From Ignavibacteria bacterium (GTDB lineage Bacteria > Bacteroidota > Ignavibacteria > Tepidaquicellales > OLB5), in assembly GCA_020852705.1 (NCBI GenBank), contig JADZAP010000036.1, positions 95,045 through 159,044 on the forward strand: a DNA stretch of 64,000 bases, written 5' to 3'. A program made the position numbers and the translations under genes. Positions 1 through 64,000 of this stretch are shown here, in pieces. The notes beneath the pieces were generated by a model. That model had not been told where the DNA came from. It saw nothing but the letters and a program-made list of their open reading frames with translations, and did no database searches. How positions within the stretch are numbered: the stretch's first letter is position 1; every line of letters begins with the position of its first letter.

Positions 1-81
1 ATTACTTTTACCGGAATGGATGCCTGCAAACTTCATACTTTAATTCTCAATGCTGATGGTACTTATTCGGCAACCGAATAA
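1..81 (+). CDS. C-terminal end of an upstream gene (partial)
   Basis: Frame 1 is open from the first base and stops at TAA 79-81, giving 26 residues ending HTLILNADGTYSATE. A strong hairpin plus T-run follows 26 nt later, which supports a real gene end here. The tail is too short to assign a family; the function is unknown. Confidence 0.6.
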   Translation: MTFTGMDACKLHTLILNADGTYSATE

Positions 82-106
82 AGATAAATTTTAATAATTA
101 ATTCAT

Positions 107-140
107 GGGCTGCCTTAATTATAAAGGCAGCCTTTTTATT
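107..140 (+). terminator. Rho-independent terminator of the upstream gene
   Basis: GGCTGCCTT (108-116) pairs perfectly with AAGGCAGCC (124-132) around a 7-nt loop, followed by TTTTTATTTTT. It separates the upstream gene from the gap promoter. Confidence 0.85.
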
Positions 141-167
141 TTTGGAAAAGTACAATACCTTTATTCA

Positions 168-198
168 TTGAATAAATCAGCAATTTTGGGTATTTTTG
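168..198 (+). promoter_or_regulatory. Bacteroidota-type promoter for gap-pgk
   Basis: TTG (168-170), a 20-nt spacer and TATTTTTG (191-198) fit the Bacteroidota primary-sigma pattern TTG-N19-21-TAnnTTTG. Transcription would begin near 205, leaving a leader of about 55 nt. An AGGAG sits about 11 nt before the gap ATG at 262. The same element arrangement recurs upstream of paa, mutS and the small lipoprotein in this window. Confidence 0.55.
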
Positions 199-255
199 TA
201 ATTAATTATCTGAAAATTTATCAAATTGTAATTAACCAAAAGAACAGGAGTTTAA

Positions 256-1308
<1,053 letters not shown>

Positions 1309-1321
1309 TTTTGAAGAATAA

Positions 1322-2527
1322 ATGAATAAATTAACTATTGATGACCTTTCCAAAAACGGAGGACTGAAATCAAAAAAAGTATTTATCAGAGTTGATTTCA
1401 ATGTGCCAATGTCAAAGGAAACCGAAGGTGTTATTACTGATGATAAACGCATAATAGAATCATTACCAACAATTAAAAAAGTTATCAATGAAGGCGGCAG
1501 ACTAATATTAGTAAGCCACATGGGCAGACCTAAAGGTGAAAAGAATATGAAATATTCATTAAGACCGGTTGCTGTTCGCCTTTCAGAACTACTTAATAAA
1601 CCGGTATTATTTGCTGATGACTGTATTGGCGAAAGTACTGCCGCAATTGTAAATGACCTGCAGGATGGGGATATTTTATTACTGGAAAATCTGCGATTTT
1701 ATAACGAAGAAGAAAAAAATAATTCTGAATTTGCTAAAAAACTCTCCTCCTACGGCGATTTGTATATCAATGATGCATTCGGAACGGCTCACCGTGCTCA
1801 TGCATCTACAGAAGGTGTTACAAAATTTATAAAAACTTGCGGTGCTGGATATTTAATGCAGAAAGAATTAGAATATCTTTCTAAAGCCGTAACAAACCCT
1901 TTGCATCCGTTTGTTGCAATTCTGGGTGGCAGCAAAATTTCCGGGAAAATTGATGTTATTAAAAACCTTCTTGGTAAAGCCGATAAGATACTTATTGGAG
2001 GCGGAATGATTTTTACATTCTACAAGGCAATGGGATATGAGATAGGGAAATCATTACTTGAAGAAGATAAAATTGAACTTGCAAAAGAAATTCTTTCTGA
2101 AGCAGGCTCAAAACTTCTTCTGCCAACTGATGTTGTTATAGCAGATAAATTTGAAAACAATGCTTCATTTTCAACAGTTTCCGCAGATAAGATTCCTTCA
2201 GATAAAATTGGGATGGATATTGGTTTTAAAACAGTTTCAGCTTTTCGTGATGAGATTCTGAAAGCTAAAACTATAGTATGGAATGGTCCAATGGGAGTTT
2301 TTGAAATGGATAACTTTTCAAAAGGTACATTTGAAATTGCAAAGGCACTTGCAGAAGCAACCAAAATTGGTGCCGTAACTGTTATAGGCGGAGGAGATTC
2401 TGCTGCGGCAATTGCAAAAGCAGGTTTAGATAAAGAAGTTAGCCATGTATCTACCGGAGGCGGTGCCAGTCTTGAATTTTTGGAAGGGAAAAAACTACCC
2501 GGTGTTGAAGCTTTAAACAATAAATAA
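1322..2527 (+). CDS. pgk: Phosphoglycerate kinase
   Basis: 401 aa. It transfers the acyl phosphate of 1,3-bisphosphoglycerate to ADP. The N-domain motifs RVDFNVP and SHMGRPKG (substrate-binding Arg/His) are present, with LLLENLRFY in between. The C-domain nucleotide site includes WNGPMGVFE, GGGDSAAA and STGGGASLEFLEG. Length and motif order are normal. It lies 13 nt after gap and 4 nt before the aminotransferase gene, so it is an internal operon gene. Confidence 0.97.
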   Translation: MNKLTIDDLSKNGGLKSKKVFIRVDFNVPMSKETEGVITDDKRIIESLPTIKKVINEGGRLILVSHMGRPKGEKNMKYSLRPVAVRLSELLNKPVLFADDCIGESTAAIVNDLQDGDILLLENLRFYNEEEKNNSEFAKKLSSYGDLYINDAFGTAHRAHASTEGVTKFIKTCGAGYLMQKELEYLSKAVTNPLHPFVAILGGSKISGKIDVIKNLLGKADKILIGGGMIFTFYKAMGYEIGKSLLEEDKIELAKEILSEAGSKLLLPTDVVIADKFENNASFSTVSADKIPSDKIGMDIGFKTVSAFRDEILKAKTIVWNGPMGVFEMDNFSKGTFEIAKALAEATKIGAVTVIGGGDSAAAIAKAGLDKEVSHVSTGGGASLEFLEGKKLPGVEALNNK

Positions 2528-2531
2528 TTTT

Positions 2532-3674
2532 ATGTCAAAAAAGAAAAAACTTAAAAAGTCATCCATATCAAAAAAAGCAGAAAAAAAACTTAAAAAGTCA
2601 AAAGAAACAAAATTTCCTAAAACCCCTTTGTTTCTTGACAGAAACGAATCTCAAACGGGACCTGTTCCTGAAGTTTATAAGTTTCTTAAAAAAGCAGATA
2701 TGGAATATCTTTCATGGTACTCCCGCGATTTTATGTTTGGGATAAAATCACGCCTTTCAAAAAAAATTGCTGATGATTTTGGCTTTGATGAAAAACAGGT
2801 AATTTTAAGTTACGGATCAGAAGACCTGCTTAAACAGATAATTCATTGCTATGTAAATCCCGGAGATAAAATTCTAATTCCAAGAGAAGCTTGGTGGTAC
2901 TACAAAAAAGTTGCTTCTGAACGAGGCGGTACAAATGTTGAATACCCCATGAAGAAAGGTACTATGGATGGTATCCCTTATTACCTGTATGATGTTGATA
3001 CAATGATACAGATTTACAACGATACAAAACCCAAAATTGTTGTTATTGCTTCGCCTAACAATCCTACCGGCAACCGTATTGATTCAAAAGATCTGAAAAG
3101 ATTTTTGGATGCCACAAAAGATACCGTTACAATGATTGATGAAGCTTATTGGGGTTTTGGTTCAACTGAAAATGATTATGTTAAGCCTTATGTTGATGAG
3201 TATCCAAATCTTGTTATTTGCAGAACATTTTCAAAGTTCTTTGCCCTAGCTGGCTTCCGCATAGGGTATGCTTTTGCAGGGAAAAATCTGGATGTGCTCA
3301 TTAATTTTACCACAAGATATCTTGGTTACAACAGAGTATCTGAAAAACTTGGTGAAATTGCTCTTAAAAATATCAACTGGTATTTAAAAATCGGCAAGCA
3401 ATATGAAAAAGATAAAGAAATGATGTATAAAACATTTCTTAATCTTAAAGGTTTTGTGCCCTTTAAATCTTATGCAAATTTTATGCTTGTTGATATTCCT
3501 GTTGAAATTCGCCCTGGACTTAAAAAATATCTTGATGAAAGGAATCTCAGGATTAAATTTCTTGATGAAGAAGCTTTCAGGACAGAAGCAAGGATATCAC
3601 TTGGAACTAAAGAACAAAATAAACTTCTTATGGATACAATTGTTAAATTCTGTAAAGAAGTTGACTGGAAGTAA
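2532..3674 (+). CDS. PLP-dependent aminotransferase, HisC-like
   Basis: 380 aa, fold-type I aminotransferase of the histidinol-phosphate aminotransferase family. It shows ASPNNPTGN, MIDEAYWGF (PLP-ring Asp) and RTFSKFFALAGFRIGYAF with the Schiff-base lysine in SKFF. An extra N-terminal tail of about 27 residues is very rich in Lys and Ser (starts MSKKKKLKKSS) and is not part of the catalytic fold. The gene is 4 nt after pgk and about 57 nt before a CDP-alcohol phosphatidyltransferase rather than in a his operon. A role outside histidine synthesis is therefore possible; the substrate cannot be told from sequence. Confidence 0.8.
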   Translation: MSKKKKLKKSSISKKAEKKLKKSKETKFPKTPLFLDRNESQTGPVPEVYKFLKKADMEYLSWYSRDFMFGIKSRLSKKIADDFGFDEKQVILSYGSEDLLKQIIHCYVNPGDKILIPREAWWYYKKVASERGGTNVEYPMKKGTMDGIPYYLYDVDTMIQIYNDTKPKIVVIASPNNPTGNRIDSKDLKRFLDATKDTVTMIDEAYWGFGSTENDYVKPYVDEYPNLVICRTFSKFFALAGFRIGYAFAGKNLDVLINFTTRYLGYNRVSEKLGEIALKNINWYLKIGKQYEKDKEMMYKTFLNLKGFVPFKSYANFMLVDIPVEIRPGLKKYLDERNLRIKFLDEEAFRTEARISLGTKEQNKLLMDTIVKFCKEVDWK

Positions 3675-3730
3675 CTTAATAAATACTGAATTTTAGTTAT
3701 GATTAAATATTACGAACTGATAAATAAATA

Positions 3731-4657
3731 TTGAGTCTTTACACCCAATACAAAGCATCGCTTAAAGCTGTTGAGGTTGAAGAAATATTAGACCTTATCA
3801 TATACCGCCCGCTTGCCTTCCTTTTTGTAAAGATTACTTATTCAATTAATTTAACCCCGGATATGATATCGGTGGCTGCACTTTCTATTGGCTGCACTGC
3901 AGGTATATTGTTTGGCTTTGGAAGCTATACATTTCTTTTTATTGGAGCTTTACTGTATTTTACAAGTAATGTACTTGATTGTGCGGATGGACAAATTGCG
4001 CGGCTTAAAAAAAACGGAACAAAAGTCGGGAGAATTGTTGACGGCTTTGTTGACTATATTGTCAGTATTTTTGTATTTATTGGAATTGGAATTGGTTTAA
4101 CCAAACAATTCCATTGGCATGAGGTTTCACTTTGGGGTAATTCATTTCTTAATTGGGACCCTGTTTTATATATTTGGGCTGCAAGCATACTTGGAGCATT
4201 TTCTTCTGCCGTTCAGGCGTTTTTTTTTGATTTTTACAGGAATAAATTCCTTGAAGCTGCATTTGGCAGAGCTCAAAATATAATTGAAGAAATTAAAGAA
4301 TATGAAGATGAAAGCAGCAGACTTAAATCCGAAGGAGCACATATATTTCAGCGCTTTCTTATTGCAATATATCTTAAATATTCCGCATTGCAGCTTAAGA
4401 TTCAAAAAGATCATGAAGAAAACCACAATGAGCAAAAGCCAAATCCCAAAGTTTACTATGCAAAAAACCGCCTGCTGCTTAGATTATGGAGCTATATTGG
4501 CTCTACCTCGCATATTACTTTATGTGTTATTTCCGCACTGGCTGGAAATATGGAAGCATTTCTTATAATTTGCATTTTGCCTTTAAATTTACTTATGTTA
4601 GTTTTATTTTTAGTTCAAAAACAGATAAATAAAACTGCATCTGATATACGAAGTTAG
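3731..4657 (+). CDS. CDP-alcohol phosphatidyltransferase family membrane protein
   Basis: 308 aa with a TTG start; no ATG fits before the conserved region. The diagnostic signature D-x2-DG-x2-AR-x8-G-x3-D-x3-D is complete (DCADGQIAR ... GRIVDGFVD), giving the metal-binding aspartates that transfer a phosphoalcohol group from a CDP-activated donor. Several hydrophobic segments flank it, and a charged insert (EEIKEYEDESS) lies mid-protein. The alcohol acceptor is unknown: phosphatidylglycerol-phosphate, inositol-phosphate and other products are all possible. It follows the HisC-like gene, hinting at a shared polar-lipid or phospho-sugar route (inference). Confidence 0.85.
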   Translation: MSLYTQYKASLKAVEVEEILDLIIYRPLAFLFVKITYSINLTPDMISVAALSIGCTAGILFGFGSYTFLFIGALLYFTSNVLDCADGQIARLKKNGTKVGRIVDGFVDYIVSIFVFIGIGIGLTKQFHWHEVSLWGNSFLNWDPVLYIWAASILGAFSSAVQAFFFDFYRNKFLEAAFGRAQNIIEEIKEYEDESSRLKSEGAHIFQRFLIAIYLKYSALQLKIQKDHEENHNEQKPNPKVYYAKNRLLLRLWSYIGSTSHITLCVISALAGNMEAFLIICILPLNLLMLVLFLVQKQINKTASDIRS

Positions 4658-4686
4658 TATTTATAAACGTAAATTTATCAAATAAA

Positions 4687-6000
4687 ATGAAACAGATAAA
4701 TTTTAAGCAAATTATCTCTTTATTGATCTTACAGATAATTTTATTTTTTTCTTCAGGATGTTTTGATGTTAAACGTGAAATTCAAATGAACCCCGATGGA
4801 AGCGGAATGGAAAATATTTATGTTACCCTTGATAAAGAATTTTTTGAACGTATGACAACACTTGCTCAAAGTGATGTATCAGGTAAGTGGAAAAATAGAG
4901 CTGATAGCTTAAACAACGATGCAATGATTGAAGCCCATATTAATGCCGATATGATGCGTATTGGAGGAACTTCGGTAAAAGAAATTAAAGTAACTTCAAA
5001 TCCGGATGGCACGAAGGATATATATTTGCAGTATCATTTTGATGACCCCCAAGTTCTGCTTAAAGTTGAAAAAGAATGCACCTACGCATGGTCAAATCAG
5101 CTTAATGTATGGTTTTCAACTCTCAGGTTCCAGTATGAAGAAGATGATCTTCTGTTTAAGCTTACAACCCGTAAAGCCGAGCGAAGCTTTAATGATGAAC
5201 TTATGAATTCTGTTTTTAGCCCTATGTACCCAAATAAAAAACTTACTTATGTAATTACATTTCCATTTGATGTTAAAGAATCAAATGCATCAATTTCTTC
5301 AGGCAGAACGCTGACCTGGGATATGTCCTTTGAAACAATTATGTTCAATCAGCAGATAGATACTGCTTCGCTTGTTAAAGATCCTTCTTTAGAGCTTACC
5401 TATGCTGAAAAAATTGACCGCTCTGTAGGTAAGGTTAGCCAGAAAGATAACCCTTTAATACGAGTACAGGTTTATAACCGCAACAAAGAACCTGTTAAAA
5501 TTGGTACAGGTGTTGTTCTTAAAGATGGCTTACTTGTAACTAATTTTCAGCTAATGAATCTTATTGAAGGTGCAGGATATTTTAGTGTTATTTTGCCAAG
5601 TGACTCACTTGCCGGCATTGATGATATGAAAGAAAATGACCTTGATCAGAAACAGGATCTTGTATTTTTAAGATACGGCTCAGCGGATAAATTTAAACCA
5701 ATTAAATATGCTTCTGTTTCATCGGTTAAATATGGTGATAAGGTAAAACTGTTTTACTATCCAAATACATTATCATCTGTTGTTTACTCTATGGATGGAG
5801 TGATGACCGCATCAAAAAAATGGACAAAAAATACCGGCATAATTGAAATTAAACCTAACAAACCAATTTCACTTGAGGGCGGTGCGGTATTTACTGAAGC
5901 AGGAGATTTTTTGGGAATGATAACAAAAGCGTATGAGGGCGAAGTAGGAAAAATTTATCTTGTACCTGCTGAATATATTAAAGCACAAATACCAAAATAG
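4687..6000 (+). CDS. Lipoprotein with inactive trypsin-like (S1) domain
   Basis: 437 aa. The N-terminal hydrophobic segment ends FFSSGC, so Cys25 is the likely lipidated residue. Residues 26-240 form a DGSG-containing domain (MNPDGSGMENIYVT) that I do not recognise. Residues about 265-437 look like an HtrA/trypsin-type fold: GTGVVLKDGLLVTN, DLVFLRY, LEGGAVF. The catalytic triad is lost: the His position of TNAHVV reads Q288 and the Ser position of GNSGGP reads E397, while Asp324 remains. It is probably a surface binding or scaffold protein. Strong hairpins follow the stop. Confidence 0.65.
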   Translation: MKQINFKQIISLLILQIILFFSSGCFDVKREIQMNPDGSGMENIYVTLDKEFFERMTTLAQSDVSGKWKNRADSLNNDAMIEAHINADMMRIGGTSVKEIKVTSNPDGTKDIYLQYHFDDPQVLLKVEKECTYAWSNQLNVWFSTLRFQYEEDDLLFKLTTRKAERSFNDELMNSVFSPMYPNKKLTYVITFPFDVKESNASISSGRTLTWDMSFETIMFNQQIDTASLVKDPSLELTYAEKIDRSVGKVSQKDNPLIRVQVYNRNKEPVKIGTGVVLKDGLLVTNFQLMNLIEGAGYFSVILPSDSLAGIDDMKENDLDQKQDLVFLRYGSADKFKPIKYASVSSVKYGDKVKLFYYPNTLSSVVYSMDGVMTASKKWTKNTGIIEIKPNKPISLEGGAVFTEAGDFLGMITKAYEGEVGKIYLVPAEYIKAQIPK

Positions 6001-6017
6001 TGTTTTAACCCCCTACG

Positions 6018-6037
6018 GTCAGTTCTGAAGAACTGAC
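6018..6037. repeat. Perfect hairpin downstream of the lipoprotein gene
   Basis: GTCAGTTC (6018-6025) pairs with GAACTGAC (6030-6037) around TGAA. There is no T-run, so this is not the terminator. It is the first of several short palindromes packed in 6015-6150. Confidence 0.6.
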
Positions 6038-6081
6038 ATGAGCACGATTAATGTGCCAAATCAATGGAACTGAAAAATCGA

Positions 6082-6110
6082 AAGGTCAGGCAATCACCTG
6101 ACCTTTTTGT
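6082..6110 (+). terminator. Rho-independent terminator
   Basis: AAGGTCAGG (6082-6090) pairs with CCTGACCTT (6097-6105) around CAATCA, followed by further T residues. It ends the gap-to-lipoprotein transcription block on the plus strand, ahead of the convergent paa operon. Confidence 0.8.
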
Positions 6111-6117
6111 ATTTCTG

Positions 6118-6149
6118 TTCCCGTAAGGTCCTTTGACCTGATGGGAGAA
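6118..6149. repeat. Palindromic element with CCGTAAGGTCCTTTGACCT core
   Basis: TTCCC...AGGTC-CTTT-GACCT...GGGAGAA is an imperfect palindrome. Its core closely matches, on the opposite strand, the insert inside the repeat array at 40988-41011 (CCATAAGAGTCCTTCGGACC). Two copies 35 kb apart suggest a small dispersed repeat family. Confidence 0.5.
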
Positions 6150-6190
6150 TAACTATAGATTTTTATACAAAAAGTAAACTATTATATAAA

Positions 6191-6712
6191 TTATCCCACC
6201 GGCTTAAACTGTTCAAAAGCGTTCAGGCAGTCATTGCAGTAATGCAGTGAGCGGCATAAAGTGGGTCCAAACGGACTCTTTAATATAGTATTAGAACTTC
6301 CGCATAATGGACACGCCGCTTTACTTATCATTTCTATTTGAACTATATCATTATGCCGCGGAGGAGGTGCTAAACCATGCTTCTTCAGTCCCTCCAGCCC
6401 GTTTTCTGTTATCATATTTGAATTCCACTGAGTATCAAAGTTTGTAGTAATTTCAACACTTTTAACATTAAGTTCTTTAATTTTATCTCTTACCATATTT
6501 TCCATTATTTTTAATGCAGGGCATCCGCTGAATGTAGGTGTCATTAAAACTTTTACATTATTTTCATCATCAATTTCAACTTTCCTTATTATACCAAGAT
6601 CAACCACACTTATTGTCGGAATTTCGGGATCCATCACATCTTCTAAAGCTTCAACTATATCATCTTTGGTGATAGTCTCTTTTTCAATATTTACTAATGT
6701 ATTAAATCTCAT
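6191..6712 (-). CDS. paaD: 1,2-phenylacetyl-CoA epoxidase subunit PaaD
   Basis: 173 aa. The MIP18/DUF59-type domain shows DPEIPTISVVDLGIIR and the TFSGCPAL cysteine motif. A C-terminal cysteine-rich module (CPLCGSSN ... CRSLHYCNDCL) is typical of PaaD/PaaJ. PaaD is thought to help assemble metal cofactors of the ring-epoxidising complex. It is the last gene of the paa operon here, 43 nt after paaC. No paaE reductase lies in the window. Confidence 0.93.
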   Translation of the reverse strand: MRFNTLVNIEKETITKDDIVEALEDVMDPEIPTISVVDLGIIRKVEIDDENNVKVLMTPTFSGCPALKIMENMVRDKIKELNVKSVEITTNFDTQWNSNMITENGLEGLKKHGLAPPPRHNDIVQIEMISKAACPLCGSSNTILKSPFGPTLCRSLHYCNDCLNAFEQFKPVG

Positions 6713-6755
6713 TTTTTGCTGTCATTTAATTTGCAAATTGCTGATTGATTTCTTT

Positions 6756-7526
6756 TTACCATTCTGCCCTGGGGTCAAGTCTGAATACTTCACCCATTTC
6801 ATTCAATAATGGTTCAAGATATTCGGTATGATTTCCTTTTCTTCCGCCGTATACCGGTTTCCAATTTGATTTATCTGGCAAAATAAGATTTGCTGCTTTA
6901 ATCCTGGGAGTAACTGATTCAATCCATTTTTCCTGCAATATGTTTTCACCCGCAAAAATATTCATCTTTTTCAAAGATTCTTCGTTGCCGCTTTCTTCAA
7001 ATATCCCAAGAGCAAGGTTAAATGTTTCGTTAAGTGCCTTCTGCATTCTTGTATTGCTTTCATCATTTGCCCTGCCTAACTGATTTATCCATGTATCGCT
7101 GTGCATTGTGTGATATTTGATTTCTCCCCTGTACTTTTTTGCAAGATTTGCAAGCGGCTCAAATGATGATTCCGAAAGCATTTCAAATCTAATTTGTTCA
7201 GCATGATTAAAAAGAAAATTCCGCATCAGACTGAAATCATATTCGCCAATTGGATATTCAGTTAAATGTGAGCAATTAAACTCTGCTGCAGGTCGTGTAA
7301 ACGCTATTGTATCTGCATCAGCTTCGCCAAGTGTGTGAAGTATTTCATATATATGCTGCGACTGCCCAATTTTATCCTGTGCTATTGAAGAAAATGCAAT
7401 ATCCTCTTCAACCAGCGGACCCAATCCAGTCCATTCGCTGTTCCTGTGTCCTATTATCAGTTGATCATCAGCAATTTTATATAAAAATTCCTTAATTTCA
7501 TTTAGCTGTTTATCGCTATAGTTCAT
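6756..7526 (-). CDS. paaC: 1,2-phenylacetyl-CoA epoxidase subunit PaaC
   Basis: 256 aa, the ferritin-like structural partner of PaaA. Family features include QLIIGHRNSEWTGLGP near the N-terminus and YHTMHSDTWINQLGRANDES. PaaC adopts the di-iron helical fold but acts as scaffold, pairing with PaaA in the heterodimer core. The start codon directly abuts the paaB stop codon, indicating tight co-translation. Length is normal. Confidence 0.95.
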   Translation of the reverse strand: MNYSDKQLNEIKEFLYKIADDQLIIGHRNSEWTGLGPLVEEDIAFSSIAQDKIGQSQHIYEILHTLGEADADTIAFTRPAAEFNCSHLTEYPIGEYDFSLMRNFLFNHAEQIRFEMLSESSFEPLANLAKKYRGEIKYHTMHSDTWINQLGRANDESNTRMQKALNETFNLALGIFEESGNEESLKKMNIFAGENILQEKWIESVTPRIKAANLILPDKSNWKPVYGGRKGNHTEYLEPLLNEMGEVFRLDPRAEW

Positions 7527-7943
7527 TTAATCAGACTCCTTCTTTTTTCTTCTGTCTTCCTTGCGGTCTTTTATACCATGCTCCTGCTGGTACTTTCTGA
7601 TTCTATCCATACAATAATAATCACTTGCTTCGCGGTATGTTTTTTCTGGTGTTGTTAAAAATATATCTGCATCTTCATAAAGTGATGCTGTTACATCCTT
7701 TGATCTAACAACCCACAAATTTGCGGTCTGCCTTCTTCTGCCAAATGCTTCCTTTGCCATAATAAGTGCAAGCTCTGGGTTTGCTGCATGAACTATCCCC
7801 GTATGTATATGCTGGTCCCCCCGCTTTTTCTGATGAAATACTTCGTATGTTTCCCATTCTTCAAGTGCATGTAATATTTCTTTCCCGTCCTTATTTTCAG
7901 GCAGATCAAGTCTGTTTATTCTGGGATCTATTGATTTTTTCAT
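7527..7943 (-). CDS. paaB: 1,2-phenylacetyl-CoA epoxidase subunit PaaB
   Basis: 138 aa, slightly longer than the roughly 95-residue E. coli PaaB because of a C-terminal Lys/Arg-rich tail (KDRKEDRRKKKESD). The core WETYEVFHQKKRGDQHIHTG, HAANPELALIMAKEAFGRR and LWVVRS motifs are present. PaaB bridges PaaA-PaaC dimers in the complex. Its ATG lies only 4 nt from the end of the inverted-repeat element at 7948-8397, and there is no clear Shine-Dalgarno. Translation may therefore depend on the structure of that insert (inference). Confidence 0.94.
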   Translation of the reverse strand: MKKSIDPRINRLDLPENKDGKEILHALEEWETYEVFHQKKRGDQHIHTGIVHAANPELALIMAKEAFGRRRQTANLWVVRSKDVTASLYEDADIFLTTPEKTYREASDYYCMDRIRKYQQEHGIKDRKEDRRKKKESD

Positions 7944-7947
7944 ATTG

Positions 7948-7974
7948 CAAATTTTAAATTACAGATTTCAGATT
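7948..7974. repeat. Left terminal inverted repeat of the insert in the paa operon
   Basis: The 27-bp arm contains AATTACAGATTTCAGATT. Its reverse complement matches 8371-8397 at 23 of 27 positions, including an 18-bp block with one mismatch. The arm lies between the stop of the four-helix-bundle gene (7976) and the paaB start (7943). Confidence 0.7.
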
Positions 7975-7975
7975 A

Positions 7976-8347
7976 CTAATTATTGTAATTTTTTAAATAT
8001 TGGGTAAATCCGAATAATTGTTTAGAAAGGGAAGATACTTTTTCATATAAAAAGGAATACCTATCTTCTTCAATAAACTCTATCCTTACGAGTAAATTTA
8101 ACATATTTCTGACTTCACCTGTTGAACCTTTTGAATATCTTAAAAATTTTATGAAATCCTTTTTGTTATCATATTCAAAACCTTCAGCTATATTATTAGA
8201 AATTGAAACAGCTGCTCTGGTTAATTGATCCTTTAATCCGTAATCTTTTGATAGTTTTCCCTGTGAAGTTAATTCATAAACATAAACTGATATATCTAAT
8301 GCATTTTTGTAAACTTCTAAATCTTCAAATCTTTGTATCTTTGTCAT
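7976..8347 (-). CDS. Four-helix-bundle protein, 23S rRNA intervening-sequence (S23) family
   Basis: 123 aa with the hallmark stretches FEDLEVYKNALD, QLTRAAVSISNNIAEGFEY and KFLRYSKGSTGEVR. The family is best known from genes lodged inside 23S rRNA intervening sequences and also occurs singly in Bacteroidota chromosomes; its biochemical role is not settled. Here it sits on the same strand between paaA and paaB. It is bounded by 27-bp imperfect inverted repeats at 7948-7974 and 8371-8397 that would form a stem in the paa mRNA. It has no plausible part in phenylacetate breakdown and looks like an inserted element. Confidence 0.9.
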   Translation of the reverse strand: MTKIQRFEDLEVYKNALDISVYVYELTSQGKLSKDYGLKDQLTRAAVSISNNIAEGFEYDNKKDFIKFLRYSKGSTGEVRNMLNLLVRIEFIEEDRYSFLYEKVSSLSKQLFGFTQYLKNYNN

Positions 8348-8370
8348 TATATATTGTAAGTTATTTTATA

Positions 8371-8397
8371 AATCTGCAATCTGTAATTAGAAATATG
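8371..8397. repeat. Right terminal inverted repeat of the insert in the paa operon
   Basis: AATCTGCAATCTGTAATT and the following 9 nt pair with 7948-7974 (23/27). The arm ends 10 nt from the paaA stop codon (8408-8410), so the element spans essentially the entire paaA-paaB spacer. Confidence 0.7.
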
Positions 8398-8407
8398 TAA
8401 TCTGCTA

Positions 8408-9397
8408 TCACGCAAGCGGTACAGTATATTTTGAATCAGCTTTAATTAATGCTCTGCGAACCCATGCACCTCTTTCTACAGCCCACCTTCTTACTTGAAG
8501 ACGCTCTTTGTTGCATGGACCATCTCCGTTGATAACTCGTTTAAATTCTTCCCAGTCAGGCTCAGTATATTCCCACTTTCCGGTTTTTTCGTTCTTCTTT
8601 AATTTTTGGTCAGGTATAGTTAAACCAAGATCCCAAATTTTAGGTACATATTCGTCAAGAAAGCGTTCACGCATATCATCGTTTGTTGCCATTTTAACTT
8701 TCCACCTCATCAATATTTCGGTGTGGTCACTTATCTTATCCGGCGGTCCATGGAAATGCATTATTGGCTGCCACCAGCGATTAAGTGCTTCCTGTACCAT
8801 TTCTCTCTGTTGAGGTGTACCGGTTGCAAGAAATACTACATTATCATGTCCGTATTTTAAATGGAAAGATTCCTCACTGCAAATTCTTTCTAATGCCCGG
8901 CAATAAGGTCCGTATGAACCTTTAGAGTTTGTAACCTGATTAATTATTGCCCCCGCATCAATTAACCATGAAATTATGGCTGTATCAGCCCATGTTAAAG
9001 CCGGATAATTGAATACATTGGAGTACTTTGATTTTCCGTTGATAAGATCATTTAACATATTTTCACGGGTTTTGCCTAAGGTTTCTGCTGCACTGTATAA
9101 TAGCTGTGCATGACCTACTTCATCCTGCACTTTTGCCATTAATGCAAGTTTTCTTCTAAAACCCGGTGCACGGGTTATCCATGTGCCTTCTGGCAGTGCA
9201 CCTACTATTTCACTGTGTGCATGCTGCTCTATCATGCGGATAAGCTGTTTGCGGTATGCCTTGGGCATCCAGTCTTTGGGTTCAATCTTTTCTCCTGCAG
9301 CAATTCTTGCTTCAAATTCTGCAAGTTTCTGCGGGTCTTCACCTTCTAAAAGACTTTTAGCTTTATCCGATAATTCTATATAAGTGTTTCCGTACAT
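8408..9397 (-). CDS. paaA: 1,2-phenylacetyl-CoA epoxidase catalytic subunit PaaA
   Basis: 329 aa. PaaA is the di-iron subunit that epoxidises the aromatic ring of phenylacetyl-CoA. Ferritin-like iron-ligand motifs [13 protein letters not shown] and [12 protein letters not shown] are present, as is the family stretch [20 protein letters not shown]. The C-terminal WEFKRV...[17 protein letters not shown] region is typical. It is the first structural gene after the TetR gene, with a 90-nt spacer carrying an inverted repeat (9427-9455). It is split from paaB by the S23-type insert. Confidence 0.96.
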
Positions 9398-9426
9398 AAA
9401 TTTAAAGTTTAAATTATATTTTTCTT

Positions 9427-9455
9427 ATACTAAACTTGTTTCAGATATTTAGTAT
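9427..9455. promoter_or_regulatory. Inverted repeat between tetR and paaA
   Basis: ATACTAAA (9427-9434) and TTTAGTAT (9448-9455) are perfect 8-bp arms with a 13-nt spacer, in the leader of paaA. It does not match the CTAAC/GTTAG operator at 10079-10094. It could be an RNA stem affecting paaA expression or another protein site; no function is shown. Confidence 0.35.
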
Positions 9456-9487
9456 TAATATTTTAAGATGCTGAAAAAAAATGAAAC

Positions 9488-10072
9488 TTACATAACCGGC
9501 TTAACTTCTAACCCTGAGGTTATAAATTTGTATAAATGTTCTGATATTTCATCAGGTGTCATACTACCATTTGGATTGTACCATTCTGTTACCCAGTTTA
9601 CTGCACTTAGTATTGTAAGAACAGCAAACTTTTTATCGTGTGCTTTAAAAACATTTTCATTTTCGCCATTAATTAAAATTTGAGTGAATCCAAATTCATA
9701 TTTATTTCTTAACTTTATAAAATCGCTTTTTCTCGGCTCTTGCAATCTGCGCCAATCACGAAGAAAAACTGTTGAAGAATCCATATCACCCGTAATTATT
9801 TTAATGTGATTTTTAATTGCCGTAGCTAATTTTTCTTCTGCGTTAAAATACAAATCATTAACTTCATCAATTGCTCTCAGCAATTCATCTGCCATTCTAA
9901 AACATATAGTTTCTAATAGTTCATCTTTGCTTTTTATATGGCTGTAAAGACTTGCAGCTTCTATTCCAAGCATTTTAGCTAACTCACGCATGGTTGATGC
10001 TTCGTAACCCTTTTTCCTGAAAAGTTTTGCGGCAGCTTTAAAAATTTGTTCTTTCCTTGATGAATACTCCAT
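9488..10072 (-). CDS. TetR-family regulator, probable PaaR-type repressor
   Basis: 194 aa. The N-terminal helix-turn-helix is clear (ILKAAAKLFR-type helix, YEASTMRELAKMLGIEAASLYSHIKSK). The C-terminal ligand domain is variable, as usual. It is the first gene of the paa operon on the same strand. Its ATG is 7 nt from an operator-like palindrome at 10079-10094, directly after the -7 box of the promoter at 10095-10125. The arrangement implies autorepression relieved by phenylacetyl-CoA or a related acyl-CoA (inference from the family). Confidence 0.85.
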   Translation of the reverse strand: MEYSSRKEQIFKAAAKLFRKKGYEASTMRELAKMLGIEAASLYSHIKSKDELLETICFRMADELLRAIDEVNDLYFNAEEKLATAIKNHIKIITGDMDSSTVFLRDWRRLQEPRKSDFIKLRNKYEFGFTQILINGENENVFKAHDKKFAVLTILSAVNWVTEWYNPNGSMTPDEISEHLYKFITSGLEVKPVM

Positions 10073-10078
10073 AGGTAA

Positions 10079-10094
10079 CCTAACGATAGTTAGG
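10079..10094 (-). promoter_or_regulatory. Probable PaaR-type operator
   Basis: The palindrome CCTAAC-GATA-GTTAGG lies between the -7 box and the tetR start codon, over the expected transcription start. The inner CTAACGATAGTTAG agrees at all but one defined position with CNAACGNNCGTTNG, the PaaR consensus I recall from Thermus. Occupancy would block initiation of the tetR-paa transcript. Confidence 0.6.
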
Positions 10095-10125
10095 CAAATT
10101 TAATAAATTCAGTTTATATATGCAA
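10095..10125 (-). promoter_or_regulatory. Bacteroidota-type promoter of the tetR-paaABCD operon
   Basis: Read on the minus strand: TTG (10125-10123), exactly 20 nt, then TAAATTTG (10102-10095). The -7 box directly abuts the operator, and transcription should start about 15 nt before the tetR ATG. A perfect 8-bp-arm palindrome (CAAGGATT-GA-AATCCTTG, 10123-10140) overlaps the -33 element and may be a second regulatory site. Confidence 0.65.
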
Positions 10126-10140
10126 GGATTGAAATCCTTG
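10123..10140. promoter_or_regulatory. Palindrome overlapping the -33 element of the paa promoter
   Basis: CAAGGATT (10123-10130) and AATCCTTG (10133-10140) are perfect inverted arms two bases apart. The position at -33 suits an activator or second repressor, but the binding protein is unknown. Confidence 0.4.
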
Positions 10141-10254
10141 ATTTTTCTTATACATATAAAATTGTCCAAAATTTTAACTTTTTGAATGTAAAAATTTGGA
10201 AATTTTTTAAATCAGGGAAATAATTATTATAAATATTAATTTAAATTTGTAAAG

Positions 10255-10332
10255 AGTTTGGAAAGAAGAAGCAGCATAAATTGTACTTTACTTTAATTAA
10301 ATAATATGTACAATATATATATTTTCCAAACT
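10255..10332. repeat. Nested inverted repeats downstream of the MATE gene
   Basis: Outer arms AGTTTGGAAA (10255-10264) and TTTCCAAACT (10323-10332) are perfect. Inner arms ATTGTAC (10280-10286) and GTACAAT (10308-10314) are also perfect. The structure ends 5 nt from the MATE stop codon, so it would fold in the 3' end of the MATE transcript. It lacks a clear T-run and may be a 3' stabiliser or a small dispersed element. Confidence 0.45.
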
Positions 10333-10336
10333 AACT

Positions 10337-11734
10337 TTAATGAATTTCAAATTTCTCAATTGGTGATTCAATCGGTTCAGCAGTTCTTTTGCCTAATACA
10401 AACTTTCTGTTTTTCCACCTGCCTAATCGCCACCATAGTGCAATCAATATTCCTTTTGCTATTGTAGTAGCAAAAATGGCAATCCAGATACCGTTCATTC
10501 CATAAACCGGAGCAAGTATTGCGGCAAGGGGAATCCTTAATGCAGTTACAGGCAGATAAATAGCAAGAGGAGGCAAAGAATTTCCTGAACCCGCAAATGC
10601 ACCAGAAAATATCTGCTCGCTCATAGAAAAAAATATACTGAACGCAGCTATTATATTATATACTTTTACAGTTTCAATTACTGCCTTGTCAGTCGTAAAT
10701 ATTCCTGCAATTTGAGAAGGGAAAATAAACAGCATCACACTATATACTGCCATTGGTATCCATGAAATTAACAATATACGCCATGCACCCTTATTTGCTC
10801 GGTCATAGTTTCCGGCACCAATGTTTTGACCTACTAAAATTGAAGCAGTAACCGCAAATGCTTCGCCAACCTGATAGGGGATAGCTTCGGAACGGTGACC
10901 AATACCAAGTGCTGCCAGACCCGTTGTTCCAAAATCTGATACGTACCGGCTTACAAATACATATATGAATGAAAATGCCAAACCTTCCAAAGAAAGGGGT
11001 AATCCTATTTTTATAGTTTCTTTTGTAACCTTGCTGTTATATTTTAAATCCTTTATTATCTTTGTGAATTTTTTCTGTACCGAACTTATATATCCGCGTT
11101 TTTTATGCAGAATAAACATGACCAAAAAAACACAGCCGTAGGAAACCATTGTTGCTGTAGAAGCCCCGCGAATTCCCATTTTAAATGTAAATATTAAAAG
11201 CGGTGAAAGAATTATTTTTAAACCAAATACAACAAGCAGCAATTTAAATGGTGTTTTTGTATCACCGTGACCGCGGAAAATTGCACTGCCTGTTTCAAAT
11301 AAAATTATTGCAGGAAGTAGTACAATTATCGGGAATAAATATTCATTTGCAAGAACAGACTTTGGTGTATCAAGATTTGTGAAATTATATAATAAAGGAA
11401 GCAATGGTATCATAATTACCGCTATAATAATACCCCATATAACCGAATTTATAAGATTTAATGTACCTATATGCCGTGCTGTATCTTCCTCTTTTGCCCC
11501 AATAGATTGCGATATAAGTGCATTTGTTCCAATAGGAACAAGCTCTCCCAAGGCAAACATTCCCCACGATAGAAATGTACCTACTGCAAGCGCTGCAAGA
11601 TGTTCACTTGATATTTTACCTATCCAAAATGAGTCTAATATAGAAATAGCCAGACTTCTGCCCAAATTCTGAAAAAAAACAGGCATTGCAAGTTTTATTA
11701 TCTGCCTGTTTAAATTTCCTGAGGTTGTTAGCAA
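10337..11734 (-). CDS. MATE-family multidrug/cation antiporter
   Basis: 465 aa with a TTG start, about 12 hydrophobic segments in two similar halves. Family signs include the N-terminal LAMPVFFQNLGRSLAISILDSFWIG, GTNALISQSIGA and the second-half GLPLSLEGLAFSF and VGQNIGAGN. MATE proteins export organic cations or drugs in exchange for Na+ or H+ across the inner membrane; the substrate here is unknown. The next gene downstream on this strand is tetR of the paa operon, but that has its own promoter. Confidence 0.9.
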   Translation of the reverse strand: MLTTSGNLNRQIIKLAMPVFFQNLGRSLAISILDSFWIGKISSEHLAALAVGTFLSWGMFALGELVPIGTNALISQSIGAKEEDTARHIGTLNLINSVIWGIIIAVIMIPLLPLLYNFTNLDTPKSVLANEYLFPIIVLLPAIILFETGSAIFRGHGDTKTPFKLLLVVFGLKIILSPLLIFTFKMGIRGASTATMVSYGCVFLVMFILHKKRGYISSVQKKFTKIIKDLKYNSKVTKETIKIGLPLSLEGLAFSFIYVFVSRYVSDFGTTGLAALGIGHRSEAIPYQVGEAFAVTASILVGQNIGAGNYDRANKGAWRILLISWIPMAVYSVMLFIFPSQIAGIFTTDKAVIETVKVYNIIAAFSIFFSMSEQIFSGAFAGSGNSLPPLAIYLPVTALRIPLAAILAPVYGMNGIWIAIFATTIAKGILIALWWRLGRWKNRKFVLGKRTAEPIESPIEKFEIH

Positions 11735-11807
11735 GTTATAAAGATATTTTTGGCTGTATTGAGAAAATTAAAAATTGTTTTTAAAGTTATAAGTTTAAGC
11801 TGATGGT

Positions 11808-12257
11808 TTATCTTTTTACATCAAAAAAACTGCGGATTAATTCCCCGCATTTTTCATCCATAATTCCACCTGTAACACTAAGTTGATGATTTAATACTTT
11901 ATTATTGGTTAAATTCAAAACACTTCCGCATGCACCTGACTTATTATCATAAGCTCCAAAATAAAGTGATTCAAGTTTTGCTAATACAATTGCTCCGGCA
12001 CACATTGAGCATGGTTCAAGCGTAACATACATCGCACAGCCAAGCAATACCTTTGAGCTCAGGTATTCTGCTGCTGAAGTGATTGCTATTATTTCTGCAT
12101 GTGCTGTAGGATCATTTAAGGTCTCTACCTGGTTATAACCTTTTCCTATTATCAAATTATCAAAAACAACAACTGCACCTACGGGAATTTCCTGCTTTTC
12201 ATAAGCTTTTTCCGCTTCTCTGTATGCATACTGCATCCATATTTCGTGTTGTGTCAT
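11808..12257 (-). CDS. tadA: tRNA-specific adenosine deaminase
   Basis: 149 aa cytidine/deoxycytidylate-deaminase fold. The zinc site is HAE (in PTAHAEIIAI) plus PCSMCAGA, with the catalytic Glu in HAE. TadA converts wobble A34 to inosine in tRNA-Arg(ACG). N-terminal YAYREAEKAYEKQEIPVGAVVV is typical. It follows mutS and the GxxExxY gene on the same strand. Confidence 0.93.
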   Translation of the reverse strand: MTQHEIWMQYAYREAEKAYEKQEIPVGAVVVFDNLIIGKGYNQVETLNDPTAHAEIIAITSAAEYLSSKVLLGCAMYVTLEPCSMCAGAIVLAKLESLYFGAYDNKSGACGSVLNLTNNKVLNHQLSVTGGIMDEKCGELIRSFFDVKR

Positions 12258-12290
12258 ATTTTATTTTTTAAAAACAGGGAAACAGAGTAA

Positions 12291-12614
12291 TTATTTAGGA
12301 AATTGACCATTTAAAACTCTTTTAAATCCTTTAAATCCTTGAACTAACAATGGTACATTAAAGTTTATCATAACACCTAGTTTTTTCCCTGATAATTTCA
12401 AATAAGTCATTGCATGAGCTTTATGAATAGGTAATATCTTTTCTACGGTTTTTAGTTCAACAATTACTTCATTTTCAACTATCAGATCAATATTGAAATT
12501 TTTATCTAATTTTTCACCATTATAATATACAGGTTGAATAACCTGAGATTCAGAATGAAATCCTCTGATTTTAAGTTCTTTTATTAAACAAGTTTCATAA
12601 ATTGATTCTAACAA
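12291..12614 (-). CDS. GxxExxY protein (PD-(D/E)XK-like), N-terminus disrupted
   Basis: 107 aa if read from TTG 12614. The core is typical: LLESIYETCL, IDLIVENEVIVELK (the PD-(D/E)XK-like D...ExK) and HKAHAMTYLKLSGKKLG. The name-giving Gly of GxxExxY and a homologous helix (AAIEVHKNLGPG) lie upstream in the same open frame. The natural ATG is at 12728-12726, overlapping the mutS stop as ATGA, but TAG at 12710-12708 interrupts at codon 7. No ATG, GTG or TTG restarts before the conserved region. It is either a decaying gene or starts at a rare codon (CTG 12704 or ATT 12698). Role unknown. Confidence 0.6.
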   Translation of the reverse strand: MLESIYETCLIKELKIRGFHSESQVIQPVYYNGEKLDKNFNIDLIVENEVIVELKTVEKILPIHKAHAMTYLKLSGKKLGVMINFNVPLLVQGFKGFKRVLNGQFPK

Positions 12615-12724
12615 TCCCGGTCCCAGGTTTTTATGTACTTCTATTGCTGCATCTATAATTGCTCCGCTGATTTTATTTAATTTATTAACATATTCAATAC
12701 TCAGTGTCTATGTTTCTTTGTTGT

Positions 12725-15340
12725 TCATTTATTTTTATTAAGATCTTTTGAAATCTTTTTAAGTTCCTGCAGCTTGTTCAGTGCATCCAATGGAGTCATA
12801 TTTTCAAGGTCAATTTTATTCAGAATATCATTCAGCTCATTATCCTTATATTCAAAAAGGTTAATCTGAAATTCATCTTTCCTGCGTGAGCGTTCCTCTC
12901 TCTTTTCAAGGTTATTTAATATCTCTCTTGCCCGTTTTGTTACAACATCAGGCAGACCTGCCATTTGAGCAACATGTATTCCAAAGCTGTGATCTGCTGT
13001 CCCTTCATTTATCCTGTGCAGAAAAATTATTTTATCGCCAACTTCCTTAACTTCAACCCTGGAGTTTTTAATCCGGGGGTACAGGCTTGCAAGTGCGTTC
13101 AATTCATGATAATGTGTAGCAAAAAGTGTTTTTGCTTTTGCATTTGGATTTTCATGAATGAATTCCGTAATTGCCCATGCAATTGAAATCCCGTCATAAG
13201 TGCTTGTACCTCTGCCTACTTCATCAAGCAATACTAAGCTTTTTGAAGTTAAATTGTTTAATATATTGGCTGATTCCTGCATTTCAACTAAAAATGTGCT
13301 TTCACCCTTTGCTATGTTATCCATAGCACCCACACGGGTAAAAATCCTGTCACATAATCCCACAACCGCTTTTTTTGCGGGTACAAATGAGCCAATCTGT
13401 GCAAGCAGTACAATTAAACCAACTTGCCTTAAGTAGCTTGATTTACCGCTCATATTTGGTCCGGTTATTATTATAACCTGTAAGTCATCAGGATCCAGTA
13501 AAGTATCATTAGGAACATATCTTTCACCTGCCGGCAGAAGCTGCTCTATTACAGGATGCCTGCCTTCAGTTATTATCAGATTTTTATTATCGCTTAAATC
13601 GGGTTTTGTGTATTTATACAATCTGGCAATTTCAGAAAATCCTAAAAGCACATCAATAATTCCTATCATTGCGGCATTTAGCTGAATATCTGCTGCAAAT
13701 TCAACTACCTGCATTCTTATATCTGCAAAAAGTTTAGCTTCTAATGCAGCAATTTTTTCATTTGCAGTAAGTATTTTTTCTTCGTATTCTTTCAATTCCT
13801 GTGTTATATAACGCTCTGCGTTAACAAGAGTCTGTTTTCGTACATAACCATCAAGCCCATCAGCTTTATTTTTGTTGGCTTTTGAAATTTCAATGAAATA
13901 ACCAAAAACCTTGTTATAGCTTACTTTAAGAGAGTTTATTTTAGTACGTTCCCTCTCCTTTCTCTGATAATTTTCTAGCCATGCCTCTCCGCTGTTAAGA
14001 ATACTGCGAAGCTCATCAAGCTCACTATTGTAACCGGGTTTAATAATTATTTTTGTATCAATGTTTAAAGGAGATTCTTCGTTTATGCTTTTATCAATCA
14101 GCAAAGCAACTTCATTTAATTCCTTAATACTGTTGTTAATATTAATCAGGGTTTTGCAAGCAGTATTGTTAAGTTCTTTTTTTACTTCAGCAATATTTAA
14201 TAATGAATATTTAAGATTGATTAGGTCTCTTGCAACTGCCCTTGCAGTTGCTATTTTTGAAATAAGCCTTTCCAGATCACCAATATTTTTAAATAATGCA
14301 GTTAAATTACCCCAAAGATGTTTATTTTCATAAAACTCCTGTACGCATTCCTGCCGCTTATGTATTTGTGCAAGTTTTTTTAATGGACGCGAAATCCAGT
14401 TTTTAAGTAATCTTGCACCCATTGCTGTTTGGGTTCTGTCAAGAATTGAAATAAGCGTCCCTTCTCTGGTTGTGCCTGCCATGGAAGATATAATTTCAAG
14501 GTTGCGTTTTGTGGAGTCATCAAGAATTATATAATCACTTGTATCATAATATGCAATTTTATTTATATGTGTTACACTGCCTTTTTGTGTTTCGTTTATA
14601 TAGCTTAAAATTCCGCCTGCTGCAATTATTCCAAGCTGGTACTCTTCTATACCAAATCCTTTGAGTGATTTTGTTTTAAATTGTGTGAGTAAAAGTTCTT
14701 TGCAGTAATCGTATGAAAAGATCCATTCATCAAGTTTGGTAACTGTTATCTTTGATTGCACAAGCGGATTTGGTTCCATATCAATTACATTGGCAAATAA
14801 TAATTTTTGTGATTTAGAAATGATAATTTCTGCAGGTGAAATAAGTTCAAGCTGCTCTTTAACATTTTTAAAGTTTGTTTCACAAGTATAAAACTCACCT
14901 GTTGAAATATCGCAATAAGAAAATCCGCACTTTTCCTCGCGTGCAAATAAACATGCTATATAATTATTGCTTTTATGATCAAGAAGTTTATCATTAAAGG
15001 TTAAGCCCGGGGTTACAACTTCAACAACATCACGCTTAACTATTCCTTTGGCTAACTTTGGGTCTTCTAACTGTTCACAAACAGCTACTTTATAACCCGC
15101 TTTAACAAGCTTAGGCAGATAGTTATCAATTGCATGGTGAGGGAAGCCTGCCAGTGCAACATCACTTGCTGCACCGTTTGAGCGTTTTGTCAGAGTTATT
15201 CCCAGCACTTTAGATGCTATCTCTGCATCCGTATCAAATGTCTCAAAAAAATCACCCATACGGAACAATAGCACAGTATCAGGGTACTTTGCTTTAATTT
15301 GCGAATACTGCCGCATAAGCGGTGTTTGGGTATCTGACAT
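12725..15340 (-). CDS. mutS: DNA mismatch repair protein MutS
   Basis: 871 aa, full length. The mismatch-reading Phe-x-Glu motif occurs in LLFRMGDFFETFDTDAE. The C-terminal ABC ATPase shows Walker A GPNMSGKSS and LVLLDEVGRGTSTYDG (signature/Walker B), followed by ATHYHEL and the dimerisation helix-turn-helix. MutS recognises base mismatches and recruits MutL. A clear promoter lies at 15369-15399. The stop overlaps the ancestral start of the GxxExxY gene. Confidence 0.98.
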   Translation of the reverse strand: MSDTQTPLMRQYSQIKAKYPDTVLLFRMGDFFETFDTDAEIASKVLGITLTKRSNGAASDVALAGFPHHAIDNYLPKLVKAGYKVAVCEQLEDPKLAKGIVKRDVVEVVTPGLTFNDKLLDHKSNNYIACLFAREEKCGFSYCDISTGEFYTCETNFKNVKEQLELISPAEIIISKSQKLLFANVIDMEPNPLVQSKITVTKLDEWIFSYDYCKELLLTQFKTKSLKGFGIEEYQLGIIAAGGILSYINETQKGSVTHINKIAYYDTSDYIILDDSTKRNLEIISSMAGTTREGTLISILDRTQTAMGARLLKNWISRPLKKLAQIHKRQECVQEFYENKHLWGNLTALFKNIGDLERLISKIATARAVARDLINLKYSLLNIAEVKKELNNTACKTLININNSIKELNEVALLIDKSINEESPLNIDTKIIIKPGYNSELDELRSILNSGEAWLENYQRKERERTKINSLKVSYNKVFGYFIEISKANKNKADGLDGYVRKQTLVNAERYITQELKEYEEKILTANEKIAALEAKLFADIRMQVVEFAADIQLNAAMIGIIDVLLGFSEIARLYKYTKPDLSDNKNLIITEGRHPVIEQLLPAGERYVPNDTLLDPDDLQVIIITGPNMSGKSSYLRQVGLIVLLAQIGSFVPAKKAVVGLCDRIFTRVGAMDNIAKGESTFLVEMQESANILNNLTSKSLVLLDEVGRGTSTYDGISIAWAITEFIHENPNAKAKTLFATHYHELNALASLYPRIKNSRVEVKEVGDKIIFLHRINEGTADHSFGIHVAQMAGLPDVVTKRAREILNNLEKREERSRRKDEFQINLFEYKDNELNDILNKIDLENMTPLDALNKLQELKKISKDLNKNK

Positions 15341-15368
15341 TAAGTTACGTTAATTTTGCCGGAATTTA

Positions 15369-15399
15369 CAAAATTACTTTAAAATTGAGGGAGTTTCAA
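15369..15399 (-). promoter_or_regulatory. Bacteroidota-type promoter of mutS
   Basis: Minus strand: TTG (15399-15397), 20-nt spacer, TAATTTTG (15376-15369). The start of transcription would fall around 15362, about 22 nt before the mutS ATG at 15340. Confidence 0.55.
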
Positions 15400-15422
15400 T
15401 TGTGAAAAATTTATTAGAAGAG

Positions 15423-15962
15423 TTATTCTTTTATCATATATAATCTGTTGTCTTCAACAAGATAAAGCATTGGTGCAATATTTATCTTAGGATATTTTTT
15501 CCGCAGACGCAGTGTTTCACTTAAAATGAAATCAATCTCATTGCCAATTTCAAACATTGGGGCGTAGTTCATAAAATGTTCTTCTGCTTGTTCTTTATTC
15601 CACCCGGCATTATATATAAGTCCTTCTACAAAAGTATCTTTTTTAGAAACTAAGTTTGCCATACCGCATTTATTATGTCCTATTAGTGCAATATGCTTAA
15701 CACCGCCAACGCCAATTGCATAAGATACTTTAAACTCGCTGTATCTTAAATTTGCACCTCCTGTTCTTATTATATAAGCAAAGTTATCGGGTATTCTTAG
15801 ATGTTTGCGGTTATCCATACACATTCCAATTAAAAGCTCCGCTGTACTGTATGGCTTAAAAGGTGAATTAAGATTATGATATTTAAGTAAATTGCCAATT
15901 GGCGTTAATTTATAAACTTCGGGTATATCATCTTCTTTTTCAATTTTTATTAATCTATCCAT
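15423..15962 (-). CDS. Beta-class carbonic anhydrase-like protein
   Basis: 179 aa. Zinc ligands of beta-carbonic anhydrase can be placed: Cys48 in CMDNR, with the Asp50/Arg52 dyad, and His96/Cys99 in GHNKCG. RTGGAN resembles the usual RNAGN-type loop. It is shorter than typical family members. All catalytic residues seem kept, so CO2/bicarbonate interconversion is plausible but not certain. It is divergent from tmk and ends 82 nt before mutS. Confidence 0.8.
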   Translation of the reverse strand: MDRLIKIEKEDDIPEVYKLTPIGNLLKYHNLNSPFKPYSTAELLIGMCMDNRKHLRIPDNFAYIIRTGGANLRYSEFKVSYAIGVGGVKHIALIGHNKCGMANLVSKKDTFVEGLIYNAGWNKEQAEEHFMNYAPMFEIGNEIDFILSETLRLRKKYPKINIAPMLYLVEDNRLYMIKE

Positions 15963-16096
15963 ATTTTAAATGTTTAAGTATCCTCTAAAATAATTATTTA
16001 AATGATACCTTAAAATGTCAATTTAATTAAACTATTTTAATAGTTAATTTAAGAATATCCAAATGAATAAATTATGCAATTATATGATTTTTTTAT

Positions 16097-16726
16097 ATGT
16101 TTATAACTTTTGAAGGGCTGGATTTTTCGGGAAAATCAACACAGGCAAAGATGTTATTTGAATATTTTAATAGCAGAAAAATAAAAACTATTCTGCTTCG
16201 CGAACCCGGTGGTACTGAAATCTCTGAAAAAGTACGTGAAATTATTCTGGACAGGCAAAATATTGAAATGACACCGCTAACTGAATTCATGCTTTTTTCT
16301 GCTTCACGTTCACAGCTTGTAAGCCAGGTTATTAAACCGCATCTTAAAAAAGGTTATATCGTTATATGTGACAGATATTATGACTCTTCAACTGCGTATC
16401 AGTCATACGGCGGAAAATTAGAGCTAAGTAATGTTTTAAAGGTTAACAACATTGCATCAAGCGGCTTAAAACCAGATTTGACCATACTAATAGATATAAC
16501 TCCTAAGCAGGCATTTAAAAGAGCTTCCTGCCGTAATTCCAAAGATAGAATGGAAAGTAAGGATCTGACTTTCTATAACAAGGTATATAAAGGATTTAAA
16601 GATATTGCAAAAAAAAATAAAAATAGATTTTTAGTTATTAATGGTACTCTTTCAATAAATGAAATTCACACTATGATTATTAATACTCTCTCAGCAAAAT
16701 CAAAAATTAGTAAAAATATAATTTAA
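16097..16726 (+). CDS. tmk: Thymidylate kinase
   Basis: 209 aa. P-loop FEGLDFSGKSTQAK at the N-terminus, LLREPGGTEISEKVREIIL, and the DRYYDSSTAYQ nucleoside-binding motif. It phosphorylates dTMP to dTDP. The C-terminal lid (RASCRNSKDRMES) is typical. ctp starts 14 nt later, so the two are co-transcribed. Confidence 0.95.
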   Translation: MFITFEGLDFSGKSTQAKMLFEYFNSRKIKTILLREPGGTEISEKVREIILDRQNIEMTPLTEFMLFSASRSQLVSQVIKPHLKKGYIVICDRYYDSSTAYQSYGGKLELSNVLKVNNIASSGLKPDLTILIDITPKQAFKRASCRNSKDRMESKDLTFYNKVYKGFKDIAKKNKNRFLVINGTLSINEIHTMIINTLSAKSKISKNII

Positions 16727-16739
16727 TCAAATATTACAG

Positions 16740-18413
16740 ATGTTCAAAATGAAAAAAATCAATTCCATAAAAACTCTTTTCTTCCTGCTGCTGCTTTTAT
16801 TTTCTCAATCCGTTAGCTCGTATTCGGGTGGTGGCGGTGATGATGATATTTATACACAGATAAACCGTAATATGGATGTTTACGGCAAGCTTTATAAAGA
16901 AATAATGCTTGATTACGTAGATGAAATTGATGGGGATAAATTTATGAAAGCCGGCATTGACGGAATGCTAGCAACACTGGATCCATATACAAACTTTCTT
17001 GATGAATCCAGAAAAGATGAAATTGATCTGATTACAACCGGTAAATACGGTGGTGTTGGCATAACAGTCGGAATGAAAGATAGTGCTATTATTATTACAG
17101 ATATTCTGGATGGTTACTCTGCACAGAAAGAAGGCATTCGCCGAGGAGACAAAATTATAGAAATTGACGGAAATAATCTGGTGGGTAAACGTGTAACCGA
17201 AGTAAGACAATACACTCGAGGTGCCCCCGGTACCTCTCTGGTAATGAAGGTTCTGCGGGGTGATAAAGAACTGGTCTTTACTCTTACAAGAGAGGAAGTT
17301 CAGCTGAAAAATGTAAGTTACAAAGGTACACTTGAAGAGGGTATTGGATATATTAAGCTTGATAGATTCAGCCGTTATGCTGAAAATGAAATAGTTGATG
17401 CTATTACAGAAATTAAATCAAAAGGTGAGCTAAAGGGACTAATACTGGATCTTCGCGGCAATCCCGGGGGATTGCTTGATGCAGCAATTGGAATTTTAAA
17501 TAAATTTACTAATAAAGGTGATCTTTTATTAACTACAAAGGGCAGAAAACTTGATTCAGAACGCAAATACTTTGCTGCTGAAAACCCAATTGTTCCAGGT
17601 AATATTCCGCTAGTTCTTTTAATTGATGAAAACTCTGCCTCAGCCAGTGAAATTGTTGCAGGTGCTATTCAGGATCTTGATAGAGGAGTGCTTGTTGGAA
17701 CAAAATCATTTGGAAAAGGGCTTGTGCAGGTATTTCAACCGCTTAGTTACGGCAATCAGCTTAAAATTACTAACCAAAAATATTTTACTCCAAGCGGAAG
17801 GTGGATTCAGGCAAAGAACTACTTTAAAGAAAATAAATACGGAGTATTTAAACCAAATCCGTATTTTAACCAGAAAGAATTTAAAACATTGAACGGAAGG
17901 TTAGTATATGCTGAAGGCGGAATTACACCTGATAAAGTAGTAGATGCTATAAAGGATAATGAACTTCTTGAAGCATTAAACTATGAGGATATGTATTACA
18001 GGTTTGCAGTTAAATTTACTGCTGAAAATCCTTCAGCAGCAAATTTTGTTATGAATGATGATGTTCTAAACCAGTTTTATGATTTTATTTCTCAAAGTGA
18101 TTTTAATTACACAACCTCTGCAGAATATGAACTGGCAGATTTAAAAAAGAATGCAGAGGATAAAATGTATTCTGAAAAAGTAAAAAGCTATATTGGGCTT
18201 CTTGAAGGTGAATTAAAATCAGAAAAGTTCAAAGATTTTGAAAGTTCAAAGCCAGTAATAAGGCAGAATCTTGAAAAGGAAATACTTAAAAAGTATAATG
18301 TGCCCGAAAAGGTAATTATAGATGCAGTTTCAAAAGACGACCTGCAGCTGCAGGAAGCGTTAACTATCATTAAAGATAGAGGGTTATACAACAGTATGCT
18401 TCAGCCTAAGTAA
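16740..18413 (+). CDS. C-terminal processing peptidase (S41 family)
   Basis: 557 aa with an N-terminal signal sequence (LFFLLLLLFSQSVSS). A CtpA-type N-domain (YVDEIDGDKFMKAGIDGMLATLDPYT) is followed by a PDZ domain at about 100-170 (GGVGITVG, GDKIIEIDG). The S41 catalytic core has the Ser in NSASASEIVAGA and the Lys in GTKSFGKGLVQ. It cleaves periplasmic substrates near C-termini. A long C-terminal helical region (about 400-557) has no assigned role. A terminator follows at 18439-18468. Confidence 0.93.
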   Translation: MFKMKKINSIKTLFFLLLLLFSQSVSSYSGGGGDDDIYTQINRNMDVYGKLYKEIMLDYVDEIDGDKFMKAGIDGMLATLDPYTNFLDESRKDEIDLITTGKYGGVGITVGMKDSAIIITDILDGYSAQKEGIRRGDKIIEIDGNNLVGKRVTEVRQYTRGAPGTSLVMKVLRGDKELVFTLTREEVQLKNVSYKGTLEEGIGYIKLDRFSRYAENEIVDAITEIKSKGELKGLILDLRGNPGGLLDAAIGILNKFTNKGDLLLTTKGRKLDSERKYFAAENPIVPGNIPLVLLIDENSASASEIVAGAIQDLDRGVLVGTKSFGKGLVQVFQPLSYGNQLKITNQKYFTPSGRWIQAKNYFKENKYGVFKPNPYFNQKEFKTLNGRLVYAEGGITPDKVVDAIKDNELLEALNYEDMYYRFAVKFTAENPSAANFVMNDDVLNQFYDFISQSDFNYTTSAEYELADLKKNAEDKMYSEKVKSYIGLLEGELKSEKFKDFESSKPVIRQNLEKEILKKYNVPEKVIIDAVSKDDLQLQEALTIIKDRGLYNSMLQPK

Positions 18414-18438
18414 ACTCCAAAAAATATAATTTAAAATT

Positions 18439-18468
18439 AACGGGATAGCTAAAACTATCCCGTTTCAT
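18439..18468. terminator. Bidirectional terminator between ctp and phoH
   Basis: AACGGGATAG (18439-18448) pairs with CTATCCCGTT (18455-18464) around CTAAAA, followed on the plus strand by TTCATTTT. It lies between two convergent genes and can serve both. Confidence 0.8.
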
Positions 18469-18512
18469 TTTGAAATTGCGAATATTTTAAGCGTTAATTA
18501 ATCCTGTTATTT

Positions 18513-19553
18513 TTATTCTTCAGCAATATTTGAATCTGTATCTGATTTTTCTGAAGAAGATATACTGTTAATTCCATTTGTATTTACAGAAAATTCTTCA
18601 TAAGCATTAATGATATCCTTAACAAGCCTGTGGCGAACAACATCTTTTTTATCTAAATATACAAATTCCACACCTTCAATATTTTTTAATATATTCTGTA
18701 TCTGCACTAATCCGGAGGTTTGTTTTGCAGGAAGATCAATTTGTGTAATATCTCCGGTGATAATACATTTTGAATTTATTCCAAGACGAGTTAAGAACAT
18801 TTTCATTTGCATGGATGTTGCATTTTGTGCTTCATCAAGAATTAAAAAAGCATTATTCAGTGTTCTTCCTCTCATATATGCAAGAGGTATAATTTCTATT
18901 ATATTTTTTTCAAAGTAAGTTTCTAACTTTTCTCTTGGCACCATATCTTCAAGTGCATCAAATAGAGGTTTAAGATATGGATTCACTTTTTCAGAAAGAT
19001 CACCAGGAAGAAAGCCAAGGCTTTCACCTGCTTCTACCGCAGGTCTTGAGAGGACTATCCGGTTAACCTTTTTTGCTTTTAGTGCTGCAAGGGCTATAGC
19101 AACTGCAAGATATGTTTTGCCTGTACCCGCAGGACCTATTGCAAAAACAATCTCGTTAGTTTTTGATTTTCTAAAAAGTTCTAACTGTCCAAGTGTTTTT
19201 GGTTTAATGTAATCGCTTTTTTCAACAAGAATCACATCATCAATTTCTTCACGCTTAACGCCGGTTCTTTTTTCAAGCGCAAGATCCTGTGACCCTGTTA
19301 CAAGCTCAACTATCAGGTTTACATCTCCTTCTGAAATTTTACCCTGCCTTTTCTGAAGAAGAACCAGCTCTTTAATTATTATTTCAATTTGCGAAATCTC
19401 TTCTTTGGCACCCTTTAGAAAAATATTTTCTCCGCGTAATGTTATATTAGCTTTAAATCTGTCTCTTAAAAAATCTATGTTCTTTTCATTTATACCTGCA
19501 AAATTTACAAGATCAACGTTTTCAAGTAATATGTTTTTATCGGTTAAAATCAA
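18513..19553 (-). CDS. PhoH-family ATPase
   Basis: 346 aa. N-terminal KH-like region (residues 15-65), P-loop GPAGTGKT at 140-147, and LILDEAQNATSMQMKMFLTRLG (Walker B plus family motif), then ITGDITQIDLP. PhoH-like proteins are cytosolic ATPases linked to RNA metabolism and to the YbeY region in many bacteria. An Asp/Glu-rich tail ends the protein. A TATATTTG -7-type box lies upstream at 19618-19611, but no TTG at the right spacing was found. Confidence 0.93.
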   Translation of the reverse strand: MILTDKNILLENVDLVNFAGINEKNIDFLRDRFKANITLRGENIFLKGAKEEISQIEIIIKELVLLQKRQGKISEGDVNLIVELVTGSQDLALEKRTGVKREEIDDVILVEKSDYIKPKTLGQLELFRKSKTNEIVFAIGPAGTGKTYLAVAIALAALKAKKVNRIVLSRPAVEAGESLGFLPGDLSEKVNPYLKPLFDALEDMVPREKLETYFEKNIIEIIPLAYMRGRTLNNAFLILDEAQNATSMQMKMFLTRLGINSKCIITGDITQIDLPAKQTSGLVQIQNILKNIEGVEFVYLDKKDVVRHRLVKDIINAYEEFSVNTNGINSISSSEKSDTDSNIAEE

Positions 19554-19689
19554 TTAATTTTAAATTGTTGTTGTAATAATATTTTTGTTCTAAATGCTAA
19601 TACTTTGATACAAATATAAATGTTTTAAGTTAAAATATAGTTTCAAAATTGATGTTTACGGTGCTCCTTATTTATTGAAGAACATTCTT

Positions 19690-19726
19690 AAAAAAACAAA
19701 CCCCCGAACAGAAAGTCCGGGGGTTT
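19690..19726 (-). terminator. Terminator of the LysM protein gene
   Basis: AAACCCCCG (19698-19706) pairs with CGGGGGTTT (19718-19726). On the minus strand the stem is followed by GTTTTTTT. It closes the small-lipoprotein/LysM transcript. Confidence 0.85.
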
Positions 19727-19769
19727 GGAAAACTTTGTTTTAATTAACAAAGCTAATTAAAAAAGTTAA

Positions 19770-20648
19770 TTATTTCTTAACGTCTTTCTTTTCATCTTTC
19801 TTAACATCTTTCTTTTCATCTTTCTTAACGTCTTTCTTCTCGTCTTTCTTTACGTCTTCTTTCTTGGTTTCGGTAGTTTTTCTAACTTTTCTAACTTTTC
19901 TGTACTTCTTTGACTTCATCTGAGCTTCTTTTTTCTGAGCGTCAGTTAATGTTGGGATCTTTAAGCACTGTCCCGGATAAATTAAGTTAGGATTGGTAAC
20001 TTTTTTATGTCTTGAATGCTTTAAAGCGCTAGCGTTTGCAACGCCATCTTTGTTAGCATCCCAAATTGCCGGCCAGTAATACGGTGAACCGTATTTCATT
20101 TTGGAGATCTTCCAGAGGCAGTCACCTTTTACAACAGTGTAGCAAGCTTCCGGAGTCTTCATGCCTTCCCAATCTTCCAGTTTCTTCTTCATTGAAGCAT
20201 AACGATCCTGGAATTCAGGTAAGCAGCGAGCTTTATCTTTTGAAATCTCGTCAAAGTACATCTTGCGTGCATCTGCAGGTGTACCAACTTTTCCGTTGAT
20301 CTTCTTTTCTGTTTCTTCGAATTTCTTTCTGAAATCAGCAACACCGCTCTTTGTTGTACCAACTAAAGCGTAAAGATCTGACTCGCATTTATCGAGTTCT
20401 TTATCTTTGTTAGCTGAGGTCTGTTTTAAGCCATCGATTTCGCTTGTTAAAGCGGTTAATCTTGACTGTAAATTAGTCTTTTCAGCGTTTAATTCGTCCA
20501 TTTGTCTCTGCCATTCTTCTTCATCCATTTCCTCCATCTGCTGGTCATCATCATCATCATCATCATCATCCTGTGCAAAAATGTTAGCATTGTTTAATGT
20601 TAAACCTAATGCTAAGAAGAATAAAATAAATAATTTATGTAATCTCAT
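19770..20648 (-). CDS. Secreted LysM protein with acidic N-terminus and Lys-rich repeat tail
   Basis: 292 aa. A signal peptide (residues about 1-25, ending NIFAQ) is followed by a run of nine Asp. A coiled-coil (about 40-90) leads into a region with [13 protein letters not shown] and [10 protein letters not shown] LysM-type domain ([18 protein letters not shown] ... YPGQCLKIP) binds peptidoglycan or related glycans. The C-terminus is an 8-residue repeat, DEKKDVKK, encoded by 24-bp units. The domain between coil and LysM is shared with the gene at 21146-21829. The start is 2 nt after the small lipoprotein stop, so they form an operon. Confidence 0.8.
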
Positions 20649-20650
20649 TA

Positions 20651-20929
20651 TTATTTACCCATCCCGTCTACGCATGACTTGGTTTTTGCCATATCGTCAT
20701 TGCACTTTTTAATTTTTGCATCTTTATCTGAAATTTGTTTCTGTAAAGAAGCTTTTTCATCTTCTTTAGCTTTAACCTGAGTGCGTAAGCTTTCAACTTC
20801 TGCTTTCAGATTATTTAAAGCTTCCATTTGCTCTTCGTCAACACCGCCGCCGCAACCAACTAAAAATGCTGATCCGGTGAACATTGTTGCGATCAAGAGC
20901 ATATAAAGCTTGCTTCTTAATCTTGCCAT
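20651..20929 (-). CDS. Small coiled-coil lipoprotein (Lpp-like architecture)
   Basis: 92 aa from ATG 20929, chosen over the longer reading because AGGAGGT sits 7 nt upstream, the strongest Shine-Dalgarno seen in the window. The signal ends FLVGCGGG, making Cys26 the lipidated residue. The rest is a coiled coil ([18 protein letters not shown] ...) with a cysteine pair near the end (KKCND, KSCVDG). The perfect promoter at 20989-21019 suggests high expression. It resembles Lpp-type outer-membrane lipoproteins in layout only; homology is not claimed. Confidence 0.8.
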
Positions 20930-20988
20930 TGAAATACCTCCTGTATTAAATTGGCTTGGTTTATAATAAAATTGGTTAATTAACATAA

Positions 20989-21019
20989 CAAATATACATT
21001 TTTTGATTTTATTTGTCAA
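20989..21019 (-). promoter_or_regulatory. Strong Bacteroidota-type promoter of the small lipoprotein gene
   Basis: Minus strand: TTG (21019-21017), exactly 20 nt, TATATTTG (20996-20989), a perfect consensus. The leader would be about 55 nt and ends in AGGAGGT. Confidence 0.7.
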
Positions 21020-21145
21020 GGGTTATTCTAAAAAAATATACAGTAATATCTTTAGAAAAACTTTAATTTTTAATATATTTAAAGAAAGTGTCCTAAAATT
21101 AATACAGTTTTGAATTCAAAAAATATTGTGTTTTTACAAAAATTA

Positions 21146-21829
21146 TCAAGGGATTTTTATTATCTGACCAGGATATAAAAAATCAGGGTCATCTATTTCT
21201 TCTTTATTGAAGTTCCATATTATATCCCACTTGTTTGCTGTGCCATACATTTTTAATGAAATTGAAGTAAGATTATCACCATCTTTTACTGTGTATGTAT
21301 CAGCATTGTTATTTTTTTGAACAACAGGTATATAATTTTCTAGTATGTTTTTTAAACTTAAAAGTCTGTCATGAAATTCAGGCAGACAGCTTATCTTTGA
21401 ACTGTTTATTGTATTAAAATAATTCTTTGAAATATCATTGGGTGAATTTTTACTGCTTGTAATATAATTTTCAGCTTCTTCAAACTTTCTTCTGTATTCA
21501 ATAACTTCCACCTTTGTTGCACCTACTATATTATACAATTCGGCTTCACAATCTAAATTTTCATAATACTTAGAAAGCTGTTTTAAACTGTCAATTTCAT
21601 GCTGCAATGTATCCATTTTAGCCAAAAGTTTTATTGCATCAACCGCATAAAGATCTCTGATAAGCTCCCATTGCTTCTGATTCAGATTTTTAGGAAGTTC
21701 ATCCGGCAAATCATCGGTAGATTGAGCAAGTAATGCTGATGCTGAAATGAATATTAATAATAAAAATTTATACAATTTTCGGTTATTTTGAAAGCTTATA
21801 TTTTTCAATAAGTTTAATCCCGTCATCAT
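21146..21829 (-). CDS. Secreted LysM protein, paralogue of the 19770-20648 product
   Basis: 227 aa from ATG 21829, overlapping the preceding gene by 47 nt. TTG at 21775 would give 209 aa, a compact signal peptide (YKFLLLIFISASALLAQ) and no overlap, and may be the true start. The middle shares CEAELYNIVGATK and CLPEFHDR with the other LysM protein. The C-terminal LysM domain reads YTVKDGDNLTSISLKMYG ... YPGQIIKIP. It lacks the Asp run and Lys-rich tail. Probably periplasmic and peptidoglycan-associated; specific role unknown. Confidence 0.75.
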   Translation of the reverse strand: MMTGLNLLKNISFQNNRKLYKFLLLIFISASALLAQSTDDLPDELPKNLNQKQWELIRDLYAVDAIKLLAKMDTLQHEIDSLKQLSKYYENLDCEAELYNIVGATKVEVIEYRRKFEEAENYITSSKNSPNDISKNYFNTINSSKISCLPEFHDRLLSLKNILENYIPVVQKNNNADTYTVKDGDNLTSISLKMYGTANKWDIIWNFNKEEIDDPDFLYPGQIIKIP

Positions 21830-23177
21830 CGTAACGGAGAATATTGAGCTCTGAATTAATTCCGTGGTAATCTAATGAAATTTTTGATTTAATTGCATCG
21901 TAATTTACCAGATTTTTCAATTCTGTATTAAGGTATTGCCTTGACCTTGCTCCATCTCCAATAAGCTTAAAGATCAGCTTTCCTGTATCATAACCAAATA
22001 AAAAGTTTTTTGTAAGTTTGTATTTTGATTTTTTAACTGCATCATTTAGTTCAATATATGCTGCATTATTTTTATCCGGAAAGTATTCTGATTCAAACAC
22101 AACATTTTTTAGATATACTTTATTTTCTTCAAGTATTTTTTCATTGTTCCAGTCACCCGTACCTGCAATAAACATTCCAAGTCCGTCAGAAAAAAGTTGG
22201 GGAACTATAACGTTTATTTCATTTGGATTTGCAATTGGAATATAAATTGCATCAATTATTCCCTGCATAAACTTTACTGACTCTGGTTTAAGCATGTATG
22301 GCTTTATATTCATAGTATCTATAATCTTTTTGGCATTTTTCCCAAACAGATAATAAATGCTTAAATCCATATTCATAGATACTGAGGAATCCAGCAATGA
22401 TGCCCTAACCCCGGAAAGTTCAAGTTTTTTTCTTTGTGTTAAATTTAGGTTTGCTGCATTAATATAGAGATCATTTTCTTTAATATAACTTGTAATAGCT
22501 GAAAGCTGCTCTGTAATGTTTTGAGGGTTTTTTTTGTATGATTGAGAAACAAGAATATTACCGCTAAGTGCTTTTACTTCTTTTTCAAAGTGTTTACGGA
22601 AATTATCTCCGTAATTTTCTTCATAAATTACGGCAAAATTCTTCATACCTTTCTTTTTAACAAGGTAGTCTGCCATCAGCTTTCCGCGTACTTCATAAGT
22701 TGGATTAAGCTGATAAACATAATTGTAATTTGCCGCAAGTTCATCACCGGTTGCCGTTGGTGAAACAATTGGTAAGCTGTATTGCTGACCATAAACTGCC
22801 GTTTCAGTCAACTCACTGCTGAAAACCGGTCCTATTACTCCTGTTATACTTTCATCTTCTCCAAAACTGCGAATTAAATCAGCCGCTAGAACCGGGTCAC
22901 GCTTTGTATCAACTACCTCAAGCGTAATTTTTACAGGAGCACTTTTGCTGTATTCCAGTAGTGCAAACTTAATACCGTCTAATATTTCATTACCCAGCTC
23001 TTTATTTGATTCATCCTGTGAATCAGAAAATAATGGCAGTGCCACACCGATTTTTACCTGATTTTGAGAATATAGTATGTGAGAATTCAGACAAATAAAA
23101 AATATTATACCTGCCATATAGCAGTAAATTTTGTATTTGTAAAATGGTATTTGTATTTTTTGTTTATTTATTCCCAT
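21783..23177 (-). CDS. Periplasmic binding protein, branched-chain amino-acid (LivJ-like) family
   Basis: 464 aa with an N-terminal membrane/signal segment (MAGIIFFICLNSHILYSQ). The type I periplasmic-binding fold begins VKIGVALPLFSD, then VIGPVFSSELTETAV, LPIVSPTATGDE and FAVIYEENYGDNF. No permease or ATPase genes are nearby, so it is an orphan binding protein that may be a sensor or envelope component. It overlaps the guaA end by 10 nt and the LysM gene by 47 nt, so the genes are translationally linked. Ligand unknown. Confidence 0.78.
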   Translation of the reverse strand: MGINKQKIQIPFYKYKIYCYMAGIIFFICLNSHILYSQNQVKIGVALPLFSDSQDESNKELGNEILDGIKFALLEYSKSAPVKITLEVVDTKRDPVLAADLIRSFGEDESITGVIGPVFSSELTETAVYGQQYSLPIVSPTATGDELAANYNYVYQLNPTYEVRGKLMADYLVKKKGMKNFAVIYEENYGDNFRKHFEKEVKALSGNILVSQSYKKNPQNITEQLSAITSYIKENDLYINAANLNLTQRKKLELSGVRASLLDSSVSMNMDLSIYYLFGKNAKKIIDTMNIKPYMLKPESVKFMQGIIDAIYIPIANPNEINVIVPQLFSDGLGMFIAGTGDWNNEKILEENKVYLKNVVFESEYFPDKNNAAYIELNDAVKKSKYKLTKNFLFGYDTGKLIFKLIGDGARSRQYLNTELKNLVNYDAIKSKISLDYHGINSELNILRYDDDGIKLIEKYKLSK

Positions 23178-24715
23178 TCTATAGTAGATGGCGGCTTGTT
23201 GCTGATATCATATACCACCCTGTTTATGCCAGTAACTTTATTTGTTATCCCTGTTGAAATTTCTTCCAGTGCTTTTACCGGCATTGGAAACCAATTAGCA
23301 GTCATTCCGTCAATACTTTCCACTGCCCTTAATGCTAATACCCTCTCATAAGTCCGGCTATCACCCATAACACCAACTGTTGAAACAGGCAGTAATACTG
23401 CAAATGCCTGCCAAATTTTATTATAAAGTCCCAATTTGTAAAGTTTTTCTCTGTAAATATAGTCTGCTTGGCGTAATATATCAAGTTTATCCTTAGTAAC
23501 AGTACCAAGTATTCTTACAGCAAGACCCGGACCCGGAAATGGGTGTCTGCCTAAAATAATTTCCGGTACTTTAAGAAGTTTGCCAATTGCACGAACTTCA
23601 TCCTTAAATAGCTCTCTGAATGGTTCTATAAGCTGCATCTTGAGTGATTTTGGGAGCCCGCCAACATTATGATGTGTTTTTATTGTTACACTTGGTCCGT
23701 TAAATGATGATGACTCAATTACATCGGGGTACAATGTGCCTTGCACAAGAAATTTAATTTTATCTTCGCCTTTCGATTGCTTCCTTGCGAATTTTTGGAA
23801 CACATCAATAAACGTTTTGCCGATTATTTTTCTTTTCTTCTCTGGATCAGTAACACCCTTTAGCCGGCTTAAAAATAATTTTGATGCATCAATAAATTTT
23901 AGGTTAACTTTGTTCTTAAAATATTTTACAATTTCTGCACTTTCATTTTTTCGCATCAAGCCGTTATCTATATGTACGCAAATAAGGTTTTTACCAATTG
24001 CTTTATGTATCATAAATGCGGCAACTGCAGAATCAACTCCGCCGCTCATTGCACAGATTGCCTTTTGACCATTAACCTTTTCTTTAATTTCCTTAACCTT
24101 CTCATTTATAAATGAACCCATTTGCCATTTATACTTTATTCTGCAAATCTTAAAAAGAAAGTTATTCAGAATCAATTTGCCATACTCTGTATGGTTTACT
24201 TCGGGGTGGAACTGCACTCCGTATATCCTTTGCTTAACCGCTTCAAAACTGCTTATCAAGCCGTTTTCACTCTTTGATGTAGCTTTAAATCCTGCAGGCA
24301 GCTTTTTAATATGGTCATTATGACTCATCCAAACCGAAAGTTTTTTGGGAACGCCCCATAATATTCCGCTATGTGATGAAAGTATGATGTTTGTTTTGCC
24401 AAACTCTCTTGTTTTTCCGCCTTTTACACTGCCTTTAAAATGATGTGAAAGCAGCTGTAACCCGTAACATATACCAAGTATTGGTTTTTTTAATCCAAGT
24501 ATTAATTCCGCAAGTAAATACGCATTTTTCATATAAACACTTTGCGGACCGCCTGAGAGTATTATTCCTTTAATTGATTTATCGGATAATAACCCGCTCA
24601 TATCAGCATTACATGCAATCACCTCTGAATAAACATGAAGCTCTCTTACTTTTCTGGCAATTAGCTTTGTGTATTGTGAACCAAAATCAATTATTATTAT
24701 TTTATCTGCCTGCAT
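23168..24715 (-). CDS. guaA: GMP synthase (glutamine-hydrolysing)
   Basis: 515 aa. N-terminal class I glutamine amidotransferase with nucleophile Cys in GICYGLQLL and His-Glu in FHPEVNHTEYG. The ATP-pyrophosphatase P-loop is AMSGGVDSAVAA. The C-terminal dimerisation domain ends SNKPPSTIEWE, as in the family. It converts XMP to GMP. It lies 21 nt after the BadF-type kinase gene. Confidence 0.97.
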   Translation of the reverse strand: MQADKIIIIDFGSQYTKLIARKVRELHVYSEVIACNADMSGLLSDKSIKGIILSGGPQSVYMKNAYLLAELILGLKKPILGICYGLQLLSHHFKGSVKGGKTREFGKTNIILSSHSGILWGVPKKLSVWMSHNDHIKKLPAGFKATSKSENGLISSFEAVKQRIYGVQFHPEVNHTEYGKLILNNFLFKICRIKYKWQMGSFINEKVKEIKEKVNGQKAICAMSGGVDSAVAAFMIHKAIGKNLICVHIDNGLMRKNESAEIVKYFKNKVNLKFIDASKLFLSRLKGVTDPEKKRKIIGKTFIDVFQKFARKQSKGEDKIKFLVQGTLYPDVIESSSFNGPSVTIKTHHNVGGLPKSLKMQLIEPFRELFKDEVRAIGKLLKVPEIILGRHPFPGPGLAVRILGTVTKDKLDILRQADYIYREKLYKLGLYNKIWQAFAVLLPVSTVGVMGDSRTYERVLALRAVESIDGMTANWFPMPVKALEEISTGITNKVTGINRVVYDISNKPPSTIEWE

Positions 24716-24736
24716 TTAAAAATTAAGAATTACAAT

Positions 24737-25708
24737 TTACAATTTCTCTTTGTTTCCTGTTATCACTTTATCTTTTTTAATATTTTGTACAGCTGTTTTT
24801 ACTGCTCCCCAAACAGGTTTAAGTTTTGGTTTTATAAATTTTATATTGGGGAAATTTTTCTTTGCAGCTTTATTTAGCTCTATTGCCAATAGTTTTTCTT
24901 CTCTTAACAAAGAACCCGTTAATGCGATTGTAAACTTTTGCATTTTTAAGGGAATAAAGTGAGTCATCAGATTTTCTGCTGCATCTTTAATTATACCCTT
25001 TGATATTTTATCGCCTTTTTCGGCACACTTAAAAACATGTTTTGTTAGTTTTGATATATCAAATCCATTATGATAAACCTTCTGAATTATATTTGTTTCA
25101 TCAATTCCAAATTGGGTTTTCAAAACTTTTGCAAGAATATTTGCATTTAATCTTTTATCATAATGTTTGGTAACTTTGTATAATGCTTCTCTTGCAATCC
25201 AGTAACCGCTTCCTTCATCCCCAATATATCTGCCCCATCCGCCAATTCTGTTTATTTTGCCAGTACTTCCTCTGTAATACAGAATAGAGCCGGTTCCAGA
25301 AATAAGTATTCCGCAATTTTTTTCGTGTGAATTAAATTCCGTAGCTAAAGCTATTTCAGTATCAGTCAAAATTATTACATTCTTTATTCCTGTTGCTTTG
25401 CTAAGTGCTATTTGCAGTTTTTTTCTGTCGTTTTCATATCTGGCACCTGAAATACCTGCTGTTATTTGTGCTATATTACCCTTCCCTGTATATTTTTCTG
25501 CTGAAGTAACAATTTTTTTAAGTCTATTTAAAGATTCTTCAAATCCCAAAAGGTTCAGATTAATAAAGGGATATTTGTATAATTTTTTCCTCTCTTTTAA
25601 CATATTGGGGGGTAAGGGGAGTGCACCAACCGGATATATCAAAGCTTCGCTTTTAGTAGCGCCTGAATCTATTGCCAGTATATACTTAGATTTTAGGGGA
25701 TATTTCAT
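24737..25708 (-). CDS. BadF/BadG-family ATPase, N-acetylglucosamine kinase-like
   Basis: 323 aa actin-like kinase fold: phosphate-1 motif AIDSGATKSEALI, LTDTEIALATEF, GILISGTGSILYYR and GGWGRYIGDEGSGYWIAREAL. These match the BadF/BadG/BcrA/BcrD-type N-acetylglucosamine kinases, which phosphorylate salvaged amino sugars from peptidoglycan. The adjacent LysM genes would fit a cell-wall recycling theme (inference). It heads the block leading into guaA. Confidence 0.82.
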   Translation of the reverse strand: MKYPLKSKYILAIDSGATKSEALIYPVGALPLPPNMLKERKKLYKYPFINLNLLGFEESLNRLKKIVTSAEKYTGKGNIAQITAGISGARYENDRKKLQIALSKATGIKNVIILTDTEIALATEFNSHEKNCGILISGTGSILYYRGSTGKINRIGGWGRYIGDEGSGYWIAREALYKVTKHYDKRLNANILAKVLKTQFGIDETNIIQKVYHNGFDISKLTKHVFKCAEKGDKISKGIIKDAAENLMTHFIPLKMQKFTIALTGSLLREEKLLAIELNKAAKKNFPNIKFIKPKLKPVWGAVKTAVQNIKKDKVITGNKEKL

Positions 25709-25852
25709 CTGATTATTTGGAAACTGAAAACCCAGAATTGCTATACAAAAATAAGAATAAATGAAGTAAAAGAGTATGATTTAAGAGTTGATAAAGCAAG
25801 ATGGGTTTATCTGATTACAAAAAAATATTAATAAACTATTTTGTAATACCTT

Positions 25853-26866
25853 TTATTTATCTGCCTCATCAATATCAAATGCGGGCAGTGATTTTATTTT
25901 TTTTGCATCCCATTTAATATAAAGCGAAAATGGCTCCTTACGTACAGGGCAATCCACCACTTTACATATATGACAGCAGCGGGGATTGCAGGGGTCTAAG
26001 TGTATTAATGATTCTGTTTGCTTTGTACCAAGTGAATTAACTATATTCTTTTCTACAAGTGCAACTGTTTCATGGCTTTCTGCCACGTTTTTATAATAGG
26101 GTACTATCAAATGGAAATCAATCATGTATTTATCACCTGATTTCCAGTACCTAAGTCTGTGCACATCAATCCAGTCTGCGTGATCTTTCCTTTCTGATTC
26201 AAGTCCGGCTCCAATATTTGCAATTATTTTATCATTATTTTCATTCATTAACCCCCCAATTGACTCTCGCACAAGGTGTTTGCCTGTCCATAATATATTA
26301 AGTGCTAAAATAATTGCAATAAGAGGATCAAATATCTTTATTTCAGTTACAAATACTAGAATTAAAGCAGCAACAGCACCAAAACTTGTTATGGAGTCGG
26401 TTATCACATGCTTTCCATCTGCTATAAGAATAAAACTTTTTGTATTTTTGCCGGTTCTTATTAAATACAAACCTAATAGCAGATTTACAATACTTGTTCC
26501 TGTAATTATCCATGCTCCTGTATCAAGTGAAGAAATTTCTCTTGGGAAAATAATATCATTTATTGCATAAGCAATTATAGCGATTGCTGCAATAATAATC
26601 ATAGCCCCTTCAAAACCCGCTGAAAAAAATTCAACTTTACCATGCCCGTAAGGATGTTCATTATCAGCAGGTTTGTTCATCAGCAGCAAACTATATAGAG
26701 CAAATGATGCAGCAACTATATTAACAATAGATTCCAAAGCATCAGAAAGTACTGCCGCTGAACCTGTAAGGTAGTATGCTCCAATTTTACCAAAAAAAAG
26801 CAGGAAGCTTATAACAAGCGAAATTACAGCTGCCTTTTTCTTTATTTTGTACTCTTGCACTTCCAT
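25853..26866 (-). CDS. Cation diffusion facilitator metal transporter
   Basis: 337 aa with about six membrane segments and a cytosolic C-terminal domain. CDF motifs: GSAAVLSDALES in TM2 and GKHVITDS (His-x3-Asp) in TM5, plus HPYGHGKVEFFSAG. The C-terminus carries a dense cysteine cluster, C-x3-CC-x2-C-x4-C, unusual for the family and likely to bind metal. TATATTTG sits about 7 nt before the ATG, so the mRNA may be almost leaderless. It is divergent from the efflux-operon tetR. Confidence 0.9.
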   Translation of the reverse strand: MEVQEYKIKKKAAVISLVISFLLFFGKIGAYYLTGSAAVLSDALESIVNIVAASFALYSLLLMNKPADNEHPYGHGKVEFFSAGFEGAMIIIAAIAIIAYAINDIIFPREISSLDTGAWIITGTSIVNLLLGLYLIRTGKNTKSFILIADGKHVITDSITSFGAVAALILVFVTEIKIFDPLIAIILALNILWTGKHLVRESIGGLMNENNDKIIANIGAGLESERKDHADWIDVHRLRYWKSGDKYMIDFHLIVPYYKNVAESHETVALVEKNIVNSLGTKQTESLIHLDPCNPRCCHICKVVDCPVRKEPFSLYIKWDAKKIKSLPAFDIDEADK

Positions 26867-26921
26867 TTATATACAAATATATGCTAATTATTTAAGAATT
26901 TTCAGAATATTAATTTAACAC

Positions 26922-26979
26922 TTGACAAAATAGTTTCTGTTAATTATTTTGGAAACTTAAGAAACGAGAAAAGTTTCCA
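26922..26979 (+). promoter_or_regulatory. Promoter and operator of the TetR-RND efflux operon
   Basis: TTGACA (26922-26927) is followed 17 nt later by TATTTT (26945-26950); in Bacteroidota terms this is TTG-N20-TATTTTGG. An inverted repeat, TGGAAACTT (26950-26958) and AAGTTTCCA (26971-26979) with a 12-nt spacer, covers the transcription start and is the likely binding site of the TetR protein encoded at 27001. Confidence 0.6.
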
Positions 26980-27000
26980 TTTCTTTGATGTTTATTTTAT

Positions 27001-27642
27001 ATGGCAGAAGTTACCGAAAAAGATAAGATACTGTATTTTACTCATGCTAAGTTCATTACAGAGGGCTTTTACAAGACCACTATGGATGAAATTGCAAAAG
27101 ACCTGCAGATGAGCAAAAAGACCATATACAAACATTTTGAATCAAAAGAATCATTGCTTCAGGAAGTATGTGCAATGCGCATTAACCTTATTGAAGAATT
27201 TCTTGAAGAAGTTTCAGAAAGTGATGATGATGCAATTACAAAATTTATCAATATTCTTAATAAGCAAAAAAGCATGTCAATAAACTGTTCTCCGTCCTGG
27301 TTCCGTGATTTGGAAATACATGCTCCTCATTTAAGAAAAGAGTTTGACCGCATACGAAAGGAAAAGGTAACTAAATTACTAACAAAACTTTTAGAGCAGG
27401 GCAAGAAAGAAAAAGTTGTTGAGCATGTTCCCTTAGATATTCTTATTGCAGCAATGAACGGAGCATTAGAAGCAGTTACTCATGCTGATTTTGTTCTAAA
27501 CAGCAAATACTCTTTTCACGATGCTATGAGAATGACTGCAGAGATTTTTTTTAACGGATTTTTAACAGAACATGGCAAAGAAAAATTTTCAAATAACAAA
27601 AAGCTTTTTGAAAATGTATTTCAAAGTTATCCGTCTAAATAA
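27001..27642 (+). CDS. TetR-family repressor of the efflux operon
   Basis: 213 aa. The N-terminal helix-turn-helix (FITEGFYKTTMDEIAKDLQMSKKTIYKHFESKESLL) is classic TetR. It leads the tolC-adaptor-RND genes on the same strand, with a palindromic operator over its own promoter, the standard layout of a drug-inducible efflux system. The effector is unknown. Confidence 0.88.
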   Translation: MAEVTEKDKILYFTHAKFITEGFYKTTMDEIAKDLQMSKKTIYKHFESKESLLQEVCAMRINLIEEFLEEVSESDDDAITKFINILNKQKSMSINCSPSWFRDLEIHAPHLRKEFDRIRKEKVTKLLTKLLEQGKKEKVVEHVPLDILIAAMNGALEAVTHADFVLNSKYSFHDAMRMTAEIFFNGFLTEHGKEKFSNNKKLFENVFQSYPSK

Positions 27643-27734
27643 ATAAATGCGTTATTTACCGCAGATCCATTTGACAACGTTTTAAAATTTTTAATATTTT
27701 TTATTTGAACAAATTTTTAAATCATAATTTATTT

Positions 27735-29042
27735 ATGAAAAAATACATTACCTCAATGTTCCTTTTTGCAGTTTTTACTACTGTATCATTTCCACAACAG
27801 GTAAAAAATCTTACTTTATTTGATGCAATAAATCTTGCAAAAAAGAACAATTCTGATTACATATTAGCAAAGTTAGATAAATTAAAAGCTGAAAGACAGG
27901 TTAGTGAAGTTTACAGCGAAAATCTTTTTCCTTCATTAACTTTTAGCTCAAGATACACAAGGTCTTTTCGTAAACAGACTATAAATATCTTCGGGCAAAA
28001 CTACGAAATAGGCTCGGATAATAGTATTACAACCACTATTGACGTCTCCGAGCCTATTCCTTTTTTAGGTACCCCGGTTTTTAATGGTATTAAAATAGCT
28101 GAATATTACCAGAAAATTCAGGAAGAAAATGTAAATAGTGTTGAAACAAAAATTAAAACTGATGTAAAGAAAGCTTTTTATAATGTACTTCTTTTAAAAG
28201 AAGTAATTGTCCTGAATCAGCAGAGTATTGATAATGCAGCAGAGAATTTAAGGGTTGTTGAAGCCAGATATAAAGCAGGTGTTGCCCTGGAATATGATTA
28301 TATCAGAGCAAAGGTTAAGGTTGAAACACTTAAGCCCCAGCTTGTTCAGTCGCAAAATAACCTTGAGATTGCAAAAAAATTTTTAAAAAACAGCATTGGT
28401 TTAAAAGATAATACGGCTATTGATGCGGTGGGTACATTATCTTATGATAGCACTGAGGTCTGGGGTTCAACCGATGACCTGATAAATAAAATTTCTGAAA
28501 ATAATGCAGCTATACGCCAGCTTAAGCTAAACAGAAAAATAAACGAACAGCTTGCAGATGTTGACTATGCAAATTATCTTCCAAAATTTTACTTATTTGG
28601 ACAGTGGCAAAGCCAGGCAAACGAAAATGACGGAAGATCGATAACCGGCTACAGGTTTTATAATTCTATTGTTGCTGGTATTGGTGTAACATGGAATTTG
28701 AATCTTTTTGCAAATTCTTACAAAGAAGATCAATCAATAATTGAAGTAAAAAAAACAGAAGAAACCATTGCGAAAACAAAAGAACTTTTAAAAACCCAGA
28801 CACAAAGCGTTCTATTAAAAATTGAAGATGCTAAAAACAGAATACGTTCTCAGCAAGCACTTGTTAACACAGCTCAAAGAGGATATGACCTTGCTTTAAT
28901 TAGTTATAAAAGCGGGGTTCTTAATCAAATTGATGTTGTTGATGCTGAGTTCGCTTTAAGTCAGGTTAAGCTGGCTTATATTCAGGCTATTTATGATTAC
29001 CTTGTTGCAAGAAGTGATCTTGAACAGCTGCTTGAAAAATAA
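27735..29042 (+). CDS. TolC-family outer-membrane efflux channel
   Basis: 435 aa from ATG 27735, preferred over TTG 27705 because it puts the signal peptide (KKYITSMFLFAVFTTVSFPQQ) at the very start. Two similar TolC repeats are visible: LTLFDAINLAKKNNSDYILAK and the later GYDLALISYKSGVLNQIDVVDAE. Long coiled-coil regions build the periplasmic tunnel. It is the outer-membrane partner of the adaptor and RND pump that follow. Confidence 0.9.
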   Translation: MKKYITSMFLFAVFTTVSFPQQVKNLTLFDAINLAKKNNSDYILAKLDKLKAERQVSEVYSENLFPSLTFSSRYTRSFRKQTINIFGQNYEIGSDNSITTTIDVSEPIPFLGTPVFNGIKIAEYYQKIQEENVNSVETKIKTDVKKAFYNVLLLKEVIVLNQQSIDNAAENLRVVEARYKAGVALEYDYIRAKVKVETLKPQLVQSQNNLEIAKKFLKNSIGLKDNTAIDAVGTLSYDSTEVWGSTDDLINKISENNAAIRQLKLNRKINEQLADVDYANYLPKFYLFGQWQSQANENDGRSITGYRFYNSIVAGIGVTWNLNLFANSYKEDQSIIEVKKTEETIAKTKELLKTQTQSVLLKIEDAKNRIRSQQALVNTAQRGYDLALISYKSGVLNQIDVVDAEFALSQVKLAYIQAIYDYLVARSDLEQLLEK

Positions 29043-29090
29043 TAAAATTTAAACTGCAAATTTGCAGTTATTTTACTGACATTTAAAAAG

Positions 29091-30173
29091 ATGAAAGAGA
29101 AATTTATAAACATATTATATATGAATAAAATAAGTACCGGTATTTCTGGCTTAATGATAATTTTTCTTGCAGCCATTGTTTTAACAGGCTGCTCAAAAGG
29201 AGGCAGTGAAACCAAAGATCAAACTGAGGAGAAAAAACTTCCTCTTGTAAAAGTTAAAGATATTGAACCGCAGGCATTTAATGATAACTTTAAAGTTGTG
29301 GGGACTATCAAACCTTTTACCTCGGCAAAAGTATCTTCAGAAGAGGGCGGTGTAATAACATATTTAACTAAAGATAAAGGCAGTTATGTTAGAAAAGGTG
29401 AAGTTCTTGCCCGTATTAAAAAAAATGTTGAGATTGCTACTTTAGAACAGACTGAAGCTCAGGTTGAGCTTGCCAGAATGAACTATGAAAAACAGAAACA
29501 ACTATATGAAGATAACGCTACCACAGAAATACAGTACTTAACAGCTAAATGGCAGTACGAAGCAGCAGTTAGAGGAGCTGATATTCTGAAGGAAAGACTT
29601 AAATCAGGGTTTGTACGCTCACCTATCAGCGGAGTTGTAGATGATAAATTTATGAATAAGGGCGAAATGTCCGCCCCGGGCTCTCCAATATTCAGTATAA
29701 TTGATATTTCAACTGTAAAAATTTCGGCTGGTGTACCTGAAATGTATTTAACAAAAGTTGAAAAAGGGCAGACTGTAAAAGTTACTATTGATGTGCTGCC
29801 TGGAGTGGAGTTTGAAGGAAAAATAAATTACATTTCTCCTGCATTAATTGGTGCCAGCCGGACTTTTGAAATTGAAATACTATTAAATAATAAAGATAGA
29901 GTTCTTAAACCGGGAATGAATGCTAATGTTCAGATTTCACAGTATAGTAAAGATAATGCAATTGTTATACAGCAGGATCTTATTATTGATTATGGTGATG
30001 TACAATACGTTTTTGTTTTAGAAGGAGATATTGCAAAAAAACGTGACCTTATATTAGGCGGCAGAAACAATAATATGGTACTTATTGAAAGCGGTTTAAA
30101 CCCCGGTGATAAGCTTATTACTGACGGATTTCATGCTTTAAAGGATGGCGATAAAGTTCAGGTTGTCCAGTAA
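29091..30173 (+). CDS. RND efflux periplasmic adaptor (membrane fusion protein), lipoprotein
   Basis: 360 aa; ATG at 29121 would remove ten residues and is also possible. The lipobox IVLTGC gives a lipid-anchored N-terminus. The barrel/lipoyl hairpin is recognisable: VKVVGTIKPFTSAKVSSEEGG-type entry, DKGSYVRKGEVLARI, and FVRSPISGVVDDKFMNKGE. It bridges the TolC channel and the inner-membrane pump. It lies 48 nt after tolC and 27 nt before the pump gene. Confidence 0.92.
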   Translation: MKEKFINILYMNKISTGISGLMIIFLAAIVLTGCSKGGSETKDQTEEKKLPLVKVKDIEPQAFNDNFKVVGTIKPFTSAKVSSEEGGVITYLTKDKGSYVRKGEVLARIKKNVEIATLEQTEAQVELARMNYEKQKQLYEDNATTEIQYLTAKWQYEAAVRGADILKERLKSGFVRSPISGVVDDKFMNKGEMSAPGSPIFSIIDISTVKISAGVPEMYLTKVEKGQTVKVTIDVLPGVEFEGKINYISPALIGASRTFEIEILLNNKDRVLKPGMNANVQISQYSKDNAIVIQQDLIIDYGDVQYVFVLEGDIAKKRDLILGGRNNNMVLIESGLNPGDKLITDGFHALKDGDKVQVVQ

Positions 30174-30200
30174 AATCTAACTAACACTCAAAAAGAGATT

Positions 30201-33200
30201 ATGAAATTTTTTAAATTATTTGTAGATAATAAAGTAGTAGTATATATTTTCAGCTTTATAATAGTTCTGGCTGGAATTTCAGCTTACGTTTCACTTCCCC
30301 GTGAAGCTTCGCCATCTATACAGATTCCTTATGTATTTATTTCTACAGTTTATGTTGGGGTATCACCGGAAGAAATTGAAAAGCTTGTAACTATGGAAAT
30401 AGAAAAACAGGTAAAGGCAATTTCAGATATCAAGCAGATAACTTCAGTTTCAAGGGAAAGCTTTTCATCAATTACAGTTGAGTTTAACCCAGATGTTAAA
30501 ATTGATGATGCTTTGCAAAAAGTACGCGATAAGGTTTCTGTTGCTAAAACCAATATGCCTAAAGATATTGAAGAACCTGTAATCGCTGAGGTGAATCTTT
30601 CTGAGCAGCCAATTTTGTATATAAATATTGCAGGTAATTACGGTCTTGCAAAGCTTAAAGAAGTTGCCGATAACTTAAGTGATCAGATTGAAGGTGTACA
30701 GGGTGTATTAAGCGCCGAGGTTGTTGGCGGACTTGAACGAGAAGTAAAGATTAATGTTAATGCCGATAGACTTAAATATTATAACTTAAGCTTAAATGAT
30801 ATTACTAATACCATAGCTGCCGAAAACCTGAATATTCCCGGCGGAAGTGTTGATATTGGAGATCTAAATTATCTTATCCGCGTACCGGGTGAAATTGAAG
30901 ACCCTAATATTTTTGGCAGTTTAATTGTTAAATCTGATTTAAACGGCAATCCTATTTATATCAGAGATGTTGCTCAGGTGATTTACGGATATAAGGAAAG
31001 AACAACTTATTCCAGAGAAAACAGTGAGGATGCTGTAACTATTATTATAAAAAAACAAAGCGGTGAAAACCTTGTCAGAATTGCAGATGAAATAAAAGAC
31101 CTTGTTAAAGTTGAACAGAAAAGTATTCCTGACGGTATAAAGATCAGCTTTACCGGTGATCAGTCTAAATCAATTAAAAATACCGTTCATGAGCTTGAAA
31201 ACGGAGTTATTACTGGTGTTGTCCTAGTTGTTGGTGTCCTTTTTCTTTTCCTTGGCTTTAGAATTGCATCACTTACTGCTACATCTATTCCGCTTTCTTT
31301 CCTGATTTCATTTGTTATACTGAATGCAATGGGTGTTACTTTAAATATTGTTGTTCTATTTACCCTTATATTAGTGCTTGGAATAATTGTTGATGACGCT
31401 GTGGTTGTGATGGAAAATATTTTCCGCTTGCAGGAAAAAGAAAGTTACTCTCCTTATGATTCTTCTCTTGAAGGACCACGTGAAGTAGCTTTTCCGGTTA
31501 CAATTGCTACATTTACAATTATATCATCATTTTTCCCGCTGCTTTTCTTTCCGGGATTAGTTGGTGAGTTTATGCGTTACTTGCCTATAACGCTTATTGT
31601 TTGCCTTTTCTCTTCTTTGTTTGTTGCTATGGTTATTAGTCCTGTTCAGGCAGCGGTATTTATTAATGTTAAAAAGCAAAAGGAAAAAGATGCAAAGAAA
31701 AAATTCAGACCAATTAGCAGATTCATAGAGCATTTTGATGAAAAATTCTTTACAGCTGTTATTAATTCCTATGAAAAAGTTCTCCGCTTTGCTCTAAAGC
31801 ATAGATTTCTTACAATCGGCTCAACAGTTGCACTCTTAATAATATCTTTTATTATATATGGTATGTTTAATAACGGAGTAGAGTTTTTCCCTAATGTTGA
31901 GCCAAGACAAGCAAATATAAATATTGTTATGCCAAGCGGAACAAATATTGAAAAAACCAATGAATTCACAAAGATAATTGAACAGAAAATTAAACCTTAT
32001 GATGATATAGAATATTATGTCTCAAATGTCGGTTCATCAAGCAATCCAATGGATTTTGGAGGGTCAGTTTCTAATAAAAGTACTATTACGGTTAATTTTT
32101 ATGATAAGCTCGATAGGAAACGAAGCTCATTTTTAGCAATGGATGATATCCGCAATGCTCTTAAAGGCATTGCCGGTGGAGATATTGATATTCAAAAACA
32201 ATCAAACGGACCGCCTACCGGACCGCCTGTTAATATTGAAATATCCGGAGATGATTTTGTAAAACTTGGGAAAATTGCAGATGAAATTAAAGAAAAGATA
32301 AAAGATGTTCCTGGCATTGCTGACTTAAAAGATGATTATATAGAATCAAGACCTGAGATAAAAATTACAATTGACCGTGAAAAAGCTGCATTATACAAAC
32401 TAAACACTGCTTCAATTGCTTCAACTATAAGAACTGCAATAAACGGAACTGAAGCAAGCAAATACAGAGTAGGTGAAGATGAATATGATATTACTGTTAG
32501 ACTTGATAAAACTCAGCGTGATAATGTATCATCAATTGAAAACCTTTACATCACAAATCGTGATGGTGTTAATATTCCTCTCACTTCAGTTGCAAGATCA
32601 GAATTTTCAGGCGGGCTTGAAAAAATAAACCGTAAAGACCAAAAACGTGTAGTTACTGTTTCAGCAAATGCTGTAGGCAGACTTGGAAATGATGTGCTAA
32701 AAGATGTTCAAGCGAGACTTAAGGATTATAAAATGCCTGATAATTATTTAATTACATATACAGGTGAAAATGAAGATCAGCAGGAAGCATCAGCATTCCT
32801 TGGTAAAGCATTTCTTACCTCTCTGTTGCTTATCTTCCTTTTTATGGTAATGGAGTTCAATTCATTAAGTACTCCATTGATAATTATGTTTTCGGTATTG
32901 CTTTCACTTATTGGTGTATTCTTTGGTTTGCTTGTAACAAGTACACCATTTGGTATAATGATGACAGGAATCGGAATAATTTCTCTTGGCGGTATTGTGG
33001 TTAGAAATGCAATTGTGCTTCTTGACTTCCAGAAAGTACTTGAAAAACGGGGACTTTCGCGCGATGAAGCTTTAGTGCAGTCAGGTGTTATAAGACTGCG
33101 TCCTGTATTTTTAACAGCAGCTTGTACAATTCTTGGACTTGTGCCCTTAACTACCGGTGTAGATTTTGACTGGAGAACCTTAAGCTGGGTTATTGGAGGA

Positions 33201-33392
33201 GAAAATACTGCTTTCTGGAGACCTATGGGTGTAGCAATTATTTTCGGTCTTACTGTTGCAACGTTTCTTACACTTGTTGTAATACCTGCAATGTTCAGCT
33301 GGGTTGATGATGTTATGCTTAGATTAAAAGGAAAAAAGAAAATAAATGATCCTAAACCAATAGCCGGAAATGAAACTCCTGTTAAGGCGTAA
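30201..33392 (+). CDS. RND-family inner-membrane efflux pump
   Basis: 1063 aa, full length, with twelve predicted membrane segments in two halves and two large periplasmic loops. TM4 carries the proton-relay pair in LGIIVDDAVVVMENIF. Other family marks are LPREASPSIQIPYVFI, GVSPEEIEKLV, and the second-half GIISLGGIVVRNAIVLLDF. The acidic pair is more like hydrophobe/amphiphile pumps than heavy-metal pumps; the substrate is unknown. It is the last operon gene, followed by a terminator at 33468. Confidence 0.93.
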   Translation: MKFFKLFVDNKVVVYIFSFIIVLAGISAYVSLPREASPSIQIPYVFISTVYVGVSPEEIEKLVTMEIEKQVKAISDIKQITSVSRESFSSITVEFNPDVKIDDALQKVRDKVSVAKTNMPKDIEEPVIAEVNLSEQPILYINIAGNYGLAKLKEVADNLSDQIEGVQGVLSAEVVGGLEREVKINVNADRLKYYNLSLNDITNTIAAENLNIPGGSVDIGDLNYLIRVPGEIEDPNIFGSLIVKSDLNGNPIYIRDVAQVIYGYKERTTYSRENSEDAVTIIIKKQSGENLVRIADEIKDLVKVEQKSIPDGIKISFTGDQSKSIKNTVHELENGVITGVVLVVGVLFLFLGFRIASLTATSIPLSFLISFVILNAMGVTLNIVVLFTLILVLGIIVDDAVVVMENIFRLQEKESYSPYDSSLEGPREVAFPVTIATFTIISSFFPLLFFPGLVGEFMRYLPITLIVCLFSSLFVAMVISPVQAAVFINVKKQKEKDAKKKFRPISRFIEHFDEKFFTAVINSYEKVLRFALKHRFLTIGSTVALLIISFIIYGMFNNGVEFFPNVEPRQANINIVMPSGTNIEKTNEFTKIIEQKIKPYDDIEYYVSNVGSSSNPMDFGGSVSNKSTITVNFYDKLDRKRSSFLAMDDIRNALKGIAGGDIDIQKQSNGPPTGPPVNIEISGDDFVKLGKIADEIKEKIKDVPGIADLKDDYIESRPEIKITIDREKAALYKLNTASIASTIRTAINGTEASKYRVGEDEYDITVRLDKTQRDNVSSIENLYITNRDGVNIPLTSVARSEFSGGLEKINRKDQKRVVTVSANAVGRLGNDVLKDVQARLKDYKMPDNYLITYTGENEDQQEASAFLGKAFLTSLLLIFLFMVMEFNSLSTPLIIMFSVLLSLIGVFFGLLVTSTPFGIMMTGIGIISLGGIVVRNAIVLLDFQKVLEKRGLSRDEALVQSGVIRLRPVFLTAACTILGLVPLTTGVDFDWRTLSWVIGGENTAFWRPMGVAIIFGLTVATFLTLVVIPAMFSWVDDVMLRLKGKKKINDPKPIAGNETPVKA

Positions 33393-33467
33393 AATTAAAT
33401 TCAGATTAATTCTTTTGTTTGATTAATATCTTTTTAAGGTTTTAACAGGTTTTAATTTAATATAAAT

Positions 33468-33497
33468 AGCCCGGTTTATTTGCCGGGCTTAGATTTT
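33468..33497 (+). terminator. Terminator of the RND efflux operon
   Basis: AGCCCGG (33468-33474) pairs with CCGGGCT (33483-33489) around an 8-nt loop, followed by TAGATTTTT. Confidence 0.75.
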
Positions 33498-33553
33498 TAA
33501 CAATTAGTTTTAGTTTATTTTTCAATTGTAAGGTAATATCTGTTTATCAATAT

Positions 33554-33952
33554 TTATTTTATGCTAACTACCTTATAACCTGCTGCCTCTATTGCTCCTT
33601 TAATTGCATCTGTATTGGTTAACGCAGGATCAAACGATGCCTTTACAATATTTGTTGTGTGGTCTGCAATTACATCTTTAACACCATTCACTTTTTTAAC
33701 TTTACCTTTGATGGATTTTTCACACCCTGTACATGTCATACCTGAGCACTGTATCTCAACAGATTTATCTGTTGATGATACCTGTAATGTTGCATTATCA
33801 TTGTTTTGATTGATATTATTTTCGCTGCTTTCAGATTTGCTTTCTTCTGTAGTTGATTTCTTTTCTGAAACAGTTTTGTTATCTGTCTTACCGCAGCCGG
33901 AATATAATAATACTGTAATAATTAATGAAAAAACTATTAATATTGATTTCAT
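33554..33952 (-). CDS. Lipoprotein with heavy-metal-associated (HMA) domain
   Basis: 132 aa. The lipobox LLYSGC is followed by a Ser/Glu/Asn-rich linker (about 20-65) and one HMA ferredoxin-like domain with GMTCTGCEKSI, the CxxC copper/heavy-metal site. It ends AIEAAGYKVV, as usual. Probably an envelope-anchored metal chaperone or trap. A TATTTTTG box upstream (33986-33979) lacks a good TTG partner. It is convergent with the efflux operon; a functional tie to the pump is speculative. Confidence 0.85.
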   Translation of the reverse strand: MKSILIVFSLIITVLLYSGCGKTDNKTVSEKKSTTEESKSESSENNINQNNDNATLQVSSTDKSVEIQCSGMTCTGCEKSIKGKVKKVNGVKDVIADHTTNIVKASFDPALTNTDAIKGAIEAAGYKVVSIK

Positions 33953-34036
33953 CTAAATTAAATGGATTTATATTTCTTCAAAAATAAAATAAATTTATAT
34001 AAATTGTAACTAATAAAACAATATAAAAATTTCATA

Positions 34037-34258
34037 TTGAAAATAACAGTTAAAGTTAAACCTAATTCACATAAAAATGAAGTATTACCCCTTAAATCAG
34101 GTATTTATGAAATATATACCACTGTAGTGCCTGAAAAAGGCAAAGCTAATAAAAAAGTTATTGAACTTTTGGCTAAAGAGTATAAAGTTTCAAAAAGCAA
34201 TGTTATTCTTGTAAAAGGAGAAACCTCAAAATTAAAGATTTTTGAAATTATTCAGTAA
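34037..34258 (+). CDS. DUF167 (YggU) family protein
   Basis: 73 aa from TTG 34037; no ATG is available. The sequence KITVKVKPNSHKNEV ... PEKGKANKKVIELLAKEYKVSKSNVILVKGETSKLKIFEI is the complete small alpha/beta DUF167 domain. The biochemical role of this widespread family is unknown. It is a single-gene unit between the HMA lipoprotein and the T9SS substrate. Confidence 0.88.
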   Translation: MKITVKVKPNSHKNEVLPLKSGIYEIYTTVVPEKGKANKKVIELLAKEYKVSKSNVILVKGETSKLKIFEIIQ

Positions 34259-34327
34259 AATTAAAAATTTTCCAAACTCACTAATTTTAGCTAACTGACG
34301 GACAATAAATTATTCAAAAAATAATGA

Positions 34328-34335
34328 TATATTTG
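34328..34335 (+). promoter_or_regulatory. -7-type box upstream of the T9SS substrate gene
   Basis: TATATTTG matches the Bacteroidota -7 consensus, 52 nt before the ATG at 34388. The position 20 nt upstream reads ATA rather than TTG, so this is only a partial promoter match. Confidence 0.35.
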
Positions 34336-34387
34336 TAAATCTAAATTTCTAACCACAGCTATAATATAAACTTAATTTAATCACTAA

Positions 34388-36859
34388 ATGAAAAAGTTAT
34401 TTTTTATTGTTTTTTTGACCCTTTTAATGCCGGTTATTTCTATTGCACAGGAAAGTGAAGAAAATGAATCTCCGGAAAGCATTAAAGAGCGGGAAATGTT
34501 TATTCATACTCGCCGTTCAGGCGGTCCCCACATGTTCTATACTCCTAATGCTTATGAAAATGCAATTTTTCAAAAAGACCAGATTGTTAAAGATAGAGAT
34601 ATAGAAACAAGCCCAACCAGAACTATTAACTGGATTACTGCAAACCCTAAAGGTTTATTTTATTCAAGAACCGGAAACAATTATATTTCCGGAAGAACAA
34701 ATTCAATTGCTTTTACCAATTCATTGGTATTCTACATTGCTGCAGCTCAGGGCGGTGTGTGGAAAACTCTAAATGGCGGTGTAAACTGGATTCCTCTTAC
34801 CGATAATCTTCCTACACTTGCCTGCGGCGATGTTGTGGTAAACCCCTCTAATCCTAATATTATTTATCTCGGCACAGGTGAACTTAATTACTCCGGCGAT
34901 AGCCAATACGGTGATGGAATTTTTAAATCAGGTGATGGCGGTTTAACTTGGCTTCAAGTTGCTGCAGGAAGTTTGGTTGGTACAAGATGCTCGTATATGG
35001 CAATTGATCCTGTAAATACAAATAATGTTTACTTTGCAGGAAATAATGGTGTTTTTAAATCAACTAATTCCGGATTAAACTGGGTAAACACAAACAGCGG
35101 AAATAATGCAAACTGTTTGATTATTGATCCAACCAATACACAGGTAATATATATTACAACAGGCGGAACAAATGCGGGACTCATCCGTAAATCAACAGAT
35201 GGCGGCAGCTCATGGGTTACATTAACAGCCGGTTTACCATCGGGAATGGGACGCATTCAGCTTGCAATGGCACCAAGCAACAGCCAGATTATTTATGCAA
35301 GTATTTCAAGTTCTGGCGGCTCGCTTGTTGGTTTATACCGCACAACTAACGCGGGGAATAACTGGACTCTTCAGGCAAGTTCTCCAAATTATCTTGGCTC
35401 ACAGGGCTGGTATGATAATGCTGTTACAGTTAATTCTTCTGATCCAAATATTGTTGTAACAGGGGGACTTGATCTTTATGTCTCAACAAACGGTGGTGTA
35501 ACTTTAGTTCAAAAAAGTCAATGGGCAACAACTAACTCACAGAATATGACTCATGCCGATATTCACCGCCTTGCCTATAACGGTACGGTACTTTACTGTA
35601 TGTCTGATGGCGGTGTGTATAAATCAACTAATAATGGCAGTAACTGGGTTGATTTAAACCATGATATTTCTACTCTGCAATATCAAAGTGCTGACTATGA
35701 TATTTCAAATATTGCAAAACTGCAGGGCGGTACTCAGGATAATAACAAAATGACTTCTACAAATGCGGGTGTTGACTGGGATCAGCGTACCACAGGTGAT
35801 GGCGGTTATACAATTGTTGACCCTGTTACCACTAATGTTGTTTATGGTCAGTATGTTAATGGTTCAATTCAGCGTTCAATGAACTCTGGTGTTAGTTTTT
35901 CAAACATTACACCAAGCGGTTCATCAGGAGGATTGTTCTACAATCCTTATGAAATGGCACCGGGTGATCATAATACAATCATTTTCGGAAGAGCGAATGT
36001 TTGGAAAACAACTAATGCTCAAACAGCTACAACTTCAAGCGGATGGACTCAGATTGCAGCAACCGGAGTTGTTGGCGGAAGCGTTTCTGCAATTGGAATA
36101 AGCTGGACAAATACTAATAAAATTTATATCGGCACTTCAAACGGCAGAATACTTGTTACAACCGATAACGGTGCTAACTGGTCTGTTCAGTCAGGGTTTC
36201 CGTATGTTAGTGATTTTATTGTTGATAATGCAAATGATAATATCTGTTACGCAACACTTGGCGGAACATCCGGTTTACACGTGCTTAAAACTACCAATGG
36301 AGGAGGAGTTTGGGTAAATATTTCCTCTAATATTCCGAATATAGCAGCTAATTCTGTTGTTTTAAGAACTGCTCCCCCAAGAATGATTATTGTTGGAACT
36401 GATTTAGGGGTTTTCCAGTCAATTGATGAAGGTGCAAGCTGGGTTAATTTTTCATCCGGCATGCCTGCTGTAGAAATCTATGATTTAAAATACAAACAAT
36501 CTGCCGGTATTATACTTGCAGCAACTCACGGCAGAGGGTGCTGGACTTTTGACCTTGGTGCTGTATTGGGAGTTGATCCTTATGCAGTAATTCCCAAATC
36601 ATTTGAGCTTAGTCAAAATTATCCCAATCCGTTCAATCCTGAAACGAAAATTAAATTCGGGCTCCCCAAAGAAAGTAATGTTATGATTTCAGTTTATGAT
36701 ATTTCAGGAAAACTTGTAAACCGTTTGGTGAACCAGCATTTTAATGCCGGTACATTTGAAGTTACATGGAACGCTTCCAATTATTCAAGCGGGGTGTATT
36801 TTTATAAACTGGAAACTGATGGATTTACTGAGACTAAAAAAATGATACTTACCAAATAA
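34388..36859 (+). CDS. T9SS-secreted Asp-box (VPS10/BNR-like) beta-propeller protein
   Basis: 823 aa. A signal peptide (LLMPVISIAQ) is followed by a large region of repeated Asp-box turns of the form S/T-x-D/N-x-G-x-x-W: STDGGSSW, TTNAGNNW, STNNGSNW, TTDNGANW, SIDEGASW. These indicate sortilin-like beta-propellers. The last 80 or so residues are a type A T9SS sorting domain: SQNYPNPFNPETKIKF, ISVYDISGKLVN, NYSSGVYFYKLETDGFTETKKMIL. It is exported and probably surface-attached. Catalytic residues are not evident; glycan or protein binding is possible. Confidence 0.9.
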   Translation: MKKLFFIVFLTLLMPVISIAQESEENESPESIKEREMFIHTRRSGGPHMFYTPNAYENAIFQKDQIVKDRDIETSPTRTINWITANPKGLFYSRTGNNYISGRTNSIAFTNSLVFYIAAAQGGVWKTLNGGVNWIPLTDNLPTLACGDVVVNPSNPNIIYLGTGELNYSGDSQYGDGIFKSGDGGLTWLQVAAGSLVGTRCSYMAIDPVNTNNVYFAGNNGVFKSTNSGLNWVNTNSGNNANCLIIDPTNTQVIYITTGGTNAGLIRKSTDGGSSWVTLTAGLPSGMGRIQLAMAPSNSQIIYASISSSGGSLVGLYRTTNAGNNWTLQASSPNYLGSQGWYDNAVTVNSSDPNIVVTGGLDLYVSTNGGVTLVQKSQWATTNSQNMTHADIHRLAYNGTVLYCMSDGGVYKSTNNGSNWVDLNHDISTLQYQSADYDISNIAKLQGGTQDNNKMTSTNAGVDWDQRTTGDGGYTIVDPVTTNVVYGQYVNGSIQRSMNSGVSFSNITPSGSSGGLFYNPYEMAPGDHNTIIFGRANVWKTTNAQTATTSSGWTQIAATGVVGGSVSAIGISWTNTNKIYIGTSNGRILVTTDNGANWSVQSGFPYVSDFIVDNANDNICYATLGGTSGLHVLKTTNGGGVWVNISSNIPNIAANSVVLRTAPPRMIIVGTDLGVFQSIDEGASWVNFSSGMPAVEIYDLKYKQSAGIILAATHGRGCWTFDLGAVLGVDPYAVIPKSFELSQNYPNPFNPETKIKFGLPKESNVMISVYDISGKLVNRLVNQHFNAGTFEVTWNASNYSSGVYFYKLETDGFTETKKMILTK

Positions 36860-36879
36860 ATTTATTTTAATTTATTTAT

Positions 36880-36906
36880 AAGGCGGTCTTATGACCGCCT
36901 TTTTTA
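36880..36906 (+). terminator. Terminator of the T9SS substrate gene
   Basis: AAGGCGGTC (36880-36888) and GACCGCCTT (36893-36901) form a 9-bp stem with TTAT loop, followed by TTTTATT. Confidence 0.88.
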
Positions 36907-36970
36907 TTGGAACAAAGTAACTATATTTTCAGTAAAACCTTAAACTGCCTAAACTAAATTTCATAAAGCT

Positions 36971-38410
36971 ATGAAAAAATACTCTAAAAAACCATTTTTA
37001 ACAACTATTGCATCAATTACAATTTTAACAGCATTATCCATTTCTGCTTTTATTATCTTTCCAAAACCGGGTAACCCTGTTAAGGTTCAGCAAACTAAAT
37101 CACCTGTTGATATAAAAGAAAATTCAACCGGTAAAGTTGGCACGGGACCTATTAAATTTACAAGTACCCTTGATAATAATTACTTTTATCAGAATAACAG
37201 TGTGTACCTGTATATTGACCTGGAAGCCGAAAAGGTTAATGAAACTTCCCGCAGAACACCAATGAATATTTCAATTGTGATTGACAGAAGCGGTTCAATG
37301 AGTGAAAAAAATAAATTAGATTATGTTAAAAAAGCTGTGCAGTATCTAATTGATGAAGCAGGAAATGATGATTATGTATCTATTGTTACCTATGATGATT
37401 ATGTAGATGTTCTGCAAAAATCACAGATCATACGCGAGCGGTATGAGCTTCGCGAAAAAATAAACTCTCTTAAACCCGGCGGATTTACCAACCTTAGCGG
37501 CGGTATGTTTGAAGGGTATGATCAGGTAAAAGGAAACTATATGCGCGGTTATGTAAATAAAGTTTTCCTCTTAAGCGATGGGCTTGCTAACCGCGGTATT
37601 ACAGACCGGTTTAAACTTGCTGATATAGTCCGTGAAAAAAACCGAAGAGATGGCATTACTATTTCTACCTTTGGCGTTGGCAATGAGTTCAATGAGAATT
37701 TAATGGCAGATATTGCTGATTACGGCAGAGGAAACTACTATTATATAAAAAATTCAAGCGATATTCCCGAAATTTTTGCATCAGAGCTGCGCAATATGCA
37801 TAATTTAGTTGGGCAAAACACAAAAGTGAAGGTTCGTTTTCCTAAGGATAATCTTCGTGTAAGCAAAGTTTTTGGATATCCCTATGATATTGAAGGCGAT
37901 GTTGTTACAATTGATTTTAAAGATTTTTTTTCTGCTCAAAAAAAATCTGTGTTAATTAAGTTTGATATAACAAATGAAACAGATAAAAAGCTGGAGCTTG
38001 AAAGTGAACTTGTTTATGAAGATGTATCTTCTGATTTTAGACTTGTTACTGAACACAGTTTAAGCCGTATAGAGCAGACAACTAGTATAGAAAAATACAA
38101 CTCTGCTAAAAATGAAACAGTTATTCAGTATGTTGCAATGTTTGAAGCAAATGAGATTATGGAAGAGGCATTGCGAAGTGCCGATGACGGAAATTATACT
38201 AAAGCTAAAGATATTATGAATGGTGCAATAAATTATATGGATGACCAGATGAAAAATGTTAATCCTTCACCTGAAATGAAACGACAGCAGGAAAATATGG
38301 ATAAATACAGTAAAGAACTAGAATCTGCTGACACAAAATCTGAAGAAGAAAAAAACGAAATGCAGAAATCAGGAAAATATGATAATTATAATTCACGAAA
38401 AGGCAAGTAA
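36971..38410 (+). CDS. Membrane-anchored von Willebrand factor A domain protein
   Basis: 479 aa. One N-terminal hydrophobic segment (about 11-30) anchors or exports it. The VWA domain has an intact MIDAS: D105-x-S107-x-S109 in IDRSGSMS, Thr in GGFTNLSGGM and Asp in LLSDGLANRG. After the VWA comes a beta-rich region (KVRFPKDNLRVSKVFGYP) and a highly charged helical C-terminus (about 390-479). VWA proteins of this kind mediate metal-dependent protein contacts in the envelope. No T9SS tail is attached, although a fragment of one lies just downstream. Confidence 0.85.
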   Translation: MKKYSKKPFLTTIASITILTALSISAFIIFPKPGNPVKVQQTKSPVDIKENSTGKVGTGPIKFTSTLDNNYFYQNNSVYLYIDLEAEKVNETSRRTPMNISIVIDRSGSMSEKNKLDYVKKAVQYLIDEAGNDDYVSIVTYDDYVDVLQKSQIIRERYELREKINSLKPGGFTNLSGGMFEGYDQVKGNYMRGYVNKVFLLSDGLANRGITDRFKLADIVREKNRRDGITISTFGVGNEFNENLMADIADYGRGNYYYIKNSSDIPEIFASELRNMHNLVGQNTKVKVRFPKDNLRVSKVFGYPYDIEGDVVTIDFKDFFSAQKKSVLIKFDITNETDKKLELESELVYEDVSSDFRLVTEHSLSRIEQTTSIEKYNSAKNETVIQYVAMFEANEIMEEALRSADDGNYTKAKDIMNGAINYMDDQMKNVNPSPEMKRQQENMDKYSKELESADTKSEEEKNEMQKSGKYDNYNSRKGK

Positions 38411-38438
38411 AAAATAAGGTTTTTTCAGAGCAATTTGT

Positions 38439-38537
38439 CATGGGCAACATTTTAATGCATCATCACTTGCAACAGGTGTATATTTTTATCAAATAAATGC
38501 CGGTGAGTTTACTGATACCAAAAACTTACACTTGTAA
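38439..38537 (+). pseudogene. Remnant of a T9SS C-terminal sorting domain
   Basis: One frame reads HGQHFNASSLATGVYFYQ followed by INAGEFTDTKNLHL and TAA at 38535. This parallels NASNYSSGVYFYKLETDGFTETKKMIL at the end of the gene at 34388. There is no start codon or upstream domain in frame. It appears to be the surviving 3' end of a lost secreted-protein gene. The rest of 38411-38724 (314 nt) holds only a terminator and an A+T-rich leader for the PorV gene. Confidence 0.65.
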
Positions 38538-38563
38538 AATATTTTAAATTATTTTTGTTTTAT

Positions 38564-38592
38564 AGGCAGGTTAAATCCTGCCTTTTTTATTT
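38564..38592 (+). terminator. Terminator after the T9SS-tail remnant
   Basis: AGGCAGG (38564-38570) pairs with CCTGCCT (38577-38583) around TTAAAT, then TTTTTATTTTATTTT. It probably belonged to the lost gene and now ends the VWA transcript. Confidence 0.8.
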
Positions 38593-38724
38593 TATTTTCT
38601 TGATTTCGTCATTAAATTCTTCCTTGACTTACTTAAAAAATTCTTGTTATTTACCATAAAAAGAAAGGGAATTATAGCGAAAATTCTTCTGTTTTAACAA
38701 TTTTCAAATCAATTTTTCAAAATA

Positions 38725-39780
38725 ATGCAAAAATCAATTATTCCTTCCTTATTTTTAATCAGAAGAAATCTGTTTCTTTTTTTATTTTTAACTATCGCAT
38801 CAAGTATCCTTGCACAGGGTTCTGGCAATAAATACGCTGGCGAGTTTCTTGCTATTGGTGTTGGCGGCAGACCGCTTGGTATGGGCGGCGCTTATGTTTC
38901 GCTTGTAAGTGATGTTACCGCAGGTTATTGGAATCCCGGCGCACTTGCAAGACTTAACTATCCGCAATTTTCACTAATGCATGATGAAAGATTTGGTAAT
39001 CTTGTAAATTATGATTACGGCTCAGTTGCCCTCCCTTGGGGCAAAAATGCTTCTCTTGGATTAAGTGTTATCAGACTTGGAGTTGATGATGTGCCTAACA
39101 CCAAAAATGCCTGGCGTGACCTGAACAACAATGGTTATTTTGATCAGGGTGATAGAATTGATTACAGTGCGATTACATTTTTTAATGCTGCTGACTGGGC
39201 ATTTATTGCCACATATTCCAAAGCTGCAAATGAAAAACTTTCTTATGGTGTAAATCTTAAAGTTATTTCCAGATCAATTGATAATGGCAATGCATGGGGA
39301 ATAGGTTTTGATGTTGGTGCAATTTATAATGTATCTCCAAAGTTCAGAGTTGGTGCAAACTTAATGGATGTAACAACTACATTACTTGCATGGAATACCG
39401 GCAGAAAAGAACTGATTACACCAACTGCCAAAATCGGCGGTTCCTATGATATTCCTTTTTTCAAAACCGGCAGGATAACTCCCGCTGTTGATTTTGATGT
39501 TAGATTTGAAAACCGTAAATTTGCATCTCTTGCAAATATTGGACCCGTTAGCTTTGATATGCATGCAGGACTTGAATACGGTTTTAAAGATTTGTTTGCT
39601 CTTCGTGTTGGCTATAATGATGTAAAACAGCTTACCTTTGGTGCAGGTATTAAACTGCCAAAACTTAATCTGGATTATTCATTTGCTAAATTTGATGGCT
39701 CTGACCAGCTTGGTAATACTCACCGGATTTCAGTTACTTTCACACTTGATGATGAAAAATTCAAAAGGAAAGATAAATAA
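38725..39780 (+). CDS. PorV/PorQ-family outer-membrane protein
   Basis: 351 aa. The signal peptide (ASSILAQ) leads into the family hallmark FLAIGVGGRPLGMGGAYVSLVSDVTAGYWNPGAL, read in segments: early FLAIGVGGRPLGMGG and then YWNPGALAR. The rest alternates as a 14-strand-type beta-barrel ending in a Phe-rich strand (HRISVTFTL). PorV shuttles T9SS cargo to the attachment complex, fitting the T9SS substrate 2 kb upstream. A second family member lies at 55912. Which one is the true PorV is undecided. Confidence 0.85.
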   Translation: MQKSIIPSLFLIRRNLFLFLFLTIASSILAQGSGNKYAGEFLAIGVGGRPLGMGGAYVSLVSDVTAGYWNPGALARLNYPQFSLMHDERFGNLVNYDYGSVALPWGKNASLGLSVIRLGVDDVPNTKNAWRDLNNNGYFDQGDRIDYSAITFFNAADWAFIATYSKAANEKLSYGVNLKVISRSIDNGNAWGIGFDVGAIYNVSPKFRVGANLMDVTTTLLAWNTGRKELITPTAKIGGSYDIPFFKTGRITPAVDFDVRFENRKFASLANIGPVSFDMHAGLEYGFKDLFALRVGYNDVKQLTFGAGIKLPKLNLDYSFAKFDGSDQLGNTHRISVTFTLDDEKFKRKDK

Positions 39781-39814
39781 TTCATCTCAATTAATATCAT
39801 AGAATTTTAATTAT

Positions 39815-39846
39815 ATGTCCCGTAATTTTACGGGACATTTTTTTTA
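39815..39846 (+). terminator. Terminator of the PorV-type gene
   Basis: ATGTCCCGTA (39815-39824) pairs with TACGGGACAT (39829-39838) around ATTT, followed by TTTTTTTT. Confidence 0.88.
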
Positions 39847-40346
39847 TTATATAAATTTTTGTTATGCTATTTTAACAAGCTCCACACATCTCTAATTAAG
39901 AGGAGGGAGGTCAGTAGTCTATTTGTTAAGATGAGGTCTGAAATGGTATTTCAAAATTTGGTAATTTGTATTATAATAATCTTATGACCTCACACTCCAT
40001 CTCCCTCTCCTGAAAGGAGAGGGAGTGCCATGACTACAAATCTTTACTCCTCTCTCCTATAAGGAGAGGGGCAAGGGGAGAGGTATTAAACCAAACTTCT
40101 TCCTTCCTGCCGCCAGTGCAGTATTTTGGAGAAGGTGTGCCATGACTACAAATCTTTACTCCCCTCTCCTATAAGGAGAGGGGCAAGGGGAGAGGAGATA
40201 AACCAAACGCCTTCCTTCCTGCCGCCAGTGCAGTATTTAGGAGAAGGTGTGCCATGACTACAAATCTTTACTCCCCTCTCCTATAAGGAGAGGGGCAGGG
40301 GGAGAGGTGTTAAACAAACTCTCCATATAAGGAGATTGAAATATCT
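39847..40346. other. Gene-free repeat region upstream of DUF2085
   Basis: No credible open reading frame. It holds a perfect 10-bp-arm palindrome, CTCCCTCTCC-TGAAA-GGAGAGGGAG (40001-40025), then the 112-bp tandem array. It is clearly more G+C-rich than the flanking genes. An additional decayed half-palindrome, CTCC-ATATA-AGGAG, lies just before the DUF2085 start and supplies its AAGGAG. Confidence 0.7.
40025..40319. repeat. 112-bp tandem repeat, two full copies and one partial
   Basis: Units begin GTGCCATGACTACAAATC at 40025, 40137 and 40249, an exact 112-bp period twice. Each contains CTCTCCTATAAGGAGAG, a near-perfect palindrome, then GGGGCAAGGGGAGAGG and CCTGCCGCCAGTGCAG. The third copy stops after the palindromic part. 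No spacer diversity exists, so it is not a CRISPR array. Confidence 0.85.
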
Positions 40347-40850
40347 ATGGAAATAAAACGATACCAAAAAGTTATATATTTCATAATACTAGCTATATCA
40401 GTTTTATGGTGCTGCGGTATTTTACTTGCTCCAATCTGGGCAGGTGATAACGGAATAAAAGGTCAGATTTCTGATGGGATATATTCATTTTATTCAAAAT
40501 CATGCCATCAGCTTGATAGCCGTTCGCACCACTTATTTGGTCATAAATTGGGCGTCTGTTCAAGATGCACATCTATTTACTTTGCGTTTTTGCTTGGTGT
40601 CATTATTTATCCGTTTTTGCGGAAATTAAGCAATATTGATCTTCCCTCATTGCTTTGGCTGTTTATTCCTGTCGGATTAATGGTTGTTGATGTTGGGTTA
40701 GATTTGTTGGATGTGCAGAAAAATACATTTTTAACACGTGATTTAACAGGTGGAATAATTGGAGTGGTGCTTCCGTTTTTTATTATTCCCGGAACCATAA
40801 GAGTATTTTATGAATACTTTACTCCGCCTGATGTAATACCAAAAAAATAA
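40347..40850 (+). CDS. DUF2085 membrane protein
   Basis: 167 aa with about four hydrophobic segments. The DUF2085 signature CHQLDSRSHHLFGHKLGVCSRC carries conserved Cys and His residues (Cys-His-Gln, then Cys-x2-Cys) that look metal- or redox-capable. Function unknown. The gene sits alone between two palindrome-based arrays (40025-40319 and 40879-41020). Its Shine-Dalgarno AAGGAG derives from a partial repeat palindrome that could mask it in a hairpin. Two more small membrane proteins, one with a similar Cys motif, follow. Confidence 0.8.
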   Translation: MEIKRYQKVIYFIILAISVLWCCGILLAPIWAGDNGIKGQISDGIYSFYSKSCHQLDSRSHHLFGHKLGVCSRCTSIYFAFLLGVIIYPFLRKLSNIDLPSLLWLFIPVGLMVVDVGLDLLDVQKNTFLTRDLTGGIIGVVLPFFIIPGTIRVFYEYFTPPDVIPKK

Positions 40851-40878
40851 ATTTTCTATCGCAAGAAAGCTTCGCCCC

Positions 40879-41020
40879 CTCTCCTATAAGGAGAGGGACA
40901 GGGGGAGAGGTGTTAAACCAAACTCTCCTATAAGGAGAGGGGCAGGGGGAGAGGTGTTAAACCAAACTCTCCTATAAGGAGAGGGGCAAGGTCCGAAGGA
41001 CTCTTATGGAGGGGGAGAGG
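40879..41020. repeat. 44-bp tandem repeat, three copies, last one interrupted
   Basis: CTCTCCTATAAGGAGAGG begins at 40879, 40923 and 40967, an exact 44-bp period, each followed by GGGAGAGGTGTTAAACCAAA-type sequence. The third copy is broken after GGGGCAAG by AAGGTCCGAAGGACTCTTAT, itself a palindrome related to 6118-6149, before GGGGGAGAGG resumes. The core palindrome is the same as in the 112-bp array. Confidence 0.85.
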
Positions 41021-41071
41021 TAATAAGTTTTTCCTCTTAAAATAGTGGGTTAGTATTGAGGTCAAAAATAT

Positions 41072-41575
41072 ATGCAGCATCCAAATAAATTTACACCTGT
41101 AATTATTAGCACCTTTGTTATGGTGTTTGTATCTTTATTCCCTGTTTTGAACCTGATTAACCTCATCTGCTGTGCAGGTATAATTCTTGGCGGTGCATCA
41201 GGTACGTGGTATTATGCCCGTCAGCTTGAAAAAGCCGGAGAATTTATTCAGAATAAAGATGGTATTATGATCGGTCTGCTTGCAGGAATTATTTCAGCTA
41301 TTATATATGTAATTTTTTCAACAACAATCCTTATGTTAAGCAAACAAAATCCTGTTGAAATGATATACAAGCTAACCGAGCAGTACAAATTCAGCATTCC
41401 GCCTGAATCTGAAAAAATGCTGCATTCTATTTATGAAGATTATCAAAATAACGGCTTCAGTCCTTTTATGATTGGCATAGAACTGGTTTCCAGAATATTT
41501 TCGCATTGTATCTTTGGTCCTGTAGGCGGATTGATTGTTGCTTCAATTTACAATAAACGAAGAAGGAATGTATAA
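41072..41575 (+). CDS. Small integral membrane protein of unknown function
   Basis: 167 aa, about four hydrophobic segments (10-30, 33-48, 75-97, 140-160) with a charged loop (MIYKLTEQYKFSIPPESEKML). I do not recognise the family. It follows the 44-bp array and precedes a DUF2752 gene on the same strand with a 102-nt spacer. Confidence 0.65.
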   Translation: MQHPNKFTPVIISTFVMVFVSLFPVLNLINLICCAGIILGGASGTWYYARQLEKAGEFIQNKDGIMIGLLAGIISAIIYVIFSTTILMLSKQNPVEMIYKLTEQYKFSIPPESEKMLHSIYEDYQNNGFSPFMIGIELVSRIFSHCIFGPVGGLIVASIYNKRRRNV

Positions 41576-41677
41576 CAATTTTCTTAATATTATATTATAG
41601 ATAAATAACACTTGATATTTTTTCCATTTTCCGGGTCTCAATAGAAGAAATGCTGTTTTGTCTCTTATTACACTTAT

Positions 41678-42133
41678 ATGAGTAAAATCAATTTTAATAA
41701 ATATTTTTCAATAATTCCTGCAGCACCCCGGCAGGCAAGTAGTATAATTTATGTTATGCTTCTGCTTTTAGTATTTAGTCTAATAAATGTATATTTTTCA
41801 CCAACAAAATTAATTTTTAATGACGTTGCAGGAATAAATAGTGTAAACGGTTGTCCGCTTTTTACCTTTACAGGTATTCCATGCCCATTATGCGGTGAAG
41901 GAAGGGTTTTTACAAGTTTAACCAGATTTCAATTTACTGAAACGTTTTATTATAATCCATTAGGTTTGGTTTTTTATATAATATCAGGATTTATCTTTTT
42001 TACAATTTTAATTCTTGCTATAAAGAAAAAAATGATTCAGTTTCATAAACCGGCAATTAAACTTTGGTATATTCCCGTTTTATTTCTTATTATTATGTGG
42101 GTTTTAAACATTTTATACGGTCATCATCACTGA
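41678..42133 (+). CDS. DUF2752 membrane protein
   Basis: 151 aa, three membrane segments. The DUF2752 motif is clear: NGCPLFTFTGIPCPLCGEGR, with Cys residues in the CP-x-CG arrangement, followed by the usual aromatic loop FYYNPLGLVFY. The function of this family is unknown. The C-terminus ends in three histidines. Confidence 0.82.
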   Translation: MSKINFNKYFSIIPAAPRQASSIIYVMLLLLVFSLINVYFSPTKLIFNDVAGINSVNGCPLFTFTGIPCPLCGEGRVFTSLTRFQFTETFYYNPLGLVFYIISGFIFFTILILAIKKKMIQFHKPAIKLWYIPVLFLIIMWVLNILYGHHH

Positions 42134-42216
42134 TTTAGTCATTTTGGTTTAAATTGAAAAGACCCTAAATTTTAATTATATTTACTAATTAATCAATTAT
42201 TTTAAAGGAATTTCTT

Positions 42217-42864
42217 ATGAAAATATTTATAGATACAGCAAATTTAAATGAAATTAAAGAAGCAGCAAGTTTTGGGATTCTTGATGGTGTTACAACTAAT
42301 CCCTCACTTATGGCTAAAGAAGGATACAAAGATGCCCGTAAAACATACGAAGAAATCTGCAAAATAGTTAGCGGACCCGTTAGCGCTGAAGTTGTTTCTA
42401 CCGATTATGAAGGAATTTTAAAAGAAGGACGTGAACTTTCTAAAATTGCCCCTAATATTTACGTAAAAGTACCATTAATAATGGAAGGTTTAAAAGCTGT
42501 TAAAACCTTTTCTGATGAGGGAATACGAACAAATGTTACATTATGCTTTTCACCTTCTCAGGCAGTGCTTGCAGCAAAAGCCGGTGCAGCTATTATCAGT
42601 CCCTTTATTGGAAGACTTGATGATATTTCACATGACGGTATGCAGCTTGTAGAAAATATAGTTCAGATTTACAGCAACTACAGCTTTGAAACAGAAATAC
42701 TTGTTGCAAGTATCCGTCATCCTATGCATTTTGTTGATTCCTGCCTTGTTGGTGCTGATATTTGCACAATACCGTTTAAAGTTATCAATCTGCTTGTTAA
42801 ACATCCGCTTACTGATGTAGGATTAGAAAAATTTCTTGCTGACTGGAAAAAAAATATGCAATAA
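42217..42864 (+). CDS. Transaldolase, TalC/Fsa family
   Basis: 215 aa single-domain TIM barrel: [14 protein letters not shown], the Schiff-base Lys in YVKVPLI, and [18 protein letters not shown]. Two positions lean to transaldolase over fructose-6-phosphate aldolase: Glu in VSAEVV (Gln in E. coli FsaA) and Phe in [10 protein letters not shown] (Tyr in FsaA). It would move dihydroxyacetone units in the pentose phosphate route. AAGGAATTTCTT precedes the ATG. It is followed by gcvT on the same strand. Confidence 0.9.
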
Positions 42865-42932
42865 TTTTAAAATACTTTTAACATTTTAAAAAAATAAATT
42901 TAAAAAATCGGATTAAAGGGTCTATATAATCT

Positions 42933-44027
42933 TTGGCTAAAAAAACAGCTTTTTACGATCTTCACAAATCATACAATGCAAAAATAGTTGATTTTGCCGG
43001 TTTTGAAATGCCTGTTCAATATGATGGGATAATTTCTGAGCACATGGCTGTCCGCAATTCCGTTGGCGTATTTGATGTCTCTCACATGGGTGAATTTTTT
43101 GTAAACGGAAAAGATGCACTCGCTTTTTTACAGAAATGTACAACAAATGATGTTTCAAAATTATCAACTGGTAAAATTCAGTATTCAGCTATGTGTTATG
43201 AAGATGGCGGAGTAGTTGATGACCTGCTTGTTTACTGCTTTGGTGACCAATATATGCTTGTTGTTAATGCCTCTAATATTGAAAAAGATTTTAACTGGCT
43301 TTCTTCCAATAAAACCGGATTTGATGCTGAGCTTGTTAACCGAAGTGATGATTTTTCGCTGCTTGCTGTGCAGGGTAAAAATTCATTACCTGCGCTGCAA
43401 AAATTAACCGATACTGATCTTTCATCGTTAAAATATTATACATTTGCCGAAGGCAAAATTGCCGGAGTTGATGCAGTTATTTCAAGAACCGGATATACCG
43501 GTGAAGCCATGGGTTTTGAATTATATATTTCTTCTGATATTACAACCAGCGAAAAAGTTTGGAAAGAAATTTTTAAAGCCGGTGAGGAGTTCAACATTAA
43601 GCCAATTGGACTTGGTGCTCGTGATACTTTAAGACTAGAAGCTGGCTATTGCCTGTATGGAAATGATATAGATAAATCAACCAACACCATTGAAGCCGGA
43701 CTTGGATGGATTACTAAACCTAAAAAAGGTGAATTTAACGGTAAATCTAAAGTTGAAGCAGAGCTTGCAAACGGTTCTAAAAGAAAACTTATTGGATTTA
43801 TTGTTGCAGGCAGGCTTCCTGCCAGACAGGGGTATGAAATTTATTGTAACAATAAAAAAATTGGAGCCGTAACCAGCGGAAGCATGTCACCCTGCCTTAA
43901 TAAAAATATAGGATTGGGATATGTTGAATCAGCATTTGCTATACCCGGCACAAACATTAAAATTAAAATCCGCAGCGATTTTGCTGATGCGGAAATTGTA
44001 AAAACTCCGTTTATTGGTAAAGAATAA
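42933..44027 (+). CDS. gcvT: Aminomethyltransferase (glycine cleavage T protein)
   Basis: 364 aa from TTG 42933 (reads LAKKTAFYDLHKSYNAK). Family motifs: VDFAGFEMPVQYDGI, GVFDVSHMGEF, GRTGYTGE-type SRTGYTGEAMGFELY, PIGLGARDTLRLEAGYCLYGND. It transfers the methylene group of aminomethyl-lipoyl protein to tetrahydrofolate. Length and motif order are normal. No other glycine-cleavage genes are in the window. Confidence 0.96.
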   Translation: MAKKTAFYDLHKSYNAKIVDFAGFEMPVQYDGIISEHMAVRNSVGVFDVSHMGEFFVNGKDALAFLQKCTTNDVSKLSTGKIQYSAMCYEDGGVVDDLLVYCFGDQYMLVVNASNIEKDFNWLSSNKTGFDAELVNRSDDFSLLAVQGKNSLPALQKLTDTDLSSLKYYTFAEGKIAGVDAVISRTGYTGEAMGFELYISSDITTSEKVWKEIFKAGEEFNIKPIGLGARDTLRLEAGYCLYGNDIDKSTNTIEAGLGWITKPKKGEFNGKSKVEAELANGSKRKLIGFIVAGRLPARQGYEIYCNNKKIGAVTSGSMSPCLNKNIGLGYVESAFAIPGTNIKIKIRSDFADAEIVKTPFIGKE

Positions 44028-44100
44028 ATAATCCACATCTATAATTTTTTATAAATGGATAACTAAATTTCATTAATGGAAATATTAAATAAAAAACAAT

Positions 44101-44901
44101 ATGGAAACTAAACCCCTTAAGATAAGTTTATTTTTTGCTCATGATTATATTGAAAGCGAGCTTATTTTAAAAGATAAAAATGTTGTTGTTATTGATGTTT
44201 TAAGAACATCTGCCACAATGTTAACCGGATTGAATAACGGAGCTAAAGAAATTATTCCTACCGAAAGTATTGCAGCAGCCGGAATGATTGGCAGAAACTC
44301 CGAAGGGCACGCGCTGCTTTGCGGAGAAAAAAATGCAAAGTTAATTGAAGGTTTTAATCTTGGAAACTCCGTTAAGGAATACAGCGAAGAAAATGTTAAG
44401 GGTAGGATTCTTGTTTTTCACAGCACAAACGGAACCCCCTCGTTAATGAAATCAAAATTTGCCAGCAATTGTATTTTAGCAAGTTTTCTTAATATGGAAC
44501 GTGTTGTAAATTATCTTCATGAATTAAATGAGGATTTTATTGTATTATGCGCCGGCAAAAACGGCGAATTTTCTCTTGAAGATACAGTCTGTGCAGGCAT
44601 GCTTGTTAGCAGGCTTAGAAAGCATGATAGTAAAAATAAGTATATACTTACTGATTCCTCTCTGGGTGCTGCTATGCTGTATTCTGCTTATAAAAATGAC
44701 CTTCTGAAAATGATGAATGATTCAGAACACGGGCAGTATCTTGTTTCTCTTGGGTTTGGGGATGATCTTTTTGCTTGTGCAGAAGTTGATAAGTATAACC
44801 TGCTGCCTGTTTTAAAAAACGGTGTTATTAAATCTATAGAAGCATTTGCTTCAGATCCAAAGCTGAAGATGAAAAAAGTATCACAAAAATCAGTTAGTTA
44901 A
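44101..44901 (+). CDS. 2-phosphosulfolactate phosphatase (ComB) family
   Basis: 266 aa. The complete ComB pattern is present: VVVIDVLRTSATM, CGEKNAKLIEGFNLGNS, FHSTNGTPS and CAGKNGEFSLEDTVCAGML. The founding member removes phosphate from 2-phosphosulfolactate in coenzyme M synthesis. Many bacteria without coenzyme M carry homologues, so the true substrate here is uncertain. It lies between gcvT and ftsK. Confidence 0.85.
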   Translation: METKPLKISLFFAHDYIESELILKDKNVVVIDVLRTSATMLTGLNNGAKEIIPTESIAAAGMIGRNSEGHALLCGEKNAKLIEGFNLGNSVKEYSEENVKGRILVFHSTNGTPSLMKSKFASNCILASFLNMERVVNYLHELNEDFIVLCAGKNGEFSLEDTVCAGMLVSRLRKHDSKNKYILTDSSLGAAMLYSAYKNDLLKMMNDSEHGQYLVSLGFGDDLFACAEVDKYNLLPVLKNGVIKSIEAFASDPKLKMKKVSQKSVS

Positions 44902-45058
44902 TTAAGTTTAATTTATCATTTGATTTTTTAATATATTCAGTTCCATTTATTAACAATTTAAATATTTTACCATCAGTAAACTAAAGGATAAAAAAAACCG
45001 ACTTTCCCGTGAAAGTACTCGCAGTTCCAAAGGTACTTCCAGAAAATTTGAAGAAGGT

Positions 45059-47560
45059 TTGCCAATATCTAATAAAAAGCAAATCCTTGGGTTTTTTCTT
45101 ATACTTTTTAGTATCCTTATTATCCTCAGTATTGTTTCTTATTCTGCTTCAGATGAAACCAGACTTGATTCTGTTAGTATATCTGAGATATTTAAAAAAG
45201 AAAATCAAACAGCAAACTATACAACATCTAACTGGCTGGGAATTATCGGTGTAATTATTTCAGGGATTTTTGTCCGCGGTGCTTTTGGTTATTTCTCTTT
45301 GATAATACCTGCCTTATTTATAGTTTTCGGAATTCAGATGATGAGAAAACGCAGTCTTATGGAACTCATGCAGTTTTCTGTTTATTCGCTTTTCCTTATG
45401 ATCTTTATTTCTGCTTTATTTGGTTTATTTAGAACTACTTTAGGAGTTGATAAGATACCTTATACATTGGTTGGCACTAGCGGTGAATATTTTTCTTCTG
45501 TATTTAATCTGCTTCTTGGTTCACTTGGAAGCTATATCCTTCTTTTTGGACTTGTTGGCGTATTTGCATTTCTGCTTATTGACCGTGATATTGCCCGTTC
45601 ATTTGCGCGGCTAAAATTGTTGTATGAATCATTCCGCGATAAATTCCGCTCATCAATGGAAGAAATGAAAGAACGGAAAGATGAAGAAAACCGCTTGCGT
45701 GAAGAAGAAAATGATCTTAAGGCAAAACGTGATTTGATACGCAATGAGCGGGAAAAGATCTCTAAAACTAAAAAGCTTGTTAAAACTGATGATGAAATTA
45801 CCACTGAGCCCGATATAAAAGATACAAAAATTAACCGACCGGTTGAAAATGAACTTGTAGTTGAAGAAAAACCGAAAGATAAATCAACAAAAATTAAGGG
45901 AGAACCAGCTGAAGATATTACAAAGGAAGATGAAAAATCTACTGCAATAGATTTAACCAATGCTGAAAATAATACTGAAACAGTTGTTCCTCCGGGAAAG
46001 TTAATCAATAAATCTCCCAAAATTGGTGATATTATTCCCGATGAAATTCAGGATGATTTTACTTACCCTGTTGAAACCCTTGATGATTACCGCCTGCCAT
46101 CACTTGACTTGCTTGATGAGCCATTAAAAGAAGAACTTGATGTTATAAGCGATGAAGAACTTAAAGAAAACGGCAGGCTGCTGCAGGCAAAACTTCTTAA
46201 TTTTGGCGTTAAGATTGAAAAAGTAATTGCTACTCCCGGACCTGTTGTTACTTTATATGAGCTTGTTCCTGCAGAAGATGTTAAACTTAGCAGAATTGAA
46301 AGTCTGCAGGATGATATTGCACTTGCTATGAAGGCAAAAGGTATCAGAATGATAATTCCCATTCCCGGAAAAGGTACTGTTGGTGTTGAAATACCTAATT
46401 ATAACCCGGTTACTGTTAAAATAAGAAGTGTTGTTGGCTCAAAAAAGTTTGCTGAATCAACCTATGCACTTCCTATAGCACTTGGCAAAACAATCTCCGG
46501 TGATGTATTTGTTGATGACCTTTCTAAAATGCCGCATCTGCTTGTTGCCGGTTCAACCGGTTCTGGTAAATCAGTTGGAATTAATGTCATTGTTACAAGT
46601 TTATTGTATAAACTTCATCCTACTGACCTGAAATTTATTTTAATTGACCCCAAAAAAATTGAACTAAATCTTTACGATAAGCTGCGTAATCATTATCTGA
46701 TAAATTCAAAAGACTATAATGAAAAAATTATAACAATATCGCAAAATGCAGTACTTGCTCTAAAAGGTCTTGAGATAGAAATGGAAAAACGATATGAGCG
46801 GCTTGCCAATGCAACAGTGCGTAATATTGCTGATTACAACAAAAAGTTTAAAGAAGGACGCCTTAAAGATGATGAGAACATTAAGCATGGCAAGATGCCT
46901 TATATAATTGTGATAATTGATGAGCTTGCCGATCTGATGATTACCGCAGCACGTGAAGTTGAAGAGCCTATTGCAAGACTTGCTCAGCTTGCCAGAGCTG
47001 TTGGTATTCACCTGATTCTTGCTACGCAAAGACCCTCTGTTGATGTTATTACAGGTGTAATTAAAGCAAACTTTCCTGCAAGAATTGCATATCTTGTTAA
47101 CAGTAAGGTTGATAGCCGTACAATACTTGATATGAACGGAGCTGAACAATTGCTTGGCAAGGGAGATATGCTATACACTCCGCCTGGAGTTGGAAAACCA
47201 GTTAGGATACAGTGTCCTTTTATTACAAGCGAAGAAGTTGAAAAAGTAGCTGAATATATTGGTGCTCAAAAAGGTTTTGCCAGAAATTATGAACTGCCTT
47301 CCGTAAACCAGAAAAAGAAAATAGGGGCATTTGATGATGATGAAGATCGTGATGAATTGTTTGAAGAAGCAGCAAGAATTATTGTGAGATACCAGCAGGG
47401 TTCAGTTTCTTTATTACAGCGCAAATTAAAAATTGGCTATGCCCGCGCCGCTCGCATAGTAGATGAGCTTGAATCCGCAAATGTGGTCGGACCCTTCGAC
47501 GGCTCCAAAGCCCGCGAAGTGCTTGTAGAAACCGAAGCACAGCTTGAGCAGTTGATATAA
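45059..47560 (+). CDS. ftsK: FtsK/SpoIIIE DNA translocase
   Basis: 833 aa from TTG 45059. The N-terminus has four membrane segments, followed by a long Lys/Glu-rich linker (about 190-340). The motor has Walker A AGSTGSGKSVG (about 495-505), Walker B VIIDELADLM, and ATQRPSVDVITG. The C-terminal winged-helix gamma domain (QQGSVSLLQRKLKIGY) reads orienting DNA sites. The frame is open upstream to 44954 and encodes a basic stretch (KKNRLSRESTRSSKG) with no ATG/GTG/TTG, so an ATC at 44972 is an unlikely but possible start. Confidence 0.94.
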   Translation: MPISNKKQILGFFLILFSILIILSIVSYSASDETRLDSVSISEIFKKENQTANYTTSNWLGIIGVIISGIFVRGAFGYFSLIIPALFIVFGIQMMRKRSLMELMQFSVYSLFLMIFISALFGLFRTTLGVDKIPYTLVGTSGEYFSSVFNLLLGSLGSYILLFGLVGVFAFLLIDRDIARSFARLKLLYESFRDKFRSSMEEMKERKDEENRLREEENDLKAKRDLIRNEREKISKTKKLVKTDDEITTEPDIKDTKINRPVENELVVEEKPKDKSTKIKGEPAEDITKEDEKSTAIDLTNAENNTETVVPPGKLINKSPKIGDIIPDEIQDDFTYPVETLDDYRLPSLDLLDEPLKEELDVISDEELKENGRLLQAKLLNFGVKIEKVIATPGPVVTLYELVPAEDVKLSRIESLQDDIALAMKAKGIRMIIPIPGKGTVGVEIPNYNPVTVKIRSVVGSKKFAESTYALPIALGKTISGDVFVDDLSKMPHLLVAGSTGSGKSVGINVIVTSLLYKLHPTDLKFILIDPKKIELNLYDKLRNHYLINSKDYNEKIITISQNAVLALKGLEIEMEKRYERLANATVRNIADYNKKFKEGRLKDDENIKHGKMPYIIVIIDELADLMITAAREVEEPIARLAQLARAVGIHLILATQRPSVDVITGVIKANFPARIAYLVNSKVDSRTILDMNGAEQLLGKGDMLYTPPGVGKPVRIQCPFITSEEVEKVAEYIGAQKGFARNYELPSVNQKKKIGAFDDDEDRDELFEEAARIIVRYQQGSVSLLQRKLKIGYARAARIVDELESANVVGPFDGSKAREVLVETEAQLEQLI

Positions 47561-47578
47561 AATTTATATTCATCCTGC

Positions 47579-47625
47579 AAAATTACATCACTCAAATTTT
47601 TCTCTATTAAAATTACATTACTCAA
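47579..47625. repeat. Pair of 17-bp direct repeats downstream of ftsK
   Basis: AAAATTACATCACTCAA (47579-47595) and AAAATTACATTACTCAA (47609-47625) differ at one base and are 30 bp apart. The surrounding 273-nt ftsK-receptor spacer contains no other recognisable feature. Confidence 0.5.
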
Positions 47626-47833
47626 TTACAATATCAATAAATTATTCAGTTTAAAAATTTAATGAATAATTTTGGACAAGTTTGCAAATTACTGTTTATA
47701 CAGTACATAGAAGGTGCTTTTTATACTTATTTTCTTCAACCATTTACCGTTTAAAATCATCTAATTTTATATAATTTGTAATAAATCCCGTTATATTGAT
47801 ACTAACAATATAACTAAACACAAACAAAACTTA

Positions 47834-50275
47834 ATGAACTTAACTTTTAAAGCAGTCCTCGTGCTTTTGTTTATATTCAGCTTCAGTATTTCTCTGTTTG
47901 CCCAGGGTATTATTAAAGGAAAAGTTACCGAACAGGGTTCAGGCACACCGCTTGAAGCAGATGTTAAGCTGTTTGCTTCAGGTGATTCAGCGCTTGTTAA
48001 AGGCACAAAATGCCTGCCTTCAGGTGAATTTTCCCTGGATAATATTTCAGCCGGCAATTACAGGATTGAAATAAACTTAATGGAGTATTCTGTATTAAAC
48101 ATAGATAACATTAAAGTATCTTCATCATCTTCAGTAACGCTTGATACATTAAAGCTTTCTAAACAAACTGTAACTACTGATGAAATTCTGATTGAGGGAG
48201 AAAAAGGACTTATACAGCTTACAGCTGATAAAAAAATATTCAATGTGGATAAATCTGCCCTCAATAAAGGGGGCACAGCGCTTGATGTTTTAAAGAAAAC
48301 TCCGCTTGTTGATGTTGATTTGAACGATAATGTTACATTGCGGGGAAGCCAGAACGTTAAGATACTTGTTGATGATAAACCTTCCCGATATGCCAGTTTA
48401 AAACAAATTCCCGCAGATGCAATTGAGCGTATTGAACTTATTACTAATCCGCCTGCAAAATATGAAGCTGAAGGTGTAACAGGGCTGATAAATATCGTAA
48501 TGAAAAAAAATAAGATCATTGGTTTTCAGGGCAGCGTTAATGGAGGCGGTAACTATTCCGAAAGGTTTTCTGGGTGGGGCGGACTGGATTTAAGCTTAAA
48601 GAAAAAGCAAACCGGTATATTTGTTAATTTTTATTCCGGTACATGGAACAATAACAACAGCAATAACAGTACAACAAACTATTTTACTGATAATACATCT
48701 TTGATATCAAGCAGTTCAGGAAGAAATAACGGGTATTGGCTTTGGGGACAGTTTAGTGCTGAGTACGAGCTTGCACATGGAAAATCCATTGGTTTTGAAG
48801 GAAGTATTGGAAACGGAAAATGGTTTAACAATGATAACGGTACTGCAAAGAATTTTAATTCGCTCAATAGCTTAACAGGCTATTATACTCAAGGCGGTAA
48901 CAGAGACGGTCTTTGGGAAAATCTTACGGGCAGCATTTATTTTAACAATAAATTTAACGATCTTGGGCAGGAGTGGAGCGGGGATATTACATTTTCACGA
49001 AATAGGAATGATTTTAACATGAAGCTCTTTAAACAGGATTATGATGCTAATTCATTTCCGATTAATAATACTCCTTTAGACCAAAGAGATACTACAACAC
49101 AAAAAAATTATAACCTCAATATTCAGACTGATTATTCTCATCCTTTAAATAAGATTTCAAAAATCGAAACAGGTTATAAAGGTACATACCGGAGTAATGA
49201 TAATGATTTCAAATCAGATTCATTAGATTATTCAGTAAATAATTTTGTAACCAATACCGCAACACAAAATCATTTTAAGCTTACAGAATTTATTAATGCA
49301 GTTTACGGAACATTTTCCAGCTCAATAAAGAATTTTAGCTATAAGTTGGGTGTAAGGTTTGAGCAAACCAAAGCAAAAGGTGAGCTTTTAACAAACAATA
49401 CATCTTTCAAACAAAGCTACATTGATTTTTTTCCTTCACTAAGTTTTGCTCAAAAAATTGGATCAGGGCATCAGCTTCAGCTTAGTTACAGCAGGCGAAT
49501 AACCAGACCTAATATTTGGCGTTTGAACCCGTTTTACAGAAAGTGGAGCCCAAACTTTGCTATGGTTGGGAATCCTGAACTTAAACCTGAATATACTGAT
49601 TCATACGAATTAAGTTTTATGTTTTTTAATAATATTGCAACAGTAACTCCGCTGCTTTTCTACAGGCAAAATCATGATGTAATTTCTTCTTATAATTACC
49701 TGCAGGATTCAAACATTACGGTTACTACATATAAAAATGCTGCCGGCTCAAAATCTTATGGAATGGATCTCTTGATTAATTCATATACTTTCCCATGGCT
49801 TAACCTTAACGGTACTTTCAGTTTCTATAATACTAAATTTGATTCTGATCCCTTACTGACTGATTATGCTGCTGAAGATGGATTTACCTGGAAAGCAAAT
49901 CTTCGGTCTGTTTTCACTTTTACCGGTTTATTTAATGTTGAACTTTATTATTCATATACCGGCAAAAAAATTAATATTCAGGGTACAGAAGAACCTACTC
50001 AGAATTTTGATATCGGTTTCAGTAAATCATTCTTAAAAGATGCTCTGACTATCAGTTTAAAGGTTAGTGATATTTTCAATACTGTAAAGTTTGGACAATA
50101 TGTAAATACATCTGCATACAACATGACTTCTGATCAGGATTGGAGCTCAAGGCAGTTTTCGCTAAATTTATCATTCAGGTTTGGCAATACAAAAGATTAC
50201 TTGCAAAAGCATAAAAAGGTAAAACAATACAACACTGAAAAAAATGATCAGCAGGATGGCAATCAAAATAGATAA
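47834..50275 (+). CDS. TonB-dependent-receptor-like outer-membrane beta-barrel protein
   Basis: 813 aa. Signal peptide (FSFSISLFAQ), then a carboxypeptidase-like regulatory domain (about 25-110, GIIKGKVTEQGSGTPLEADV). The plug region shows LKKTPLVDVDLNDNVTLRGS, ILVDDKPSRY and ERIELITNPPAKYEAEG. The rest is a large barrel ending in an aromatic strand (FSLNLSFRFG) before a charged tail. Such receptors import large or scarce ligands with TonB energy; the ligand is unknown. No SusD-like partner is adjacent. Confidence 0.88.
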   Translation: MNLTFKAVLVLLFIFSFSISLFAQGIIKGKVTEQGSGTPLEADVKLFASGDSALVKGTKCLPSGEFSLDNISAGNYRIEINLMEYSVLNIDNIKVSSSSSVTLDTLKLSKQTVTTDEILIEGEKGLIQLTADKKIFNVDKSALNKGGTALDVLKKTPLVDVDLNDNVTLRGSQNVKILVDDKPSRYASLKQIPADAIERIELITNPPAKYEAEGVTGLINIVMKKNKIIGFQGSVNGGGNYSERFSGWGGLDLSLKKKQTGIFVNFYSGTWNNNNSNNSTTNYFTDNTSLISSSSGRNNGYWLWGQFSAEYELAHGKSIGFEGSIGNGKWFNNDNGTAKNFNSLNSLTGYYTQGGNRDGLWENLTGSIYFNNKFNDLGQEWSGDITFSRNRNDFNMKLFKQDYDANSFPINNTPLDQRDTTTQKNYNLNIQTDYSHPLNKISKIETGYKGTYRSNDNDFKSDSLDYSVNNFVTNTATQNHFKLTEFINAVYGTFSSSIKNFSYKLGVRFEQTKAKGELLTNNTSFKQSYIDFFPSLSFAQKIGSGHQLQLSYSRRITRPNIWRLNPFYRKWSPNFAMVGNPELKPEYTDSYELSFMFFNNIATVTPLLFYRQNHDVISSYNYLQDSNITVTTYKNAAGSKSYGMDLLINSYTFPWLNLNGTFSFYNTKFDSDPLLTDYAAEDGFTWKANLRSVFTFTGLFNVELYYSYTGKKINIQGTEEPTQNFDIGFSKSFLKDALTISLKVSDIFNTVKFGQYVNTSAYNMTSDQDWSSRQFSLNLSFRFGNTKDYLQKHKKVKQYNTEKNDQQDGNQNR

Positions 50276-50299
50276 TATTTTTTTATAGCATAGCGGTTT

Positions 50300-50328
50300 A
50301 AAGGGAAAATTAACAATTTTCCCTTTTT
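50300..50328 (+). terminator. Terminator of the outer-membrane receptor gene
   Basis: AAAGGGAAAATT (50300-50311) pairs with AATTTTCCCTTT (50315-50326) around AAC, then TT. Confidence 0.8.
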
Positions 50329-50379
50329 GGTTTATTTACAAATATTTAATATTTTTATGGAATGACAAAATATTTTTCA

Positions 50380-50410
50380 CTGTTTATTACATTAAATTAG
50401 TGTAAATTTG
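50380..50410 (+). promoter_or_regulatory. Bacteroidota-type promoter of lolA
   Basis: CTG (50380-50382, one mismatch to TTG), 20-nt spacer, TAAATTTG (50403-50410). The lolA ATG is at 50437 with AAAAGGAG 6 nt before it. Confidence 0.45.
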
Positions 50411-50436
50411 TATAATAATAACTAAAAGGAGCAAAA

Positions 50437-51078
50437 ATGACTAAGTTTTTTCTTCCCAAATTGCTGATTTTGGCAATATTTTTAATAAATTATAACCTTT
50501 TTTCTCAGGAAGATATTACAGCTCAAGATGTAATCCAAAATGTGCAGAATGCATATAAGGATATTTCAGATGCCAAGGCATCATTTTCGCAAACAATAAA
50601 ATATAATAAATCCAAAGCGCAATCTTCAAGCGGCACACTTTATATTAAAAAGGAAAACAAGTACCGTATTGAAACAGGTTCACAAACCATTGTTACAGAT
50701 GGAAGCACTTCTTGGTCATATACACCATCTAAAAAGCAAGTTGTAATAGATTACTACAAGGAAACTGGCAATACATTTTCACCTAACAAATATCTTTTCC
50801 AATATCCCGAAAACTTTTATAGTGACCTTACAGGTACTGAAAAGCTAAGCGGAAAAGATGTTTATGTTCTATCACTTAAACCAAGGGAGAGCGGTTATGT
50901 AAAATCCGCAAAACTTTGGGTGGGCAAAGATGACTGGATAATAAAGAAGATTTATATTCTAACTGATGAATCATCATCAACATATTCTATAAAGAATATT
51001 CAGACTAATATTGGAGTTGCAAATTCCAAGTTCACATTCTCTCCGCCTGAAGGGACAGAAGTGATAGATATGCGATAA
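50437..51078 (+). CDS. lolA: LolA-family outer-membrane lipoprotein carrier
   Basis: 213 aa, signal peptide (NYNLFSQ) and a LolA-type half-barrel: QNVQNAYKDISDAKASFSQT, GTLYIKKENKYRIET, DGSTSWSYTPSKKQV and LWVGKDDWIIKKI. LolA carries lipoproteins across the periplasm to the outer membrane, in keeping with the many lipoproteins in this window. It precedes a YbhN-like gene by 27 nt. Confidence 0.9.
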   Translation: MTKFFLPKLLILAIFLINYNLFSQEDITAQDVIQNVQNAYKDISDAKASFSQTIKYNKSKAQSSSGTLYIKKENKYRIETGSQTIVTDGSTSWSYTPSKKQVVIDYYKETGNTFSPNKYLFQYPENFYSDLTGTEKLSGKDVYVLSLKPRESGYVKSAKLWVGKDDWIIKKIYILTDESSSTYSIKNIQTNIGVANSKFTFSPPEGTEVIDMR

Positions 51079-51105
51079 TCAGTACAATCATAAAAAAGCT
51101 AATAC

Positions 51106-52140
51106 TTGAGCCGCAGCAGGAAAATTAATATAATTATCAGCACATTGCTGCTGGCATTTTTTATGTATCTGGCATTCAGAAATGTCAACTTTCATGAATT
51201 GTTTGAGATCTTAAAAACCACAAACTACCTTTATGTATTTTTAGGAATGTCTATTGGAGTCTTTGGCGGATCGGCTGTAAGGGCTGTAAGATGGGGTGTT
51301 TTAATGGAGCCTGTTAAAAAAGATATTCCTTTTTCAAGTTTGTTTGCAACTACAATAATTGGCTATATGATGAACAATCTTTTTCCCCGCTCAGGTGAAG
51401 TTGTTCGTCCGTATATGCTTGGTAAAAGAGAAAATATTTCACGTGCCTCTGCATTTGCAACAATTATAGTTGAGCGGATAATAGATACTGTAATGTTTCT
51501 TTTGATGTTTGGAATTGCCTTAATTTATTTTAAAAATAAAATTACAAACGCAATCCCATCAATTGGCTCAGCGGTTATAATACTTTCGGCAGCAATATTT
51601 ATTTTGCTTGCATGGATATTATTTATGATGATAAAACCCGGGCAAAGCTTAAGACTTGTTAAATTTTTCACCCGCTTTCTTCCGCAAAAACTGCATGAAA
51701 AAGTGGATAATATTTTTACATCTCTGCTGCATGGCTTTGAAGTATTAAAAAAACCCTCTTTATTTTTAAGGATTGCAATTTATTCTGTCTTATTATGGGC
51801 AGCATATCTTATTAGCACCTATATTCCGTTCTATTCGTTTAATATATTAACATCTGGTGAAGGCACAAATCTGTTAAAAGGTTTATGGGATGCAAATCTG
51901 CTTCTTGTTTTAATTAATGTTGCAATGTTCATTCCTTCTCCGGCAGCTACAGGTCCGTATCATTACATTTGCAAAGTTACACTTGTAAATATGTTTATGG
52001 TAACAGAACCTGCTGCGCTTGGTTACGGTACGGCAACTCATGCTATGAGCTTCCTTCTTTTTTTGATTGCCGGAATTTTTTATTTTTTTAAATATAATTA
52101 TAAACTTTCAGATATTAAGCAGCAGTCTGCTGCTGTGTGA
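51106..52140 (+). CDS. YbhN/lysylphosphatidylglycerol-synthase-TM-like membrane protein
   Basis: 344 aa from TTG 51106. About eight membrane segments with family marks VRAVRWGVLMEP, GYMMNNLFPRSGEVVRPYML and ASAFATIIVERIIDTVMF, and IPSPAATGPYHY near the end. These proteins form the flippase-like TM domain of MprF; stand-alone copies are linked to polar-lipid or glycolipid handling. It overlaps the start of the UDP-glucose dehydrogenase reading frame, hinting at a shared envelope-glycan job (inference). Confidence 0.85.
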   Translation: MSRSRKINIIISTLLLAFFMYLAFRNVNFHELFEILKTTNYLYVFLGMSIGVFGGSAVRAVRWGVLMEPVKKDIPFSSLFATTIIGYMMNNLFPRSGEVVRPYMLGKRENISRASAFATIIVERIIDTVMFLLMFGIALIYFKNKITNAIPSIGSAVIILSAAIFILLAWILFMMIKPGQSLRLVKFFTRFLPQKLHEKVDNIFTSLLHGFEVLKKPSLFLRIAIYSVLLWAAYLISTYIPFYSFNILTSGEGTNLLKGLWDANLLLVLINVAMFIPSPAATGPYHYICKVTLVNMFMVTEPAALGYGTATHAMSFLLFLIAGIFYFFKYNYKLSDIKQQSAAV

Positions 52141-52145
52141 ACTGT

Positions 52146-53453
52146 ATGAAAATTGGAATTATTGGTACCGGTTATGTTGGGTTAGTTTCGGGGGTTTGTT
52201 TTGCAGAAAACGGCAACAGCGTTATTTGCATGGATGTTGATGAAAAGAAAATTGACCGCCTTAAAAAAGGTGACCCTGTTATTTATGAACCCGGACTAGA
52301 AGAACTGCTGCAAAAAAATCTGGCTGAGCAAAGAGTAGAGTTTACCTCTAGTCTGAAAGATGTTGTGCAGAAAAGTGATGTAATTTTTCTTTGCCTTCCA
52401 ACCCCGCCTTTTGAAGATGGCTCTGTTGACCTAACTCATGTGCTTGATGCAGCTGGTAAAATGGCAAAGTATATTAACGGTTATAAGGTAATTGTAAGCA
52501 AAAGTACTGTGCCTGTTGGCACCTGCGGTAAACTTAAAAAGCTTATTGCCTTAAAAACTAAAAATAAGTTTGATGTTGTCTCAAATCCTGAATTCCTTAA
52601 AGAAGGTGCAGCTGTACCTGATTTTATGTCACCCGATAGAGTTGTTGTTGGCACTAAAAGTAAAAAAGCTGCTACAATTATGCGGGAACTGTACAGCAGT
52701 TTTATGAGAGTATCTGAGCGATTTATATTAATGGATGAACGCTCAAGCGAGCTTACTAAATATGCCGCAAACTCTATGCTTGCACTGCGAATTTCTTTTA
52801 TGAATGAACTTGCCAACTTAAGCGGTATTGTTAAAGCTGATATTAATATGATTAGAAAGGGTATTGGCTCTGATTCAAGGATTGGTTCAAGTTTCCTTTT
52901 CCCGGGGGTTGGCTACGGAGGCAGCTGCTTTCCTAAGGACGTAAAAGGTTTGCTGAACACTTCCGCTGATTTTGGATATGATTTTAAGATTCTTAAAGCC
53001 ATTGATCAAATAAATAACCGCCAAAAACTTATTCTTGCTGAAAAAATATTGAAGCACTACAAAAATAATATTAAAGGAAAAACTTTTACTCTATGGGGGT
53101 TATCTTATAAACCAAGAACTGATGACCTGCGTGAAGCACCTGCACTGACAATTATACAAAAACTAACTGAGTGCGGTGCAAAGATTAATGCATTTGATCC
53201 TGTTGCCTCAGAAAATTTTAAAATGATGTATGGAAAAAAATTTAAAGGGGTAAAAGTTTATAAAGATAATTATTCTGCACTTAAAAATTCGGATGGGCTA
53301 ATTCTTGTTACTGAATGGAATGAATTCCGCCTGCTTGATATTAAACGAATGAAAAAACTGATGAAAAAACTTGTTGTGTTTGACGGAAGGAATATTTATG
53401 ATGCAAAATTTATGCGTAAAAATGGTTTTAAGTATTATGGTATTGGTTTTTAA
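52146..53453 (+). CDS. UDP-glucose 6-dehydrogenase
   Basis: 435 aa from ATG 52146 (a GTG at 52137 overlapping the previous stop would add three residues). N-terminal NAD site KIGIIGTGYVGLV, SKSTVPVGT, NPEFLKEGAAV and the catalytic Cys in GYGGSCFPKDVKGL. It oxidises UDP-glucose to UDP-glucuronate for surface polysaccharides. A UDP-N-acetylhexosamine dehydrogenase cannot be fully excluded. A terminator follows. Confidence 0.92.
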   Translation: MKIGIIGTGYVGLVSGVCFAENGNSVICMDVDEKKIDRLKKGDPVIYEPGLEELLQKNLAEQRVEFTSSLKDVVQKSDVIFLCLPTPPFEDGSVDLTHVLDAAGKMAKYINGYKVIVSKSTVPVGTCGKLKKLIALKTKNKFDVVSNPEFLKEGAAVPDFMSPDRVVVGTKSKKAATIMRELYSSFMRVSERFILMDERSSELTKYAANSMLALRISFMNELANLSGIVKADINMIRKGIGSDSRIGSSFLFPGVGYGGSCFPKDVKGLLNTSADFGYDFKILKAIDQINNRQKLILAEKILKHYKNNIKGKTFTLWGLSYKPRTDDLREAPALTIIQKLTECGAKINAFDPVASENFKMMYGKKFKGVKVYKDNYSALKNSDGLILVTEWNEFRLLDIKRMKKLMKKLVVFDGRNIYDAKFMRKNGFKYYGIGF

Positions 53454-53472
53454 ATTTTACAATATTTTAACC

Positions 53473-53510
53473 AAACCCGTATCTTTTTGTTAAGATGCGG
53501 GTTTTTATTT
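53473..53510 (+). terminator. Terminator of the UDP-glucose dehydrogenase gene
   Basis: AAACCCGTATCTT (53473-53485) and AAGATGCGGGTTT (53492-53504) form a 13-bp stem with one mismatch, then TTATTT. Confidence 0.85.
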
Positions 53511-53565
53511 ATTTTGAAATTATATCACGAAGTCTTTTGTTATTATATCTAAGAAATATTTACTT

Positions 53566-54705
53566 ATGAAAGTTTTTCTGAAAATTCTTTTTATTGCAAT
53601 ATTTTTGCCTGTTTGTATTTTTACACAAACTAAAGATGAATTAATAAATAAAGGGATAGATCACGTTTATAAACTTGAATTTGATTCTGCAAATGCTATT
53701 TTTCAGGGTTTTATAAATTCTGATCCCCGTGACCCCACAGGTTATTTTTTTCAAGCTATGACTGAATGGTGGCATATTTATATTAATAAAGATGACCGCT
53801 CTAATGATGATAATTATCTTTCAAAAGTTGATAAATGCATTAAAGTTTGCGAAGAACGTATTGAAGAAAACGAAAATGATGATTGGGCAACTTTTCTCTT
53901 AGGGGGAGTAATTGGCTACCGCGGATTTATGAATGTTATGCGTGATAACTGGCTTAAAGCTATTGATGATGGTAAACAGGGTTTAAATCTTATTCAGAAA
54001 AGTTATGACCTTAATCCCTCTAATAAAGATGCTGTACTTGGACTTGGAATTTACAACTATGCTGTTGACTATGTTGTAGAAAGATATCCGTTTCTTAAAG
54101 CTGTGCTGTTCTTTTTCCCAAAAGGAAATAAAGAGCTTGGTTTATCTCAGCTTCGTGATGTTGCCGAAAATGGCAAATATTCCAAAACTGAAGCTGCAGT
54201 TACGCTTGCCTATATTCATTTATCTTATGAAAAGAATTACACCGAAGCAATGAAATATGTTAATGTGCTTGTGGGCAGATATCCGAATAATCCTGTTTTT
54301 GGCAGATTTCTGGGTAAATGTTATGTTGGCACTAATAATTTCTCTGCAGGGGCGCAGCAATACAGCAGTATGATCCAAAAAGCAGATAGTAATTATTCTG
54401 GTTATAATAATAATTATATGCGCAGAGAATTTAATTATTATCTTGGTGTATGCCTAAGCCGAACCGGTGATCCTGATGGGGCACTAAAACATTATGAAAC
54501 TGCAATTGAGATATGTAAAACACTTGATAAAGCAGGTGAAGAATCTCCCTACTATGTATTTTCTGTACTTGGAACGGGGATAATTTATGAAATGAAGGGT
54601 AATATATCAGAAGCAATTAAATTTTATGACCGGGTTCTTGCAATGCGGGATGTTGAAAACTCAAAAGAAAAGGCGCAAAAACTTAAAGATGATGCCCTAA
54701 AATAG
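53566..54705 (+). CDS. Secreted TPR-repeat protein
   Basis: 379 aa. Signal peptide (IFLPVCIFTQ), then helical tetratricopeptide-like pairs along the whole chain, clearest at GVCLSRTGDPDGALKHYETAIEI and GIIYEMKGNISEAIKFYDRVL near the C-terminus. TPR arrays mediate protein-protein contact; partners are unknown. The stop codon is 3 nt from the stop of a convergent gene with no terminator between. Confidence 0.82.
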   Translation: MKVFLKILFIAIFLPVCIFTQTKDELINKGIDHVYKLEFDSANAIFQGFINSDPRDPTGYFFQAMTEWWHIYINKDDRSNDDNYLSKVDKCIKVCEERIEENENDDWATFLLGGVIGYRGFMNVMRDNWLKAIDDGKQGLNLIQKSYDLNPSNKDAVLGLGIYNYAVDYVVERYPFLKAVLFFFPKGNKELGLSQLRDVAENGKYSKTEAAVTLAYIHLSYEKNYTEAMKYVNVLVGRYPNNPVFGRFLGKCYVGTNNFSAGAQQYSSMIQKADSNYSGYNNNYMRREFNYYLGVCLSRTGDPDGALKHYETAIEICKTLDKAGEESPYYVFSVLGTGIIYEMKGNISEAIKFYDRVLAMRDVENSKEKAQKLKDDALK

Positions 54706-54708
54706 CTA

Positions 54709-55560
54709 TTAGCGGTTATCAGCTGCTATTTGAAAAGAAGTTACATTTATTAATTCTCTGTAATCATAAAACCCTATTGTTAAACCCAAATCATTGGTTT
54801 TACGTTTATTTTTATATAGGTTATCTCTTTTCATTTGCCCGTACTTTGAATAATAATCATAAAAAATATAATCTGAACTTATTGTATTTATCCTTTGTGT
54901 TTTAATACAAGGAATCACAGATGTATCTAAATGATAATTTTCCCAGGATAAATATTTTTTTGATATTGTATAATTTCCAAAGTCAAACATTTGCCACTCA
55001 GTATTTTTAACAACGGGATATTTTAAGTTTATTACAATTGTGCTGAATGCGTAAAATGAATCAGGTGAAGCGGTAAATTGCTGACCAACTGAAAATAATC
55101 CGGGCACCGGAGTTTCTTTATTGTTAAATTTTTTAAATGGAAATGCAGGAGTTGTTGGTCCCCGGTAACCGTAACAAACCATTGAGTATTCTGTGTTAGT
55201 ATAATAATATCTGCTTGCTATAGTATCAGTTCCGTATATAACCCTGTCATAAATTACTCTAACCGGACCGCCTATTGGTACTATTGTATCATAAAGAATT
55301 TCACTGTATCCCGAACCTGTTAAAGGGTATGAACTGAAATAATGGCGGATAGAATCTGGGCGAATGTTTTCTGCACTTAAAGTTACCGTATAAAACCATT
55401 TGCTTCCAATTGTAAATGGATACTGAAAGCTTGATGTATCAACATTTTCTGGGGGATTTGGATTAGGACCAGTAGTATTATCATTACCGCAGGATGAATA
55501 AATTATTAAAATAACAACTAATAAGAGGAATTTAACTAAAAATAAATAATTTTTCCGCAT
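54709..55560 (-). CDS. Lipoprotein of unknown function
   Basis: 283 aa from ATG 55560, preferred over the longer reading because it places the signal peptide at the start (KFLLLVVILIIYSSC). Cys20 is the likely lipidated residue, followed by a low-complexity NDNTTGPNPNPPE linker. The remainder is beta-rich (FQYPFTIGSKWFYTV). No known domain is recognised. It is the last gene of a minus-strand group after a LysM protein and a PorV-type protein. Confidence 0.7.
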   Translation of the reverse strand: MRKNYLFLVKFLLLVVILIIYSSCGNDNTTGPNPNPPENVDTSSFQYPFTIGSKWFYTVTLSAENIRPDSIRHYFSSYPLTGSGYSEILYDTIVPIGGPVRVIYDRVIYGTDTIASRYYYTNTEYSMVCYGYRGPTTPAFPFKKFNNKETPVPGLFSVGQQFTASPDSFYAFSTIVINLKYPVVKNTEWQMFDFGNYTISKKYLSWENYHLDTSVIPCIKTQRINTISSDYIFYDYYSKYGQMKRDNLYKNKRKTNDLGLTIGFYDYRELINVTSFQIAADNR

Positions 55561-55662
55561 TTGGTAATAAATAATACTGCATAAATAGAATAGATTTTGA
55601 AAAATAAAAAAAGATTCCCGCCTTTTTCCCAATATGGTATAAAACGGGAAACCTAAAAATTA

Positions 55663-55890
55663 CTATGGAATTATAAGTTCTTGCCCAACCTGAATTTTAT
55701 CAGGGTCAGATAACTTATCAGTATTGGCGTTAAAAATATCCATATATTTGCCTGCATCTCCGTAATACTCTTTAGCAATTTTGCTTAAAGTATCGCCTGC
55801 CTGAACAATATAAGTGCGTTCAGTTTTACCTGCACCGCCTGCAGCACCTTCCATACCTGCGCCGCCTGCAATTCCTTCTTCGTTTAACAT
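55663..55890 (-). CDS. Small LysM-domain protein without signal peptide
   Basis: 75 aa. The first 20 residues are Gly/Ala-rich (GIAGGAGMEGAAGGAG); the rest is one complete LysM domain (YIVQAGDTLSKIAKEYYGDAGKY ... IQVGQELIIP). It resembles the LysM half of cytosolic Kbp/YgaU-type proteins rather than the secreted LysM proteins at 19770 and 21146. TAAGGAGAAATC precedes the ATG, a good ribosome site. It is 21 nt after the PorV-type gene. Confidence 0.85.
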   Translation of the reverse strand: MLNEEGIAGGAGMEGAAGGAGKTERTYIVQAGDTLSKIAKEYYGDAGKYMDIFNANTDKLSDPDKIQVGQELIIP

Positions 55891-55911
55891 TTTGATTTCT
55901 CCTTATTTTAA

Positions 55912-56868
55912 TTATTTAAAAATGTAACCTAAATTTACTCTGTGTGTACTGCCAACTTTGCCAAGGGAATTAAGCGAATAATCAAAAACATATTTTTCTG
56001 CAAAGCGGATTCCCAGTCCGGTAGAAAACCCTGAAATACCAAGCGATGTTCCTAACTTCATATCCTGCCTGCTTTCATTATCATATCCTAATCGTGCTGA
56101 TACATAATCGCTGAAAATAAACTCAGCACCAATTGAAAATGCTTTAAAATGCTGAAGGAATTTCTCGCGGCTTTCATTAAGTTTGGAAAATGTAACATTA
56201 AGCCGTACAGGTGTATGCTCTAATCTTTTTGATACTCCAACCCTTACATCAAGCGGAAGTTTTTCCTTTGTTTCTATATAAGAGCTTAGCTGCGCACCAA
56301 GGTTATTTATTCCAAAGCTTAATGAAAATTGTGACTTTGGCAAATGATACTGTACACCAATATCTAATGCCAATGCGGATGATTTATACTCAGCAATGCC
56401 TGAATAAATATATTTAAGTGTAACTCCGTAATTTATTTTATCGTAAATAAAATTGCCGTATCCAACAGAAAGCATCAGATCATTGGCATTAAAAGTTTCA
56501 CCGTTTGTTATACCATTTTCATCCGCTCTTTCAAATGAGCCGTAATTAAAGTATTTTATGCCAACACCAAACCAGCCAAGATCTTTATATTTTGTTGCGT
56601 AAGCAAGTGTGCCAAATTTTATATCAAGCAGATATTTCCCGAATCCCGCTGAAACTTTGCTGTTTGTTATTGTGCTTAAACTGCCCGGATTATAAAACAT
56701 TGCATTCGGGTCATCTGTATAGGTATCAAATGCCCCTGCAAGTGATGATGCTTTTGCTCCGGTTTCTACCCTTAAAAAATCAAATGCGGGAATTTCTGTC
56801 TGTGAGTAAACATTCAGAAATAATGGTGTAATAATAAATAAGGCGGGTATTACAAATTTTTTAAGCAT
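55912..56868 (-). CDS. PorV/PorQ-family outer-membrane protein (second copy)
   Basis: 318 aa. Signal peptide (LFLNVYSQ), then FLRVETGAKASSLAGAFDTYTDDPNAMFYNPG, read as the PorV/PorQ entry FLRVETGAKASSLAGAF and the MFYNPGSL turn. It is a beta-barrel to the end (HRVNLGYIF). It is closer in style to PorQ than the copy at 38725. It may take part in T9SS substrate handling; which cargo is unknown. It heads an operon with the small LysM protein. Confidence 0.82.
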   Translation of the reverse strand: MLKKFVIPALFIITPLFLNVYSQTEIPAFDFLRVETGAKASSLAGAFDTYTDDPNAMFYNPGSLSTITNSKVSAGFGKYLLDIKFGTLAYATKYKDLGWFGVGIKYFNYGSFERADENGITNGETFNANDLMLSVGYGNFIYDKINYGVTLKYIYSGIAEYKSSALALDIGVQYHLPKSQFSLSFGINNLGAQLSSYIETKEKLPLDVRVGVSKRLEHTPVRLNVTFSKLNESREKFLQHFKAFSIGAEFIFSDYVSARLGYDNESRQDMKLGTSLGISGFSTGLGIRFAEKYVFDYSLNSLGKVGSTHRVNLGYIFK

Positions 56869-56964
56869 GTAATTAAAATTATTAATTGTGAAATTAAAAC
56901 TGTGAAAGTAGAAATTTTCCGGGGGCTTTTTTGGTTATATTAATTGAAAATTGATTAAATTTAC

Positions 56965-57249
56965 CTATAATATCTCAAAATTATCGTATTTTTTATTAAA
57001 GTCAAGCCACTCTATTTTACAGGATTTAACTGCTGAACCATGCGGACCCAATGTTGCCTTTTCTACCAATGCTTCTAAATATTCATGCCTTCCATTAGCT
57101 ATTATTTCAACATCACCATTGAAAAGGTTTTTTGCATAACCTGTAATTTTAAGCTCTGAGGCATAACGTAATATGAAATACCTGTATCCAACGCCCTGCA
57201 CTCTGCCCGAAACGGTAATTTTTATTCCTGAATTTTTAATTGTGTCCAA
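56965..57249 (-). CDS. acyP: Acylphosphatase
   Basis: 94 aa from TTG 57249, which starts just after the permease stop codon and gives the usual family length. ATGs at 57288 and 57315 would overlap the permease. The active site is complete: Arg in GRVQGVGYRYF and Asn in GYAKNLFNGDVE. It hydrolyses acyl phosphates such as carbamoyl phosphate in the cytosol. Confidence 0.85.
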   Translation of the reverse strand: MDTIKNSGIKITVSGRVQGVGYRYFILRYASELKITGYAKNLFNGDVEIIANGRHEYLEALVEKATLGPHGSAVKSCKIEWLDFNKKYDNFEIL

Positions 57250-57253
57250 ATTC

Positions 57254-58129
57254 TCAATTTTGTATATTTTGTTTTTTAAAATACTCATACATTTCTGTAA
57301 ACAAAATACCTGCAATCATCAATCCACCCCCAATAAACTGCCAGGCTGAAAAATGTTCATTAATAAATAAAACCGAAAGCAATACAGCAGCAGGCTGCTC
57401 CCAAGTGTAAATTATACTTGCGCGTATTGGTGTTGTTTCTTTTTGGTATCTGTTAAGAAGTATGGTTGTAACAAATGTTGCCATCACACCCATATATAAA
57501 AACGAAAGTAATTGGTTTTGTGAAAAAGTAATTACTGAAAAGTCTTCTAAAATAAATCCCATACCGCCTGCTGAAATTACCACACACCATAGCTGAAGAA
57601 AAATAAGTGTATAAACATTATATTTATTTGTATAAACATCAACGTAAATAATATAAAAAGCCCAGCAAAATGTACAAATTAATGTTATCAAGTCGCCTTT
57701 GTTCAGCCCGTTTGCATTTGGCTGTGTTAACAGGTATAACCCTGCAAAAACTATCAGTATTCCAATCCAGTTTTCTGCATGGACTTTTTTCTTTGTTATG
57801 GAATACTGCGCAAATGGTATTAATAAAATGGTTATACCTGTTATAAGGGCTGAGTTTGATGCTGTGGTATATATCATCCCAATTGTCTGTGTAGCAAAAC
57901 CTGCGAACTGAAATAATCCAAGTAATATGCCTGCTTTTATAATTCCTTTTACAGAAAAATTCAGCTTTCTGAAAAAAATTGCAGTAAAAAGTAATGCACC
58001 AATTAAAAACCTGATAGCTACAAAATAAAACGGCGGAATAGTTTCCATTGAAACCTTTACAACCGGAAATGTACCTGCCCAAATGGTAGCGGTTAGAAAT
58101 AAAAGCAGTTCAGCTTTAAATCTTTTCAA
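57254..58129 (-). CDS. EamA/DMT-family permease
   Basis: 291 aa with ten membrane segments in two five-helix EamA repeats: AELLLFLTATIWAGTFPVVK at the start and the second at LITLICTFCWAFYIIYVDVY. A conserved Pro-rich SALITGITILLIPF occurs in repeat one. The family exports or imports small metabolites; substrate unknown. It is 6 nt after the UbiA-type gene. Confidence 0.88.
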   Translation of the reverse strand: MKRFKAELLLFLTATIWAGTFPVVKVSMETIPPFYFVAIRFLIGALLFTAIFFRKLNFSVKGIIKAGILLGLFQFAGFATQTIGMIYTTASNSALITGITILLIPFAQYSITKKKVHAENWIGILIVFAGLYLLTQPNANGLNKGDLITLICTFCWAFYIIYVDVYTNKYNVYTLIFLQLWCVVISAGGMGFILEDFSVITFSQNQLLSFLYMGVMATFVTTILLNRYQKETTPIRASIIYTWEQPAAVLLSVLFINEHFSAWQFIGGGLMIAGILFTEMYEYFKKQNIQN

Positions 58130-58135
58130 TGTTAC

Positions 58136-59056
58136 TTAAGGATAAAATTTTTGCAGAAGCTGAGGAAGATATGGAATTGACTGTCGGTATATTATTATTA
58201 ATGAAAATATGAACCAAGCCAGCACATCAAGTATTATTGGAATATCTTTGGTAACTATTGATGTTGGAGACTCCCCAAGGTTTTTTTGGTGCATAAGATA
58301 CATATAGCGGAAAATTCCGTAAATCACAAACGGTGTTGTATAAATAAGCTTTTCAGTACCAAATGTAAATACAGTTCGCTCAGAAACAGTATATAGTGCA
58401 TAAGATATAATTGTTCCCGCTGCTGCAATTGTGTTTATCTGATCTGCAAACTCAACTGAATAATCTTTAAGAACTTTACGCTGCTTATCTATATTATCTT
58501 TATTAACAATTTGCGAGAGCTCACTGCGTCTCTTTGAAATTGCAAGAAAAAGTGAAATAAAAATTGTTGTAAGTATCATCCAGCTTGATACATTTACATT
58601 TATTGCAGCAGCACCGCCAAGTACCCTTAACATAAATCCAAATGATATAAAAAATACATCAAGCAGAACGATTGATTTTACGTTTAATGAATATAAAAGA
58701 TTTGTTATAAGATACAGAATAATTACTAATGCAAATAATGTATTAGAAAAAATTAACCCTGAAATAACTGCAAGTATTAATATAACAAGGAAAATTACTG
58801 ACTGTTTAACTGATATTTCACCCGAGGCAATTGGACGGTACTTCTTTTTTGGATGAACACGGTCTGACTCTACATCAAGTATATCATTTATTATATATAC
58901 TGCACTTGATGCCAGTGAAAATATAAAAAATGCGGCAATTGAAGGCAGTAAAAACGCCGGTTCAAAAATATGCCGTGAAAAAAGCAGGGGAGCAAAGACA
59001 AAAAAATTCTTTATCCACTGTTTTGGACGAATTAATTTTATTAGATGTATTATCAT
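58136..59056 (-). CDS. UbiA-family prenyltransferase, DPPR-synthase-like
   Basis: 306 aa, about eight membrane segments. It begins LIRPKQWIKNFFVFAPL and carries NDILDVESDR-VHPKKKYRPIASG, the Asp-rich motif of decaprenyl-phosphate 5-phosphoribosyltransferase (Rv3806c type). That enzyme joins PRPP to a polyprenyl phosphate as the first step to lipid-linked ribose/arabinose. A UbiA enzyme of quinone synthesis is less likely given the HPKKKYRPIASG stretch. It directly follows the GT-C gene. Confidence 0.85.
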   Translation of the reverse strand: MIIHLIKLIRPKQWIKNFFVFAPLLFSRHIFEPAFLLPSIAAFFIFSLASSAVYIINDILDVESDRVHPKKKYRPIASGEISVKQSVIFLVILILAVISGLIFSNTLFALVIILYLITNLLYSLNVKSIVLLDVFFISFGFMLRVLGGAAAINVNVSSWMILTTIFISLFLAISKRRSELSQIVNKDNIDKQRKVLKDYSVEFADQINTIAAAGTIISYALYTVSERTVFTFGTEKLIYTTPFVIYGIFRYMYLMHQKNLGESPTSIVTKDIPIILDVLAWFIFSLIIIYRQSIPYLPQLLQKFYP

Positions 59057-59098
59057 TAATTTTTATTAATTTTTAAAAGGTGAATAAGAAAAATTGAT

Positions 59099-60637
59099 CT
59101 ATTTAAATTCAATTTTTTCCCAGTTTATTTTATAAACAAACATTTCAATTCCCCCGCAGATAGTGTTTTTTACTAGCCGCTGGCTGTGTACTTGTGTTAA
59201 TGCACCTGAATAATTTGACATTATATATTCAAACCAGTCCGGATATATAATAATGTAATTAACACCTTTATCCTTTAAATATTTTAACAGTGCCTTTGAA
59301 CCCTCTTCATAACTCATTTTCTGAAATTTAAAAACTTCGGGAGTTACTAATCCCGCCATATCAACTACATACTTTTTGGTTTTAAATGTGATTATTCCAA
59401 TATCATTCATGCCAAAAGCCTTTTCATCAGGCAGGTTTTCTTTAAGCCAGTTTGCAATCTTTCCCTGCTGATTGTTAATGTTTTCAACATTCCATCCAAG
59501 TACATTTGCAAACATTATACTGCTGTTAATTGCGGCAATTATTATAATTGCCAATGCAATTTTGCGGTAAAGCTCTGCCCGTGCAAATCTTCCTTCCGAA
59601 TAATACCGGTATAACTTACGCAATATAAATATTGCAGAAATGTTAATAAATGGAATTAGCGGAATTAAATATCTGCCATGATGACGCCAGTTTGGTGCTA
59701 TAAATGATGAAATTACCGGCAAAAGAAATATCCACAAATTAAGTAAAAGAAAATTTTTCTCAATTTTCTTTTTTACAACAGACCATATAAAATATACTGC
59801 ACTTAATCCCCATAAAATGAATATTGCAAAATTATCTTTAATAAATATTTTGGAAGTCTCTATTATATATGTAAAATTTGGCAGATATTTTGCAGAGCCA
59901 ACCTGCCCTTCGTATGTATTGGGCAGTAAACTGCCGGTATGGATATAGCAAAATACCGGATAAGGCAGAATGAGTAAGGAAAATATAATTGCAGAAAGTA
60001 ATAGCTTTGTAAAATTTTCCTTTAACTTATTTCGCAGAAAATATATTGTGGTTAGATAATATAGACCGGCAAATAGATATGTCTCAGGTCTGGTATTTGC
60101 AGCAATTCCCAGCAGCAATCCATTTACAACAAGAAGCTTTCCTGTTGAAATTTCCTTAATATGATTACTTAAAACTATCACACATAAAAGTATAAACAAT
60201 GTAATTTCCATTCCCGAGAGCGATGACCACAGCAAACGTCCGGCTGCCAAAGTAATAAATGTTATTATCAGAGAATAATTTCCATCAAAACCTAGTTTTA
60301 TACATAGTTTATAAAGCTGAAGGAGTGCCAGAAGGAAAAATAATGAACTAATAAATAGTGCCCATGGGATTATAAAGTTCTGTGAAAATAAAAAAGGAAC
60401 TGAAAGTATAATTACCCATAAAGGTGATGTTGTTCCGGGTGTTGGCTCGCCCGGGTTATACTGATAAAAATATCCGTGTGCAAAGTTTTCTGCAAAACGG
60501 AAATGTATCCATACATCATCAAGAGGTGCGCCAAATGTACCGCCGGTTATATTGTATTCTGTAATTAAATATGCTGCCTGAATAACTATGTAAAGGATAA
60601 TAATTGTTAATATATGCTTATCAGTATTTTTGAGCAA
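59099..60637 (-). CDS. GT-C membrane glycosyltransferase (ArnT/GT39-like)
   Basis: 512 aa, about eleven membrane segments. The first periplasmic loop has the GT-C acidic pair in APLDDVWIHFRFAEN and PTPGTTSPLW. The C-terminal soluble part (about 400-512) is small. GT-C enzymes use polyprenyl-phosphate-linked sugars, so the DPPR-synthase-like neighbour 42 nt downstream could supply its donor (inference). Confidence 0.78.
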   Translation of the reverse strand: MLKNTDKHILTIIILYIVIQAAYLITEYNITGGTFGAPLDDVWIHFRFAENFAHGYFYQYNPGEPTPGTTSPLWVIILSVPFLFSQNFIIPWALFISSLFFLLALLQLYKLCIKLGFDGNYSLIITFITLAAGRLLWSSLSGMEITLFILLCVIVLSNHIKEISTGKLLVVNGLLLGIAANTRPETYLFAGLYYLTTIYFLRNKLKENFTKLLLSAIIFSLLILPYPVFCYIHTGSLLPNTYEGQVGSAKYLPNFTYIIETSKIFIKDNFAIFILWGLSAVYFIWSVVKKKIEKNFLLLNLWIFLLPVISSFIAPNWRHHGRYLIPLIPFINISAIFILRKLYRYYSEGRFARAELYRKIALAIIIIAAINSSIMFANVLGWNVENINNQQGKIANWLKENLPDEKAFGMNDIGIITFKTKKYVVDMAGLVTPEVFKFQKMSYEEGSKALLKYLKDKGVNYIIIYPDWFEYIMSNYSGALTQVHSQRLVKNTICGGIEMFVYKINWEKIEFK

Positions 60638-60777
60638 AACTTTTTTTCTTAGAGTAGAAATGAAATACTTTGTATTTCCAAAAGAATGAAATCAATTTAA
60701 ACTGGAATCGCGTTCAATAAAAATTCGGCTTTCCTCAATGTCAAACTGAATAGCTAAGTTTATCATATAATTTTTTT

Positions 60778-62460
60778 TCAAAATACTGCCTGTTCTTCAT
60801 AAATGCCAAAGGGTTCTTTTAGAGCATTGCACATTTCACCTAATGTTACATGGTTTCTGGCACAATTCAGTATTCTGGGCATTAGATTTGTACCGTCATT
60901 TGCTGCCTGCAGCAACAAATCAAGAGATTCTTTAACTTTATCCTTGTTTCTTGAAGCTTTAAGTTCACGAAGTCTTGCAACCTGTTTTAGCTCAACTTCT
61001 TTTGATATTTTTAATATCGGAATATCTATCTTTTCTTCTTCTTCAACAAATTCGTTTACTCCAACAATTATCTTTTCTTTTTTATCAAGCTCCATCTGAT
61101 AGCGGTATGCCGCATCTGCAATTTCTTTCTGAAAAAATCCTGCTTCAATCGCTGGAATAACTCCGCCTAATGCATTAATTTTTTCAAAATATTTTTCTGC
61201 TTCATCTTCCATTTTCTTTGTCAATGATTCTATGTAATAACTGCCGCCCAGCGGATCTACCGTATTTATAACGCCATGCTCATATCCAATAATCTGCTGA
61301 GTTCTTAATGCAATTTTTACTGCCTTATCAGATGGCAAAGCAAGGGTTTCATCCATTGAGTTAGTATGAAGTGACTGCGTTCCGCCCAAAACAGCTGCAA
61401 GTGCTTCTATTGCAGTTCTGACAATATTATTTTCGGGCTGCTGCGCTGTAAGTGAGCACCCGGCTGTTTGTGTATGAAAGCGGAGTGTCCACGACTTTGG
61501 ATTCTTTGCCCCGTATTTATTACGCATACGTTTTGCGTAAATTTTTCTGGCTGCACGGAATTTTGCAATTTCTTCAAAGAAATCTAAATGAGAGTTAAAA
61601 AAGAATGAGATTCTGGGTGCAAATGAATCAACATCCATACCGCGGGCAATACATGCTTCAATATATGCAAAACCATCTGCAAGTGTAAAGGCAAGCTCCT
61701 GAGCTGCAGTTGAGCCTGCTTCCCGGATATGATAACCGCTGACTGATACCGGATTAAATTGAGGAATATTATCTCTGCAGTATTCAATCATATCAACAAT
61801 AATTCGCATAGATGGCTCTGGGTGGTATATAAATTCTTTCTGTGCAATGTATTCTTTTAGAATATCATTCTGCATTGTTCCGCGCAGCTTGTTAAATGGT
61901 ATCCCCTGGTTTTCAGCTACACCAAGGTAAAATGCAAGTATCATTGCAGCAGGGGAGTTTATTGTCATTGAAGTTGAAACACGGTCAAGCGGAATGCCGT
62001 TAAAAAGAATCTGCATATCTTCAAGTGAAGAAATTGCAACCCCGCAAATACCAACTTCGCCTTCGGCAAGTGTATCATCAGAATCCCAGCCCATAAGTGT
62101 TGGCATATCAAAAGCAGTTGAAAGACCGGTTTGTCCGTGTGCAAGCAGGTATTTAAATCGTTCATTTGTATCCTCCGGTGAGCCAAATCCTGCAAATTGA
62201 CGCATTGTCCAAAGTTTCCCGCGGTAAAGGTTATGATGTATTCCACGCGTATATGGAAATTCGCCCGGATATCCTATTTCTGTGTTATAATCTATTTTCT
62301 CAATATCTTCAGGAGTATATAAAATGTCAACATCATCTCCGCTTAAAGATGTGAATTTCATATCAGTTACAGGCATGTTTTCTGCAGTTTCAAGCCATTG
62401 TTTTTTTGATAAACTTTTATTTAGCAATGGACTTTTTTTAGTACCATTTTGATTTGACAT
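60778..62460 (-). CDS. Acyl-CoA mutase large subunit (methylmalonyl-CoA mutase family), substrate uncertain
   Basis: 560 aa: the substrate-binding TIM barrel of B12-dependent acyl-CoA mutases without the C-terminal B12 domain, which must be a separate subunit not in the window. Marks: [32 protein letters not shown] and [13 protein letters not shown]. The two residues that hold the extra carboxylate in methylmalonyl-CoA mutase are changed: Tyr89 aligns with His75 (RGIHHNLY) and Arg207 with Gln207 (EYIAQKEF). Gln at the latter site is found in isobutyryl-CoA mutase. The true substrate is open. A TATTTTTG box lies upstream at 62502-62495. Confidence 0.88.
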
Positions 62461-62554
62461 ATTATACTTTGAACTTTAAATTATTATAGAATAGCAAAAA
62501 TAATGATTTTTATCTTTGTTTTCTATATATAGTAAAATCTGAAAAATAATGAAT

Positions 62555-63127
62555 TTAGTTCTGATCTATCCAATCAATTGAAGGTGGTGTGAATTCAGTT
62601 GATGAAAAAACAGGACTTTCATCAAACGATATTGCTTCTATTGTTGTTGATGGTGATGACATTTTAAGACTAATCTGATTGTTATATATATAGTAATCTG
62701 TCCTAAGGTTACCTTGCTGTGCTGCATTATATATAGTACATTCTTTACCTGCAATTGTATCACTGCCCGAAGCTGTTACACTTTGCATCAAATATCCGCA
62801 TTTATCAAGGTCAAGCAGGTAAACTCCCCAATGCATCCCGGGATAAGAGCAGTCAATACCATTATATCTTGTGCCAATGGTTAGATCCCCGTTTTTGGTT
62901 ACAGTATATATCTTTCGTTCATCCTTATTAATGTACATAATAACATCATTTCCATAAGTATCAACACCTATGAATTTGTAATTATTTCCGTTTTTTTCAA
63001 GTATAAAGTTTTTTGTATTTGGATGTTCTTTTTCGCTGTATTTATATGTTATTTTATAAGTGTCTTGTGAATAAACTGCTGCTGTGAAAATTATTGTTGC
63101 TAAAGCCATAATAATCAGTATTTTCAT
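62555..63127 (-). CDS. Secreted protein of unknown function
   Basis: 190 aa with a signal peptide (TIIFTAAVYSQ). The body is beta-rich and has SDTIAGKECTIYNA, reminiscent of DUF4412/LolA-like lipoprotein-sorting folds, but the match is weak. Probably periplasmic. It stands alone, divergent from moeB. Confidence 0.65.
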   Translation of the reverse strand: MKILIIMALATIIFTAAVYSQDTYKITYKYSEKEHPNTKNFILEKNGNNYKFIGVDTYGNDVIMYINKDERKIYTVTKNGDLTIGTRYNGIDCSYPGMHWGVYLLDLDKCGYLMQSVTASGSDTIAGKECTIYNAAQQGNLRTDYYIYNNQISLKMSSPSTTIEAISFDESPVFSSTEFTPPSIDWIDQN

Positions 63128-63260
63128 ATAGTTTAATTTTAATTGATAAATATTCTAATATTAGTAACTATTTTTAAATTATAATAGTTTTAAATATTAA
63201 AGAAAACTCAAATTTATATATTCCTTTAATTATAGTACAATTTTTTTTAATTTTGTCAAA

Positions 63261-64000
63261 TTGAAAGTGAAACTTATAGAAAATACAGAAACTGCAGAAA
63301 AATTGCAGCTTTCCAAAGATGAACTCGAGCGGTACAGCAGACACCTTAATTTATCTGAAGTTGGAATTGAAGGACAGCTTAAGTTAAAAAATGCAAAAGT
63401 ATTAATAATTGGTGCTGGCGGACTTGGTTCTCCGGTTTCTATGTACCTGGCTGCTGCCGGGGTTGGTACAATTGGAATTATTGACGATGACATCCTGAGC
63501 TTATCTAATTTACAAAGGCAGATATTATTTTCTGCAAGTGATATTGGTTTACTAAAAACAGAGCTTGCAAAAAACCGGCTTAACAGCATTAACCCTGAAA
63601 TTGATATTAAACTGTATAATGAAAAGCTAACCTCTGATAATGCATTGAGCATTTTTAAAGATTATGATGTAATTGCTGATGGCTCTGATAATTTTTCAAC
63701 AAGATACCTTGTTAATGATGCATGTGTTATACTTGGCAAACCATTTGTTTACGGAAGTATTTTACGTTTTGAAGGGCAGGTATCTTTTTTTGAACCTGTT
63801 ACGGGACCCTGTTACAGGTGTCTTTTCCCCGAGCCGCCTGATTCAAAAGATGCACCAAATTGTGCTGATGCTGGTGTGCTTGGCGTGCTGCCGGGAATTG
63901 TTGGCACTATGCAGGCAAACGAAGTTATTAAATATATTTTAGGTAAAGGAAAATTACTGAAAGGAAGTCTTTTGATTATTGATGCACTTAATATGAAGTT
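63261..64000 (+). CDS. MoeB/ThiF-family adenylyltransferase (partial, runs off window)
   Basis: The frame is open from TTG 63261 to the window end (246 codons). E1-type motifs: the pre-helix ERYSRHLNLSEVGIEGQ, nucleotide loop IIGAGGLGSPVSMYLAAAG, DDDILSLSNLQRQILF, GSDNFSTRYLVNDAC and the first zinc CxxC in CYRCLFPEPP. It adenylates the C-terminus of a ubiquitin-like sulfur carrier (MoaD or ThiS). MoeB versus ThiF cannot be settled without the rest. TAATTTTG lies 5 nt upstream of the start, so the message may be leaderless. Confidence 0.9.
   Translation, partial: MKVKLIENTETAEKLQLSKDELERYSRHLNLSEVGIEGQLKLKNAKVLIIGAGGLGSPVSMYLAAAGVGTIGIIDDDILSLSNLQRQILFSASDIGLLKTELAKNRLNSINPEIDIKLYNEKLTSDNALSIFKDYDVIADGSDNFSTRYLVNDACVILGKPFVYGSILRFEGQVSFFEPVTGPCYRCLFPEPPDSKDAPNCADAGVLGVLPGIVGTMQANEVIKYILGKGKLLKGSLLIIDALNMK

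Follow-up and report, generated by a model that had tools for sequence, protein, structure and literature searches.

An S23 gene between inverted tandem-repeat arms at the paaA-paaB junction, a candidate mobile cassette of bacterial operons

The paa operon in a 64,000-nucleotide stretch of Ignavibacteria DNA, which was analysed as a whole and is called the window here, raises the question of how a small gene of another family came to stand between paaA and paaB and how the operon tolerates it. On the minus strand, the genes of the operon run paaA, S23, paaB, paaC and paaD. The upstream host gene, paaA (8408..9397, minus strand), encodes a 1,2-phenylacetyl-CoA epoxidase subunit and is recognized by NCBIfam TIGR02156 (PaaA), and the downstream host gene, paaB (7527..7943, minus strand), is recognized by Pfam PF06243 (PaaB). 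Between them lies an intact open reading frame of 123 amino acids (7976..8347, minus strand), present in the ORF list and in the Pfam and NCBIfam profile matches. The initial annotation described it as an S23-type four-helix-bundle gene, and the profiles bear this out. It matches PF05635 over positions 1-105 of 106 (E=2e-32, 111.9 bits against a cut-off of 33.8) and TIGR02436 with 103.5 bits (cut-off 24). The protein belongs to the S23 / 23S_rRNA_IVP family because it matches the full-domain profile above the curated cut-off, and two relatives, 2GSC and 2RLD, have solved structures. Comparison of the window copy with those of the related genomes G005 and G012 gave dN of 0.014-0.017 against dS of 0.42-0.65, which indicates purifying selection.

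The whole S23 unit is 450 nt long (7948-8397) and is bounded by two arms. In the sense orientation, the 5' arm is the heptad array CATATTTCTAATTACAGATTGCAGATT (8371..8397, minus strand), and the 3' arm is AATCTGAAATCTGTAATTTAAAATTTG (7948..7974, minus strand), which is the reverse complement of the 5' arm at 23 of 27 positions. These 27-bp inverted repeats had already been reported, with an 18-bp block (AATTACAGATTTCAGATT / AATTACAGATTGCAGATT) containing one mismatch, and the reported coordinates and counts proved exact. The distances of 10 nt from the paaA stop to the 5' arm and 4 nt from the 3' arm to the paaB start were likewise correct on the sequence. A repeat finder lengthens the arms to 39 nt with 79% complementarity (7941-7979 / 8366-8404), so that the extended 3' arm overlaps both the S23 stop codon and the paaB start. 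Each arm is a tandem array whose 7-nt unit reads CAGATTN in the 5' arm and NAATCTG in the 3' arm. This heptad composition is a feature missing from the initial annotation. A search of the 64 kb with an 18-mer of the arm, allowing up to 3 mismatches, gave three matches, all at the S23 locus, where 0.20 were expected. Elsewhere in the window, tandem repeats of 112 bp and 44 bp at 40015-40319 and 40879-40988 have the common unit CTCTCCTATAAGGAGAGGGGCA, and their copies are 92-98% identical.

S23 proteins are widespread, and we know of no function for them outside a handful of rRNA insertions. To place the window copy among its relatives, 58 S23 genes in 13 genomes of its genus were taken together with 80 named GTDB loci from Bacteroidota, Chloroflexota, Verrucomicrobiota, Cyanobacteria, Acidobacteria, Armatimonadota, Bacillota and other phyla, and 130 loci were counted after four duplicate loci had been dropped. 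RNA duplex energy with 140-nt flanks is ruled by coding GC and gave weak ranks; therefore, arms were scored by locally aligning the upstream 130 nt with the reverse-complemented downstream 130 nt, with direct and reversed alignments as controls and a threshold of SW>=19. The mean inverted score was 21.4 in the genus and 21.5 in the GTDB loci, whereas the direct control gave 12.2 and 14.4 and the reversed control 11.4 and 11.6, respectively. Inverted arms were found at 86 of the 130 S23 loci (66%), and they were weak or absent at a third. In a set of 200 other ORFs with lengths of 90-220 aa, 11 reached the threshold, and five of these proved to be S23 or GxxExxY genes, which leaves 6 of 195 unrelated small ORFs (about 3%).

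The repeat units of the arms vary widely. They include CAGATTN, GAAATAGTG, AAAAGGCAAAAGTG, GAGTGTATT and GATAGTTGACAGTT, and also AGTCGAA, CGTTTGACC, GGGGGAA and CGTTNACA. Arms differ among S23 loci within one genome as well as among phyla, and they are GC-rich in other phyla. The expectation that other copies would carry the same 27-bp ends was not borne out, as there are no universal ends of this kind; what is conserved across copies is the plan alone, namely short tandem repeats arrayed in inverted orientation. The 5' arm was purine-rich at 38 of 47 S23 junctions (p=2.5e-5), whatever its repeat unit. Two other origins of the arms were considered and rejected. The heptads are not a genome-wide repeat family, as few copies occur away from S23, and copying of the arms from the target site was too weakly indicated (5' spacer against downstream gene start, 8.3 versus 6.8 at other junctions, sd 2.1). 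Heptad arrays (CAGATTG, CAAATTTCAAATTAC) were also seen in spacers with neither S23 nor GxxExxY, at L026 (~2145-2195), L027 (~800-835) and L028 (~1225-1260), and these are possibly remnants of lost cassettes.

The placement of the units follows operon structure. The examined flanks of S23 loci were mostly protein-coding ORFs, and both neighbours were co-directional with S23 at 114 of 130 loci, against a window background of 73%. The arms lie at the outer edges of the units: the median gap between the upstream stop and the 5' arm is -1 nt and that between the 3' arm and the following start codon is 2.5 nt, and the median gaps on the S23 side of the arms are 34 nt (5') and 9.5 nt (3'). The suggestion that the arms link the flanking genes is thus upheld in their edge placement at stop and start codons, and the genes would be brought close together in the folded mRNA. 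Recurrent junctions are sufB-sufC (20 Bacteroidota loci), sufA-sufB (8), paaA-paaB, carA-carB, serC-serA and znuC-znuB-like; gene names at junctions other than paa were assigned by eye from translated ends, with no profile search. Many Bacteroidota families carry S23 at sufB-sufC (20 loci within L105-L150), and in Flavobacterium it stands between sufA and sufB instead. Its presence at sufB-sufC and at a livH-like junction is of long standing. In Riemerella, a four-helix-bundle gene whose locus tag falls between sufA and sufB responds to iron together with both (PMC5609570), which supports their co-expression. The sufB-sufC copies comprise several S23 lineages with differing arms; therefore, this junction was probably entered more than once.

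The paaA-paaB junction itself occurs in filled and empty states. It is empty in two genomes of the window's genus (G002 and G003), where the spacer TAAGGAGAAATTAATG contains an SD-like GGAG, and it holds unrelated short spacers in G007 and G010. It is filled by S23 in G000, G005, G012, G004 and G006 and in a member of the sister genus, G013. The S23 protein is 96-97% identical among G000, G005 and G012, and the copies of G004 and G006 are 54-57% identical to that of the window. At every filled paaA-paaB site of the genus, heptads stand in opposite sense on both sides of S23, of the type CAGATTN in G000, G005 and G012, CAGGTTN/CAAGTTN in G004 and CAAGCTN/CAGGTTN in G006, where the arms match weakly (score 11). 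The empty junctions that the initial annotation had expected are therefore present, and its idea of an inserted unit, weighed by sequence against flanking repeats that are not conserved and against a lack of empty sites, survived. More broadly, its claim that S23-type units can insert in protein operons holds, as they recur at operon junctions of which empty counterparts exist.

Divergence at the filled paa sites indicates that the cassette has a history of its own. Among G000, G005 and G012, DNA identity is 90-94% in S23 against 75-87% in paaA and paaB, and the block of high identity begins immediately past the paaA stop and ends some 30 nt inside paaB, with sharp edges. The corresponding dS is 0.40-0.65 for S23 against 1.4-2.6 for paaA and 0.9-2.1 for paaB, values that indicate a direction and give no dates because those of the neighbours are near saturation and come from metagenome assemblies. 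At these three sites, the synonymous divergence of the cassette is 2-4 times below that of its neighbours. At most other S23 junctions, the dS of S23 is similar to that of the neighbours, so that a general synonymous constraint on S23 is not the cause of the low values at the paa site. The same discordance was found between L046 and L056 (S23 dS 0.51 against 1.24-1.63), and a milder one between L049 and L058 (0.35 against 0.62-0.66). The low dS and the sharp edges of the block suggest that the paa-site cassette probably spread without its neighbours.

The window holds a second cassette-like unit, in which a GxxExxY ORF (PF13366/TIGR04256, PD-(D/E)XK; 12336..12674, minus strand) fills the mutS-tadA junction. 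Its arms are weak (score 10). Across the same family of genomes, 14 of 29 GxxExxY loci follow the inverted-arm plan, with the motif CACAAAG/ACGCAAAG/CACAGAG in related genomes. Like S23, GxxExxY is a small ORF that occupies operon junctions between inverted tandem arms, and it takes the place of S23 at carA-carB in two species, but it differs in its PD-(D/E)XK fold and its arm motif. When the nearest arm at other sites was sought, it belonged to the same cargo for 38 of 38 S23 and 12 of 14 GxxExxY units. Arm similarity between different sites also tracks S23 protein similarity (Mantel r 0.45 and 0.16), and arm motif and cargo keep a fixed orientation together.

Exchange of cargo is seen at carA-carB, which contains S23 in G008 and G001 and GxxExxY in G006 and G011. 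In G007, S23 is shortened to a remnant and the 5' array is kept, and the remaining genomes have empty or unrelated spacers of 17-217 nt (junction coordinates: L222 148-645, L231 1980-2479, L220 1980-2422 and L230 1980-2119). The znuC-znuB junction is an overlapping TGATG in G003 and a spacer of 9-10 nt in G006 and G009; it holds one S23 family in G012, G011 and G001 and an unrelated S23 family in G005. In G002 and G004 it lacks S23, and the 5' repeats resemble the G005 type and the 3' repeats the G012 type. Judged by their repeats, these mixed spacers are apparent scars of successive insertions. Repeats of CGCAGAGGCGCA are found inside the znuC-znuB spacers L214 (2010-2478) and L215 (2010-2397).

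The arms of a locus are matched to each other. They fit each other better than they fit the arms of other species at the same junction, with a summed score of 1367 against 1199 +/- 28 in 2000 permutations over 66 loci (p=0.0005, uncorrected for phylogeny). The sufB-sufC junction alone gave 388 against 310 +/- 15 (p=0.0002), and the five paaA-paaB loci alone gave p=0.05. Such matching in cis could reflect selection for pairing, or it could arise through correction of inverted repeats at the DNA level. In the window unit, the arm-arm RNA duplex has an energy of -22.8 kcal/mol, against -7.7 +/- 2.5 for shuffled arms and a minimum of -17.9 in 300 shuffles. In predicted folds, flank-to-flank pairing at S23 loci has a median of 32 bp against 11 in controls. 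The sense-strand minimum free energy structure of the paaA-paaB locus lacks the full arm-arm stem, and the expected arm-arm pairs there fall from 24.7 to 5.7 when 100 nt of flanks are added. A fold z-score of -2.62 on the plus strand was discarded because it belongs to the antisense strand, and the whole unit reaches only -0.57 in the sense strand. Folding energy is for this reason not the main evidence.

Among known systems, the closest are the S23-encoding intervening sequences (IVSs) of 23S rRNA in Coxiella and Leptospira, which have about 430-450 nt, a terminal-repeat stem of about 28 bp and an S23 ORF in the loop. The Coxiella IVS measures 444 nt (428/444), has a 28-bp terminal stem with the S23 ORF in the loop, and is cleaved within that stem by RNase III (PMC4990558). 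Such IVSs are also sporadically distributed, with evidence of horizontal transfer (PMC4990558). The paaA-paaB unit has a comparable stem (23/27 bp, extended to 39 nt at 79%). However, it lies outside rRNA, at the stop/start junction of a protein operon; the arms of operon units are inverted tandem-repeat arrays that vary by lineage; and its S23 ORF is intact and under purifying selection, whereas the Coxiella IVS ORF is decaying. The initial comparison with an IVS-type element thus stands for the architecture (size, stem and S23 ORF) and does not extend to location in rRNA. The protein is filed as S23, and the unit is described as working like an IVS without being placed in the rRNA IVS class, since it lies outside rRNA and its excision by RNase III is a possibility by analogy.

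The S23 family has also been described as a homologue of Avd of diversity-generating retroelements (PMC10053308). No parts of such retroelements stand beside S23, whose immediate neighbours are paaA and paaB. A defence or phage origin was rejected, as PADLOC gave no match and PHROGs gave only a weak Avd match (E=0.006). The units resemble MITEs and other non-autonomous inverted-repeat elements in their short length, inverted ends, lack of a transposase and presence/absence polymorphism, but their ends vary between copies, they carry a conserved ORF, and they are precisely placed at operon stop/start positions. Conservation of ends of the transposon type is absent both within one genome and between phyla, and neither a transposition enzyme nor an excision product was seen. 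By inspection, filled and empty sites show no clear target-site duplication; the insertion replaces the spacer of the empty site. Rfam gave no relevant match (group I/II intron, riboswitch etc.) at 6000-11000. The open-access literature yielded no account of S23 units flanked by inverted arms within protein operons, and a paywalled one could exist.

Together with these data, it can be proposed, with a probability of roughly 0.6, that the unit is a horizontally mobile intercistronic cassette in which an S23 ORF lies between inverted tandem-repeat arms and an mRNA stem makes the insertion tolerable. The anatomy of the cassette, its recurrence across phyla and its filled, empty, scar and alternative-cargo states are features of the compared sequences, as are the cis-matching of arms, the linkage of arm motif with cargo and, probably, transfer without neighbours. 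From these we infer RNA processing and a role for the S23 protein. In the operon mRNA, base pairing of the arms would form a stem and leave the S23 message as its loop. The foot of this stem would hold the paaA stop and the paaB start some 14 nt from each other, a spacing like that of the tight, empty junctions, and ribosomes could pass from paaA to paaB across the stem foot. By restoring tight stop-start spacing, the stem would make the insertion tolerable, and the edge positions of the arms and the co-directional bias fit this model. RNase III may cut the stem, by analogy with rRNA IVSs, and the shift in paaA:paaB stoichiometry proposed in the initial annotation is conjectural. The S23 protein, which is a pentameric ring in a solved relative and is related to Avd, may bind the arms or aid the spread of the cassette. 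As a caveat, the matching of arms could stem from quasi-palindrome correction at the DNA level and not from selection on RNA. The interpretation given in the initial annotation was right in outline and understated in scope.

Other readings share part of this evidence. The unit may be a true IVS-type RNA element, in which RNase III excises the S23 mRNA and parts the paaA mRNA from that of paaB, so that cutting and not bypass is the point. Its size, stem length and ORF match those of the Coxiella IVS, in which RNase III cleaves the stem (PMC4990558), and its arms are complementary in cis, but its host is an mRNA, whose cut pieces would not be held together by ribosome structure, and the AT-rich paaA-paaB stem is weak in context; we give this reading somewhat less than even odds. 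A DNA-level mobile element, whose arms are its ends in recombination, replication slippage or template switching and whose RNA pairing is a by-product, would account for a cassette that apparently moves alone, for an arm motif that follows its cargo in fixed orientation, for the reuse of junctions by unrelated cassettes and for scars with two arm types. It is nevertheless somewhat unlikely, as the arm sequence is not conserved even within one genome, unlike transposon ends, no transposase is present, and insertions keep to operon junctions and to the direction of transcription.

It is improbable that S23 is an ordinary resident operon gene, such as a chaperone or regulator of a complex, with incidental spacer repeats as its arms. 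Unrelated S23 families and GxxExxY share junctions across species, together with empty sites and scars, and arms occur at 66% of S23 loci against about 3% of other small ORFs. These observations are set against the long-term presence of S23 at sufB-sufC and the livH-like junction, purifying selection, and the expression of S23 alongside the suf genes (PMC5609570). Chance or low-complexity AT-rich sequence has a negligible probability. The window arms are indeed AT-rich tandem repeats, and similar heptads occur in a few ORF-less spacers of the same genome, but matching is inverted and not direct (21.4 vs 12.2; 21.5 vs 14.4), and the GC-rich arms of other phyla, the shuffles and the 18-mer search also speak against it. 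This origin was already refuted by the direct-match, GC-rich-arm and shuffle comparisons.

Returning to the mobile intercistronic cassette, we lean slightly towards a wider view in which such units form an unrecognised class of mobile cassettes that colonises operon stop/start junctions in many phyla with S23 or GxxExxY as cargo, the rRNA IVS being a special case. In such a class, the repeat sequence would diverge freely while the arms stay complementary, and the folded mRNA would restore gene spacing. If this is true, sufB-sufC, carA-carB and paaA-paaB would be insertion niches for RNA-compatible mobile cassettes, and a general rule of complementary arms spanning the distance between stop and start would account for the presence of a foreign gene inside a tightly coupled operon. 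The lineage-specific heptad and octad repeats of these spacers would likewise be explained, and the origin of rRNA IVSs would become testable.
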